A stretch of 64,000 nt of DNA from assembly GCF_037975245.1 (NCBI RefSeq), contig NC_092577.1, forward strand, positions 15,514,013 through 15,578,012. The letters run 5' to 3'. The position numbers and the translations under genes were made by a program. The notes beneath the pieces were generated by a model. It was not told the origin of the DNA and made no database searches. It saw only the letters and a program-made list of their open reading frames with translations. Shown here one piece after another: positions 1 through 64,000 of the stretch. Origin of the DNA: Apostichopus japonicus (Eukaryota; Echinodermata; Holothuroidea; Aspidochirotida; Stichopodidae). The first letter of the stretch is position 1. Each line of letters opens with the position of its first letter.

Positions 1-264
1 ACCAAACAATATGCCTCCCGATTTCAGAGGGTAAAGAGGGGGAGCGAAGACTCTCATGGGATAAGAGTTGTTAAGCAGAGGCTCACTAGTAAACCAACAG
101 AGCAGCAATTAGGCACACGTACAGTTGTAAAAAGAAGTTCGATCCAAAGTGAAGGCGATCCATTCCATGTGGACCCAGTGCCGATCCCGACAGCCCAATG
201 TACAGATGAAGAAGAGAGTCATAACAGTATTACCAGAGTAACAAAGTCATCATTACCAACATAG
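1..264 (+). CDS. Partial open reading frame entering from the left edge, unrecognised
   Basis: Frame 1 is open from the first base to a TAG at 262-264, about 87 codons with no methionine near the start. This suggests the C-terminal part of a gene or exon that begins outside the window. A TTTCAG at 22-27 could be a splice acceptor. The peptide is rich in Lys/Arg early (VKRGSEDSHG, VVKQRLTSKP) and acidic near the end (CTDEEESHNS). I do not recognise a domain. It may be the first part of the DUF6589 gene that follows, or an unrelated last exon. Confidence 0.25.
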   Translation, partial: TKQYASRFQRVKRGSEDSHGIRVVKQRLTSKPTEQQLGTRTVVKRSSIQSEGDPFHVDPVPIPTAQCTDEEESHNSITRVTKSSLPT

Positions 265-928
265 CATTAGCCTACTTCAACATTTAAAAGATTACTGATG
301 AAGACATGCTGCTGGAAGAATTTGTGCCCAGCTGAGTTGTATATGTCATATAATTGAAACCGAGGATGAACTTTATGAATTTCATCGACAGAATTGTCAG
401 TACTGGCCTAGGCTAGATTAGGCCTGGCTTTGTAATTGTCGAATAGTTCTAATCGTCCATTTGTCGATGCTGAGTAATTTTGCAACATTTGGAGTTTGAG
501 GTGTACTATGATGTGCTATCAAATACTGTACTGTACATGTACCTTTGTTCACTAATCATGTTTTTCTCCTGAAGAAAAGCAAATAATTTACTGTTTGAAT
601 AACCTTCACAGCATTGTTTGTTTGTTTGTGACTCTCCATCGTTCCATCATTGAAAATTATTTTGACGCAGGCATTGCTTTTCATTGAGCCAAAACTAGAG
701 AGCAAGTTCTTCATATTTTACTATTTTACTGTATGCTCCAAACAGCTCAACAAGGTACTTGTATACATATAGGCTACAAAAAAATTCCGCCAATTGTGAG
801 ACAGGCCCTGCAATGATGCACAAAATTATTGACGGTGACCATCCTGGACATCAGATAACCAAATTTAACACTGTATACTTCAATCTCCTTCCCAGCTTTT
901 CATCGAACATCCAAAGAGAAGACCAGAG
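265..928. other. Non-coding stretch, nothing recognised
   Basis: AT-rich sequence with no long open frame and no repeat that I can match elsewhere in the window. It could be intron or 3' UTR between the left-edge ORF and the DUF6589-like pseudogene. Confidence 0.3.
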
Positions 929-3900
929 AGCTTTCAGTTCAGTGATGGAAACATCAAAGATGCAGTAACAGCCTTGGCTGAGAAGAAACTCAAGAAAGCT
1001 GTTCAGCACCTGACATCAGAACCAGAAGTGAAGGAGGAGATCCTGACACATAAGTAAAACAGTGGACCAGGAATGTCGAATATTGTGCAGTAGTGCGAAC
1101 CCATCCTTACTGAGGAAATGTTCGCCCCTGGATATTGTGGGCCTCACACAAGAGAACATATTCGCTGAAGCAAAAGAGAAAGCCCCAACCGGGATGAGAC
1201 TTTTGGGAACAATAACCGCCAGCTTCACACATGAGCAGATTACTGAAAGCGAGAAACAAGTTCATGAATGCTCTGGCATACAGGAATGGTGTGCTGCTAC
1301 ATCAATGTGGACTCAGCAGTCGGGTAGGTAGATTCTGATTTTATTCTACAGCGTACAGTAGGAAACCACTTCCAGCTCATCAATGTACCCTGACAGTATG
1401 ATCGTGGATGCACATCGATGCCAACCCATTGTTTTTTGTGGAATTATGCCTGACTGCTGACATATATGCAAGAAAACAGTAGTGAGTCTTGCCTAGAATA
1501 CTTTACGATTCATTACACACTTGTGAGACAGGTGCAGATACAGTACCACAGCCGTATACTGGTGGTGTACAGTGGTAGTGAGTGGTCCCACTACATTAAG
1601 AGGTCCCAAATTTAATCTCTCCGGAGGCACCTGGCTCGTCAAAACCTGTACTCCAGTTGTTGATGTCTTTGTATGTCATTTTGGTGTAGTAGGGGATTGT
1701 GTCTGTTGTTTTACATCAAAGACTTTACATCACATTGAGGTCACATCATTACAGGCACTGCCTGATCCCAGAAGACATTGCAGTACTAAGGTCTACAAAC
1801 TCCAGCGAGTCATTCATTAACAAAATAATTTATTGTTTACACAGCAATGCCTGGATTCCTTGGAGAATGTACATCCCACACTTCGGATGGAACAAGTGAA
1901 GGTTATGTGCACATCGGACTGTTTTGTCTTGAATCTGATGATGTTGTTTCTTCCTGTTTCAGGCTATTACCATCATGAACATATCACTGTGTCAGCACGG
2001 CGGATACAGCTGCTCCTTACCGAGCTCGGGAAGGGTCATGATGAGTCCGTGCAGAATTGGAAAGATGAACTCATCACTAACAGCAAGATGAAAGCCATGG
2101 CTTCAGCTTTGGAGGAGGCTGTTTCAAGACATGACATCAGCGGTAAAAAATTCAATTATGAACTTTCACCTGCTGATATTTCAGTGAACATGGAACCAAC
2201 TGTTGATACTATCCTCTTCAGAGCTGCGAAAGACTCACTATCAACTAGCTTCTGTGAGTCCACATTTGATGACATATGGAGGAGAGTCTGTTCCCTTGTT
2301 CGAGAGGGACATGCTGTTGACAGTGCAGCGAAGGTCATCAAGTCAGAAATTATCAAGCTCACTCCGGACAAGTACCAAATAATTGGGGACAATATTGACC
2401 ATGAAATCAGGGCAAAGCATATGTCTTGAATTCGCCAGAACCAGTCAATTCACTGGTTCAACATGTATGCGGTAAAGGATGCTGTAAGTGGACGAGACTA
2501 TGCCACAACTGAGGCCACAAACATGAATGACATTCCAGAGTCCACCTTCCTACCAACCTCTGAAGATAACACACTGCTGCAAACCGATTTTGCCTTCCTC
2601 TGGTCACGAGTTATTGTGGACTCTATACCTCGTTTGGTAGTTTGGTTTTCGTGCCCAGGTTCTTTCCTGGGTGACTTTTTCTTAAAAAGTACCTGATCTG
2701 GAATCACTGAGGACAGCTGCTGTGTGGCACATCCCCCATCCGTATTCTGAACAGATGCAGCAACCTTCTGAACAGGTAATTAATCCTTGTAAATGTGGTA
2801 ACAGAATGTAATGGGGGAGACAGGGGATCTATCCTGTGCAATGGATGTATTCTTTTATGATTATGATGGTCTGTGAAGCAATTAGGCAATTGCCCCAAGT
2901 ACACAACAATGAAATTCACTGGCAATGAACAATTTTGTGTGTTGGTCAATAACATGCTCCTCTATAATGTCAAGGAAATTACTTATTTAAACCATCTTTA
3001 CCTACAGGTTCCACTGGGCATCACTTGTCGAAATGAAAACAAGTCTGAAGAGATGATAGCCATCTTAGAAAAAATCCACAACAAGTACCTTCCTTGCCTA
3101 GATGATGATGAAGCCACTAAGAAGGTAACTGGCAACAATGAAATGCATTCTGTTAACCATGACAACGCAGTGGACAGACAAAGAAGAAAACATGTTACTC
3201 ATCTCAATGTCTGGAGCAATGAGTACACCTTCCTCAGTAGTGGAGTGTCCTTTTGTGTGACTTGTTGTGATGGCATGGAGAAAATCTGATCTATTCCAGT
3301 TTCATCATCCTGGGAATTCTTGTAATTTAATAATTCTCTCTTAACTTTCAGCTGTTCTTTGGAGGTGACTGATGAACGGTGTCGCAGTGCCCAGAGGGCT
3401 CGAGCCGACGGTGACACTACCCTGCAGAAATTGTCTGGACTTGTTCCCAAATTGGAGGACTGGCATGCTTTCAGGATAGCTTTCCAGGTTGGTAAAATTG
3501 CTGCACCTATTGTACTTCAATATACAATAGTTTATTTTCTGATGCTGACAGACAGGGCGTCACTACGCCTGTGAATGGCCTGGTGCACATATTTTATGGC
3601 GGGCCCTATACTGCAGTTTTGTGAAAAGAAATTTGGTGTTTGGTAATATCGGACGGACGAACATCTGTAACCACATTCTATTTTGTCTTCACTGGAAAGT
3701 TCATCGGTGGGGCAAATTAGACTGGAATTTCATATGCGCATTGCTATTGGCAAATTTCGCCTTGACTGGGGGTGTTCCAAATTGGCGACTGTTCCAAATT
3801 GATAGCGACATACAGTATAACGCTGTAATACCTCGTGATGGACCAGCATCATGTCAAGGAAATAGAAATGAGAGCCAATCTAATGTTTATTATATATGTC

Positions 3901-4317
3901 CTTTCACCACAATAGTTATAGGCATTGATGAAGGTCAACATGCAATCTTGTTCCCGACAATTCACAATATCACTGTCTTATTTCACAGGTTGTCATCAAA
4001 ATTTTACGCAGCCCGGCATCATCAGTCGACAAAGGAACATTTTTCGCTAATGCCAACTGTGTGAATAATTCGAATGCAAAGAAGGATGCACTGCAGTTCT
4101 ATGCTGAAAGTCAAAGAATTCTTCAACATGCACCTTGATGTCTACATCACAGCTGCGACTTTGAGCCATTGGAAGATGGACTCCATCAATGAACCAGAAT
4201 GCAAAATGCATTGAGGTTTCGATGATTTCAATGCACTAGACTTCAGCTTGTTAGTGTAACCAGAACTAGCTGTTACAATAACACTAGTCAGTCTGTACGT
4301 GAGGTCAAAGGTCACCC

Positions 4318-4560
4318 AAATGCAGGTCTACTATTGTATTACAATAGTATAACTCCCAACCTTGATGGACATTTGGTTGTCAAGTTATTGCAAAAATACT
4401 AGTTTTTTACCCCTGATTGACCTTTGTTGACATTGAATCACATGACTGTTATGTTTTGAAACAATCCCTTACCCCATTCACAACTAGTCCCAAAATATCA
4501 ACCTTTTCGGACCCTGTCAATGGTAGTTTCACAAGTTATTGAGAAAAACTAGGCCAACAC
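4318..4560 (+). repeat. Dispersed repeat, copy 1 (inverted partner at 7880-8045)
   Basis: Lies in the large intron of the DUF6589 pseudogene. The part from about 4390 to 4530, including CAACTAGTCCCAAAATATC and GGACCCTGTCAATGG, reappears in reverse orientation at about 7905-8045. No coding capacity. Confidence 0.5.
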
Positions 4561-5039
4561 TACAGCCAACTCCATGAAGTGAAAGCAAATCTCAAGTTCA
4601 CAGGTGCTTGACCTAGTTTCTCCTTGGCAGCTGGCCAAGAAATGTTTTGAAATTCGTGGTACCTGTGCAACTTTCATCCAACCAGAACTACCAATGATCT
4701 ACAAATATTTTCTAGAGAAGGCATGCTTCGCCATTCAAGTGCACTATTCCATCGAAATCACATCAACTGTAGCAAAATATCCATACGGATGAGTGACAAG
4801 TGTGGCAGTAGCTGTAGCATTTTATATATCTATGGTCTGCAAGCAAGCCTTGGAAGACACTGTAACATACACACATGTATGCAATTATGTACATAGCAAT
4901 TCAGGACTTCTAGCGACACACTTAAGTCAATGGGGATATTGTCGCGAGTTCAGATTCAAATCTACGGATGCCCGTAAGATCATTTTCAATTGTCAAAAGG
5001 CTCTCCTATTCTTATGAGGCGAATCGCCCATGTCATCTA

Positions 5040-5395
5040 CTTATAGGCTGGACGATGGGAGAAGTTGACCACTGGTGACCCGAAATGACCTTCGACATCC
5101 ACCAAAAACGATAGGCTTTTTGTACTTAATGTGGTCAACCTACATATCAAAAATGAAATCAGTCCAAGCTTTGTTCGTTGAGATATCATGTTTACAAGCT
5201 TTTCACTATTTGACCCCTGGTGACCTTAAATAACCTCTGACCTACACCAAAAACAATAGGCTTCTTGTACTCAATAAGGTACTCCTATGTACCAAATATG
5301 AGAACTGTCCAAGCTTCCCTTCTTGAGATATCGTGTTTACAAGCTGGGCCTCACAAACGCACACACACACACATACACACACGCGCATGATTGCA
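5040..5395 (+). repeat. Dispersed repeat ending in a CA microsatellite
   Basis: Contains internally repetitive segments (ACACCAAAAACAATAGGC; TTCTTGAGATATCGTG) and finishes in (CA)n at about 5357-5383. A related segment lies in reverse orientation at about 31480-31740. It probably inserted in the intron of the DUF6589 pseudogene. Confidence 0.5.
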
Positions 5396-6659
5396 AAGGT
5401 TACGATTATCATCGAAACCAAAAAGTACTTCCAGAAGAGGTGAAGAATGGTACGCCACAAGAGCAACGGAAGTGGCTGCACCAGAAGTGTTTAGAGCTAG
5501 TTGAGAATTTGGCTATGCTGCCTAGTTTTAAAAGGTTGGAAAGAGTTCAGTCATTCCTTTGCAGGGCAGATGGGTGCACAAAGGTGCTGCAACTCGGAGG
5601 AGCCATGAAAGTCGAGTGCACGGAATAGCAGACCAACACACTGAAGAAAGTCAACGCCAAGAAGAGGATCACAAATCCAACTATGGATGTGCAACAATCG
5701 GTCTCGGTCTTCTCCTGCGTAATGCAGATGATGCAGTTAGAGAAGGAGATGGGGCACGAATAATTCAAGTTTGGAAATTCTTGATGCCTCTATTCAAGTT
5801 GCACAAGCACAACAAATAAGCACTAGCAGCACTGAGACTTCAAGCAGACATTTATAGTCTTCTGCCCGGGGACCTCTCTCATGAACTGATATGGAACAGA
5901 ACTGTAACTAATCGAGGTGGCAAAGGGAGGGACATGTCTAGGGACCTTCGGTTGGAGCACATCAATAACGTTGCCAGACAAGCTCTGAAAGCCCAGGGAG
6001 CAATGAACATATCAGAGACACTAGCACAAAGAGCTGGTTATGCCATTGGCAAGGTTGAAAAGCTCATTACCAATATTGAAAATGATTTGTCTTTGTCAAA
6101 GTCAAAAGGTTACCACAAATCAACATACTGCATGGAGGATTTCCAAACACCCCTCACGCAAGTGTTTGATGAGGCTGACATCTTCACCCCAACTCGGGCA
6201 GATCATTCACTGCTTTTCCCGATTTCAGTCGAGACATTTTGTGGATGTGCGTGCATTCCACCGTTGGATACAACATTACAAGAAACTCTGGAGCAAAGAC
6301 CAGTCCATCACCCTAAGGGCCAGCAGTGAGTGAAGGGAACATTGGCAGGAAGACTGTATGTGCAAAGCCAGTGAATCTTGTAGTTACTCAGAGATATGCA
6401 TTATGCAAGTAGTAGTTACTGATAGGTTTAAGCATGACTTGGCCAAGGACAGAGTTGAGTTCCTTTAGAACAACACACTTGTGGGAGAGACGTGTTCAGT
6501 CATAAACAAATGGTGTTTCCTGAGGCTGTGTGCTTTTGAATGACACTCATAATATGTGACACCATCTGCTGCTATCACACATGCTCTGACCAAGTTTGAG
6601 GCATTGGAATTTTAAAAATAATCATTTTGTAGTCTTACATAGCACTCAGGTCCAGCTAC

Positions 6660-6895
6660 TAACTGCTCAAGACACTTTACAGCACCCCCCCCCCCCCTGC
6701 TCAGTGCTCCTTGAAATCAGGTAGCACTCAGATATTCTCAGGGAGTATGTGGCGTCAACACTGATGGGATTCTGGTTCCCCACAGGACCCCTTCCTTCTA
6801 GCATATGGGTGTTGAGAAGCAATTTGAAATGAATATCTTGCTCAAGGGTAATATGTGGATTTCTCCATGACCTCTGGATCACGAGCTTGAAACCC
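6660..6895 (-). repeat. Degenerate tRNA-derived SINE-like repeat
   Basis: On the minus strand a B-box-like GGGTTTCAAGCTCGTGATCC is followed about 30 bp later by CCTTGAGCAAGATATT. This matches the head and central domain layout of the better-preserved SINE at 32876-33245 (GGTTCGAGTCC, then CCTTGGGCAAGGCG). The 3' side ends in a poly-C/G run of 14 at 6683-6698. Confidence 0.35.
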
Positions 6896-7879
6896 TGACC
6901 GCAAAATCACCAGAATGTAACTAGGTCAGCAATATCAAACTAATTTGAATAATAGGTGCAGCCAGTCCATATACCATATATAGAGAAAGGAAAAGTGTAA
7001 TAAAATTGCTTTTTCAAATTTGATTGTATTTATTAGGTAAAAAGTTTTATGTGGATATCAGCATAATTAAATAGCAGGGACTCTTTTACCTTTAATTCAT
7101 AAATGCCTAAACAACTTTCTGTATAATGGCCGAGTGTATAGAGAGGAGAATTGCTTCAGGATCGAAATGTTAGACAAACACTGGTTTGTTGCCGTGGCAA
7201 TCATGAAGTCATAATTAAAAGAAATGAAGACATGGTGTACATTGCCATGAGTATATGGAAATATGTTTATGGATAAAGAAATGTTTCAAATTGCAAAAGA
7301 ATACTGTACAGTATATATAGCCTACTTGCAATTAGTTACAGCAGTAGTACTGTATATGTTTTCAGACACACCGAGTCTCAATACACACTGTACGTATTTC
7401 TTAAATCATCCAGCTAAATACTTCGAGTAACATGAAAGAATTAGGGATCAATTTTGAGGTACAGTCAAAGTCAATGTTGACACTATAACATAAGAAACCT
7501 TGTCGCTAAGCCTAGCAATATCGTAAGCACTAGGCCTACTACTAATTCTAGCAGTAATGACATGACTGACCAGGGACTAGGCCTAGCGACCTTTCAGGCT
7601 CGCAATAACACTGCGGTTACTACAAGTCCAAACCTGTCGAACAATCATACAATGGGGCTCGGAACCTCTTCAAAAACTGCTCATTCTCAGGCCCAGTAAA
7701 CGTTTGTTTGAACGGTTCATCTACCGACTAGGGATAGACGAGTTCTACTCAAAAGAATGTTAGCTACAGGCAACGTTGCTATAGCCTAACTGTTGTAGCG
7801 TTTACGGACTTTTCAGAACACACACATAGCCCATAGTAAGAGGAAGATCCCTAGTGTTTTTGGTGTCTGCAAAGGTCAG
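6896..7879. other. Non-coding stretch, nothing recognised
   Basis: AT-rich, with no open frame over 60 codons and no identified mobile-element signature. Confidence 0.3.
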
Positions 7880-8045
7880 ATGCCTAAAACCAATATATTA
7901 AAAACAGCAATAACTCCCATTGACAGGGTCCGACATGGTTGACATTTTGGGAGTAGTTGTGAATGAGGTAAGGGATCGTTTCCAAACATAACGGTAATGT
8001 GATCCAAGGTCACCAAAGGTCAATTAATGTTAAAAAACTAGTAGT
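7880..8045 (-). repeat. Dispersed repeat, copy 2 (inverted relative to 4318-4560)
   Basis: CCCATTGACAGGGTCCGACA, TTTTGGGAGTAGTTGTGAAT and GGTCACCAAAGGTCAATTAA are the reverse complement, with substitutions, of the copy at 4390-4530. Confidence 0.5.
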
Positions 8046-8394
8046 TTGGGGGAGAAAATGAGCAAAGAAAAAAATATTTGAATTTTTATAGTTTTTGATG
8101 CTATATTCACATCCCACCGATCAAAAATATCACAAAGTGCCTTTTGATACAAAATCAGATCACAAGTTGTGATCACAAAAGTGTTGGCTATAGTGTTGGT
8201 TACTTTATGGGTACATGTAGGACCACAATTACTTGGACTATTGTTTCACTCTTAATGTTCGTTGGAAGAAAATGCTCAGCCTCCTCATTGACGTCATCAT
8301 CTGTCTCAAATCAAATGAAAGACCGGTACCCCTCGTATTTATCCCCTAAGTATAAACAGGAACAATCTCTGACCAGCAATACAGCTGTGTGAAA

Positions 8395-8482
8395 AGAGAG
8401 GGTAGGACAGTGATCTGAAGGTGATATTAGACTGGCATGCTGGAGGTTTAGAGGTTTGAGTCCCAGCTTGATTGCAGAATCA
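8395..8482 (+). repeat. tRNA-like SINE head fragment
   Basis: GGTTTGAGTCCCAGC at about 8451-8465 is a good Pol III B-box. A weak A-box-like stretch (CAGTGATCTGAAGG) lies about 45 bp upstream. No cloverleaf with a good acceptor stem can be drawn, so this is read as a SINE remnant and not a tRNA gene. Confidence 0.3.
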
Positions 8483-8743
8483 GACTGAAACTTCTACGAA
8501 TGGACGCCTGTTACCTAACCATACAATAAATAACTGATGTTTTATGACTTGGTCAATTGTTTGGGAAACAGGCTCATTTAAGGAAGATCGAAATGCTATG
8601 TACAAACTTTCTCATGTTCTGTGATGTTTGTTGCGATTACAGATACGTATTTTCCGGTTCCACCAGAAATATGCTTCATTTTATACCTATGCACTGTATT
8701 CATGATGCACTATACATGGTTTAACATATACAGGCCTACTATT

Positions 8744-11303
8744 TTCAAAAGCAACAAAAACACCTTTCACGAGGAGAAAGCGCAGTTTAGATGGTAGGTG
8801 GACCAAACCAAGTCCACCGCTCAAGGGGGTCTTATACAGAACGGTCCTTTTGACAAGGTTTGGTTTGCGCTTTCCCCAAATGAAATCAAAAATGATCCTC
8901 TCCAGTCGCACCAAGGCATGATCCGGTGCGGCGATCACCGTACCAGGATACCAAAGGAGAGGAACAATAAACCTATTAATAACTGTAACCTTCCCAGGGA
9001 GGGAGAGCCACCTGTGACTGAATGTGTCGAGCCTTGCCTCCACCTGATCAGTCTTCTCGGCCCAAGTGGTGGCCTCCGGGGCACCATAACCTAGCCCTTT
9101 GGTCTTGGACTTGTTCAGTCTGGCACCAGTAGCCTCTTGGAAGGTGGTCAAAACCTTCGATAAAGGCTTGAAGGAGGCGAGGTCCGACACAATACAAGTG
9201 ACGTCATCGGCATACTGCACGCATTTAACTCTAGCCCCACCCGGTACGTTGAAGGGTCGAAATCCCAAGCATCTGTCCAGCGAGGTACTGAGCGTTTCGC
9301 TGGAGAGAACATACAACAACGGGGAGAGGGGACAACCCTGACGGACACCCCTTCGAACCGGGAAGGGACCAGAAGTTAATCCGTTAACAGTAACAATGCT
9401 CGTGACGTCCTTGTATAGTAACGAGACCCAACGAATATACACGGAATTCAATCCGAAGGACTCTAAGGTTCTGAACAGGAAGTCGTGATCTACCATGTCA
9501 AAGGCCTTTTCCTGGTCCAATGAGACCAGTGCACATGGCAAATCACGAACTTTAACAAACTCGATCAAGTCTCTCATCAACCAGAGGTTATGTTGAATAC
9601 ACTTGCCTCGCACAGCACAAATCTGGAGAGGACCTACAATATCCGGGATCACGTCCGATAAGCGATTTCCTAATGCTTTGGCCAGGATTTTGTAGTCCAC
9701 ATTTACCAGCGTTATTGGACGCCTATTTGTAGGGTCGAAAGGGTCTCCCGACTTTGGGAGGAGAACGATATTTCCAACCCGCTGTGTTTGGCTCATGTAA
9801 TTCAACTGGAAAGCGGTAGCGAACACATCTCTTCAGTCCCCACCGAGGACCTCCCAGTCCTTATAGAACTCTGCCGGGAGGCCATCGGGACCGGGGGACT
9901 TCCCCTTCTTCATCGCTGCTACCGCTCTCCAGAGCTCACCAACGTAGAGGTTCGAGCCCAAGCTATCATTTTTACTCTCAGGGGGGGCCTTGTCTATACC
10001 AGACAACAAGTCCTCCTGGAGATCCTCGCTATCAGAAGCCCTGGAGTACAGGTTCGAAAAGAACGACCCAAATACCCGTAGGACTGCCTGCGGGCTCTCC
10101 ACGACGACCCCACCAGGATGACACACTGCCCTTATTCTGCGGTCAACCACAGACTTGGTGTCGTCCCGGTAAAAACGAATAGTGAGCTTGTCGTCCCGGT
10201 AAAAACGAATAGTGAGCTTCTCGTCCGCCTCAACAAACTGGATTCTGGTACGCACTCGGGCTTCGTGCAGTTTCTCATCGAGAAACACTCCAAGTGCATG
10301 CAGACCAGACGATGAAGAACCATCCCTTGCTCTATTGCACAAGGAATGGAACTTCAATCTCCGTTCGTGAGCTCTCTCAACACAATACCTGATTGCGAAC
10401 TGCTTGATGAGGGACTCGACCTCGTCCCACCAGACTAACGCATTGGGAAAAGCAGGCTTGAGGGACTGTCATTCTCTGTACTTCTCGACAAATTGCTCCT
10501 TGAATTTTTGCTCTTTAACAATTTCCGTGTTCAGCCGCCAAAGTCCCTTCTCCACATGAAAGGACTCCGGCAGCTGCAAGCGCAAAACAACTGCGTCATG
10601 ATCAGATAAAGGACATGAAATAATCGAGCACCGAGATCGAGGAAACCCGCGCGGGGCATGAAACCTGTTGAGTCTGGATGAAACTGATCTGATCCATGTG
10701 GTTTATGCCACGTACAAGCAACCACCTGGGGATTTTGGGACCTCCAAACATCCACAAGATCTCGGTGCTTGACAAACAAGCCTAGCTCAATCATGCCGGT
10801 GGTACAAGTGGTGGACTCTTTCCTCGAACGTCTATCTTAAGCAGAGTGAGGGACGCAGTTGAAGTCCCCCCCACCCCCCCAAGGATACAGTTTGCCCTGC
10901 CCGGTACAAAGGATGGCAAGACCCTGAAAAAATATGTCCTACATGCTGGCCGGTTGGGGGCATACACATTACACACCACCAACTCACCCCGCGTGAGCCT
11001 TAAGTGTATGCACACCACCCGACCATCATGGTCTTTCTGCACATTTCCCACACAATGACAAAGTTTTGGGGAAACCAAAATTACAGTCCCGCAAGATGCC
11101 CCTGATCCAAAGGAGGCATAAAGACCTCCTCCCCGCTCCAAGGACCAAAGATGAACATCAATATCACAAGATATGTGGGTCTCCTGCAAAAGGACGACAT
11201 CCACTTGAAGCAACTTGCAGAACTGTAAAATCCGCCGCCTTTTGGGGGTACCCCTCATCCCATTCACATTAAGGGTGACGAGGGATAAGGTGTCTGGTGT
11301 CAT
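8744..11303 (-). pseudogene. LINE B1 ORF2 (APE endonuclease plus reverse transcriptase), broken
   Basis: Read from 11303 downward. The endonuclease begins with an ATG whose last two bases overlap the ORF1 stop (ATGA). Motifs include VTLNVNGMRG, LLQETHIS and NVYAPNRPA, then a frame break at a C-rich run near 10868-10880 where GDFNC is expected. RT motifs follow: KSPGPDGLPAEFYKD, LPKSGDPFDPTNRRPITLVN, ALVSLDQEKAFDMVDHDFL, GVRQGCPLSPLLYVL and the catalytic QYADDVTCI. A 27-bp tandem duplication near 10160-10217 doubles KLTIRFYRDD in frame. Several frameshifts, and truncation at about 8744, make it non-functional. Confidence 0.85.
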
Positions 11304-12327
11304 AATTTGCGAGGTTTTGATAATACGGGTCTTTTCAGGCCCTTTGCGGTCTTCCCCCTTTTCCTCCAAGCGAGCAGAGTTCTTATCTCCTCGTCAACTA
11401 TGGTCGAGTGGACCCCCCTGTCAGGAACAGGAGGTCCACCAGCGTCCACCGTGTCCGGTATAGCGGAAGCGACTGCGGGCAGGGAAGGGCCACTCGAGTC
11501 AATGAGATCAGTGGCCTGTTTCGTCTCGTCAAACCAATCTGAGGACTCCTTAGCCACAACTTTTAAGGCTGTAGTGCAGTCCTCCATTGGCGAGTCGGAA
11601 TCTGGGCCACTTAAAGTCTCTTGGCCCGTTGACTCTGGCCCGACTAGTATCACCGATAGCGGGCGTAGCTACCGGTGAACCAGTGCAAGCGGCATCCTGC
11701 TCCGCATGCCACTCCGCTAGTACCATCTCTGCCGTTTTGTCCTGCTCTGCCTCAGTGGGCAGGCCGGCGGTCTCGGCAAGTTCGATCAAAGAGGAGGTGG
11801 GACACGAAAGGGGCAACGAAGCCTCCACCGGGGCGCTAGTGTCGGACACTGGGGCGATGAGAGGAGCATCAGGTGTTACGGTGTGAAAGGCCGAGACTGG
11901 GACCGTTTCAACCACGCCCGTAGCCACTCTCGCGGCGTATGAGCGGTCTGGGCATACACGAGCGAGATGGCCCGTTTTCCCACACGAGTTACATACGATA
12001 TCCCCGTTACACTCGGCCAGGGTATGCCCAACCTGTAAACAGCGGCTACACCGCTTATTCGGGCACAACCTGGCCTCATGCCCTTCCAGCCCACACCTCC
12101 AAAAAGTGCGAGGCTGGCCCGGGTATGCAATGTGGGCCCTGTGCCCATTAGCCCACAAGGTAGAGGGGATATCGGACTTGAGTTGAACTCGTCTGGTCCC
12201 GGTCTTTACACTCTCACATGTTCACACATGTCCAGAGGGAGATGGAGGACTGTCACCCACACCGAACTGTCATACGGTGTGACCTTCAGTCCCTCCGCAC
12301 ATCAAAACAATTCATACCCCGGAGAGG
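11300..12327 (-). pseudogene. LINE B1 ORF1 (zinc-knuckle gag-like protein), 3' part
   Basis: Encodes the C-terminal two thirds of an RNA-binding ORF1 protein. Three zinc-knuckle repeats are visible (CGLEGHEARLC, CSRCLQVGHTLAEC, CNSCGKTGHLARVC), followed by an acidic Pro/Ser/Thr-rich tail. Compared with the intact homologue at 62306-63586 it has frameshifts near 11620-11650 and around 12160-12230. The first codons, up to KPLRG, lie about 4.9 kb away at 17228-17367, separated by LINE A1. The start codon there has changed from ATG to ACG. The stop TGA at 11300-11302 overlaps the ORF2 start. Confidence 0.8.
12316..12327. repeat. Target-site duplication of LINE A1, left copy
   Basis: ACCCCGGAGAGG, identical to 17228-17239. 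It belongs to the LINE B1 ORF1 codons for KPLRG and marks the insertion point of LINE A1. Confidence 0.9.
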
Positions 12328-12418
12328 TGCTTTTTACGTGACCCGCCATGCGGGATACAAAACGTCACGGCCAAACGGCACTACCGAACCATCCCATTCT
12401 GACAAACGAAACTAAGGT

Positions 12419-15400
12419 CTAGCGAGCCAAAAAAACATACGCCCGCCGACCTGCAGAGACAAAACGCCCAACCCACTCCCCACTCAAACATTCAAAAACG
12501 TACAGAAGGACGACCCGCACGCAGCGAAACGAAAAACCCCTCCCCAGCACACCAGCGTCCAAAAAAGGCAGCCCCAGGCAGCCTTCAATCTGAAGGCGAA
12601 TGTCAGACTTCACCGCCTCCAGGACTGCCTGCCAACTGGCAAATTTCCCCCTAAAAACCAAATTACATCTATTCCGCCAAACATGTTTTTTTACAATAGA
12701 GCAAACAAAAATGATGCGGTGCAACACAGCTACCGAACAAACTGGAGGGTCTACCCCATATAAAATAAAGCCCTGCCCTACCGACCATGAACGGTCTCCC
12801 GTAACACGGTCGGTCCAGGTCTGGAACCACTCCCATAAGTTGACTACAAAGTAACAATGCCAAAAAACATGAGCAGTACTCTCTAAGCTGTCACAGCCGG
12901 TCCTAGGGCACAGTCCATCACCCAATCGCCAATGATATCTTTTTAGGTTGGTCACCAAGGCACCGTGTGCAACTCTCCATGCAAGATCACGGAGCCTGCA
13001 ACCATTCAGCCTTGAATGCACCGAACGCCATACTTCTGCAGAATGACGTCCCTGGACAAAAGTTGCATTCAAGGCCTTATCCCTCAACGAACTGTGAACG
13101 AGGGCCGGCTGTGACAGGTCAACAGGGGGCAACTCAATCAGCGCGGAGCAGATGACACGCACCGCCCTGTTTGGAGTACTACTATGCGGTTCTCTGTTGC
13201 TAAACAGCGCCGGGACCCATCGACGCAGGTGCAAACCGCCCCAAAAACGTACAAAATATGAACAAGGCAACCCTGGGTCAGTTACCGCTACAAACAACTG
13301 CTTAAATAACAAAAAGGTCAATTTACTTCCCAGATGAACCACCCCTAGTCCCCCCTTCTCCAGTTTTTGGTACAATACCGCCCTCTTGACAAGCTCTGTA
13401 CCACCGGACCATATGAATGAAAAAATCGCCCTCTCCAACCGTACCAGGACGCGACGCGGAATAGGATACACCGCGCCAGGGTACCACAAGATGGGCGAAA
13501 CGAAACGATTAATAACAGTGACTTTCCCCAAGATCGAAAGCCAGCGGGTGCCAAAGGTTTCGAGTCTGCTCTGAAATACCTCAGCCCTCTCGTTCCAGGT
13601 GACATCACAAGGTGCATCGTAGCCGAACCATATACCATTAATTTTGATATTCTGATCCGACCACGACGCACCGAATGGTAAGTCTCTGTATCTCCAGCTA
13701 CCAAGACGAAGGCCCTTTGTCTTTTCTGGATTCAACTTCGCCCCGGTAGCTCTCTCAAAAATAGATAGATCCTGCGAGAGTGCGCGAAAGGAGCCGAGAC
13801 TCGAAACAATACATGTCACGTCATCTGCATATTGAGCGCATTTCACTTTGGCACCCCCTGGCACAACGAATGGAACAAGTTTGGAGTCCCTTTCCAAAAG
13901 ACGAGAGAGGGACTCGCTAAACAAAACATAAAGTAATGGAGACAGAGGGCACCCCTGGCGCACCCCCCTCTCTACGTTAAAGACCTCCGAACAAAACCCA
14001 TTTACGATAACAGAACTGAAACTTTGTTCATACAAAACAGAAATCCATTTACGAAAATTTGGGTGCAACTGAAACGTCTCCAATACATTCATTAAAAAAC
14101 CGCGATCCACCATGTCAAAGGCCTTCTGCTGGTCCAGAGACACCAATGCACATGGCAGATCACGCTCAATAACAAAGTCGGTCAAGTCGCGCATCAACCA
14201 CAAGTTCTGCTGGATGCAATGACCCTTCACTGCACAAGTCTGGAGATCACCAACAAGATGCGGCATAGCCAGTGCAAGGCGGTTGCACAAGGCCTTAGCC
14301 AGCAACTTGTAGTCCACATTTAACAAGGTGATCGGACGCTTGGTATGGGGATCCAAGGGGTCCCCAGACTTTGGCAGCAAAGTAATCATGCCCAGACGTT
14401 GACTTTCGTTTAACAGTCCGTTTTGGAAGGCGTCTTCGAAGACGGCTCTGATGTCGGGTCCTATTATTGCCCAGAAGGTTCGGTAGAACTCCCTCGGAAG
14501 CCCGTCCGAACCCGGGGACTTGCCATTCTTCATCTTCGAAAGCGCCTTCCAAAGCTCAACAGTGGTTATTTCGCCCCCCAAAATATCATTGACATCGTGG
14601 GGAACGGTTTTTGAGATTCCCCTCAATAAATCGGCCTGTGCCGACAAGTCGACATTGCCACGCGTAAACAAACTCCAATAGTACTCTTTATATACGCGGA
14701 CAATGCCGTGAGGGTCACTAACCACGGTCCCATCAGTAGCGCGTACAGACGGGACGCGTCTGTCACCTGCCGATGAGCTAACGGACTGGTAAAACCTCAG
14801 TGAAGGGCGCTCCTCGGCTTCCACCGCTTCGACACGGGCCCTGACGCGGGCACCGTGGTACTTTTCATCGAGATAAGTCTGCAAAGCGATGACAGCCAAA
14901 GGGTCGCCAAACTTCACCTCCGCGCACAGCTTCGAGAATTTTTCTCTTCGACGCCGTGCGCGGGTCACGCAATACTGAATTGCGTAGCGTTTGATGCGCA
15001 ACTTGACCTCATCCCACCATTGGGATGTAGAAGCAAAGGCCGGCTTCAATGTTTGCCATCCTTTGTACCTGGTCTCGAAACCCTGGCGGAACTCTGCCTC
15101 GCCAAGAATCCGACAGTTAAGCTTCCATAGGCCCCGCCCGATGGGGAAAATGGAAGGCAAAACAAAACGTGCTACTACAGTGTCATGGTCAGAGAGCGGA
15201 CAGCTGAGCGTCTCGCAACCCGAAAATGTAAAACTTACGGGCGCATACACTCGATCTATCCTGGAGGCATCTTCTCCGTTAGGCCTCACCCACGTATACA
15301 CCGTACTACACGGGTGCATATGCCTCCAGACATCGGCTAAAAGGTGTGCCGAAGTGAATCTGTCCAATTCTGTGATCCCAGCGTCGGGACTTGCAGACAC

Positions 15401-15871
15401 AGAAGTTCCGAGTCTGTCAAGACCCGAGTCTGGGACACAGTTAAAGTCTCCGACCATGACACACGGCGCACTACCAGGAACAAAGGAAGGCAGCGTGTTA
15501 AAAAAATCTCGTCTAGCAGAAGGCCGATTGGGAGCATACACATTGCAAATGGCGATGTTACCCTGTGGATACTTGAATAGAATGCAAACCAATCGGCCCT
15601 CGTGATCCGTCTCCACCCTAGTGGCACAACCCGCCTGACGAGCTGACAGAAGGATGACAGTGCCACAGGATGAAGACGAACCAAACGAAGCATGCAGCTC
15701 ACCACCCCACTCATAAGCCCATAGAGGGACATCTTCTTCCAAAATATGTGTTTCTTGCAGGCAAACGCAGTCGACCTCCATTGATTTACAATATTGGAAA
15801 ATGCGACTGCGCTTGCGATGATCCCTCATGCCATTCACGTTCAAAGTGGCAACTGAGAATGTATGGGCCAT
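12419..15871 (-). CDS. LINE A1 ORF2: APE endonuclease-reverse transcriptase
   Basis: 1,150 aa from the first ATG (MAHTFSVATLNVNGMRD); the open frame reaches 15889 but without an ATG. It nicks target DNA and copies the element RNA by target-primed reverse transcription. Endonuclease (about residues 1-230): LNVNGM, CLQETHI, NVYAPNRP, GDFNCVPD, SRIDRVY and LSDHDTVVARF, so the catalytic Asp/His set is present. RT (about 450-800): SPGSDGLPREFY, LPKSGDPLDPHTKRPITLLN, VSLDQQKAFDMVD, GVRQGCPLSPLLYVL and the catalytic QYADDVTCIV. The C-terminal region carries a Cys/His motif (C.RTGCDSLESTAHVFWHC) typical of L1/Tx1-type ORF2 proteins. Length is normal for the group. No frameshift or stop is visible, unlike every other ORF2 in the window. 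Confidence 0.92.
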   Translation of the reverse strand: MAHTFSVATLNVNGMRDHRKRSRIFQYCKSMEVDCVCLQETHILEEDVPLWAYEWGGELHASFGSSSSCGTVILLSARQAGCATRVETDHEGRLVCILFKYPQGNIAICNVYAPNRPSARRDFFNTLPSFVPGSAPCVMVGDFNCVPDSGLDRLGTSVSASPDAGITELDRFTSAHLLADVWRHMHPCSTVYTWVRPNGEDASRIDRVYAPVSFTFSGCETLSCPLSDHDTVVARFVLPSIFPIGRGLWKLNCRILGEAEFRQGFETRYKGWQTLKPAFASTSQWWDEVKLRIKRYAIQYCVTRARRRREKFSKLCAEVKFGDPLAVIALQTYLDEKYHGARVRARVEAVEAEERPSLRFYQSVSSSAGDRRVPSVRATDGTVVSDPHGIVRVYKEYYWSLFTRGNVDLSAQADLLRGISKTVPHDVNDILGGEITTVELWKALSKMKNGKSPGSDGLPREFYRTFWAIIGPDIRAVFEDAFQNGLLNESQRLGMITLLPKSGDPLDPHTKRPITLLNVDYKLLAKALCNRLALAMPHLVGDLQTCAVKGHCIQQNLWLMRDLTDFVIERDLPCALVSLDQQKAFDMVDRGFLMNVLETFQLHPNFRKWISVLYEQSFSSVIVNGFCSEVFNVERGVRQGCPLSPLLYVLFSESLSRLLERDSKLVPFVVPGGAKVKCAQYADDVTCIVSSLGSFRALSQDLSIFERATGAKLNPEKTKGLRLGSWRYRDLPFGASWSDQNIKINGIWFGYDAPCDVTWNERAEVFQSRLETFGTRWLSILGKVTVINRFVSPILWYPGAVYPIPRRVLVRLERAIFSFIWSGGTELVKRAVLYQKLEKGGLGVVHLGSKLTFLLFKQLFVAVTDPGLPCSYFVRFWGGLHLRRWVPALFSNREPHSSTPNRAVRVICSALIELPPVDLSQPALVHSSLRDKALNATFVQGRHSAEVWRSVHSRLNGCRLRDLAWRVAHGALVTNLKRYHWRLGDGLCPRTGCDSLESTAHVFWHCYFVVNLWEWFQTWTDRVTGDRSWSVGQGFILYGVDPPVCSVAVLHRIIFVCSIVKKHVWRNRCNLVFRGKFASWQAVLEAVKSDIRLQIEGCLGLPFLDAGVLGRGFSFRCVRVVLLYVFECLSGEWVGRFVSAGRRAYVFLAR

Positions 15872-15891
15872 GAGAGGGCAATGGGGCAAAA

Positions 15892-16995
15892 CTACGCCGA
15901 CGACGATTCTGTAAGCTTCAAGCGCGCTCTAGACGACATATCGTCGTCCGAGTCGTCACTTGAGGCCGACCTTTTTAGAGAGGGTTCCCCCATCTCGTCG
16001 TACCAGCTCGTCCCAGTGGCACGTTTTGGCTCGACGATCACCGAGCCCCCGGAGTCGCTGTCAGACAGAGCCTCCGGAGACCCGATGACCACCGAGTCCC
16101 CGGAGTCGCCGTCGGACAGAGTCTCCAGATCTGGCGACACCGGCGGCGGGCTGGGGACGGAACTGGACGAGTTGATAGGGGAAGCTGGTGGAGACTTTCT
16201 CGGTGCGGGCACGGGGTTGGGGTCTGCAACTTCAAGGGAGGGTGAACTAGGTGCATCCGGCCCCCCCTCTTTGCGTGGAGCTTCCTCCGAGGCAGTAGGT
16301 GCGCCAGAACTTGGCGCCTTTGATTGACCCCCACTCTTTGTCATAAAGACATAAGAGGAAGGACAAGCGCGAAAAACATGCCCCTCCTTCCCACAGAGTG
16401 AGCACACAACTTCGCTTGGGCAAGCAGAGGTATCATGCCCAAGACGAAGGCAGCGCCCACACTTTTTGTTTGGGCAGCCCTTGGCTTCGTGCCCGGTCTC
16501 CCCACACCTGAAGCAGGTACGGGGCTGACCGGGGTATCGCACGTGAGCTTTATGTCCGGCAATAAAAAGGAAGGAGGGAATGTCCTGCTTGAGGTCGATC
16601 CGAACCTGTCGGTGCCCGTTCAACACCCCAGGGGCCTGTGCGTACGAGCACATTTTGATGCCCTTGACAGCCCCAAACCGACCTAAAACAGTTGCGACAA
16701 GTTCCTGACGCACCTCTAGTCCTACGTGGATGACAGTTACCCATACGGAACGCTCGTACGGAGTAACTGTCAAACCTTCAACCCCACTCAGCAACGCGAC
16801 ACCCTTCTGCCGGGTCACGTCACTTGTAAAACGTACATCATAAGTATTACGACCCTGGAGAGCTTGCAACGCATCAACCTCTCCAGGCACAACAACACCC
16901 TTACTCTTTAAAATACTAAAAACTTGCACCGGTGGAACCGCTTGTTCACCGGTGAAGGTTAACTTAACAACTTTGGAATCACGGCGCGATGCCAT
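15892..16995 (-). CDS. LINE A1 ORF1: zinc-knuckle nucleic-acid-binding protein
   Basis: 367 aa starting at MASRRDSKVV; the open frame extends 12 codons further to 17031, but this ATG matches the position of MAARRDSKIV in the related ORF1 at 62306. Order: an N-terminal gag/RRM-like region (VTPYERSVWVTVIHVGLEV, RQVRIDLKQDIPSF), three CCHC-type knuckles at about residues 165-220 (CFRCGETGHEAKGC, CGRCLRLGHDTSAC, CSLCGKEGHVFRAC), then a Ser/Pro/Asp-rich tail with alternating acidic repeats (DSDSGGSV). It presumably packages the LINE RNA. Its stop codon lies 20 nt before the ORF2 ATG, so ORF2 may be translated by re-initiation. Confidence 0.9.
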   Translation of the reverse strand: MASRRDSKVVKLTFTGEQAVPPVQVFSILKSKGVVVPGEVDALQALQGRNTYDVRFTSDVTRQKGVALLSGVEGLTVTPYERSVWVTVIHVGLEVRQELVATVLGRFGAVKGIKMCSYAQAPGVLNGHRQVRIDLKQDIPSFLFIAGHKAHVRYPGQPRTCFRCGETGHEAKGCPNKKCGRCLRLGHDTSACPSEVVCSLCGKEGHVFRACPSSYVFMTKSGGQSKAPSSGAPTASEEAPRKEGGPDAPSSPSLEVADPNPVPAPRKSPPASPINSSSSVPSPPPVSPDLETLSDGDSGDSVVIGSPEALSDSDSGGSVIVEPKRATGTSWYDEMGEPSLKRSASSDDSDDDMSSRARLKLTESSSA

Positions 16996-17227
16996 GATAC
17001 CGAAGGTGGCTGGGCCACAGAGAAGTAACAAAACAAACTAAAGATAGGTTGGATAAAATACAATATACGATGACTATATACGATGACTATATACGATAAC
17101 GATATACGATATACGAACTGGCGCACACCCGCCTGGCGGGAAGTATAGCACAGTACAGTGAAAAAACAGTTATCAGATGTAGAGCGAGAGCGAAAAACAC
17201 GTCTGCACTCCACGAAAGCCAACTGTC
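16996..17227 (-). promoter_or_regulatory. LINE A1 5' UTR / internal promoter region
   Basis: 232 bp upstream of ORF1. The extreme 5' end on the minus strand reads CAGTTGGCTTTCGTGGAGTG followed by CAGACGTG. The same block occurs at the 5' ends of LINE B1 (about 31203) and B3 (about 62126). CAGTT resembles an initiator and AGACGTG matches the downstream promoter element core used by internal Pol II promoters of LINEs, though spacing is shorter than canonical. Nearer ORF1 lies a short tandem array of TATACGATGAC-type units (17063-17116). Promoter role is inference. Confidence 0.45.
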
Positions 17228-17239
17228 ACCCCGGAGAGG
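17228..17239. repeat. Target-site duplication of LINE A1, right copy
   Basis: ACCCCGGAGAGG, identical to 12316-12327. Confidence 0.9.
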
Positions 17240-17474
17240 TTTACGCTGAAGCGCGTCAACATCTCCAGGGACCTTTAAACCAACAGAACGCAAAACTGAA
17301 AAAAACTTGTCCGGGGACGACCTTAGCCTCCCCCGAAAAACTCAACAATACGATTTTGCTGTCACGGCGTGACGCCGTGACAGCTAGGGGTGTGGCAAAG
17401 CCACGCACCTATACAAAAACCAAAACGAAACAAACCCAAAACACAGCAACTACACTAAACAACGAACTGACTCA

Positions 17475-17485
17475 CACACGAACAC
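17475..17485. repeat. Target-site duplication of LINE C, left copy
   Basis: CACACGAACAC, identical to 31098-31108. Depending on where the LINE 3' end is drawn (AAAAAGC or AAAAAGCA) the duplication is 9-11 bp. It belongs to the LINE B1 5' UTR. Confidence 0.8.
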
Positions 17486-17696
17486 GATTTTCGCCGTCTA
17501 TCTAGGGCTGCCTTTTTTGGACGGTGGTGTGCTGGGGAAGGGTGTTTTGTTTCGCTGCGTGCTGGTCGTCCTTTTGTAGTTTTTTAATATTTCAGTGGGG
17601 GGTTGGGCGTTTTGTCTCTGCAGGTCGGTGAGCGTATGTACTTTTTTTTGGCTCGCTTGACCTGAGGTTCGTTTGTAAGAATGGGATGGTTTGGTA
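17486..17696 (+). mobile_element. LINE C, 5'-truncated LINE A-type copy (left part)
   Basis: Plus-strand LINE of the A family. It begins within the last part of ORF2 (GATTTTCGCCG, GCTGCCTTTTTTGGACG, as in the copy at 38220-38290) and continues into the 3' UTR to GGTTTGGTA at 17696. There it is cut by the 13.3-kb DNA transposon and resumes at 31044. 5' truncation and flanking TSDs are typical of target-primed insertion. Confidence 0.88.
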
Positions 17697-17731
17697 CCCA
17701 GCCAGCAAGCCGACGTCGGGCCGCCGGCGGC
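17697..17731 (+). repeat. Left terminal inverted repeat of the 13.3-kb transposon
   Basis: Starts CCCAGCCAGCAAGCCGACG and matches the reverse complement of 31009-31043 (CCCAGCAAGCAAGCCGAAG...), with 4 differences in 35 positions. Confidence 0.85.
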
Positions 17732-18030
17732 ATACCAGCGGCATATCGGCAGCGGCAAACCGCTTAATACCCGCCGGTGGGCCGACGTCGGCTAATATGC
17801 GGCTTGCCGACGTCGGCCTGCCGCCGGCGGGCCGACGGCGGTGAGCAGGCGGCAAGCCGCCCGCGGTAAAGGAGCGGTTTACCGCCGGCGGGCCGACGGC
17901 GGTGAGCAGGCGGCAAGCCGCCCTCGGTAAAGAAGCGGTTTACCGCCGGCGGATGAAGGCCGAGATGCCACCGGCGGCCAGTAAGCAGCATACCGCCGGG
18001 GAGCCGGAGGCGTCATGCCGATATCGCTTA
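17732..18030 (+). repeat. GC-rich left subterminal array, including a 61-bp tandem repeat
   Basis: Built from CCGCCGGCGG, GCCGACGGCGG and GGCAAGCCGCC words, many of them palindromic. A 61-bp unit starts at 17821, is repeated at 17882 and begins a third time at 17943. Open frames across this block on the minus strand are by-products of the composition. In CACTA-type transposons such subterminal repeats bind an accessory transposition protein; that role here is inference. Confidence 0.75.
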
Positions 18031-18246
18031 CTTTACGTATTTAAGCCGTTTTTAGTGACCTGTCCATATCGTAAGCTGGAAATTTATCGGTATAATAGAT
18101 AAGCAAATTAAATTTGCCGTCAGATTATCGTTCTATATAATCCTAATGACAGATCCGCTTGGAATTATGGATTACGTGTTAATTCACTGCAAATGTTAAA
18201 TATATGAATATAAATAACACCGGCCGTTCCGATCCAATAAAGCTGC

Positions 18247-18484
18247 ATCGGCGCCGCGTGTATGGCAAAGCCATATAGGACAAACACCGCATATATCCTC
18301 GTATTAATATCCTCGTATTAATTCGAATTCATACGTGTATTAAATCATATATTGCATGTCTTATATCTGTCACCCGCATTAGCCTCGCCAGTTCAATAAA
18401 TGAGAGATGACAAAGTTAGTCTCTATATTGACGTACGCCCTGGCCAACGTACTAAATCTAGACCACATCATGATTTAATACGCC

Positions 18485-18554
<70 letters not shown>

Positions 18555-19261
18555 TATATATATATATGAATTAAAACGTGTGCATGGACTTACCCAGGGG
18601 AGCAATCACTCCCCAACCCTCCACTTTGGAGTACCCCGAAAATTCAAATCAAATAGTAAAAAGTAGGAAATATCATGAAAGCCTTCTATTCCGGATGAAG
18701 GAAGCTAAGCGACCCTTCTCAATCTTACCCCTGGAAGTTAATTCGTCAACTACACACGGAGGCTTAATAGGAACAAAGGAAGGAAAAAAGTTGTCCTCAA
18801 ATCTCAAAATGTTGCTTTTTTTATCTCATAATTTTTAACTTTCTATCTCAAAATGTTGAGATTAAAAATAAAACAAATCTCTTTTCATCCTATCAAGTAT
18901 ATTAAAATATTAAAATATTGACTTTAAAGTCAAAATGTTGACCTTTTATGTCACGAATTTGACTTTAACAATCAAAATTTGGAGATAAAAGGTCAAGATT
19001 CTGACATTTTGTATACCTTTTGGGTTAAAAATTTTGAGGAATTAATCCTCATATATGTATTCGAATTAATTCGTGTTTATAATCGAATTAATACGCGGAT
19101 ATATTTGGACCTTATGATTGGTTAAAATATATATACACGTATTTGTTCGAATTTAATTATACGCGTATATATTCAAATTAATACGCGGATATATTATGCA
19201 GTGTTTGTCTTACCATAGCTCCATGGTCTTACATGGCTTCCCATACGCGTTTGCCGCCGAT
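18247..19261. mobile_element. Non-autonomous TIR element (about 1.0 kb) nested in the transposon
   Basis: Left arm (18247-18300: ATCGGCG...CGCGTGTATGG, GACAAACACCGCATA) and right arm (19180-19261, reverse: ATCGGCGGCAAACGCGTATGG, GACAAACACTGCATA) are imperfect inverted repeats. The right arm has an extra duplication of about 19 bp. The interior is AT-rich with repeated CGAATTAATACGCG words and an (AT)n tract. No coding capacity and no clear TSD, so it could also be an inverted-repeat part of the host transposon. Confidence 0.5.
18484..18567. repeat. (AT)n microsatellite
   Basis: Nearly pure TA dinucleotide repeat. Confidence 0.9.
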
Positions 19262-20127
19262 CACGTATACTTGAAGCCTACGTGAGACGTTGCTACCCGT
19301 CATCGAACCAGAACACAAGGAAAGTGAACCAGACGATATTCGTTTCGACGCATGCGCTCATGCCAGAAGTAGTGGCAATGTGGGCGCGGCTATAACATTG
19401 TGCATGCGCATAAGGGAGAAAAGAGAAAAAGCGCCAAGTTATGAAGTGCAAGAAAAGTCGGAAAGTTGATCATTCAAGCTAACGAAACAGAATGAGGTAA
19501 GTCGTGTGTCAACTGTTGTAATTCCTTAATAAAGAACTTAACGAGTTGATTTGGTGGGATTTACTGCTTAATTGATAAAGAGTAATGGCTCTTCAAATTT
19601 CTTCCAAATGTCAAATAAAAATATAGAAAAAAAAGGAACTTTCTACCTGTTAAAAAGTGCATTTACAGTGGCAAACGGGAGCTTAGTCTTATCGGGAACG
19701 GCCAGAAAAATTGTGTACATGTTTAGTACCACTATAGTAGTACTGAGGGCCCCTGCTGCAGGCTTACTAAAATTAGTACTAGGCCTACATTTTTAAAAAT
19801 GTTTACCAAATTTAGCAAAGAAATATTGGAGATCAATGAAATTCCCAGCAGAAAAAAAAGTTAATTATAATTCACATGTACACATGGCATCTAGACTTCA
19901 TCGCTGGTCTTATTTATAGGTCAGGGTCAGACAGTAGGTGTGTATATGCATCAACGAAAATTTGTACAGCAAAATTTGGAGCATTTTTAATTATTCTTTT
20001 CCTCAAGATTGAAGGTGAAGCACATATTATTTTAGAGAATTGCAATAAAAATTAGCCAAGCAGTAGCAATATTAAGTTAAAACAGCTGATATTTTTATAA
20101 TATTCTCAGAGGCTAGGCATTGGCATA
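19262..20127. other. Non-coding part of the 13.3-kb transposon
   Basis: No recognised gene. A short CpG-containing stretch at 19240-19440 precedes an AT-rich region. It could hold a promoter, but no defining motif is visible. Confidence 0.3.
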
Positions 20128-20690
20128 CAAAAAAATCCTGATGTTTATGTTCCTTTGAATTTAAATTAAATGTTGCCAATGGGTCTAATTTTTAATTGCT
20201 ACAATTGGCATCTTTCAAACTCAATCTTGAAGTATTAAATGAGTCAATGATATTTTTATGAATACTCCAGTTTCCAAAATATATGGCCTACAATATGGCC
20301 TACAAAGAAATCCTGATGTTTATTTTCCTTTGATTTTAAATTGTTGTTTAGGCCTAGGTATGAAAATCTAATTTCTTTTAAATGTTAGGCCTAGAATTGG
20401 CATCGTTCATACTCAATCTTGATTTATTAAATGAATCCATGATACTTTTTTATGAACACTCCAGTTTCCAACATATGTGGCCTGCAATATCGCCCTCAAA
20501 GAAATCCTGATGTTTATGTTCCTTTGATTTTAAGTTGTTGTTAGGCCTATGGAAATCTAATTTATTTTATTTCTTATTTCTAAGCCTAGAATTGGCATTG
20601 TTCATACTCAATCTTGAAGTATTAAATAAGTCCATGATATTTTAATGGACACTCCAGTTTCCAACATAAATGGCCTAGCCTAACACGATG
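20128..20690. repeat. Tandem repeat, three units of about 175-194 bp
   Basis: Units begin at about 20131, 20306 and 20500 with AATCCTGATGTTTAT, and each contains CATACTCAATCTTGA-like and CACTCCAGTTTCCAA words. Units differ by small indels. Confidence 0.7.
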
Positions 20691-20737
20691 TCCACCCTCT
20701 GCGGGTAGCACATGGGTCCATACTCAAGACAAAGGCT

Positions 20738-21002
20738 GTGGCTATTCTTACGACTAGCCGTAACAATTATTCATAAACTATTCTTACGACAAAGGCGAAT
20801 TCAAGCGCAGTAAAGTAAATAAAGCAACTGCGCATGTATACGTAGTAGGGGTAACCCTAACTTTAACCCTAAACCCCAATCCTAACCCTAACCGGAAATT
20901 ATTGTTACTTCTGGTCGTAAAAATAGTACTCCTGTCATAAAAATAGCAACTGCACATGCGTAATCGGAAATTATTCTTACGAATAGTCGTAAGAATAGCC
21001 AC
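20738..21002. mobile_element. MITE with 30-bp TIRs and telomere-like interior, copy 1
   Basis: Ends read TGGCTATTCTTACGACTA and the reverse complement of the same 18 bp, with inverted similarity continuing for about 12 more bases. The interior includes short CCCTAA-type repeats (CTAACCCTAACC) and a GCAACTGC motif. A partial second copy is at 21634-21782. No TSD can be fixed by eye. Confidence 0.7.
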
Positions 21003-21633
21003 TTTGCAAGACAAATCCCCAATACCAAGTAATTTTACCAAATTTTGAAGTATCAATACATCTTGATTCCTAGCATAAAGCATATTTATGCTGGTTTAGC
21101 AAAGGCTATTTCCTAATTCAATTTTATATATGATATGTTTAATTTTGATAGCCTACTTACCAACCACAGGCTTCTTACTATACTAGCATATCGTTTGCTT
21201 TATAATGCATATAACTTGGACTTTATATATATTGCTTAGCCAAACCCGGGTTAGGTCAGACCTAGTCATTTAGGGCATAGCCTATAGCTACATGAATACC
21301 ATGGAAATAGATCTTCCCCATCTAATCAATGACAGCATAATTATACTAGAGTACACCTGGACCAGGGCTACCAGTAAGGGGTACAGGGCCCATTTTAATT
21401 TTGAGCAGTTATTAGTAACAGGTCAGCATTACAACTTACATGTGCAAGGAAACAGGTTTCAGCCTGAGAAATTAATTCTTAAAAACTTGATGTTCAGACT
21501 AAAAGCAGCATGGTGAATATAACATCCTATTACTAGGCCTTGCCTACCTACTGCATAGACATGATTGGGTATCTGAACAAATTTCAGCCTTGCATAACAT
21601 TAATACTAATAACAATGGCATATTACTATGGCC

Positions 21634-21782
21634 GTGGCTATTCTTACGACTAGTCGTAACAATTATTTATAAACTATTCTTACGACATCGGCGAATTCAA
21701 GCAGAGTAAAGTAAATAAAGCAACTGCGCATGTAGTAGGGGTAACCCTAACCCTAAACACTAACCTTAACCCTAACTGCCAC
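21634..21782. mobile_element. Same MITE, copy 2, lacking its right TIR
   Basis: Shares the left terminus GTGGCTATTCTTACGACTAG, the GCAACTGCGCATGTAG motif and the CCCTAA repeats with copy 1, then ends CTAACTGCCAC without the right inverted repeat. Confidence 0.65.
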
Positions 21783-22118
21783 TTTGTATTACTATAGGCC
21801 TACGCAGCATTATTTGCTCATGTTTTTCTTCCAATAAGAATACTTTGTATATTTTGCCTAGGCTACATAATTGATAATGACATGCTGTTACTTCCTAGCA
21901 TTCTTTCCTTGTACAGTATATACCAATTAATATACACTCATTATACTAACTAATAAACAAATCGAGCACATTGTACAATAACTCTAGGCCATTCAAACTA
22001 GAGTTGGGTTTCTCCACCCCCAGCTTTATATAACTTTTGAATAATATGATACAACTTTTGCAAGTATTGTACATAGGACTATAGTGGTAATACTACTAGT
22101 TCTATTCTATAGCCTTTG

Positions 22119-22216
22119 AACTACAAAGGCTAGAATAATAGGACTAGTACAACAACTAGGCCTACGGTAAACTACAAAGGCTAGAATAATAGGACTAGTA
22201 CAACAACTAGGCCTAC
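22119..22216. repeat. 51-bp tandem duplication
   Basis: AACTACAAAGGCTAGAATAA... to ACTAGGCCTAC occurs at 22119 and again at 22170. The two units are identical over about 47 bp, implying a recent duplication. Confidence 0.85.
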
Positions 22217-23757
22217 AGTACTTGCTGCTAGACCTACCACATATTATTATTAAATAGCCTACACAGGATCGATTAAAAGTGCCTTACCTAGTCTAAAGCC
22301 TAGGCTAAAATTCATGTCAAATTACCGAGTTCTCGACAGGGTATGGTACATACTCGTCGTGAATAGCTGTATACCACTGAAAATACGGCCTATTAATAAC
22401 CCATTGATATAAGGCCTAAACTCACGAGCTTATTTGACCGTGTGTTTGTCTCTAGCTTAGACACGTTAGGCCTACTAACTGTGTAACATAAATCTAAACA
22501 TAAATCTGATCGCGTACAAAAGCCTAGCCAGACTTTAGAGGCTCAACGTGACCTAGAATAATTCAGCTTGACTCGCTGATTTAAGCAGGAAAGTTACTAC
22601 ATGCGACACACAACGTATGTAGACTGTATCCTTTCAGTACGCCTAATCTATGTCAAACCGAAATGCGTACTCGCATGTTTGAATGTATCACCAATTATGC
22701 AAAATTCACTACTGTTCTCGGTAAAAAAAATAACCTTTAAACTGGACTAACACATTACCAGCACAACACTGAAGTACGTCAATGTGGGAGATGCACGCAA
22801 GGTACGTGCAAAATGCGATCTGCTTTGAAAAGAAATGGAACTGACCAGAGCACGCTTCGATATTTCGGCTACATTTCTGTCAAACGAACCATTGGATTCG
22901 TAATCTATGTTGAAACGAGTTATGCTATAGTCCAAAATATGGTCATCTATTTTTACTTATTGGGCTCAGTACGTGAACTGACTGTAAACAGTTCAACACA
23001 AGTGAATATGCTAAAACTGTAGTAATGTTCTACCTTGAAGGCAGCCAACTGAGCACAGTTCATTTTTTTCAAAAAGAATTGGGACAAACTGCCTAAAAGG
23101 CATACACCATTTTTTCCTTCTAGAAGTAGGACTTTCCCGTTTAAGGGTTGTAATTTGTAGCCGCTTTCAGCCACCCTTGACTGTGGAATGGGACTTGCCT
23201 TAATGTGAAAAGTTCCCTCCTGCACTCACACCTTGAAAAATAACATTCATAGAAACAGTATTGCTTGCAAAGGTTGTAAAGTTAAAACTCCCCTTTATTT
23301 AACGAATAATTTGGCAATCAACAAATGCTAACTGAATTTCTGTTACTAAAATATACATTTTAACATTCGAAACCATAAGATAAAGAAGCTAAAATAGTGA
23401 AGAAAGGCTTATTTAAAATGGACATGGTATATATACATATATGATGCATTACACTTATTACTTATCTAATAGACTGAAGGATACTGGTGAACAATTTGCA
23501 ATTGGGATTTGGTTTTCAACAAGTAATACAGAAACAAGGCAAATTTTTGAAACAACTTCACACAATCATTTTAAGCATTGTAATCAGGTGTCCCTTTTTG
23601 TGTATCGGTTCCTTCTCTCCAATAGGGTCTTTGATGGGGACGTGATTGTCCTTCCTGATCCTTTTTTCTACAAAACTAAACTAAACATTCACCACCTAAT
23701 CTATACTGTATGTACTGTAACTGTTCCAAACTTGGTTTATCTCCCTGATAGCTCATC
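22217..23757. other. Non-coding stretch upstream of the transposase gene
   Basis: No recognised coding sequence. Promoter and leader of the transposase gene should lie here, but I see no defining element. Confidence 0.3.
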
Positions 23758-25805
23758 ATGGATCATGGTCCACAATCTTATCGCACCAAGAGAAGAAAAA
23801 TCAATGATGAAGTGTTAAACTACATACAAACAATATCAGATGAATCTTGCGGGCAAAATAATTTCTCTGGACCAACAGATAACACCAGGAAGGACAATGA
23901 TAAATCTTTACATATCAAGGAAAAAAGGAGCCAACTGCAGCAGTTGCACCAACTGGAACAGTTGTCTGAAAATGATGTTGCTGATGGTGTTGACAGTGAT
24001 TTGTTCCAGACCTTTCACTCAGATGTTGATGAACTATATTCTGACTCAGATGGTGAAATTGATGGAAGTGATGAAATAAATTCCACACTGAAAATTGAGC
24101 TTGGGCAATGGGCCTCAAAGTATAATATTTCCCATGCTTCACTCTCTGAGCTCCTTGTCATTCTTCAAAATGACCATCCTGACCTTCCAAAAGACCCTAG
24201 AACTTTACTAGGCACGCAAACCAAAGTGGACACAACAATTGTCTCAGGAGGTGAATATTACCATGTTGGGATTGAGAATGGAATTACCTCTATTCTGAAC
24301 TCAAGACAAAAGTCCCTAAGTAGTAAATACAAAACAATAACGTTGCATGTAAACATTGATGGTTTACCTCTATTCAAAAGCTCAAACTCGCAGTTTTGGC
24401 CCATATTAGGTATGATCACTGCATGTGAGAGAAAGTGATTGGCTTGTGATTGGCTTTTGTGATTGGCTTGTACTATGGGAAAAGGAAACCAACTGATTTG
24501 GAATTTTTGAATGAATTTGTAGCAGACTACCAAAATGTTGAGCAAAATGGTATTCAAGTTCAGGGAGAAAAGCTTACAGTGGTTATGACAGCAATCATAT
24601 GTGATGCCCCTGCAAGAGCCATGGTCAAAAACATCAAGGGTCATAGTGGCTACTCCGGCTGTGAAAGATGTGTTCAGAGAGGCGTGTACATCAACAAAGT
24701 AACTTTCCCAGAAACAGAAGCAGATCATCGCACTGACCAGTCATTTAGAAATATGCTAGATGAAAATCATCATCTAGGGGAAACTCCACTATCCCAACTT
24801 TCATTGGGTATGGTATCCAACTTCCCTTTAGACTACATGCACCTAGTATGTTTGGGAGTGACACGCAGACTGGTAAAGCTTTGGTTGAAAGGTCCACTAA
24901 AGACAAGACAGAGCCCTCAACTTATCAGAGAAATTTCTGCAAAATTGCAATCGTTGAATGGTGCTCTACCACGTGAATTTGCTCGCCAACCTCGATCTCT
25001 GAATGAGTTTGAACGGTGGAAAGCCACAGAGCTTCGGCAATTTCTTTTGTACACCGGTCCAGTTGTTCTTTACAGAATCATTCCAAAGCCATTTTATGAA
25101 AATTTCATGCTTTTATCTGTTGCTATGTTTATACATTTGAGTCCATTCAACTGTAGCAGTTACTCTCAGCTTGGTCACCAGTTAATTGTTACTTTCATCA
25201 AGCACTATGCAACTCTCTATGGCAATGACATGATTACATACAATGTACATGGACTTGTGCATTTGAAAGAGGATGTACAACAATATGGTGCATTGGACAA
25301 TGTATCCTGTTTCCCTTTCGAAAGTTATTTGGGACAGATAAAACGAATGGTTAGGAATGCAAATTACCCCTTACAACAAGTTATTCGACGTCTTTCTGAA
25401 AACCATGTAGCATTTCCTACTAAGAGCAAAGAACTTTTTGAGCAGCCTCACAATGGTGGACAGATTCCTGAGACCATGGTAACTTCCTGACAATACAAAG
25501 TACTCAACCTTCAAGATTGCACTATCAAAATATCTATGGGGGACAACTGTGTTAAAATTGGTGAAGAAATTGTTCTTGCCAGAAACTTCTTTGTCAGCGA
25601 TGGCAGCAAGTTCATCTTATATGAAAAGTTTTGTCACAAAGAAAATTTTTTCACATATCCACTGGATTCCACCAAACTTGGCATATTCAAGATCAAATTA
25701 CTCAGTGGGAAACTAGAGTATGCTCCAATCTCAAGTATCCTGGAAAAATATGTTCTTATTCCTCGGAAGAAAAGCTTTGTGGTAGTGCCACTCCTCCATT
25801 TTTGA
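23758..25805 (+). pseudogene. Transposase of tnp2/Transposase_21 (CACTA-like) type, two breaks
   Basis: About 674 codons in three pieces: 23758-24435, 24456-25487 and 25491-25805. Motifs, in the order known for the animal relatives of plant tnp2: LPKDPRTLLGTQT, a YHVGIENGI block, LHVNIDGLPLFKSSNSQFWP, GLYYGKRKPTDLEFLNEFV, ICDAPARAMVKNIKGHSGYS followed by the zinc-like CERC, FPLDYMHLVCLGVTRRL, YNVHGLVHLKEDV, FPFESYLGQIKRMVRN, and a C-terminal FFTYPLDSTKLGIF...VVPLLHF. DYMH and FESYLGQIKRMVRN correspond to the DxMH and FERY..LK.YVRN blocks of Transposase_21/DUF4218. The enzyme should cut the element's ends. Breaks: triplication of a GTGATTGGCT unit at 24435-24470 shifts the frame, and TGA at 25488-25490 interrupts the C-terminal part. 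It therefore no longer encodes a full transposase here. Confidence 0.82.
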
Positions 25806-25859
25806 ATTTGTACCGTACCTGATCATGGCTATTCATTATCATCATTACTGTCTTTCAGC

Positions 25860-28800
25860 ATGTCTGATACTCAAACTTTCTTGGTTGTTGCCTTTGCTGG
25901 TGAAGACGGTGTAGGAGTCATTCCATCGCAATGGAGAACTGGCGAAAGAGAATGCTTCTGGCCACCATATAAATCTTCTACAAGGTTTGAGAAGGCAGTC
26001 AAGTCAGTGGAAGCCCCGCAAGCATCTTGGACGAGACATACCATTCGGGTTCTGTCAACAACAGGTATTGTAAACACAATTAATTCAAATGAAAGTGTAA
26101 AATGATTTGCAATAACAATGTTTCTTTCAATAACATTATGCTTTGTGGTTACTTTGATGGATCAAGGTGCTACAAAGACCACAGTATCTCACTGTATAGT
26201 GTTGTAAATCTCCACGACGTAAATGTTGAAACTGAGAAAAGTGTATCTGTACATGTGTGTTCTGTACGAGATTAAAACCTTTCATTTACAGATAGGACCA
26301 TACCACTGTATAGTGTACAGTAGTTTACTAGTTCATCACAATTGCCCACTATCAAGATTTTTTTTCAATTGTTTCATTTCTTCAGGTTCCTATGCACGGG
26401 CAATGATCTTATTGACAAGGGCTGAGGAGACTTCAGACTTAGCTACTGAAAATGAAGATGAGAGGCCATCAAAGCGCAGGAAGTTGTAAGTGTCCAATAT
26501 ATAAATATGCTAATGTTCGATTTAAATAAACCAAGCAAAACTGCTACAAAAATAAATGCAGGTTATACTGTACATTCCAAAATTACCATCACTGATCTTT
26601 CTCATAGAGATGCTGACAGTGAACATACAGTACAGTCTCACTCAAACAACTTAAACCAAAAGTGCCATCCTTACTGACTTAACAAGTATGAAACTCAGAA
26701 AGTTCAGTAATATTTTATGAACTCTAGCTCCATATTTAAATTGACCTATAATCAGCTTAAATCATACCGGACATAAAAATCCCATATGTTCAAATCAGAC
26801 ACAATACTCTCAACATGGATGTTATGGTAAAGGCAATATCTGTGATGTACTTACTTTTCATACTCATAGGCAAAATCGCCGGTATGTGTCTTCCTCTGAC
26901 GACACAGAAGAAGAAGCTGAGAATTTCACCCTGCCTCCACCGATTCAGCCATTGGTTCCCCTCACAACGCCATTGACCTCCAATATAAATCCTCAATCAC
27001 AGAGGCAAAATTTTCCTGATGCTGTCGTATCAACAATAAGTGCAAGGCACTCTACCGGGTCTACCCAGTCACTAGCAGGGTCCAGTCGGAACATATCTCC
27101 CATGTCAACACCAGATTTGATTGTTAATGGTGTGTAGTACCGTAAATTTAAACAAAGCATTGTACATGATCTGCATTTGTAAAGGTTCAAGTACTGCTAT
27201 AATGCACATTTCTTTGACCTGCTGACCAAGCCTTGGTGACTGGTAATGTGGCAACCATGCAAACTATTACTCCAGTTACTGTTTACTAAGGCTAAATATT
27301 TCTCTCTTTTTCTTAATTACTGTACTTCTGTGCCAGGGAATGCAATGTATATACAGTACCAGTCTGCTATTCTCACATTGCACTTCCACTTCAAAGTGAC
27401 TACTTTTAACATCTGATGTCTCTTAACAGCAACTCAGAAGAAGATCCTTATGATTTTGGCAGAAATAAAAGCTGAAGTAAGGGACCTGAAGCGCCAAACA
27501 GTTGCAAATTCTCATTTAATTCAATCCCTTAAGACCTCCCATTTGGATTTGGAGGAACTGCCAGATGATGTAAACTTGCCCCTTTCATCTGTTCCACTTC
27601 TGACAGCTCTGGATGAACTTGCCCGGACTGATTTTAATGTGGAGAAACGTTTGGTAATTGCCCATACTTTGTCCTATGTAAGAAGGAAAAATACATACAC
27701 TATATATAAATAAATAGGTTGTATATACTGTATGAAATAAGAACTCACCACTTACTAATATAGCTTAGCAAATAACGAGTGTGCGTCAATTATGAAGTAT
27801 TTAGCAGACTCGTCAACTCTCCCTGTTTCAAATGGAAGCCTACTAAAGAAACCCTGTAGAAAGCGAAGTCAGCTGCTGCAAACTACAACAAGAAACACTG
27901 ATTGGAAGATTCTCTCACTGTATTGCATAAGTAGACTAGGGCCTATACTTATTTAGGAGTATTTATATCATTTCAGTTGAAAATGACCAACCTCCCGATT
28001 TTCCCCTTGTGCTCCCTATTTTTTGGCCATGAAAAATGTTATTCTCCCTATTTTGGGGTCAAACAGGTTGACAGGTCTGATTTAGTAAACCTTGTCAATT
28101 GAGCTACATTAGCCTAGTCATTTACCGAACCTTCCACTATACAGTACTATTGAAAAACCTATACTACAGTAATACATACCTTATCAATGGTAGAACCTTG
28201 AAAATTGTAGTGCCTGCACAGTAAAGTAATCGTTACTCGATAGTAACGGCATGACTTCTTGCATTGTTTTTGCGAAGTCATAGAAGTAGTTGTTGTCGTT
28301 GTACGTATAGACATTATTTTTTTACAACAGGTATTCAAAGTTGGACAGTTCACGATATAATTTGGAGCAATATTACTTTAGACGAATACAGGATGTGGAA
28401 TAAGCTATTGATTTATGGTAGATTGTTGTATCACTCACTGTCTCGTGCACGTTTCTGGTGTAAAATAAGCATGCTGGAAAAAACGTCAAGTTGAAGCTAG
28501 TTGGAGCATAACGCAGTCCTCAGAAAATTCTGGCTTCCATGAAGACTCAAAGATTCACAACTGTTTTCTTCCAGATTTTGACACTGTCGTCAGTAGGTGG
28601 GCAGATCTTGCCTGTAGCAGTAAGAAGGATGCTGCAGGAATTGATCCAAAATAGTGTAGCCAAATGCATTAATTGGACTGGTCAAGGGGAGAAGTTGGCA
28701 TTTAAGGACCTGTTCCTTCGAAAAGTTTTAGAAAGTTCGTACAATTTATTGAATATTTGCTTACTTTACATTATGTACGCCTTACTTTTTGCAAAGCTAT

Positions 28801-29502
28801 TTTCCCGTATCTATTTGCTTTATTGTAACGAGAACGTCCCCGGCATCGCTTTCGATTGATAACGGACAGATCCACGGCCAAGAAAAAATCAGTAGACAAG
28901 TACTTAGGCCTATTATGATATGCATATTAGATAAGGCTATTAGTTGATAATTGTATACCAAGATATCTTCGGCAGAGACTTAATTCATATGTGCTTCACC
29001 TTCAATACTAAGATTATAGCATGCTATAATTTGGGGCCAATACAGAATACCCTAAAGCCCGCAAATGAACTGACGAACGTGCTCCGGTACGTGGGAGCAG
29101 TGAGTTTCCATAACAACTCCCTGCTGCAACATGGGGAGCGAAACTAGTGGCTCACACACTCAGGAAAACTACCTGGAATTTGCTGGTTTATGTGGTTGGA
29201 GTTCATATTAAAAGGACGAAGTTCCCTTTCCTTTAAAATATACACAAACGATGTATTATTATGAAGAACTTACATGCATATTCTCTCAATGTAAGGAACT
29301 AAAAGTTTTTCTTTTTGACTTTCTTCTTTTTTCAACTGTAGAAGCAATTAGGAAAAACCAAGAAACTTCCAACTCCACGGCAGTGGACATTCAAAGGGAG
29401 GTCGTTAAATTTTTTAAAGGAGCCTCTGATAGAGAAGGGGGTCGGAAGGCAAGGCAGCAACGCCACTTCGACGTTCAGTTTGGTAACGAACAGGAGGAAT
29501 AA
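25860..29502 (+). CDS. Six-exon gene with C-terminal DUF4806-type domain, intact
   Basis: Exons 25860-26064, 26386-26485, 26870-27129, 27430-27653, 28575-28734 and 29342-29502 have GT-AG borders and join in phase into 1,110 nt (369 aa) with no stop. Exon 1: an N-terminal module (VVAFAGEDGVGVIPSQW, CFWPPYK) often paired with DUF4806. Exon 2 ends in a basic RPSKRRKL, a likely nuclear signal. Exon 3: Ser/Pro/Thr-rich linker after an acidic patch. Exon 4: short coiled coil (LAEIKAEVRDLKRQ), then ELPDDVNLPLSSV. Exon 5: LSSVGGQILPVAVRRMLQEL and CINWTGQGEKLAFKDL, the DUF4806 core. Exon 6: VVKFFKGASDREGGRKARQQ. An AG acceptor at 25857-25858 lies one base before the ATG, so an upstream leader exon is expected. 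It is not identified. Molecular function is unknown; it is probably nuclear and possibly the element's DNA-binding partner. Confidence 0.85.
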
Positions 29503-30830
29503 CCTTTCGTTATAGCTCTATCCTTCGGCAGTACATGGCTTTTAATTCTGCAGATATATTAAGCTGTTACACTTACATTGTTACACTCTTCATAATTTTC
29601 TTGTATTGCAGAATCTACTATGTTCCTCACGTCAGTTACAGCCATGAATTCATTTCATGCAATTGAAATCTCAATTAGTGCAGTTTAATTTTTAAGATAT
29701 GCAAATGCATGCTTACCAATATGGTCATATATTTTGGCTCATCCTTTTGGTAGTATTTTACATATTTAACCACCAGTCAAGATTTATCACCAGCACGTCC
29801 AATTATTGCATATACTGTACCTCTCCCCTATGATACTTTTTGTAAGAATGTATGGTTGTTATACTGAGTTTTTCCTCACGAGAAATACTCTTTAGTGAGA
29901 GGGAAACACATTCCACTCAGTGTATTTAACGAAACTCTAACTCATAATGAGATGTAAAGGCCAACAATACGAGGTACGGAATGATCATGAAATTCCGAGC
30001 AAAGGATTCAAGTTTTCCAAAGTCCCTGATATTAACGACCTGGTATGAAAAATAACAAGTTGGTGTCCCTGTATTACCAAATAAGTGGTGGCGGGGGGGG
30101 GGGGGGTAGGGAGAGTAACGGTACGTTCCGTTTGTAAAAACATGTTTTCTCATATCATCTGTCCAGACTGAACAGCGTTTCTTCCAATCCGGTTGCAAAG
30201 TCCACATATAAAGTACTGGTTTTGCTTTATTCTTGTTGAAACAGCTTTGTGATGGTCCACAGTATAATTATAAGCAAAAATGGAGGGAACGCCGAACGTA
30301 TTGTTCCTTTCTACACTGTTTCTATTTCGGCGCACGGTGGGCGTCTTCATTTGATATTATGATGGCAAGTGTTTTCATAAATCTGCTTCACTCTTTTCCT
30401 CCATTCTGTGGCTTTATCAAATAATTTAAGTGAATTGTTCATAAATGGCTAAAACATCTGGTAATTAAAGGAAACTGCATTAAATTAATAAATTATGACA
30501 ATGTTATGTCAATGCTCCTTGTCTTATGTTTTTATTAAAATTTTGGTTTCACTTTACTGTCGTTATATCTGGAATACACTTCTAAAAGTTTTGCTGTCCC
30601 CACAGTCTTTCTGGATATTCAATTAATAAAACTTTTCGAAAATGACCCACTTAAATCTACACACATGCAGTGACTAGTTTCCAGCTGGAAATATTTCATC
30701 AACTATTTCATCATCATATTTCATCAACTGTCACAATTTTTAAAATAATCTATTTGACTATTACAGCTGGGTCCCAGTATAAAATTAAAGTATAAATGAA
30801 AAAAAAAAAAACATAATTGAAAGACATCGG
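29503..30830. other. Non-coding right part of the 13.3-kb transposon
   Basis: AT-rich, with a G run at 30092-30107 and an A run near 30799-30811. Holds the 3' UTR of the DUF4806 gene; no further gene is recognised. Confidence 0.35.
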
Positions 30831-31043
30831 CGCTGATTTGCCGGCGGCCCGCCATCCGCCCGCCGTCGGCCCGCCCCCGGCGGGCCTGCTTTGAGCCGCC
30901 GGCGGGCCAGCCTCGAGCCGCCGGCGGCCCGCCGGTGGCCCGGCGGCGTTTCCGCCCGCGGTCCGCCGACTTGCCGTCTGCCAAATCTACGGCGGCCCGC
31001 CGGCGACAGCCGCCGTCGGGCCGACTTCGGCTTGCTTGCTGGG
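30831..31043 (-). repeat. GC-rich right subterminal array and right TIR
   Basis: Composed of GCCGGCGGCCCGCC, GAGCCGCCGGCGGGCC and related words, mirroring the left subterminal block. The last 35 bp (31009-31043) form the right TIR, ending GGCTTGCTTGCTGGG next to the duplicated TA. Confidence 0.8.
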
Positions 31044-31097
31044 TAGTGCCGTTTGGCCGTGACGTTTTGTATCCCGTATGACGGGTCACGTAAAAAG
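31044..31097 (+). mobile_element. LINE C, 3' end (right part)
   Basis: Resumes the LINE 3' UTR at TAGTGCCGTTTGGCCGTGAC and ends GTCACGTAAAAAG, exactly continuing the segment that stops at 17696. Confidence 0.88.
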
Positions 31098-31203
31098 CAC
31101 ACGAACACAAGCTACCACACCCGCCCGGCGGGAAGTAAAGTGATATTAAAAGCTGTAATAGGTGGAGAACGAGAGCGAAACACGTCTGCACTCCACGAAA
31201 GCC
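31098..31203 (-). mobile_element. LINE B1, extreme 5' end (with right TSD of LINE C at 31098-31108)
   Basis: Minus strand starts GTTGGCTTTCGTGGAGTGC, then CAGACGTGTTTCGCTCTC, the 5' motif shared with LINE A1 and B3. It joins across the LINE C insertion to 17485. 31098-31108 duplicates 17475-17485. Confidence 0.8.
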
Positions 31204-32148
31204 AACGCAGATTCCTACCACTATATCCTTCTCAATACACTGATTGTAGTGTTAGTGACTGCTTGCGAGAGTTCTTCGACTGGGAACCTGTTGATGGTGG
31301 CTTGTGTGAAACATGGTCACTTAGAATTTTCTACTTTGTTGTGATTAAAAGGTAAAGCAGATCATTACATTAGGATTAATATAGACCAAATTAGTGTTTT
31401 GTCCTTTAACGGGAAATATTGGTTCCATGAGAACATAAACCTATATGGTCCTGAAAGTGTGTGTGTATGTTTGTTATGCTCTGCTTTAAACACAATATCT
31501 CAAGAAGGGAATATTGGACAGTTCACATATTTGGAAGGTAGGTTTACCACATTGAGTACAAAACAGTGTTGGGGGTCAAAGGCCATGTTATTGATATAAA
31601 CAGGGGTCAAATTGAGAACCTAGTAAACACGATATCTCAGGAAGTGCAGCTTCATCAAAAGTCATGTTTAGTATACATAGGTTTACCATATAAAATGTTA
31701 CAATTTAAATAGATATCTCAAGGGGGGAAGCTTGGGCAGATCTTGTGTTCAGTTGCACATTGCGTACAAGAAGCCTGCCAGTGTAGGACAGCAAGTTTCA
31801 TTGTGAATAATTTGCTAGTCAAATGTTGATGCTTTGTAGAGCTGTTAATAAGAGCAAGTTTATTACACTCTCTAAACAGTATGTCAGATTCATAAAACTT
31901 ACTGTTTATCATTGAAATCATTTTACAGTATGTTTCCTAATATTACAACACTGTTTTATATCCATGTTCTTGATGTTTAGAGGAATGTGTACCAAATGAA
32001 GTTACTAGTAAACCTCAATCAATTTAAAGTTTACTTGAAAAATAAAATGTTTGAACAGAGACCAAAAACGGTGTCACAAATAACTTACAAGAGCCAGTTC
32101 TGATTGAACTTGAAATGGAAAACATAATTCTCTTTTTATACACACAGT
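31204..32148. repeat. Host flank with dispersed repeat at 31480-31740
   Basis: No gene recognised. 31480-31740 contains CTCAAGAAGGGAATATTGGA and further copies of the ATATCTCA word, in reverse orientation to the repeat at 5040-5395. Confidence 0.4.
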
Positions 32149-32320
32149 GGATCCACCAACACCATTGTAGTATCAACTGTATCCATGAATACACCTGATA
32201 TTCTAATGGTGCAGATCGTTCGCCTCAGTCAGTCATCAAGCCAGAAAAATCAGAGAAGTGTTACGGTCAATAAATCTGTAACACTGGGCAGTGTGGAATA
32301 CGAAGCCTTGGGTGTGTTGG
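32149..32320 (+). CDS. Splice-bounded exon, unrecognised
   Basis: CAG acceptor, open frame (GSTNTIVVSTVSMNTPDILM, VQIVRLSQSSSQKNQRSVTV, SVEYEALGVL) and GTATGT donor. The pattern recalls a segment found in uncharacterised multi-exon proteins of aquatic animals, but too weakly to name. It may share a transcript with exons at 33715, 34173 and 34628. Confidence 0.3.
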
Positions 32321-32856
32321 TATGTTTGGATAGTGATTTCATGAAAAAATGCATATTTGCCTGTTTGTGTAACAATTGTCAGCTGAAAAGCAGTAATCAA
32401 TAATATGCAAATTAGGTATGAGTGATCTTGCTGTAAGTGAAGCATGACTTAATAAGACACTAAATAGATGTGATGAATTATGCAGTTTTACATGCACATG
32501 TCTACCAGCTGTCCAGTTTTACCTGGGTTTGTCTGGGTGTGCCTAAACAGGTAATACAACAAGTTTTTATTGTAGGAAATATAAACTGACGACAATACAT
32601 GTGATAATTTTCAATGTAATGAAAAAATTATGTCGTAAGACCTTGGATGGTAAACAAATTAGATGGTAGACAAAGTATGCAAAATTACATTCACATAGAG
32701 AATCGTAAGGTGTTTTGAAGACCATGGAAGTCAGTGGGTTTCATGATTTTAGAAATTGATCTACAAAATAACAATATTATTTTATAATGATCCTGTTCGT
32801 AGTGGCTGATTATGTTTGTATGTGCTTATATGATTTGAAAACGTTATAAAATAACC

Positions 32857-33577
32857 TCTGTAAGCTGTTCTGATGAGGGCGGTGTGGTCAAGTGGTTAAG
32901 GCAGTGGACTTGTGATCCAAGGATTAAAGGTTCGAGTCCTGGCCAGATCATTGCGTTGTGTCCTTGGGCAAGGCGCTTTATCTCCATTGCCTCTCTTCAC
33001 CCAGGTGTATAAATGGGGACTTGTGAGGTAACTTGTAAATATAGTGGCGTGCGCCGGTTTGTGGCTGCACCCTATGGGAAGTCCCCCGCGGGACACATGG
33101 TTGTGGTGTCCCAGGTGAGATTGATTGAATTGTGCACACTTTGGTGTGCAGGTGTGACAAGTTACCAATGACCAGGGTTAAGTTGTAAAGTCGTGTGAGA
33201 GGGCCTTGTCCCTGAACAAGACTGTAAACCTAAATATAAATATAAATAAAATAAGTGAAATTTCAGATCCCACCAGCTGCTTGCCAAAACATTTCAGAGC
33301 AGGGTAAATTTAACATTTTTTGCCTTTGGCAATGAGGAAATATTTAAGTGAATGCCACTGGTACTAAATTAACTAAAGAGTTGCCACTGTAATGGTGGAA
33401 AATGATGGTAAGTTTATTTGCTAAAATATGAGTGTGTGATGGGTTCACGAATTGGCCATAACATTGAAAACCATGCAACATGATTTCAAAGTGAAAACAC
33501 TTCATATTTGTCTCCTACATAGTGCATAGATTTTGTGTAATAATTTAGAATTCTCTGTAAGCTGTTCTGATCTGGTA
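32857..33577. repeat. 18-20-bp direct repeat pair around the SINE and its right flank
   Basis: CTCTGTAAGCTGTTCTGAT at 32857-32875 recurs at about 33557-33575. The left copy abuts the SINE. The right copy lies about 330 bp beyond its tail, so it is not a simple SINE TSD. Confidence 0.5.
32876..33245 (+). repeat. tRNA-derived SINE with conserved central domain
   Basis: The head (32878-32947) has A-box TGGTCAAGTGG and B-box GGTTCGAGTCC of a Pol III tRNA promoter. It is followed by GTGTCCTTGGGCAAGGCGCT, a central block shared by many invertebrate SINEs (I think the Nin-DC type, unverified), then a unique body and an AT-rich repetitive tail (AATATAAATATAAATAAAAT). Open frames across it are incidental. 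It moves by borrowing a LINE machinery; the partner is not identifiable here. Confidence 0.8.
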
Positions 33578-33714
33578 AATTAGATTTTCACATTGGGAGG
33601 GGTGATTATTACTTAATTGATTATTGATTTGTGAAAGTTACTTCACAATGAGGTACTAATGTACCCCGATTGTGTTTTGTTTATGTCAGTTGTGTTCAAT
33701 TTTATATTTTGACA

Positions 33715-34708
33715 GTACATTCCATTGAATTCCATTCCCAAACCATGTTGGAGGAAAGTGACCTTCAGCAGCGTGTGAGCACAAAAACTGTGACTTGCAA
33801 GAATAGGTAATAAGCCTAATAATCACTGTTATCAATATGTGTATTTACTGCATTCCGTAATTATTCTAGTGAAGCGACAAATAGTAATTGAAATTACCAT
33901 GAGTGAACTAAGGGAGATCTCTTTGGTCAATTCATTGTTACAAGTATAATATGTAGTGATATCCTTGTTTCGTATGCTGACATAATCATACATTCACTAA
34001 TGATGAAAAAGTGACGTGGAATTTTACAAGCTTATCATCTTTACTATTTGTACTGAATCATACATGATTACCCAATCTACATATAGCACAATTTTGCTTT
34101 ATGTAGATTGAGTATAACCGAAATTGACTGCATATGATATAAAAACATTTTATGTGTTCACTTTAGTTTCCAGCTGTACTAAAGTACCTTGAAGAGATTA
34201 TGAATGAAACTATCTTGTAAGTCTGTTGCTCTATCTCTTTCTTTCTAATAGAAGCTTCAAGTAGCATTTACAACAAACACTTGGCATTATTGATTACAAT
34301 TATATACATCAGTTCTTTGCCTTAATTTCACAGAAGAGTTTTCAACTTCCAGTTTTCAGTTTCCATTAAAATATCTACAAACCAGTAGCCAAACTTGCAT
34401 ATTAGCGCATGTAGAGAATTGAGGAATATGTTATTTTGTTTTCTAGTAGACTTGTGTGAAAACTAATGTAATCTAAATCTAATCTTCATATTATCAAAGA
34501 TGTAACTAAGTTGTGTTAAAAAGAATAAGCTGAGTACATGCACTTGTCTGATGTGCAATTTAAAAAAACAAAAATTGGACTTTTACTTGAAGATTTGTTG
34601 ATGTTATTATTTTATCTTTTTTAACAGCTGAAAAACACCTTGCATAACATGTTGGATGCACACTTTAAAACTAAGAAAACCCTGACTCAAGGACCAGTAG
34701 ATCACAGG
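33715..34708 (+). other. Three short splice-bounded segments, possible exons of one unknown gene
   Basis: 33719-33808 (frame giving HSIEFHSQTMLEESDLQQRV, donor GTAATA), 34174-34216 (VLKYLEEIMNETIL, donor GTAAGT) and 34628-34708 (LKNTLHNMLDAHFKTKKTLT, donor GTAACT), each preceded by a CAG or ACAG acceptor. Reading frames are open but short and no domain is recognised. They stop at the truncated LINE at 34791. Confidence 0.3.
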
Positions 34709-34790
34709 TAACTTCTCAACCTAGCTATTAAATGAAACTAATACTTGTTAGAATGTATACATCCAAAGATCAATTATTTATGTGAATTGT

Positions 34791-35932
34791 CAATACTGGA
34801 AAATGCGTCTGCGCTTGCGATGATCCCTCATGCCATTCACGTTGAAAGTGGCAACTGAAAGTGTATGGGCCATGAGAGGGCAATGGGGCAACACTACGCC
34901 GACGACGATTCCGTAAGCTTCAAGCGCGCCCTAGACGACATATTGTCGTCCGAGTTGTCACTTGAAGCCGACCTTTTAAGAGAGGGTTCTCCATCTCATC
35001 GTACCAGCTCGTCCCAGTGGCACGTTTCGTCTCGCTGATCACCGATTCACCGGAGTCGCTGTCAGACAGAGCCTCCGGAGACTTTCTCGGTGCGGGCACG
35101 GGGTTGGGGTCTGCAACGAAGGGGGAGGGTGAACCAGATGCAGGGGAGGGTAAAATCCCACCAGATTGGCCCTCCTCTCGTGAAGCAGTAGGTGCGTCGG
35201 AACTCGACTTACCCCCACTCTTAGTCCTAGAGACATAAGAGGAGGAGGGACAAGCTCGAAAGACATGTCCCTCCTTCCCACATAGTGAGCACACAACCTC
35301 GTTTGGGCAAGCGGTGCTATCATGCCCAAGACGAAGGCAGCGCCCACATTTCTTGTTTGGGCAGCCCTTGGCTTCGTGCCCGGTCTCCCCACACTTGAAG
35401 CAGGTACGGGGCTAACCGGGATACCGCACGTGGGCTTTCTGCCCTGCTATAAACAGGAAGGAGGGAATGTCCTGTTTCAGGTCGATCCGAACCTGTCGGT
35501 GCCCGTTCAACACCCCAGGGGCCTGTGCATAGGAGCACATTTTGGCAGCCTTGACAGCCCCAAACCGACCCAAAACCGTTACAAGGTCCTGCCGCACCTC
35601 TAGTCCTACGTGGATGATAGTTACCCATACGGATCGCTCGTATGGAGTAACTGTCATCCCCTCGACGTTACTCAGCAACGTGTCACCCTTCTGCCGGGCA
35701 ACATCACTGGTAAAACGTAAATCGTACGTATTACGACCCTGGAGAGCTTGCAAAGCATCAGCCTCTCCAGGCACAACAACACCCTTGCTCTTCAAAATAC
35801 TGAAAACTTGCACCGGAGAAACCGCTTGTTCACCGGTGAAGGACAACTTAACAATCCGAGAATAACGGCGCGATGCCATGATACCGAGGGTGGCTAGGCC
35901 ACAGGGGAGTAACATAAAACAAACTAAAGACA
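34791..35932 (-). mobile_element. LINE A-type copy 3, truncated at both ends
   Basis: Contains the distal 5' UTR, ORF1 (35878-34920) and about 20 codons of ORF2, ending at CAATACTGG. ORF1 carries TAG at 35412-35414 where A1 has a Gln codon just before the first knuckle, and a shortened tail. Loss of the 3' end is unusual for target-primed insertion, so a later deletion or rearrangement is likely. No TSD seen. Confidence 0.8.
34920..35878 (-). pseudogene. LINE A-type ORF1, copy 3, with premature stop
   Basis: Starts MASRRYSRIVKLSFTGEQ and continues through RQVRIDLKQDIPSFLFIAGQ to the TAG at 35412-35414. Beyond it the same frame has the knuckles (CGRCLRLGHDSTAC, CSLCGKEGHVFRAC) and a shorter acidic tail than A1. 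Confidence 0.75.
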
Positions 35933-36528
35933 GGATAACTGAGACATTACACGAACGAAGGGATTACTTACCCTCCCATCTAATGCATTCTCATGCAGGA
36001 TTATTATCACATAATTTTCCCTCCCAGAAGTTCGTGGTGTTTCAATCGCATATGGTAACTTTAAAAACTGAAGCTAATCCTCAATTATACAATCCAGATT
36101 CACTATGGAACTACTTGAGATTTCAAAGCAGTGTTCAAGCGCATACAAACAGAAAAGTAAAGACACAAAACTGTCTCTTCATTACCCATGATAACTACAT
36201 GAGATAAACATAGGTTGTTTCTATATACTTCATCAGCTCCAGCGTTTCCATTGCAACCATTATCCAATGGTTGTACCGAACAATATATAGCCCCCAAAGA
36301 CGACGATCCACTACAACATCCGGACCATGCGATAAAATGTGAATGAAATTGGAAATTTTCCAAGAAATGATATCTTACTTTGTTTCTTTGCTGTAATTCT
36401 GATGACAAGCAACAATAGATTTAAATGTTACAGGTTTTTGTCTTTCATTGTATACAATGTTATCAATTGTTAAAGTCTAATATGCTTTGATAATCATGTA
36501 CAGTGTGACTGAAGGTCCATTGAGTATC

Positions 36529-36735
36529 TTTTCAGCGTTGATGGCACAGATGCTAAACGTCTTGCAAAGTATGCAAATGATGCAAAGAAATGCAATGCTC
36601 AAATGAATCTGCTGGAAGTACATGATCATCCTTATGTATTTTTGCCTCCAAAGATATAAGCTCCGGCTGAAGAAATCCGTTACGATTATGGTGTAAAGTC
36701 TCTCCCTTGGAGATACCCCCCCCCCCCGACATGAG
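36529..36735 (+). pseudogene. SET-domain C-terminal exon, copy 1, broken
   Basis: After a TTTTCAG acceptor the frame reads VDGTDAKRLAKYANDAKKCN, then a TAA at about 36657-36659, then APAEEIRYDYGVKSLPWRYP. This is the end of a SET lysine-methyltransferase fold: the NDA/N-H region and the GEE(I)xYDYG motif that forms the S-adenosylmethionine and lysine site. A run of 13-14 C at 36716-36727 also disrupts the frame. Related exons lie at 45112 and 54412. The rest of the gene is not found in the window. Confidence 0.65.
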
Positions 36736-38004
36736 GTGACTGACAAGTTTCCTTTTTGGAAAAACTTTAGCATTTCACTCATGAGTACATTTTTATATTT
36801 TAAATTGTCTGAGACATTACAGTCGACCTAGCTGCTTATTTTTGATTCTGCGATATGTTTGACATTGTTCAACTTAGTGAGGTGAAACTCTGAAAATCCT
36901 TTTACATGATATCTAACTATGGAAATCGTGGATACCTCTAATACTTGGTGTGTGGAATGACACTGAGTACAAGACACCTATTGTTTTTTGGTGGAGGTGT
37001 GTATAGCCTCGTACAGTATACTGACCTGTGTTTATCATGCCATAATGTTATTGTATCAAAAATGCTGCTTTGGGCAACAGCCTAGTACAATGAAGTCATC
37101 AAAACCTCTCAATGCACTAATTTTGTTGTGCAGAAATCCTCCATGTATCCCAAGTAGCCAAACATTTTTATTTAAAGCCAATGAACTGTATGGTAAATAG
37201 CCAGTGTTTCAACACTTTTCAACATTTGAAGTCAGTAGTTTGAAATTATTGAAATCCACAATAACTTTGTACTCTGTCAGTTAGTATCCTGTGTGGCTAC
37301 TAAATGAAAGTTACAAAATAATAAACAGTGTTAATTATTTCCCTGATTTGCAACTGACCTTGTGATAACAATAAAGTAGAATCTTTTCAGCTGTCTCCTA
37401 GTTATAGTTATCTTTTTGTAATTCACAACTTTGGGCTATAATAATATCTTCAAAACATTTGTCACTGCCAAAAAAAAGAAAGCATAATGAAAATTCATAT
37501 TCCCTGGTACGCCAAACAGGAAACGAAGTACTGATAAACGTTGTTCGTATCATTTTACTATGTTGTGATATTTACATTGGGATTAAATCAGAGATATTTT
37601 AAAATTCTAATGAAGAGAATAATGTTGCACACCTTTTGATTCATACACAGTAATAATGAGTCTGTTTGGACATAGTTGATTTGGATGAAACTTGAATGGT
37701 AGACATTCTTGGGCGTTCAGAAATTTGAAGCCGTTAAAGGTCAACTTGAGTCATTATAGTCGCATTATTTAAAATGTGAACAATGCTGTTTCAACCAAAG
37801 GCCTGCTGCACCAACACTGATCTGATGATGCTTTTAAATCATGGAACACAAAACAGATGGCAAAAGAGTTTCTCACAATTTGTAAGTTGTTTGAGCCAGC
37901 ATATTCTGATACCTGCATGGAGTTATCATTAAGCAGATGTACATTTTCATGAACAGTTTTTCTTATTTCTTTCAGGAGCAACATTATCAACTGGTAGAGC
38001 AGTG

Positions 38005-38012
38005 GATTAATG
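38005..38012. repeat. Target-site duplication of LINE copy 2, left
   Basis: GATTAATG(T), also at 41531-41538(9). The uninterrupted site is preserved as GGATTGATGTTAATC at about 55895-55909. Confidence 0.8.
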
Positions 38013-41000
38013 TGCTTTTTACGTGACCCGCCATGCGGGATACAAAACGTCACGGCCAAACGGCACTACCGAACCATCCCATTCTGACAAACGAAACTAA
38101 GGTCTAGCGAGCCAAAAAAACATACGCCCGCCGACCTGCAGAGACAAAACGCCCAACCCCCCCCCCCCCCCCACTCAAACATTCAAAAACGTACAGAAGG
38201 ACGACCCGCACGCAGCGAAACGAAAAACCCCTCCCCAGCACACCAGCGTCCAAAAAAGGCAGCCCCAGATAAACGGCGAAAATCGCCTTCAATCTGAAGG
38301 CGAATGTCAGACTTCACCGCCTCCAGGACTGCCTGCCAACTGGAAAATTTCCCCCTAAAAACCAAATTACATCTATTCCGCCAAACATGTTTTTTTACAA
38401 TAGAGCAAACAAAAATGATGCGGTGCAACACAGCTACCGAACAAACTGGAGGGTCTACCCCATATAAAATAAAGCCCTGCCCTACCGACCATGAACGGTC
38501 TCCCGTAACACGGTCGGTCCAGGTCTGGAACCACTCCCATAAGTTTACTACAAAGTAGCAATGCCAAAAAACATGAGCAGTACTCTCTAAGCGGGCACAG
38601 TCCATCACCCAATCGCCAATGATATCTTTTTAGGTTGGTCACCAAGGCACCGTGTGCAACTCTCCATGGAAGATCACGGAGCCTGCAACCATTCAGCCTT
38701 GAATGCACCGAACGCCATACTTCGGCAGAATGACGTCCCTGGACAAAAGTTGCATTCACGGCCTTATCCCTCAACGAACTGTGAACGAGGGCCGGCTGTG
38801 ACAGGTCAACAGGGGGCAACTCAATCAGAGCGGAGCAGATGACACGCACCACCCTGTTTGGAGTACTACTATGCGGTTCTCTGTTGCTAAACAGCGCCGG
38901 GACCCATCGACGCAGGTGCAAACCGCCCCAAAAACGTACAAAATATGAACAAGGCAACCCTGGGTCAGTTACCGCTACAAACTGCTTAAATAACAAAAAG
39001 GTCAATTTACTTCCCAGATGAACCACCCCTAGTCCCCCCTTCTCCAGTTTTTGGTACAATACCGCCCTCTTGACAAGCTCTGTACCACCAGACCATATGA
39101 ATGAAAAAATCGCCCTCTCCAACCGTACCAGGACGCGCCACGGAATAGGGTACACCGCGCCCGGGTGCCACAAGATGGGCGAAACGAAACGATTAATAAC
39201 AGTGACTTTCCCCAAGATCGAAAGCCAGCGGGTGCCAAAGGTTTCGAGTCTGCTCTGAAATACCTCAGCCCTCTCGTTCCAGGTGACATCACAAGGTGCA
39301 TCGTAGCCGAACCATATACCATTAATTTTGATATTCTGATCCGACCACGACGCACCGAATGGTAAGTCTCTGTATCTGCAGCTACCAAGACGAAGGCCCT
39401 TTGTCTTTTCTGGATTCAACTTCGCCCCGGTAGCTCTCTCAAAAATAGATAGATCCTGCGAGAGTGCGCGAAAGGAGCCGAGACTCGAAACAATACATGT
39501 CACGTGATCTGCATATTGAGCGCATTTCACTTTGGCACCCCCTGGCACAACGAATGGAACAAGTTTGGAGTCCCTTTCCAAAAGACGAGAGAGGGACTCG
39601 CTAAACAAAACATAAAGTAATGGAGACAGAGGGCACCCCTGGCGCACCCCCTCTCTACGTTAAAAACCTCCGAACAAAACCCATTTACGATAACAGAACT
39701 GAAACTTTGTTCATACAAAACAGAAATCCATTTACGAAAATTTGGGTGCAACTGAAACGTCTCCAATACATTCATTAAAAAACCGCGATCCACCATGTCA
39801 AAGGCCTTCTGCTGGTCCAGAGACACCAATGCACATGGCAGATCACGCTCAATAACAAAGTCGGTCAAGTCGCGCATCAACCACAAGTTCTGCTGGATGC
39901 AATGACCCTTCACTGCACAAGTCTGGAGATCACCAACAAGATGCGGCATAGCCAGTGCAAGGCGGTTGCACAAAGCCTTAGCCAGCAACTTGTAGTCCAC
40001 ATTTAACAAGGTGATCGGACGCTTGTTATGGGGATCCAAGGGGTCCCCAGACTTTGGCAGCAAAGTAATCATGCCCAGACGTTGACTTTCGTTTAACAGT
40101 CCGTTTTGGAAGGCGTCCTCGAAGACGGCTCTGATGTCGGGTCCTATTATTGCCCAGAAGGTTCGGTAGAACTCCCTCGGAAGCCCGTCCGAACCCGGGG
40201 ACTTGCCATTCTTCATCTTCGAAAGCGCCTTCCAAAGCTCAACAGTGGTTATTCCGCCCCCCCCCCCCAAAATATCATTGACATCGTGGGGAACGGTTTT
40301 TGAGATTCCCCTCAATAAATCAGACTTTGCCGACAAGTCGACATTGCCACGCGTAAACAAACTCGAATAATACTCTTTATATACGCGGACAATGCCGTGA
40401 GGGTCACTGACCACGGTCCCATCGGTAGCGCGCACAGACGGGACGCGTCTGTCACCCGCCGATGAGCTAACGGACTGGTAAAACCTCAGTGAAGGGCGCT
40501 CCTCGGCTTCCACCGCTTCGACACGGGCCCTGACGCGGGCACCGTGGTACTTTTCATCGAGATACGTCTGCAAAGCTATGACTGCCGAAGGGTCGCCAAA
40601 CTTCACCTCCGCGCACAGCTTCGAGAATTTTTCTCTTCGACGCCGTGCGCGGGTCACGCAATACTGAATTGCGTAGCGTTTGATGCGCAACTTGATATTA
40701 TCCCACCACTGGGATGTACAAGCAAAGGCCGGCTTCAATGTTTGCCATCCTTTGTACCTGGTCTCGAAACCCTGGCGGAATTCTGCCTCGCCAAGAATCC
40801 GACAGTTAAGCTTCCATAGGCCCCGCCCGATCGGGAAAATGGAAGGCAAAACAAAACGTGCTACCACAGTGTCATGGCCAGAGAGCGGACAGCTGAGCGT
40901 CTCGCAACCCGAAAATTTAAAACTTACGGGCGCATACACTCGATCTATCCTGGAGGCATCTTCTCCGTTAGGCCTCACCCACGTATACACCGTACTACAC

Positions 41001-41530
41001 GAGTGTATACGCCTGCAGACATCGGCTAAAAGGTGTGCGGAAGTGAATCTGTCCAATTCTGTGATCCCAGCGTCGGGACTAGCGGACACAGAAGCCCCGA
41101 GTCTGTCAAGACCCGAGTCTGGGACACAGTTAAAGTCTCCGACCATGACACATGGAGCACTACCAGGAACAAAGGAAGGCAGTGTGTTAAAAAAATCTCG
41201 TCTAGCAGAAGGCCGATTGGGAGCATACACATTGCAAAGGGAGATGTTACCCTGTGGATACTTCAAAAGAATGCAAACCAATCGGCCCTCGTGATCCGTC
41301 TCCACCCTAGTGGCACAACCCGCCTGACGAGGTGACAGGAGGATGACAGTGCCACAGGATGAAGACCAACCAAACGAAGCATGCAGCCCACCACCCCACT
41401 CATAAGCCCATAGAGGGACATCTTCTTCCAAAATATGTGTTTCTTGTAGGCAAACGCAGTCGACTTCCATTGAAATACAATATTGGAAAATGCGACTGCG
41501 CTTGCGATGATCCCTCATGCCATTGACATT
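38013..41530 (-). mobile_element. LINE A-type copy 2, 5'-truncated
   Basis: Minus-strand copy lacking ORF1 and the first codons of ORF2. The 3' end is TGCTTTTTACG on the plus strand, as in A1. Flanked by an 8-9-bp TSD in the duplicated host block. Poly-C runs at 38158-38172 and 40257-40268 are much longer than at the same sites of A1. Near 38590 about 14 bp are missing relative to A1, while 38268-38290 keeps a segment that A1 lacks. Confidence 0.88.
38104..41518 (-). pseudogene. LINE A-type ORF2, copy 2, frameshifted
   Basis: Endonuclease and most of the RT are open from MRDHRKRSRIFQYC at 41518 to about 39650. There a one-base loss in a C run breaks the frame just after NVERG; the frame resumes with RQGCPLSPLLYVL. 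The catalytic motif is changed to QYADHVTCIV, where A1 has QYADDV, so an essential aspartate is lost. A further indel near 38590 separates the C-terminal Cys/His region. Not functional. Confidence 0.85.
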
Positions 41531-41990
41531 GATTAATGTTAATCACTGTCAAGTGTGCCACTCACCTATGATATCCAAAACATGGAAAGGACTTTCGTGC
41601 ATTTGTAGGTAGATCACACTGTTTGGCCACTCTAAATGTAGTCTTGTATTGGCCCCAAATTATACCATGCTAAAATTGCTAGTTTTCAAAAGTTCTTGCT
41701 AGGAGGTCTTTACTTTTTACAAATTGTTTTTCAGACATTCTACATGAACACATATTGTGAATTAATGTCTCAGGGAGGTATAGTCCCCCAGGGTCATAAT
41801 AAAGCAATTTTGACAAAAAGTTACCATATCTGAATATGGCATATTTGTGGTCAGTACAGCATGCATTTAGTGGGTGGAATAGCTTGGACACGTACTCGTA
41901 ATGCATGAAATATGTTACACATGAGGATACCAAAGAAATGATGTCAACTTAAAAATATGCATGGTCAAAGAGAAACATTCCCACTATAAG
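41531..41990 (+). repeat. Continuation of duplicated block, copy 1
   Basis: Starts with the right TSD of LINE copy 2 and matches 55900-56350 (TTAATCACTGTCAAGTGTG, AAAGGACTTTCGTGCATT, CATGAGGATACCAAA). Confidence 0.75.
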
Positions 41991-42124
41991 TACTTGAAAT
42001 AAGAATGTTACTATTTTCGAAAATAAAAATCATACACAAGCAGATTTATGAAGTCACTTTTATTTTGGTACACATATATTATGACTTTGTGATATTGAAG
42101 GGTGCTTATTTTATTAAATGTCAA

Positions 42125-43380
42125 TGCTTCTTCTTCTTCGGCCGCCGTCAATACTGACGATTGTCTACCAGTTTCACGCATCTCCTTATCTCCTCCTTGC
42201 AGGTAGTTCTGTTCTGAGCTAGACGCTTAGCTTGCGCTAGGCTCAATCCTGTCCATTCCTTGATGTTGTCATACCACTGCTTCTTTTGACGTCCAGCCTT
42301 CCTCTTTCCTTCTACCTTGCCCTCTATTATTTGGAGTGTCAATGCACTACCGCTTCCTCTGAGGATGTGGCCAAGGTAAGTGAGCATTCTGTTTACTATT
42401 TCTCCAAGCAACTGTCTCTTCACACCAAGTTCTTCCAGGATGCTCCTGTACAGTCTTTTCTCTTTCCAGCTGATGTTCATCATTCTTCTCCCTAGACAAA
42501 TTTCGGCAGCAAGCACCCGGTTCTCATCTGCTTTAGTCAGAGTCCAACCTTCCAGGCCATAAAGAAGCACACTCCATATCATAATTTTCACAAGCTTCAT
42601 TTTTAGTTCTGTTGGGAGGTTGCCATCGTTCCAGATGTCCTGAAGCTCCATCATTTTTCATTGGCCATTCCAATCCTAGCTTTGGTGTCTGTTGTGCAGT
42701 TCGCAGTGGCGGTTTTCACAGAGCCCAGGTACTTGAAATGGCTGACTTGTTCAACTTCTTCGCCATCTACCTGGATGTTGTACCCATTTGGTTCGCCTTC
42801 AGCTACAAGAAGTTTTGTTTTCTTCACATTCATCTTAAGGTTCATGCCTTTGCCAGCTTCATTTACAGCCGTTGTTAGTTCCTCAATTCCTTCGACTGAT
42901 TTTTCGTGGAGTGCTGTATCATCTGCATACCGGTCATTTGAGTTCGGTTGGCCTCCTACTTTGATGCCGAAATGTTCCACACCCGCTTCTCTCATAGCTT
43001 TCTCTGTGTAGGTCACGAACATATATGGTGATGCGATGCAGCCTTGTCTCACACCTTTAGTTAGGCTAAACTCATCTGTGTTCTTGCCATCCCATCTGAT
43101 CTGATCTTTCCTCATTGATTTATATGCAAGGACTGCAGTAGAGAGACCAGATGTGTTGGGAATCCCATTTTCATCATCACAGTAAAGAGTTTGACATGGC
43201 TGACGGAGTCGAACGCCTTGGAATAATCAATGAACATGATGAAGACTTTCTCACCTATCGCAAGTATCTTTTCAATCTGTATCTGCAGACAAACCAGCAT
43301 ATCTCTGGTGCCTCGACCCTTTGGGTAGGCAGCTTGTAGTTCTGGCAGTTCTTCTTTCAGTTTTGCTGTCAATGGTAGTG
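42125..43380 (-). mobile_element. RTE-type LINE fragment, 5'-truncated
   Basis: Minus-strand RT fragment ending in a short GAAGAAGAAGAAGC repeat, the usual simple 3' tail of RTE-type elements. The 5' side stops within the RT palm, so most of the element was never copied or has been lost. Confidence 0.75.
42148..43372 (-). pseudogene. RTE-type reverse transcriptase, three frames
   Basis: Pieces 43372-43112 (AYPKGRGTRDMLVCLQIQIE, FIMFIDYSKAFDSVSH), 43115-42651 (GVRQGCIASPYMFVTYTEKA, DRYADDTALHEKSV, HFKYLGSV) and 42654-42148 (WSVLLYGLEGWTLTKADENR, YLGHILRGSG, GRQKKQWYDNIKEWTG) are collinear, with small frame changes between them. The YADD catalytic pair and the GHI.R...RGR/QKKQW tail are typical of RTE-clade RT proteins. 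Non-functional. Confidence 0.8.
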
Positions 43381-43719
43381 CTGAAAATAGCTCTCTACCA
43401 AATCATTTCCAGAACATTAGCATGTTGCTAAAAAAAAACATTTCTTCTGAAGTTCAATACAGCATTCAGGTTTCTCAGTGCCACAATCTACTATTTGTCT
43501 CATTAATGTGACATTAACATCATCATATACCACACGAACATTTATATCATTCAGTTTCGGTACCAGCAGTTACTCAAAAGGTTTATGAACCTCTCGCTTC
43601 CAGTAGTGACCCTTCCATGGAAATTGGAACCAGCCGTAAGTCAAACTTCAATTAAAGTAATGAGATATCTGAATATGATAAAGGGAGAGCAGCCGACTTA
43701 ATTATTAGAAAAAGTATAT

Positions 43720-44227
43720 GGCAAATCAAAAGCCATTGAAGACTACGTTCCGTGCAGTGACTGTCTTGGGTAGTTCAACACTTACTCCTTGTGGATACAC
43801 AAGGAAACCTGCTTGGAGAGAGACCAGTCCTTGAAAGGCAGACAGCATGTGAAGGAAGGAACAAGTTTGCTCCCTTTCAAGTATACAGTTCATGGCCAAC
43901 TGTTATTGCTAAAAATAATAAGTACATATTAACTGTAGGCTAAAACGAAATGGATAACAGTAAATTCCTTCAAAATGGAAGGAGTTTGCTGGTGAAAGAA
44001 TGAGGACAGTTGGAAAATTCCTCAAAGTAGCAAGGACACTTGACGGCAAACTAATTTCTGCTTCAGACCAGGTGAGACCTGCCTCATTTGATGTAGATGT
44101 TGAAGTTGCACGGATAATTCCGGGCTGTGTTGCCAACACACAGGCAGGTACATCGAACCTACTCAACTGCCCTGAGAGTTGGATTCGCCTTGTTGCAGTA
44201 ACAAGGGACTACATCAGACTGGACTGA
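43720..44227 (+). pseudogene. Unknown gene fragment with CxxC..H..C motif and helical segment, copy 1
   Basis: AIEDYVPCSDCLG, a TAG, then FNTYSLWIHKETC gives a C-x2-C...H-x3-C zinc-like pattern. Farther on, MRTVGKFLKVARTLDGKLIS followed by QVRPASFDVDVEVARIIPG resembles the segment after such motifs in uncharacterised fish and echinoderm proteins. A paralogous decayed copy lies at 52845-53290. I do not know the function. Confidence 0.4.
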
Positions 44228-44233
44228 GACTTA

Positions 44234-44253
44234 AGGTGCGTTTCCACGATCCC
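44234..44253 (+). repeat. Possible left terminus of a Harbinger-like transposon
   Basis: GGTGCGTTTCCACGATCCCG directly follows TTAA (44229-44233). GGTGCGTTTCC-type ends with TTA/TAA targets are common in PIF/Harbinger elements, and the Myb/SANT-like gene follows. No matching right end was found. Confidence 0.35.
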
Positions 44254-44450
44254 GGACAAGCCTCGACATCTCCGAATAAGCAAGGTCAACCCTGTAATTT
44301 TTACGTGGGAAAGGGGCTAGGGCTGGATCTCTTATCTGATCTATATTGTACATATCAACAACCTGCGTATATCCACGGAGAGAGTAGCAGCTCCCTGTTA
44401 TATCCATGTACACACTTGTTAGAGCATTCCTGAAGTTAACTTAACCAAAA

Positions 44451-44853
44451 ATGGCAACTGAACGCAGCGTTTCGTCTGATATGGAAATTTGCGTATTACC
44501 CGATATTTGGGGAGACATATCCATTATGGTAAAATGGACGGAAGTTTCCGAAATTTATAAAACAATTTGCAAGAGGATGGAGGAGTGTGGGTACCCCCAT
44601 GCGATTACACAGATAAAGTACAAAAAAAAAAATAAATAAATAAAAGAGATTATAGGAAGTTTGTTGATCACATCAACAGATCAGGAAGGAAAGAAAATCA
44701 ATGACATTTTCAGACGAGCTGTCCCACATTCTGGGAGATCACACATTGGCGAATCCAGTCAGTGTGGCCGAAGCAGGATGCGGGAGCAACTTCACCGACA
44801 ACGCTTACGCCGAAAACGTCACTTTCGACAGCGAAGAAACAGAATCAGACAGT
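44451..44853 (+). pseudogene. Myb/SANT-like DNA-binding protein exon, frameshifted
   Basis: MATERSVSSDMEICVLPDIW followed by ISIMVKWTEVSEIYKTICKR, MEECGYPHAITQIKYK, then (after an A-rich slip and TAA near 44600-44640) RDYRKFVDHINRSGRKEN and FSDELSHILGDHT. This is the order of the trihelix Myb_DNA-bind_4-type domain with its KNLK.YRK..D...SG and F.ELD.ILG blocks. It ends at a GTGAGT donor. Such proteins accompany Harbinger transposases as DNA-binding partners or occur as host genes. Confidence 0.6.
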
Positions 44854-44924
44854 GAGTAGCCTATACACCTTTATATACTTTTTATCCTGAAAATCGCAAA
44901 TCAAGTTACCATAGATTAGCTTTT

Positions 44925-45960
44925 ACATAGGATAAAATGTGATGTGATTCTTTGCTGGAATTCTGATGACAAGCAAGAATAGATTTAAATGTTATGTAGA
45001 AAGTTACAAATTGACAGTCTAATATGCTTTGAAGTCCTTTATGTTGGATAATCATGTACAGTGTGACTGATGGTCCATTGAGTATTTTGTACCTTCTTTC
45101 TATCTTTTCAGCGTTGATGGCACAGATGCTACCCGTCTTGCAAATGATGCAAAGGAATGCAATGCTCATGTGAAGCTGCAGGAAGTAGATGATCATCCTT
45201 CATACTTATGTATTCTTTCCTCGAGATATAGCTCCGGCTGAGGAAACCCGTTGCGATTATGGTGTAAAGTCTCTCCCTTTGAGATACCCCCAACATGAGG
45301 TGACTTTCTTTGCGGAAAAACATTTGCATTTCACTCATCGGTAAATTTTTATCTTTTTAATTGTCTGAGACATTACAGAGGCCCTAGCTGCTACATGTTT
45401 TAATTTGTTCAACACTTAGTTTTGGTGGGAAAATAGTTTAAGCGTCATACTGCACAAATAGTGACTACTTTTCGAGGCCTGAAATACCTTGAAAACTTGA
45501 TTTCTCATGGCAGATAAGTATTCTTTGTGGAAAAGCTTTTGCATTTCACTCATCATATTGATATTTTTAATTGTCTTAGACATTACAGTGGGCCTAGCTG
45601 CTTATTTATGATTCTGCGATATGTTTTAATTTGTTCAACACTTAGTTTGGTGGGAAAACAGTTTAAGTGTCATACTGTGCACAGAGAGATAATTTTCCAA
45701 TGTGCAATTACGTCGCACCATGTATCTGCCTAAAAGTGCAGTGGGCGAGAGAAATTTGCCGAGTAGAATTGAAGAACATGATTTCTCATGGTAGAAATCG
45801 TGGATACTTTACATACATGGTATATGGATTTGCCATATTGAAAACATGTTGAATTATGTTGCTTGTGAGGTGAAACTCTGAAAATCCTTTCACATCATAT
45901 CTAACGCTGGGAATCGTGGATGCTTTTCATAAATGGTAGAGGGATTTGACTGTTGCTTTT
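44925..45960 (+). repeat. Duplicated block, partial copy 3, with internal duplication
   Basis: Matches 36360-36960 and 54210-54760. Inside it the segment around 45330-45540 is repeated at 45545-45790 (TCACTCAT..., ACATTACAG.GGCCTAGCTGC, GTTCAACACTTAGTTT). Confidence 0.65.
45112..45300 (+). pseudogene. SET-domain C-terminal exon, copy 3, broken
   Basis: VDGTDATRLANDAKECNAHV has lost residues after RLA. A frame change before FPRDIAPAEETRCDYGVKSL disrupts the rest; the Tyr of the YDYG motif is replaced by Cys. More decayed than the other two copies. Confidence 0.6.
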
Positions 45961-45980
45961 GGATACCGATTAGCGTAGAA

Positions 45981-46689
45981 ATGGCTAAGATTGACATGAC
46001 TGTTCGTACCAGAATTCTTGTTTACGCCCTGAACCATTCTTTGTCGACGAATGCTATGCATGAACTCCTCGTAGATGAGGGAATTTTAATTTCTCTTCCA
46101 TCTGTAAAGTAGATTATAAAAAAAGTTTAAGACAACTAAGAAGCTGGAAGCTGTAATGGAAAGCCATACCAAGATGGTTTTTTGGAAGCCAAAGCTGGCT
46201 GAAACAAATGACATCTATGCTGCCAGCATTCGCAGAAAATGTAAACCAATTGCAAAGCATCCAGTGAAAGTTCATGTTTGGGCGGGTATTTCGAAGCGAT
46301 GAACAACAGATTAAATGATTTTTGATAGCACTATAATATCAGACTTTTATAACGATATTATTGACAAAGGGTTATTGCCATTTATTGATTGAGCATTCCC
46401 AAATGGTGAATATTGTCGATTTCAGCAGGATAATGATCCTAAACACACTAGTAGTACAGTGAAAGAACATCTAAAGCAAAAGAATGTTCATTGGTGGAGG
46501 ACATCTGCAGAATCACCTGACCTAAATCCAATTGAGCTGGTTTGGCATGAACTTAAGCATCACTTGCGCAAGGTAAGATTTAATCATTTGGAGAATATTG
46601 TTGTATCTTTATATGATATTTGTAACTTGATTCTTTCTTCCCATCATAGAATAATAGTACGGGCCAGATTGGAAAGTTTATGTGTTTAA
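45981..46689 (+). pseudogene. Tc1/mariner-like transposase, decayed
   Basis: N-terminal helix-turn-helix piece MAKIDMTVRTRILVYALNHS, then a catalytic region in one frame interrupted by stops: VKVHVWAGISKR, FYNDIIDKGLLPFID, CRFQQDNDPKHTSSTVKEHL, WWRTSAESPDLNPIELVWHE. The QDNDPKHTS Asp and SPDLNPIE Glu are the second and third acidic residues of the Tc1 DD(34)E triad. Many stops lie in the N-terminal half, so it is an old copy. No TIRs were located. Confidence 0.8.
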
Positions 46690-47334
46690 TAAGCCAAATT
46701 TGGCATAGGCCTACTTTTCTTTCAATTTGATAGATTGTGATCTGAATAAAGTTGATGTAAGCAGTTGTTTAAAATAAGTGGAAAATGTTTACGTTTCAAA
46801 TAGAATTCTCAGTAGGCCTAAGTGCGGACGTTGTGCAGTGGTGTTCGGTCGAGATTGACCTGCGTCAGATCTGTCTGGGTAGCGTCCTAAAATTGTTACG
46901 CAGTTAGCTGAAACTAAAATATCATGAAATACGTTCATTGGTGCGGATATCTTCAACCACATGTGAGCCCAACAGTAACACGACACTTAGTCAATGGAAA
47001 AGTGTAGCTAAACCATCGGTTTGCAAAAGGAAAACTAATAGGCTAATAAAATATAAAAAAATCACAGCGCGTAGCTTTGTTAACCTGAAATATATTGCGG
47101 GAAATCCCGTCTTGGCAACTTTGGACATGCGGGATTTGAAGTAAAATTGCTGGAATCGCACAGCTTATGCGACCCCTTGTTTCTTGAATACATTTCTTCG
47201 CAGGAAAGTTGTGCACGTAGGCCTACCAACTTTCACTTTGTTCGTAGCAGAACTACATCCCTGTACTGTTAGTTCATTCCGTCCGCATTTTCGGACAGCT
47301 ACACGGACGTTTTGGGAGCAAGCAGGTAATAGAA
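46690..47334. other. Non-coding stretch, nothing recognised
   Basis: No credible gene. An open frame at 46789-46986 on the minus strand is short and unsupported. Confidence 0.3.
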
Positions 47335-48436
47335 TTGCCTGTAAAATCGCTTTTGAATAGAAATAAAACAAACTTTAGCTTCGATCAGCATGCGAATTAT
47401 TTTTCTGAAGTGAAAGGTTTATTCCTTACTGAATCTTGCCTTCTGTCTGTACACTATGACTGCCAAAAACAGGAATGGTTTCGAGCACCCTCTACAAGTC
47501 TTATCATCCTGCCCCGTTTTGCAAGGGGTCTAGTGACTTTAATGTCCAATTCTATAATATTTGTCAATTTCATTTCTTTTTTATTTATAGAATTGCAATT
47601 CTCCTTCGAATCTTCCCAATGCTGTGAAAGAGAAAGAGGTGGACAGAAGAGAAAAGGAACTAAGAGAAAGGTGAGAAAAAAGTTACTGAGAGGCACTACA
47701 CTTGCTTCAGTCCACTCCATTGTAAAATGCGGGGGAGTAAACCTACTACCAAAAAGAAGTCTAGCTCCCATTGATTTAGCTCAGAACATTTAGTTCAGTA
47801 ATAAATTAATACCTTGCAATCTTGCTGATATTGTGTTTCTGTTTTGTTTTGAAGGACCCTGTTGAGGCAAATGGACAACAGCCAAAGAAAAAGAAAGGTG
47901 GCGTGGAAAGATCAACCCAGCAGAAGACAGTTTTGGTTAAAAAAGGTGTGTTCCAAAAGAAATTAAGATGTCTACCCTTTCACGATGGATTGGATGTGCA
48001 ATTCTCCCAAAAATTGTTTGACTTCTTGAAATAAATTTTTGAATAAAAAAAATTGTTGCTATAGAGAATGATAATAACAAATAAAAAAAATCAAAGACAA
48101 AACATGCAGACCACTTGGTTTTGCCTGAAATTTGGAAAACAAAGTTTTGGAAATTTTATTGACATTTTAGAAATCCTGGGACTTCCTAAGGGTTAATGTT
48201 TTTATTAAATGTATTTCTCTTTTGATCAGGAAGCTTCCATTCTCGCGGTTGGCGGTGGTACCATCTGGAGGGTTCCGAGTCCTTTGCAGCGGGAGTTCGT
48301 GTATGATGTGGATTTAGTAGGCGTTGACAATGAATTCAAGAGGATTGTGGAGAAACTCAAAAAGAATGGAAAGAAATCCACCCTTGCCTCAGATTTCTGG
48401 GAGACCACTGCGCTTGACAATAGTGGTCTTCTGTAG
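47335..48436 (+). other. Lysine-rich open segments with splice-like borders, unrecognised
   Basis: 47594-47677 (ELQFSFESSQCCERERGGQK, RKGTKRK, ending at a GTGAGA donor), 47855-47946 (DPVEANGQQPKKKKGGVERS, ending at a GTGTGT donor) and 48231-48436 (EASILAVGGGTIWRVPSPLQ, VDNEFKRIVEKLKKNGKKST). They may be exons upstream of the BEN-like fragment at 48655. No domain recognised. Confidence 0.3.
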
Positions 48437-48654
48437 ATGGTACAGTTGGGACAGGGGTGAGCCTGTGTTAGTAGGCTAGGGGTCTGGTGTGGAGGTGGAG
48501 GGTGAGCCTGTTTTAGAAGAAGGCGAGAGGGGTCTTTTGTGGAGGTGGGGGTGAGCCTGTTTTGGGGTCTGATGTGGAGGTCGAAGGGACGGGTAAGCCT
48601 GTGTTAGGTGAGGGTTCGTCATCAGATTTTGACTGCGCAGTTGATTTGAATTAA

Positions 48655-49133
48655 ATGTTTAATGCCTTATGTTCTCCAACATGCATACAATTGCACAAGT
48701 GCATACTTCAAGAAAGTTTGGTTGTAGTGAAGCGTTTAAGAAGGAACTCTGTAAAACCTGTAACGTCTTTTTGTTCTTCAACACCTTCACCTGGTGTTGT
48801 TGCAGATAATGTGGAAGTTTTAAGAGTTGAAGGGGAGGGTGATGGATTGCATTTTGTGGTGAAAGAAGAGATTATTACCAATCTGCCTCCACTGAATGGT
48901 GCACCAAATTCCGTTGCCCGGAAATGGGCAGATTTTATTTTTGTCTGACGAAGAACGCTTGTCAGGAAACATCATTGGACGAAGAGGAAGACCACCACTT
49001 CACCCACTCAAGTTCTCTGCTTTGAAAGAGGCATTATTTCGAATTTGTCCTGTCTACCCTCAAGAGAAAGCTGCAGTGTGGAAATTGTGTAGAAAAAGCA
49101 TAGATTGTGGAAAAGTGGGATTGGAAAGTCCTT
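48655..49133 (+). pseudogene. BEN-domain-like fragment, one frameshift
   Basis: Frame 48655-48945 runs to VARKWADFI, and the next frame continues FLSDEERLSGNIIGRRGRPP, LHPLKFSALKEALFRICPVY and AAVWKLCRKSIDCGKVGLES to a TAA at about 49132. The pattern (A/LFSDEEL..SN..G..G...L...K...I...VF...P...W..C...I..KCR) is that of BEN domains, which bind DNA and mediate transcriptional repression. One extra T near 48940 breaks the frame. Identification is by pattern only. Confidence 0.5.
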
Positions 49134-49359
49134 AACTGTATTTAACAGGTCTTTAATTTTGACATCTTATGCACATATATCACAATTTACTTGCATTCTC
49201 ATGTTTTATACTCTTTTTTATGTGTATTTGTATTTCCATCAAAGTTGTTATCTTCATCAGTTTTGCAGCTTTTGCTATGAAAGTTACTATTTTCATTCAT
49301 TTTCTTACTTATTATCTTCAGAAATTTTGCGTACGTCCCTACTACTTGCCAAGGCAGTT

Positions 49360-51648
49360 TTGACATGTGATTGTTCAAGCCGTGTATGTACCTAATCGCA
49401 ACGTATCTAAATTGGCTGCATTGGAACTGTGTGATGTCATCCACGAGTTTGAGGCTTCGGATGCTCGTACTATTACTAATGGAGACTTTAATCATTGTAG
49501 TCTAAAGAAGAGCAGTATGTACTATTATCAGCATGTCAAGTGTACAACCCGGGATGCCCGCTACCCTAGACCTACTCTACTCAAACGTTAAAGATGCATA
49601 CCGTACCTCTCTATTCAGTTACCAACACTTCGAAAAGCCGATCACAACCTTGTGCCGAAGTACAGACCTATTGTACAGAGACAAACGCCCTCTATACTTA
49701 CCATTCAACAGTGGAATGATGATGCTTTGGATCATCTCCGAGCTAAACTACATTGTACAGATTGGGATATGTTCGTGGGGGCCAGCAGAGACAGATGAAC
49801 TACCATATATAAGAAGCGACTATATTAACTTTTGTGTTGACAGAACTATTCCTACAAAGAAGATTAAAATCGTTCCTAACAATAAGCCATGAATCACAAA
49901 AAGAGTCAAAGATGTCATTAATAAGAAGAAAGGAATTTTTGGGAAAGGAGATCGGGAAGGATTAAAGCAAGTGCAATTTAAACTTAAAGGATATTTCACT
50001 GACAACAACATGGAGCGTGTCTGGGAAGGGAAGCGCCTGATGAGCGGATACACAAATAAAACTAACTCTTGCCAACTACCTGTTGCTACAGTCGATTATG
50101 CAAATGAACTGAATTATTTTTATAACCGTTTTGACAATCATGATTTTTCTACCGAGCATATTAATCTGCAAGGACTGCTTACTGATTTTAACTGCAACCT
50201 AGTGGTGACTGAGAACGACGTACGTCGTCAGTTTTCTAAGTTACATACATCAAAGGCTGCCGGGCCTGAACATCTCACATCACGGGTATTAAAACATTGT
50301 GCAATAGAGCTGGCTAATATTTTCACTATTATATACAATCGGTCTTTTAAGTTTGGACATATTCCTTCTTTGTGGAAACAATGATGTGTTATACCTATTC
50401 CTAAAAAATCAGTTTGCATACAATTCTGGTCGCAGCTGTCAAGATGCCATCCTTGACAGGCTATACTCTCACTTAGAACACTCTGGTAATTCTGCACGGG
50501 TCATGTTTTTCGATTTTTCCTCTGCCTTTAATACTATTCAACCCCATAATTTAGTATCTAAACTCTTAAAAATGGACATCCCCGATGGTTTAATTAAATG
50601 GATTATGACGTATGTTACCAACCTTACATAGTTTGTGAAACTTAGTCCCACCTGCCGTTCAGATACTATTATGTCCAATACAGGGGCCCCTCAAGGGACT
50701 GTCCTAGCTCCTTTTCTTTTCTCATTATACACATCTGATTGCAGATCTCTGTCGGAGACGTGCCCTCTCATCAAGTTTGCCGATGATACCGCCATGGCTG
50801 GAGACTCATTCATGGAAATGATGATAGGGCATACCTCCGCGAAATGCAATCATTCGTGGACTACTGTGACTCTAACTTATTACAATTAAATGTCTCTAAA
50901 ACAAAAGAAATGGTGATCAACTTTAAACATGTTATTCCACCACCGCCTGCAAATATTAAAGAGAATGAGATAGAACGTGTGTGTATCTATAAATATTTGG
51001 GAGTGCTTTTCAACAATAAATTGACTTGGACGGATCATGTTGACGTCCTAGTTACAAAGTTGAATTCGAGATTATAAAAATGTGACTTTTCAATGTGCGT
51101 ACGGAAATTTTCGATATGTTCTATAATGGTAACATCTGTGGTTTGGAGAGACTGCCTTATTTGTTGGGGTGGTAACGTTAATAAGACAGAAAGGGATCGT
51201 GTTGACAACATCATTAAAAAGCTGAAATATTAGTAGGGGGGTCTCAGTCTGCTGTTGATTTTGTCTTCCAGTGTTCAAGTGTTCTCCTACAGTTCAAGCT
51301 CAACTCCGTTTGGGACGACTGTAGTCACCCATTTCATGATCAACTCCATGACAGATCAATAGATAGGGGCATTGGTAGACTAAGACTTCCTCAACTTAAG
51401 ACTAACCGGCACCGCAATTCATTTATCCCTCGTGCAATAAAACTTTACAACAGCAATTTCAGTCGTTAGGTGGTTGCCTAGTCCTTGGATGGGGTAGGCT
51501 TTTTGTCCTTTCATTGTGTAAGTTGATCTTACCTTCTTTAGTTATTAATTGTAATATGAATATAGTTTTATACATATTTTGTATTTCTTATATTGTGCGA
51601 GTATCGAAATTTCCGATTGTATGGAGCAATAAAGTTTGACTTACTTAC
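49360..51648 (+). mobile_element. CR1/Rex1-like LINE, 5'-truncated, degenerate
   Basis: Begins inside the endonuclease (VYVPNRNVSKLAALELCDVI, NGDFNHCSLKK), passes through the linker and RT, and ends with a 3' UTR finishing GCAATAAAGTTTGACTTACTTACTG. The short TTAC repeat replaces a poly-A tail, as in CR1-related elements. Clade assignment is tentative. Confidence 0.8.
49374..51077 (+). pseudogene. CR1/Rex1-like ORF2 remnant (endonuclease C-term, RT)
   Basis: Linker motifs DRTIPTKKIKIVPNNKPWIT, then KAAGPEHLTSRVLKHCAIEL, FAYNSGRSCQDAILDRLYSH, VMFFDFSSAFNTIQPHNLVS, SNTGAPQGTVLAPFLFSLYT and SDCRSL, the catalytic KFADDTAMAG, LQLNVSKTKEMVINF and YKYLGVLFNNKLTW. At least four stops or frameshifts (near 49890, 50385, 50629 and 50850). 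Confidence 0.8.
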
Positions 51649-52191
51649 TGAATAGAGAATATTTTGCGATCGCTGTGTTTTTAAAGGAGTCTGTATGAAG
51701 GAGTATGGACGAGTACAGTTTCTTCATTAGGCCTATCGTACTAGTTTTGCGATTATGAAACTTGTATGTCGATTGACACACCAAACTTTTTGATCACAAT
51801 TTGCAATGAATCGCACATAGCGTCGGTGTTGATGATTTCATTTACTTCGGAAAGAAGCCTTCCCCAATTCTTTCAAATCACGATGAAATGATCGATCGTT
51901 CTGCAACGTAATTCACGCTAAAACGATAACATTACGATGGTATAAAGTGCCAGTGAAATGATAAACACAGTATCACGATATTACGACCACGATGCGACGC
52001 CCAATATTACGTTAGGTATTTGGTATAGGCGTAATGGAAACGATATTACGATAGACTCCTTATATTTTGCCACGGCCGATATAATATGGGCGGTACTGTA
52101 GATTCATGCTGTGACAATTGTTGCCTGATGAAAGTTGCACAAGAAGATATCCTTACGTTGAAGGATTCAATATTCCTGATACGTATGTTCT
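51649..52191. other. Non-coding stretch
   Basis: Contains several ATTACGA-type words (51900-52070), possibly a decayed repeat. No gene recognised. Confidence 0.3.
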
Positions 52192-52638
52192 ATGTATTTG
52201 CATTTTTTATGCACTTGTGTTACTGCCCGAGTGAATAACGTGCAGTACACTTTGAAAACATGTTTTTATAGGCCAAAACTTGGGAATAATGTCCGATTTC
52301 ATGTTTTCAAAACAGTAATTGCATATAGTATGTACTGCAGATTAAAAGACTGTCAATATCAAGTGCATAAAACTGCTCATGCTACAATTTCACATACTGT
52401 AATATTGATTACACTGCGTGCAGCAGTTGTAGATGATGATTCCTCTGATTTCTGCATTAACCAAGTGGAAGATGTGGATTGGATCAACACTACAAAGAAA
52501 ACTTCTGCAATTATCGCAGATGAAGTGACTACAGGCCAGAGTTCAGATGAAGCTGAAGATGTGGAACCCCAATTCGATAAGAGCAAATATCAGACTGCGT
52601 ACGTGTCATCTTGTAGCAGCAGATCTACCCATAAATGA
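52192..52638 (+). CDS. Acidic open frame, unrecognised
   Basis: A 148-codon frame whose second half (VVDDDSSDFCINQVEDVDWI, TTGQSSDEAEDVEPQFDKSK) is acidic and Ser-rich, while the first half is more likely intron or UTR. Probably an exon rather than a complete gene. It lies just 5' of the second copy of the CxxC fragment. Confidence 0.3.
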   Translation: MYLHFLCTCVTARVNNVQYTLKTCFYRPKLGNNVRFHVFKTVIAYSMYCRLKDCQYQVHKTAHATISHTVILITLRAAVVDDDSSDFCINQVEDVDWINTTKKTSAIIADEVTTGQSSDEAEDVEPQFDKSKYQTAYVSSCSSRSTHK

Positions 52639-52844
52639 GTTTGGAACAAGTAAAGTTACTGTCTATACTGCTGTGCAAAACAAACCAACATAGCTCTGAA
52701 AATTCGGTCGCTGAAGTTATGGCAATGGAAGAAAGTGACAACAGTGCTTAACATGCTTTGCCTTTGGTCTAAACTACGACATAATGGCAACCACGCACAA
52801 CAAGGAAGTCTTTTTAGGGATTTTTAGAAAAGGCCAGTAAATGG

Positions 52845-53290
52845 TAAATGAAAGGCCATTGAAGATTAAGTTCCATGCAGTGACTGTCTGGGGAACTTTG
52901 GCAGTCTATCTTTGTGGATACACAAGAAACACTGCTTGCAGAGGGACCAGTCCTTAAAAGGCAGCCAGCATGTGAAGGAAGAAGTTTGCTCCCTTGAAGT
53001 ATACAATTCATGACCAGCTGAGAAAAGTTGTGGACCGGATGATACATGATGATATAACTGTTATTGCTTAAAAATAATAAGTACATATTATCTGTTGGTC
53101 AATACGAAATGGATACAGTAATTCCTTGAAAAGGAAGAAGTTTGCTCGTGGAAAAGTCCTCAAGTAGCAAGGACACCTGACTGCAAACTAATTTCAAAGG
53201 CAGATTTTCTCATTGAGTGCAGAAGGATCCTTACAAGTGAAGAAGAAGAAGCATTGCATTCAGGGAATGTAGCAACTTACCCGTTGTATT
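52845..53290 (+). pseudogene. Unknown gene fragment with CxxC..H..C motif, copy 2
   Basis: Paralogue of 43720-44227: KAIED, a TAA, VPCSDCLGNFGSLSLWIHKKH, then KGSQHVKEE and, after frame changes, KKFARGKVLK and ADFLIECRRILTSEEEEALH, SGNVATYPLYFSYE. Stops and indels show decay. Confidence 0.4.
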
Positions 53291-53999
53291 TCTCTTATGA
53301 GAGGAAGAAAATGTGGTAAGGATGAATTTGTTTCCCCACTAATTTAACTTACTTGATTTTTCAAGAATTAATGAAGCAAATAAGTGACCAGAACAGATTG
53401 AGCACCTTGGAACCCAAGAATGTTATATATGTAAGTATACTATTCCAAAGTTCTGTAGATCACATTGAGTGTAAGAAACCAACTGAGAATGTGACATAAC
53501 ATAGGTTGCCAAGGATATTTGGGCCTCAGCAATGGTTATTAGAAAAGTTTGCACTGTACCAATTGAAACCCAAGTTCAGGTCACATTGCTAGAGAGACGC
53601 CTACCCCAAACTGATATGTTGGAAATGCCACTCTGAGCAATGGTCTGCAAAGGATATTTGGAGAAAAAAAAAATATGTAAGCATATTTTTTGTACCTGTA
53701 TCACACACAAAAGTTTGATTACAATTGGTTTAGCGATTTGTACTTTGGCCAAAAAATTACAGTTTTCCTAAACTTTATATTTTGGATGTTTCATTGCCAA
53801 ATAAGGTTCCTTGGAACTGTGAAGTTAAGTTGCTTAAATTGTTTTCAAGACAGTGTACTCTCAAGATCTTGGACATATCTGTCATGAGGTTGTCCCAAGT
53901 TTAAAATGAAGTACTTACATATTATTCAAGATATGATCCATGATCATTTAGACAATTAGACAGGCCACATGAACACGCCCACCCACATACAGTTTCACA

Positions 54000-56350
54000 C
54001 ATAACCGTCTCTTCATTGCCCAGGATAACTACATTAGAAAAACATAGGTTGTTTCTATACTTCATCAGCTCTAGCGTTTCCATGGCAACCATTCTCCAAT
54101 GGTTGTACCGAACAATATATAGCCCCCAAAGACGACGATCCACTACAACCTTCGGGGCCATGCGATAAAATGTGAATGTAATTGGAAATTTTCGAAGAAA
54201 TGATATCTTACTTTGTTTCTTTGCTATAATTCTGATGACAAGCAACAATAGATTTTAAAATGTTACAGGTTTTTTGTGTTTCATTGTATAGAATGTTATA
54301 AATTCTTAAAGTCTGATATGCTTTGAAATCCACTTTATAATGTCGGATAATCACGTACAGTGTGACTGAAGGTCCATTGAGTATTTTGTACCTTCTTTCT
54401 ATCTTTTCAGCGTTGATGGCACAGATGCTAAACATCTTGCAAAGTATGCAAATGATGCAAAGAAATGCAATGCTGAAATGAATCTGCTGGAAGGTACATG
54501 TTCTTATATACTTGTGTATTTTTGCCTCTAGAGATATAGCTCCGGCTGAAGAAATCCGTTACGATTATGGTGTAAAGTCTCTCCCTTGGAGATACCCCCG
54601 ACATGAGGTAACTGACAAGTTTTAGCATTTCACTCATCAGTACATTTTTATATTTTGAATTCTCTGATACATGACAGTGGACCTATGTGCTTATTTCTGA
54701 TTGTGCGATATGTTTGAAATTGTTCAACACTTAGTGAGGTGAAACTGAAAATCGTGGATACCTCTAATACTTGGTGTGTGGATGCATCACATTGAGTACA
54801 AGACACCTATTGTTTTTGTTGGAGGTGTGTATAGCCACGTACAGTATACTGACCTGTGTTTATCATGCCATAATGTTATTGTATCAAGAATGGTGCTTTG
54901 GGCCATTTCTATTGTACAACTAGTTCTGGTTACTAACAAGCAAAAGCCTATTACAATGAAGTCATGAAAACCTCTCAATACACTAATTTTGTTGTGCAGA
55001 AATCATCCATGTATCCCAAGTAGCCAAAATATTCTCTTTCAAGCCAATGAACTGTATGGTAAGTAGCCAGTGTTTCAACATGGTGCTGCAAATGTCTGTC
55101 AACAGTTCCAAAATTCCTTCATACAATTATCTCCAGATATATTTCAAAGGTCAATTTCAGTCAGTAGTTTGAAATTATTCAAATCCACAAGAACTTTGTA
55201 CAGTTAGTATCCTGTGTGGCTACTAAATGAAAGTTACAAAATAATAAACAGTGTTAATTATTTGCCTGATTTGCAACTGACCTTTTCATAACACTAAAGT
55301 AAAATCTTTTTCAGCTGTCTCCTAGTTATATTCTCTTGTAATTAAAAACTTTAATGCTGTAAAACAATTTTGGGCTATAATATTATCTTGAAAACATTTG
55401 TCACTGGAAAAAAAAAGAAGCATAATGAAAATTAATATTCCCAGGTACGCCAAACAGGAAACGAAGTACTGATAAACGTTTCTTCATATAATTTGACTAT
55501 ATTGTGATATTTATATTTCGATGATATCAGAGATATTTGAAAATTGTGTTGAAGAAAATATATTTAAGTAATAATGAGTCTGTTTGGACAAAGTTGATTT
55601 GGACGAAACTTGAATGGCAGACATTCTTGGGCGTTCAGAAGTTAAAGCCGTTAAAGGTCATCATGAGTCATTATAGATTGCATTATTTAACTTGTGAACA
55701 ATGCTGTTTCAACCAAAGGTCTAAATCATGGAACACAAAGCAGATGGCAAATGAGATTCTCAGAATTTTTAAGTTGTTTGAGCCAGCATATACTGATACC
55801 TGCATGGTGCCTATCATTAAGCAGACGTACATTTTTCATGAACAGGTTTTTTTTATTTCTTTTAGGAGCAACATCATCAACTGGTAGAGCAGTGGATTGA
55901 TGTTAATCACTGTCAAGTGTGTCACTCACCTATGATATCTAAAACATGTAAAGGACTTTCGTGCATTGGTAGGTAGATTACACTGTGGCCAAACACAAGT
56001 CTTTACTGGCCACACATTATAGCATGCTAAAATTGCTAGTTTTCAAAAGTACTTTCTAGGAGGTCTTTACTTTCCAAGCTGTTTTCAGTCATTCTACATG
56101 AACACATATTGTGAATAAATGTCTCAGGGAGGTATAGTCCCCCAGGGTCAAAATAAACCAATTTTGACCAAAAGTGACCATATCTGAATATCTGGCATAT
56201 TTGTGGCCAGTACAGCATACATTTAGTGGGTGGAATAGCTTGGACACGTACTCGTAATGCATGAAACATGTTACACATGAGGATACCAAACAAATGACAA
56301 ACTTCAAAATATGCATGGTCAAAGAGAAACATTCCCACTATGAGTACCAC
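54000..56350 (+). repeat. Duplicated block, copy 2, without LINE insertion
   Basis: Paralogue of 36150-38012 plus 41531-41990. The junction at about 55895-55910 is uninterrupted and represents the empty site of LINE copy 2. Confidence 0.75.
54412..54610 (+). pseudogene. SET-domain C-terminal exon, copy 2, broken
   Basis: Acceptor TTTTCAG, then VDGTDAKHLAKYANDAKKCN, AEMNLLEG; an extra base shifts the frame before FASRDIAPAEEIRYDYGVKS and LPWRYPRHE. The catalytic-pocket motif EEIRYDYG is intact but out of frame. Confidence 0.65.
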
Positions 56351-58090
56351 ACGAACATCTATATCATTCAATCTCAAATCTTTATCTTATTCGATGATAA
56401 ATCTAGGGCATTCCTAGTAAGTGTCGGGTACAGAACAGCGTAGTGTTAAATAATGGGCACGAAATATTACAGCAGTGTATAAGAACATAACAATCCCTTT
56501 CACATCACATGTGTGAAATCAATGTTTCTTGATTTTGAGGCGGTTAAACTTGCTGTTATTGATCTCGAGTGCAAGGTGGTGGGAAACACCGAGCCCGGTG
56601 CTAATACAGGGTACTGGGAGGGATGTTGAAACTTTTGGACTTCGGTGTTGGTGTTGCTGTTGAATATTGACATTCGTGTAAAATTCTGCAGTATCACAGC
56701 AACCGATCTGTGTTTAGTAAGTTTACTCACATAACACCTACCAAATTAAATGCCGTTTTGTTTTGCCTAACAATTCCCCATTATGTTAAATTGTCCATGT
56801 TTGGTTTGTCATGTGCAATGAACCTTGAGGTGATTTTGTTGTTTATAATTGATCCCCACTGACAAAAACCTAAGTCCCATAGTTAGCATGCTCTTGTACT
56901 AAATTTTCTTGCATGTTTTATAAAACTGAATTATGTGCAGATCTCGAATCAGTTTGAGCTTTCAGGAAACTTGTTTTGTTATTAGAATAATCACTACTTA
57001 CTAATGTGCACCAAATGAAGCAATTTTTCGAAGATGTAAGACATAACTTCAGTGATCATAAGGAAAGAAATATTGCTCTCTTTATTTTTAGATTGCCGTA
57101 GTGTTTGGCATGGAAAATGTTTTCTGCCAACTGAACAAAATCCAAGGCCTTGTGCTGGTAAACTTCCTACAGCAGAAAAGGCACATGGTAAGAAATATCC
57201 AGGAATGCTGTTTATTGATTACATCGTTCTTTGAAGATCTCTTTCTTATGTAGGTTTCACACATTGTTATGTATTAACATACCTAAAACTGACATACATC
57301 ATTTATTGTGTTGCATGCCCACCAGACATGATATAGTTAGTTTATCCGACTTTCAGAAGGGAAAAAACATAATAGGAAAATATGGTTTTCATGGTCTCAA
57401 GTGATTTATCCATAGATGCTTTGTTGTCGATAAGAAGTTAGAGGAACATTTCTTTTTCAGCAAAACAATGTGCTGACATTAACTGAACTGATCAATGTGA
57501 AATTCTTTTTATGTTTAGGGGAATACCTTGAAACTTACATAAATGCAGGATTATAATATTGTTTGGACTATAGCATAAGGTCCTTTTTTTCTTCTTTTTT
57601 GGATATTTAAAATAGTATGAGTTGTGTCATAGTTTCAAACTTGGTGATTTTTAACAACATTGTCTTTAACTGCAAGCTAGAGAGATGAAACTTTGATATG
57701 TTGTGTGCTGTTATAGCATTCTGTCTAAGAGTATATGAATGAAACATGTTAAACTTGACAGTGAATGAATTATTATCTTGTCTGATTGTGGACATGAAAT
57801 TGTTTATATCGTGGTTTTTGTTTGTTTTTGGGTACACTAAGATGAAACCCTCCTAGATGACTCTACAGGAACTGGAGAAAGTGGTGTGTTTAAGTGTAAA
57901 TGTTGACTGATGATCAACTATTCAATGATATTAGAATTTTATAAATCCGGACTTGGGTATGTGTATGCTGGACTAAGCAGTTCGTTAGTTTTTGGGCTCT
58001 GCATAAACGTCGATTTTTGTCGACTTTTGTAGATATGTTATCGAGGGACTTTGATCTCCTTTTGTCATATTTGGTTATTCCGACACTATA
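56351..58090. other. Mostly non-coding; one possible exon at 57092-57187
   Basis: 57092-57187 is bounded by TTTTTAG and GTAAGA and reads CRSVWHGKCFLPTEQNPRPC, AGKLPTAEKAHG. No family recognised. The rest is AT-rich without signal. Confidence 0.25.
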
Positions 58091-58189
58091 TACTGATTAA
58101 AATGCAAAGGGGACACCAGCAGGAAGTTTCGGAAAGAACAAAAAGACAGAACCGGCAATCCTAACCACTAGCCTACGCAGTAGAAATCA

Positions 58190-58850
58190 ACTTACCGTAG
58201 AGGAAGAGTGCACAGAACCAGGAGAAGCCACACCCCGAGAAACAGGTTTGGGGGCATTGACTCTACAATTGAGGCCATCCATTCTGAACTCGTTAAAATA
58301 CAAAAGGACTTCCAGAATATTGGAGGAACACCGGAAAGAGTTGGATGCTTTGAAGGCAGATAACGCCTACTTACGGTAAGAAATAACATCCTTGAAAAAA
58401 TCAAGTGATGAGCACACTCAGATGATAGATGAGCACGCTAATATGATCAAGAAACAGGAACGATTTTCACGCCGTAAAATTTTTGGAATTGTTGGACTTA
58501 AATTCCATAAGGACGAAGATTGTATAAAATTAGCTACTGATGTATTCGCCAAGGCCGGAATCACAAATTGAAAGCGCCCAACGTGATGGCAGACATGTTG
58601 AAGGGCGTGAGCGTCACCTGCTGGTAAAAGTGTCTTTTACCAAGACAAAATATCTATTCTCCGAAATGCTGGACAATCACTACAATCAGAGAACTACTAT
58701 ATAATTGAGGATTTAACAAAAATGGATTGAAAAGAAAAGATGGACCGCGAAGGTAAATGAGATGTTCCACCAGGGTATCAGATTTCGCTTTAGCGGAGGT
58801 TGCTGGAGACAGGCGAAAGGAAAACCTTTCGATTTTGAATAGTAGAAGCC
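58190..58850 (+). pseudogene. LINE D ORF1 remnant (coiled coil plus RRM-like)
   Basis: GGIDSTIEAIHSELVKIQKD, EEHRKELDALKADNAYLR, EITSLKKSSDEHTQMIDEHA form a coiled coil. FSRRKIFGIVGLKFHKDEDC and KLATDVFAKAGI resemble the RRM start of transposase_22-type ORF1 proteins, and HLLVKVSFTKTKYLF resembles its later strand. Stops at about 58378-58380 and 58569-58571 and frame changes break it. Confidence 0.6.
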
Positions 58851-59251
58851 TCTGCCACCTACTGACTCGACTCAGAATTTATCGAGGTTCATGTTAACTG
58901 TCTCCTGTTTGTTTGCTCTTCCTGTCACTGCTGTATTGGGATATTTCCTAGCTTTACATTGCCATCGGAGCCTTTTTCAGTCATGACCATTGTTTCTTTT
59001 TTTGCGCCACATTATTGTGTCGTAATCGTATTTTTTTCAACGGTTCGTAGTGACAACATCGATTTCTTTCCTTCGATGCTTCGTTATTCCTATCCAGTTG
59101 GATTGAATTTGAATTTATTAACTTTTCACCCTCTGTTTGAACTTTTCAACAGATACATCGTGTTTTCGAATATGTCATCTTGCGTTTTCTGCGTATACTA
59201 TAATATTGAGCCCTACAACCTGAACACAGTCATTTTTTCTGTCATTCAATG

Positions 59252-60776
59252 GCCACCGATTTAAATTGTATTTCATTTAATGGAAGAGTGGCTCAGGCAA
59301 GCAAGAAAACGGACAACTATTTGCGTACCTCCACAGACGCAAATCCGACATAATCCTCCTACAAGAAACACACAGCTGTCTTACTGATGATAAATACTGG
59401 GAAATGGAATGGGGTGGAAGTATTTTATTCTCGCATGGGACTACTACAAGTCGAGGAGTCTGTATTCTTATTAATCCTTCTTTAACTTTTAATATTATTA
59501 AGCAGGAACTTAGTCCATTCGCTAGATTTATAGTAATGGATATTGAAGTTCATAATCGTATTTTTACCCTTGCATGTATTTATGCCCCTAATACTTACAA
59601 TCCAAGCTTTTTTATGGACGCGTCTATTATCTTAAGCAGGTTTCAGGGTACTAACAATATATTTGCAGGGGATTTAAACTAAGTCTGCAACTTAGAGCTT
59701 GATAAAAAAGGGGGGAACCCTAGAACCAATATTAAAGCAAGGGAAAAGTGCTCCGATCTCATGGCCACTCATGATGTTGTTGACATTTGGAGAGAAAAAA
59801 AACCACTTCTTACAAATTTCACTTGGAGTTCTGATGTTACTCCCAATTATTTCCTACTTTCTACACATACTTGTCATGCATTGTCAAGCGTGATCTTCTC
59901 TCCCGGTAATTCAGTCAGACAATTCTTTTATTTGTCTTACTTTTGCGACTGTTTCTTTAAGTAGAGCTCCGGGATATTGGAAACTAAACAATTGTCTACT
60001 CAATGACCCCTTCTCAACGATCTTATTCATGATGAAGTTTCTAACAATATGCGTAGCGACGCTTCGGATCGTTGGGAATTGTTGAAATTGAAAATCCGTT
60101 CAGCCAGTATTAAGTATTCTAAGCAGAGGGCCAAAGACCGTACCATGAAAGAAAGAGAGCTTATAGAGAGAATTGCTGTTCTTCAGCAACAGCTGTTTAC
60201 AGCCGAGTGTTCGGAAATTCGCTCTCAACTAAAGCTGCTGAATGTGAACTCCTTTCTTATTACAATTAGAACTCCAGGATACGATAATTAGATCGCGAGC
60301 AAGGTGGGTGGAAGAAGGATAAAAAAATCAAAAATATTTCCTAAATTTCGAAATGAAAACAAAATCCATAAATTCTATTCATCAACTTGAAAGCGGTGAT
60401 GATAAACTCCTCTCTGATAACAATGATATCCTTCTCGAGAAAAAAACATTATTTCAAGACCCAATATAGTTCCAGTGAGTGCTTTCCTAATACCTTCTTT
60501 CATGAACTCCCTATTCAGAAGGTACCAGTTGAGGATCTGGCATCTTGCGACGGCCAACTCTCGTTGGAGGAATGTTCTCAAGCCATTACCTATATGACTA
60601 ATGATAAAGCTCCCGGGGAGTGGTGGTCTTTCCGCAATTTAATAGGACAACTAGAGGTACACTTCCTTAACAAAGGTTTTGAAAAAGGCAAGCTAGCTTA
60701 CCGCTGAGCAATCTAGAGGCGTAGTAACATTGATCTTAAAACCTAACAAAGATTCCATTTCTTTACATAATTATCG
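59252..60776 (+). pseudogene. LINE D ORF2 remnant (endonuclease and RT N-terminus)
   Basis: MATDLNCISFNGRVAQ, then in other frames KSDIILLQETHSCLTDDKYW, RGVCILINPSLTFNIIKQEL, LACIYAPNTYNP and FAGDLN (normally GDFN), RSDASDRWELLKLKIRSASI, MTNDKAPG.. and GVVTLILKPNKDSISLHNYR. Frame changes and stops throughout. Confidence 0.65.
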
Positions 60777-62098
60777 CTTTTTACGTGCAAAAAAAACGGA
60801 CACGGACCAAAGGTCAACAAAATCAAAGACAATCCCAGTCTGTTTAACAACCACCAAAAACCCAAATGAAAACCCACAAACAGAAATCTCTCACTAACCC
60901 AGAAATGTATAAAATGTAGCGTTTAACGTGACGTGAAAAGGACACGGACCCAAAGGCTAACAGAACCAAAACAATAAAGCTCTATAAACCAGCCCCAAAA
61001 AGCAAACTCAAAACCACAAACAGAACCCCCCAACCCATATTATATAACGACCACACAACCCCCCCCCCCACACCTAACAACTAACTCTATCTAAAATTCA
61101 TCCGGGGTACGCCGTCCCGATAGTAGACGACAGGCTTGCGCATTACCTGCAAAGTTATCCCAATACGGGTCTTTTCAGGCCCCTAGCAGTGTTCCCTCCT
61201 TTCCTTCGAGCGAGCAGAGTTCTTGGCTCCCCGTCAACCTTGATCGAGTGGAGCGACCATCGTGTCCGGTATAGCGGAAGCGACTGCGGGCAGGGTGGAA
61301 GGGCCACTCGAGTCAATGAGATCAGTGGCCTGTTTCGTCTCATCAAACCAATCGGAGGACTCCTAGCCACAACTACTAAGGCTGTAGTGCAGTCCTCCAT
61401 TGGCGAGTCGGAATCTGGGCCACTTAATGTCTCTTGGGCCAGTTGACTCGGGGCCCGACTAATATCATCGATAGCGGGCGTAGCTACCGGTGAACCAGTA
61501 CAAGCGGCATCCTGCTCCGCATGCCACTCCGCTAGTACCATCTCCGCCGTTTTGTCCTGCTCTGCCTCAGTGGGCAGGCTGGCAGTCTCGGCCTCCACCG
61601 GGGCGCTAGTGTCGGACACTGGGGCGATGACAGGAGCATCAGGTGGTACGGTGTCAGAGGCCGGGACGGGGACCGCTTCAACCACGCCCGTAGCCACTCT
61701 CGCGGCGTATGAGCGGTCTGGGCATAAACGGGCCAAATGGCCCGTTTTCCCACACGAGTTGCAAACAATATCCCCTTTACACCCGGCCAGGGTATGCCCA
61801 ACCTGTAAACAGCGGCTCCACCGCTTGTTCGGGCACAACCTGGCCTCATGCCCTTCCAGCCCACACCTCCAACAAGTGCGAGGCTGGCCCGGTGTGCAAT
61901 GTTGGCCCTGTGCCCATTAGCCCACAAGGTAGAGGGGATATCGGACTTGAGTTCCACTCTAACTCGTCTAGTCCCGGTCTTGACACCCTTACATTCAAGG
62001 AATTCCGGCTCCTCGTAGCCGGTCACTTTCCCAAAACGCCCCAGTGTCCGCACAACGACCTGATGGAGGACTGTCACCCACACCGAACTGTCGTACGG
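60777..62098 (-). mobile_element. LINE B2: ORF2-less derivative of LINE B
   Basis: Minus strand: ORF1 (from VWVTVLH down to 61147) is followed directly by a 3' UTR-like region ending GCTTTTTACGTG on the plus strand at 60777, the 3' terminus shared with LINE A. The 3' UTR-like part consists of two related units (60787-60925 and 60926-61060), each with a GGACACGGACC motif. The entire ORF2 is absent. It is inserted in the RT of LINE D. Confidence 0.65.
61147..62098 (-). pseudogene. LINE B2 ORF1 (zinc-knuckle), 5'-truncated and frameshifted
   Basis: Lacks the N-terminal third and about 27 bp around MSEQIVV relative to B3. Knuckles CWRCGLEGHEARLC-like, CSRCLQVGHTLAGC (first Cys changed in one frame) and CNSCGKTGHLARLC are recognisable. 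Frame changes lie near 61380 and 61880. Confidence 0.7.
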
Positions 62099-62125
62099 TC
62101 AGTTCAGTCAGTTCGGTCAGTTCAG
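62099..62125. repeat. 9-bp minisatellite at the B2/B3 junction
   Basis: TCAGTTCAG, TCAGTTCGG, TCAGTTCAG: three units of an initiator-like TCAGTTC word immediately before the 5' block TTCTCGTGGAGTGCGGACGTG of B3. Confidence 0.75.
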
Positions 62126-62305
62126 TTCTCGTGGAGTGCGGACGTGTTTTCGGCTGCTCTCCACTTTTCGTTGACCACACCTTTTTGTGTTTTTACGTTG
62201 GCCTTTCATTAGTTTGCAGTTAGTGTTAGTGTAGTTTGTGTGTTTTGGGTTTGCTTCGCTTTGGTTTTTGTATAGGTGCGTGGCTTTGCCACACCCCTAG
62301 CTGTC
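62126..62305 (+). promoter_or_regulatory. LINE B3 5' UTR
   Basis: Starts with the shared CGTGGAGTGCGGACGTG block, whose GGACGTG resembles a downstream promoter element. A GTGGC-TTT-GCCAC hairpin lies at about 62280-62292, just before the ATG, and is conserved in LINE B1. Regulatory role is inferred. Confidence 0.4.
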
Positions 62306-63586
62306 ATGGCGGCTCGCCGTGACAGCAAAATCGTATTGTTGAGTTTTTCGGGGGAGGCTAAGGTCGTCCCCGGACAAGTTTTTTCAGTTTTGCGTTCTGT
62401 TGGTTTAAAAGTCCCTGGAGAGGTTGACGCGCTTCAGCGTAAACCTCTCCGGGGTATGAATTGTTTTGATGTTCGCTTTACCTCGGAGGCTGCCCGCGTC
62501 CGAGGCGTCCATGTGTTGGAGGGAGTCGAGGGACTGAAGGTCACACCGTACGACAGTTCGGTGTGGGTGACAGTCCTCCATCTCCCTCTGGACATGTCTG
62601 AACAGATTGTTGTGCGGACACTGGGGCGTTTTGGGAAAGTAACCGGCTACGAGGAGCCGGAATTCCTTGAATGTAAGGGTGTAAAGACCGGGACCAGACG
62701 AGTTAGATTACAACTCAAGTCCGATATCCCCTCTACCTTGTGGGCTAATGGGCACAGGTCCCACGTTGCATACCCGGGCCAGCCTCGCACTTGTTGGAGG
62801 TGTGGGCTGGAAGGGCATGAGGCCAGGTTGTGCCCGAACAAGCGGTGTAGCCGCTGTTTACAGGTTGGGCATACCCTGGCCGAGTGTAAAGGGGATATCG
62901 TATGTAACTCGTGTGGGAAAACGGGCCATCTCACTCGTTTATGCCCAGACCGCTCATACGCCGCGAGAGTGGCTACGGGCGTGGTTGAAGCGGTCCCCGT
63001 CCCGGCCTTTCAAACCGTATCACCTGATGCTCCTCTCATCGCCCCAGTGTCCGACACTAGCGCCCCGGTGGAGGTTTTCAACTCCCCTTCGTGTTCTACC
63101 TCGTCCATGGAGGAAGTTGCCGCTCCGGCCGAGACTGCCAGCCTGCCCACTAAGGCGGAGCAGGACAAAACGGCGGAGATGGTATTAGCGGAGTGGCATG
63201 CGGAGCAGGATGCCGCTTGTACTGGTTCACCGGTAGCTGCGCCCGCTATCGGTGACACTAGTCGGCCCTCGAGTCAACCGGCCCAAGAGACATTAAGTGG
63301 CCCAGATTCTGACTCGCCAATGGAGGACAGCACTACAGCCTTAGTAGTTGTGGCTAAGGAGTCCTCCGATTGGTTTGATGAGACAAAACACGCCACTGAT
63401 CTCACTGACTCGAGCGGCCCTTCCACCCTGCCCGCAGTCGCTTCCACTATACCGGACACGATGGTCGCTAGTGGACCTCCTGTTCCTTGTGACGAGGAGC
63501 TAAGAGGTCTGCTAGGTCGTAGGAAAAGGGGAAACGCCACTAAGGGCCTGAAAAGAGCCGTATTGGGAAAACATCGCAGGTTTTGA
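62306..63586 (+). CDS. LINE B3 ORF1: zinc-knuckle RNA-binding protein, intact
   Basis: 426 aa from MAARRDSKIVLLSFSGEAK; the open frame extends to 62276 via GTG, but the ATG matches LINE A1 ORF1. An N-terminal gag-like region (VTPYDSSVWVTVLHLPLDMS, LGRFGKVTGYEEPEF, RVRLQLKSDIPSTLWANG) is followed by three knuckles at about residues 165-220 (CWRCGLEGHEARLC, CSRCLQVGHTLAEC, CNSCGKTGHLTRLC). A long acidic, Pro/Thr/Ser-rich tail ends in a basic stretch (GLLGRRKRGNATKGLKRAVL). Presumed to coat LINE RNA in the particle. The sister copies in this window are broken. Confidence 0.88.
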   Translation: MAARRDSKIVLLSFSGEAKVVPGQVFSVLRSVGLKVPGEVDALQRKPLRGMNCFDVRFTSEAARVRGVHVLEGVEGLKVTPYDSSVWVTVLHLPLDMSEQIVVRTLGRFGKVTGYEEPEFLECKGVKTGTRRVRLQLKSDIPSTLWANGHRSHVAYPGQPRTCWRCGLEGHEARLCPNKRCSRCLQVGHTLAECKGDIVCNSCGKTGHLTRLCPDRSYAARVATGVVEAVPVPAFQTVSPDAPLIAPVSDTSAPVEVFNSPSCSTSSMEEVAAPAETASLPTKAEQDKTAEMVLAEWHAEQDAACTGSPVAAPAIGDTSRPSSQPAQETLSGPDSDSPMEDSTTALVVVAKESSDWFDETKHATDLTDSSGPSTLPAVASTIPDTMVASGPPVPCDEELRGLLGRRKRGNATKGLKRAVLGKHRRF

Positions 63587-63595
63587 CACCAGACA

Positions 63596-64000
63596 CCTTA
63601 TCCCTCGTCACCCTTAATGTGAATGGGATCAGGGGTACCCCGAAAAGGCGACGGATTTTACAGTTCTGCAAGTTGCTCCAAGTGGATGTGGTCCTTTTGC
63701 AAGAGACCCACATATCTTGTGAGAGTGATGTTCATCTTTGGTCCTTGGAGTGGGGAGGAGGCCTTTATGCCTCCTTTGGATCAGGGGCATCTTGCGGGAC
63801 TGTAATTTTGGTGTCCCCAAAACTGTGTCATTGTGTGGGAAAAGTGGAGAAAGACCATGAAGGTCGGGTGGTGTGCATACACTTAAGGCTCACGCGGGGT
63901 GAGTTGGTTGTTTGCAATGTGTATGCCCCCAACCGGCCAGCATGTAGGAAAATTTCTTCACGGTGTTGCCATCCTTTGTACCGGGTAAGGCAAATTGTAT
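63596..64000 (+). pseudogene. LINE B3 ORF2, start of APE endonuclease, likely defective
   Basis: TPDTLSLVTLNVNGIRGTPK, LLQVDVVLLQETHISCESDV, GRVVCIHLRLTRGELVVCNV, YAPNRPACR. The position of the B1 start ATG is TTG here, and a small deletion after NRPACRK (about 63950) shifts the frame before the GDFN motif. The remainder lies beyond the window. Confidence 0.75.

Follow-up and report, generated by a model that had tools for sequence, protein, structure and literature searches.

Positions 17697-31043 of the window (the whole stretch of 64,000 nucleotides of Apostichopus japonicus DNA that was analysed) hold a single 13.3-kb DNA transposon sitting within a LINE, and its features are listed in Table 1. 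The tips are imperfect inverted repeats, 31 of 35 bases matching between left and right, and GC-rich arrays lie inside both ends; boundaries, repeat match and arrays were found as claimed in the initial annotation. The LINE's own target-site duplication had been described as split across the element, and the repeat CACACGAACAC was located by eye on both sides, at 17475-17485 and 31098-31108. For the empty site, the two flanks were fused around one copy of TA into a 107-bp query, which was matched at 100% identity over positions 1-107 or 2-107 in all 40 sites scored (the best 40 of 844 candidates). The segment is a real cut-and-paste transposon and one unit. Between its boundaries it contains tandem repeats as well as a long AT microsatellite.

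Table 1. Features of the element and its insertion site (positions in the window)
Feature	Position	Strand	Remarks
Left target-site duplication, TA	17695..17696	.	from sequence and empty site
Left terminal inverted repeat, CCCAGCCAGC...	17697..17731	+	31/35 to right
Left GC-rich, CpG-rich subterminal array	17697..18020	.	inner edge approximate
61-bp units within left array	17821-17952		
Transposase reading frame	23758..25805	+	broken in window copy
Small tandem duplication	24435..24471	+	interrupts transposase frame
In-frame stop inside transposase frame	25488..25490	+	absent from sibling
AG, probable splice acceptor	25857..25858	+	1 nt before gene 2 start codon; same layout in four families
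Gene 2 exon A (DUF4806 gene)	25860..26064	+	
Gene 2 exon B	26386..26485	+	
Gene 2 exon C	26870..27129	+	
Gene 2 exon D	27430..27653	+	first half of DUF4806
Gene 2 exon E	28575..28734	+	second half of DUF4806
Gene 2 exon F	29342..29502	+	conserved KGASDREGGRKAR-like tail and stop
Right GC-rich, CpG-rich subterminal array	30840..31043	.	inner edge approximate
Right terminal inverted repeat, CCCAGCAAGC...	31009..31043	-	read on minus strand
Right target-site duplication, TA	31044..31045	.	

Further full copies were sought, as had been proposed, by the tips. The tip pattern CCCAGCMAGCAAGCCGAMGTCGG, with up to two mismatches, occurred 23 times in the genome and 0 times in the control; by position, 14 of the 23 tips formed seven facing left/right pairs 13.1-17.4 kb apart and nine were unpaired. 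Two siblings from the seven pairs were aligned full length, and both were collinear with the window element: identity was 98.8-98.9% in the two long blocks of c4 and 87-98% in the main blocks of c2. A perfect 2-bp duplication flanked every one of the seven pairs (TA five times, AT and AA once each). When the sister families F1, F2 and F3 were added to the window family, an exact 2-bp duplication was present at 29 of 31 independent insertions and missing at two; at 3 bp no match was seen in any of 33 flank rows. L084/L086 were counted once, as were L085/L087/L088, because their flanks look alike; F3b was added to the rows, and the count left out the one-tip copies or fragments C16:2450120, C2:31279009, C4:1208762, C6:8852989, C14:3437376 and C17:22541063 together with the remaining unpaired tips. 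TA made up 10 of 30 matched rows, the others being AT, TT, AA, TC, AC, CA, TG, GG, AG and GA. The TA duplication of the initial annotation is thus correct for the window copy, but the family rule is 2 bp of varied sequence.

Tips beginning CCCAG are shared by the window family, F1, F2 and F3, and CCCTAG is the right tip of a distant relative, G. The copies measured were 10.5-17.6 kb long. Six shortened derivatives of F3 occupy three distinct sites; all retain 383-485 bp from the left end, 315-317 bp from the right and a common internal stretch of about 1.07 kb, and mobilisation in trans would therefore need nothing beyond these.

The transposase frame of the window copy is broken, and the copy is therefore not autonomous as read, so that its earlier description as an autonomous-type element does not hold; open frames were found in three siblings, one of them reaching 677 aa (C17:20746071-20759611). 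Numbered on that 677-aa protein, D201, D278, C297/C300, H493/H497 and E517 were invariant in all five families aligned. These residues give the CACTA/Mirage/Chapaev/Transib (CMCT) signature D, D, C(2)C, H(3-4)H, E, as defined in the text excerpted from PMC12730594. Relative G (C17:25000517) matched the transposase with 33% identity (E 2.1e-37), exceeded the Transposase_21 cut-off with 40.3 bits and carried all signature residues. In the Pfam scan the sibling, F1 and F3 transposases did not reach the Transposase_21 (PF02992) cut-off (F3 12.2 bits; sibling and F1 unlisted). The only Pfam cut-off passed in the window family, F1 and F3 was that of DUF4218, by F3 (29.2 against 27), the window fragment scoring 20.1. 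The assignment to the tnp2/CACTA type was upheld by the catalytic signature and by G as an intermediate, the transposase itself being under the PF02992 cut-off. A structure predicted without an alignment for the 346-aa window fragment had a pLDDT of 36.8 and was set aside, and viral contigs scanned with alignments of the transposase and of DUF4806 yielded no confirmed relative.

Gene 2 was modelled with six exons and five GT-AG introns, encoding 369 aa uninterrupted in the window copy; in sibling c2 its frame is broken. The F2 D/E junction, F2 having no clean acceptor, and some F1-F3 junction residues were placed by homology. In 4/4 families YAG plus 1 nt stands directly before the gene 2 ATG, a context shared by 2% of the 280 ATGs counted along the stretch of one copy, and the first coding exon probably begins at a splice acceptor in the four families. 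DUF4806 (PF16064; Pfam cut-off 25) was scored at 48.1 bits in F1, 28.5 in F2 and 43.9 in F3; the C-terminal part of the window protein reached 25.9, and the whole 369 aa, at 23.5, fell under the cut-off. The F2 gene-2 part also reached the SATase_N family's own cut-off (22 against 21). A transposase lies just upstream on the same strand for 38 of 43 gene-2 clusters, compared with a mean of 0.36 and a maximum of 3 in 500 random placements that considered distance and strand only. Both the DUF4806 second gene and the reading of one two-gene element, as first annotated, were borne out. The gene-2 exons are homologous in four families between which other DNA similarity is almost undetectable, which argues for a kept function.

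DUF4806 was not picked up anywhere by a genome-wide search with its Pfam family, an outcome that probably reflects the intron within the domain and is uninformative on absence. Gene 2 gave 0 matches in a PDB search. Profile A1 gave 16, all regarded as chance matches. Nine were TAL-repeat, TALE or designed-repeat chains with single-repeat scores of about 5 bits or less (from two alignments, in part); the others were THR1 (E 0.082), four serine acetyltransferases (E about 2) and two ribosomal L15 proteins (E 0.67 and 0.83). Excerpts of PMC11075544 cite Pan et al. 2023 for a link between DUF4806 and BEN; comparison of DUF4806 with BEN proteins of the same genome, using very thin profiles, gave an hhalign probability of 0.2%. 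A link between DUF4806 (PF16064, IPR032071) and transposons does not appear in the excerpts of PMC7642931, PMC11075544 and PMC13270666, and a limited literature search for BEN domains with CACTA transposons returned only unrelated co-occurrences of the words. As far as these limited searches show, DUF4806 as the partner gene of a CACTA-like element is new.

The end arrays had been described as repeats of the CCCAGCAAGC tip; they consist instead of array motifs such as CCGCCGGCGG and CGACGTCG. In five elements the observed/expected CpG ratio was 1.06-1.99 in the end arrays versus 0.37-0.81 in the interior, and the number of 61-bp units varied from 0 to 4 among eight copies. The ends of the window element hold CCGCCGGCGG six times and CGACGTCG three times, the interior neither, each count being reached in 0 of 300 shuffles. 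One or other palindrome is repeated in the subterminal arrays of three of the four families; the F1 ends are without CGACGTCG, and the F3 interior holds it six times. Palindromic 8-mers as a class were not enriched in the ends of the window family (10 versus 7.5 expected; 64/300 shuffles) or of F2 (4 versus 5.7), and a general palindrome enrichment at the ends, unsupported in two of four families, was rejected.

The best explanation of the whole, given a probability of about 0.8, is an animal cut-and-paste element of the TRC type (transposon related to CACTA, a group described in 2006; PMC1636069, in excerpt) whose single transcription unit would yield a transposase and a TNPA-like DUF4806 protein. 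It is built on what was observed: the tips and their 2-bp duplication, the empty site, the presence of several copies, the catalytic signature and the conserved gene 2 with GT-AG introns in its model. By analogy with maize Spm, one left-hand transcription unit would be alternatively spliced into two products. One would be a DDE transposase, which would cleave at the CCC tips and join the element to target sites, most often TA, with a stagger of 2 bp. The other, the DUF4806 protein, may do what TNPA does: it would attach to the CpG-rich subterminal motifs of the left and right ends, pair these ends and perhaps control the element. Movement of the window copy would have been recent, with transposase from itself before decay or from intact siblings.

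That the segment was misassembled, or combines two elements nested in or lying next to each other, might be suggested by its internal tandem repeats and AT microsatellite, but this reading is already contradicted by the seven facing pairs with a 2-bp duplication at each, by the collinear siblings and by the clean empty site, and its probability is negligible. A lineage outside CACTA/EnSpm, that is, a new superfamily with CCC tips and 2-bp duplications, would accommodate a transposase under the Transposase_21 cut-off, tips that are not CACTA and a duplication of 2 rather than 3 bp. It is very unlikely, given that G passes that cut-off with all signature residues, that G's right tip CCCTAGTAG resembles the Tribolium TRC tip in excerpts of PMC1636069, and that CCCAGCCAACATTGAC of Hydra Spongebob, with its 2-bp duplication, agrees with the left tip over its first 8 bases (PMC4298943, in excerpt).

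Another reading makes gene 2 a passenger, or a host gene that was captured (e.g. one for a chromatin factor or a suppressor of silencing), and gives it no function at the ends. No gene-2 match was found in 9.9-kb stretches around G that reach its right tip but not its left, and gene 2 may therefore be dispensable in a CCC-tipped relative. The homologous exons in four otherwise dissimilar families stand against a passenger, as does the need of plant CACTA elements for a second, fast-diverging end-binding protein (PMC2613891, in excerpt), and we consider it rather unlikely. Returning to the TRC-type reading with a TNPA-like partner, we give about even odds to its extension: that in animal CCC-tipped CACTA elements a DUF4806/BEN-type protein is the TNPA, binding CG-bearing subterminal motifs in a possibly methylation-sensitive manner, and that part of the many 'DUF4806 genes' swelling animal gene counts (excerpts of PMC7642931 list 69 and 54 in two species of Hydra) are second genes of transposons and not of the host.

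These results provide a fuller anatomy for animal CACTA relatives, comprising tips, duplication rule, end arrays, two genes and shortened derivatives. For DUF4806, a domain of unknown function, they offer a candidate role in a probable transposon end-binding protein. Expansions of DUF4806 gene families in animal genomes may be mobile DNA, and a question from plants, that of the control which a second protein and the end arrays exert over CACTA elements, can now be asked in animals.

The element is a new family within the known animal CACTA-related (TRC/EnSpm) group and not a new kind, EnSpm being the Repbase-style name for TRC-type elements. Its tips start with CCC and its duplication is 2 bp (29/31 insertions over the four families), matching published TRC/EnSpm elements, and a distinct superfamily is therefore unsupported; the suggestion of a distinct family stands as regards the family, but the group was known, CCC-tipped relatives with 2-bp duplications having been published in 2006 and 2015 (PMC1636069, PMC4298943). 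According to excerpts of PMC1636069, the TRC elements SmTRC1 of Schistosoma mansoni, Aedes aegypti TRC (tip CCCAGTCAAC, 9.2 kb) and Tribolium TRC share with it the CCC tip core, 2-bp duplication, tnp2-related transposase and tandem repeats; they also have a second product from spliced downstream exons, to which that of gene 2 would correspond. They are smaller (4.5, 5.2 and 9.2 kb versus 10.5-17.6 kb here), SmTRC1's other products were reported without detectable conservation, in contrast to DUF4806 here, and CpG-rich arrays at both ends set the present element apart. The SmTRC1 paper is cited in the reference list of PMC13155389 and, for CACTA tips, in excerpts of PMC2884549. Spongebob/EnSpm-4N1_HM of Hydra (tip CCCAGCCA..., 2-bp duplication) is likewise filed as TRC, with a 5.8-kb consensus, the exact transposase unrecovered and no second gene reported in the excerpts of PMC4298943. 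Fungal ESTA and Plavaka share the C(2)C and H(3-4)H motifs of the CMCT signature between the second D and E, but ESTA has TA duplications (TA in 10/30 rows and 5/7 window-family pairs here) and Plavaka has tips TGT..ACA or CATCA..TGATG, and a TET/JBP gene, not DUF4806, is described in some of their families (PMC12730594, in excerpt). Canonical plant CACTA elements have CACTA tips and 3-bp duplications (PMC2613891, in excerpt), unlike the CCCAG tips and 0/33 matches at 3 bp here, as had been noted of the termini. Pfam, by which the second proteins were compared, shows only DUF4806 for the one here. Plant Spm/En and Tgmt*, in excerpts of the same paper, resemble the present element in large size and variable subterminal arrays; they have a transposase with an end-binding protein, the part proposed here for gene 2, and a splicing-based second product, as is predicted for the window element.

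Flanks of the window element joined with a single TA served as an empty-site query. It matched at 100% in 40/40 scored places (the best 40 of 844 candidates), spanning 1-107 or 2-107, so many almost identical copies of the LINE exist without the insert, and the insertion is recent. The initial annotation had proposed a single unit inserted in a LINE, and this comparison confirmed it. The element is flanked by TA at both ends and has the tips CCCAGCCAGCAAGCCGACGTCGG... on the left and CCCAGCAAGCAAGCCGAAGTCGG... on the right on the opposite strand (identity 31/35). Two internal repeats were noted within it, a long microsatellite of AT and a tandem repeat of 194 bp (window 18485-18567, 20199-20677).

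The tip pattern occurred 23 times in the genome (control, 0). Fourteen occurrences formed seven facing pairs by position, 13.1-17.4 kb apart, and nine were unpaired. Every pair was flanked by a 2-bp duplication without mismatch (TA five times, AT once, AA once), and the claim that both ends belong to one unit was thereby upheld; the family has been mobile in the past. Left and right tips differed consistently at base 18 (C in 7/7 left, A in 7/7 right), while base 7 was A in 7/7 right and C in 6/7 left tips. Five matches to the left end, spaced at ~150-175 kb, were seen at C2:30.6-31.3 Mb, perhaps a segmental duplication bearing an element fragment.

Coordinates of the element, its second gene (gene 2), related copies and sister families (C17, contig NC_092577.1; C16 and C20, other contigs of the assembly)
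Feature	Position	Details
Window	C17:15514013-15578012	genome searched, 671.6 Mb
Insert (window element)	17697-31043	13,347 bp
Gene 2 exon A	25860-26064	
Gene 2 exon B	26386-26485	
Gene 2 exon C	26870-27129	
Gene 2 exon D	27430-27653	
Gene 2 exon E	28575-28734	
Gene 2 exon F	29342-29502	
Facing tip pair 1	window element	
Facing tip pair 2	C17:17671810-17685315	
Facing tip pair 3	C17:20746071-20759611	open 677-aa transposase frame
Facing tip pair 4	C17:18897386-18914742	
Facing tip pair 5	C17:23826367-23841291	
Facing tip pair 6	C16:43000009-43014664	
Facing tip pair 7	C16:26173571-26186686	
Sister family F1		tip CCCAGTAAGC; 13.4 kb (one copy measured)
Sister family F2		tip CCCAGTACGC; 10.5 kb (one copy measured); both ends read in seven copies
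Sister family F3		tip CCCAGTAAACATTTTGACGTCGG; 17.6 kb (one copy measured); 49 tips found
F3 tip adjoining F2 left tip	C16:12580684-12580730	
F3 tip adjoining F2 left tip	C16:34016899-34016945	
F3 tip adjoining F2 left tip	C16:37093058-37093104	
Three gene 2 exons	C20:2621748-2624046	open frames, 62-79% identity

A transposase search of the genome gave at least 110 matches in at least 87 clusters. Transposase identity of the three sister families was 51-55% over the search query, in the copies that were read, and 45-50% over the full alignment. Two lesions break the window transposase, a short tandem duplication (24435-24471) and a stop (25488-25490); in three siblings the frame is open over 668-679 codons, with no stops within the match. 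Thirty of the 87 clusters lay within ~11 Mb (C17:15-26 Mb, including the window), and C17 also held 28 of the 40 best LINE empty-site places (of 844); recombination may be low in this region, or it may be sex-linked. At three C16 sites an F3 tip directly adjoins an F2 left tip, with 24 bp of the F3 tip fused to the F2 tip in the two sites whose letters were read; this chimeric end seems to have multiplied.

Among 33 tabulated insertions of the four families, 30 had an exact 2-bp duplication and none a 3-bp match; with repeated insertions merged and an extra F3 copy added, the tally was 29/31 independent insertions. TA was most frequent (10/30), the others being AT, TT, AA, TC, AC, CA, TG, GG, AG and GA. 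The TA duplication reported initially is therefore real at the window element as a single case of a 2-bp rule, and specificity for TA was not borne out.

The window element had a GC content of 0.68-0.88 in its terminal stretches (left 300 bp, right 200 bp) versus 0.38 in its interior, and CpG observed/expected in five elements was 1.06-1.99 in the ends versus 0.37-0.81 inside. The window ends (320 + 210 bp) held CCGCCGGCGG six times and CGACGTCG three times, the interior neither, and neither end count was equalled in 300 dinucleotide shuffles. The ends of F2 (3 vs 0.06) and F3 (42 vs 1.65, with 6 further inside F3) likewise showed an excess of CGACGTCG, which was absent from those of F1; palindromes as a class were enriched in F1 and F3 ends only (four families tested). 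A 61-bp unit of the left array occurred 0 to 4 times per copy in eight copies (siblings counted over the first 400 bp). F3 also has six short derivatives of 1.77-1.88 kb, at three different insertion sites. Their left ends are kept over 383-485 bp and their right ends over 315-317 bp, together with a single internal stretch of ~1.07 kb; these are the stretches preserved under mobilisation in trans.

Gene 2 was modelled as six exons with five GT-AG introns encoding a 369-aa protein, uninterrupted in the window and sibling c4 and frame-broken in sibling c2. Homologues of exons A, D, E and F are collinear in F1, F2 and F3, and that of exon B was found in F2; no clean acceptor was found at the D/E junction of the F2 copy read. 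Against a DUF4806 cut-off of 25, the complete window protein scored 23.5 and its C-terminal part 25.9; the equivalent parts scored 48.1 in F1, 28.5 in F2 and 43.9 in F3. The part from F2 was in addition above the SATase_N cut-off (22 vs 21), a match judged to be chance. A transposase lay just upstream on the same strand at 38/43 gene 2 clusters; random placement, judged on distance and strand only, gave a mean of 0.36 and a maximum of 3 of 43 (500 trials). YAG plus one base precedes the start codon in 4/4 families, compared with 2% of the 280 ATGs across the stretch of one copy, so the first coding exon most likely starts at a splice acceptor and is spliced to an upstream leader. The C20 exons, with no transposase match nearby, are a candidate relic or domesticated DUF4806 gene.

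Both genes are conserved across the sister families. A DDE transposase would make staggered cuts at the CCC tips, and the DUF4806 protein may bind the end arrays, a new and testable idea for a domain of unknown function. A link between DUF4806 and transposons was not found in a limited open-access search of excerpted DUF4806 literature. The proposed kinship of DUF4806 with BEN is taken from PMC11075544 (citing Pan et al. 2023); a comparison with BEN proteins of this genome, made with very thin profiles, gave no match. A near-identical BEN-domain frame was repeated at several loci read (L097, L098, L100 and L102 among those) and is probably present at many more of the 27 loci found; another repeat family thus probably carries a BEN protein.

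The window element and its sisters do not match plant CACTA (different tips, 3-bp duplication there), ESTA (TA duplication) or Plavaka (different tips). In Pfam scans of the window family, F1 and F3, DUF4218 matched weakly (window transposase fragment, 20.1 bits; F3, 29.2 bits; cut-off 27) and Transposase_21 matched F3 alone, at 12.2 bits. The window-family transposase, below the Transposase_21 cut-off, is tied to that domain through a more distant relative at C17:25000517 (right tip CCCTAGTAGAAATTCC), which aligns with it at E 2.1e-37 and exceeds the cut-off at 40.3 bits. Residues D201, D278, C297, C300, H493, H497 and E517 (677-aa sibling numbering) are invariant in the five-family alignment; they correspond to the signature D, D, C(2)C, H(3-4)H, E of the CACTA/Mirage/Chapaev/Transib clade (PMC12730594). 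The leader splicing suggested for gene 2 would parallel that of the second product of Spm (PMC2613891, PMC1636069). CCC tips and 2-bp duplications are shared by the window element and its sisters with SmTRC1, Aedes TRC (CCCAGTCAAC) and Tribolium TRC (CCCTAGTAGCACC...) (PMC1636069) and with Hydra Spongebob/EnSpm-4N1_HM (CCCAGCCAACATTGAC; PMC4298943). The element is of a known kind, well documented through its siblings, and with its sister families fits the animal TRC/EnSpm-type group.
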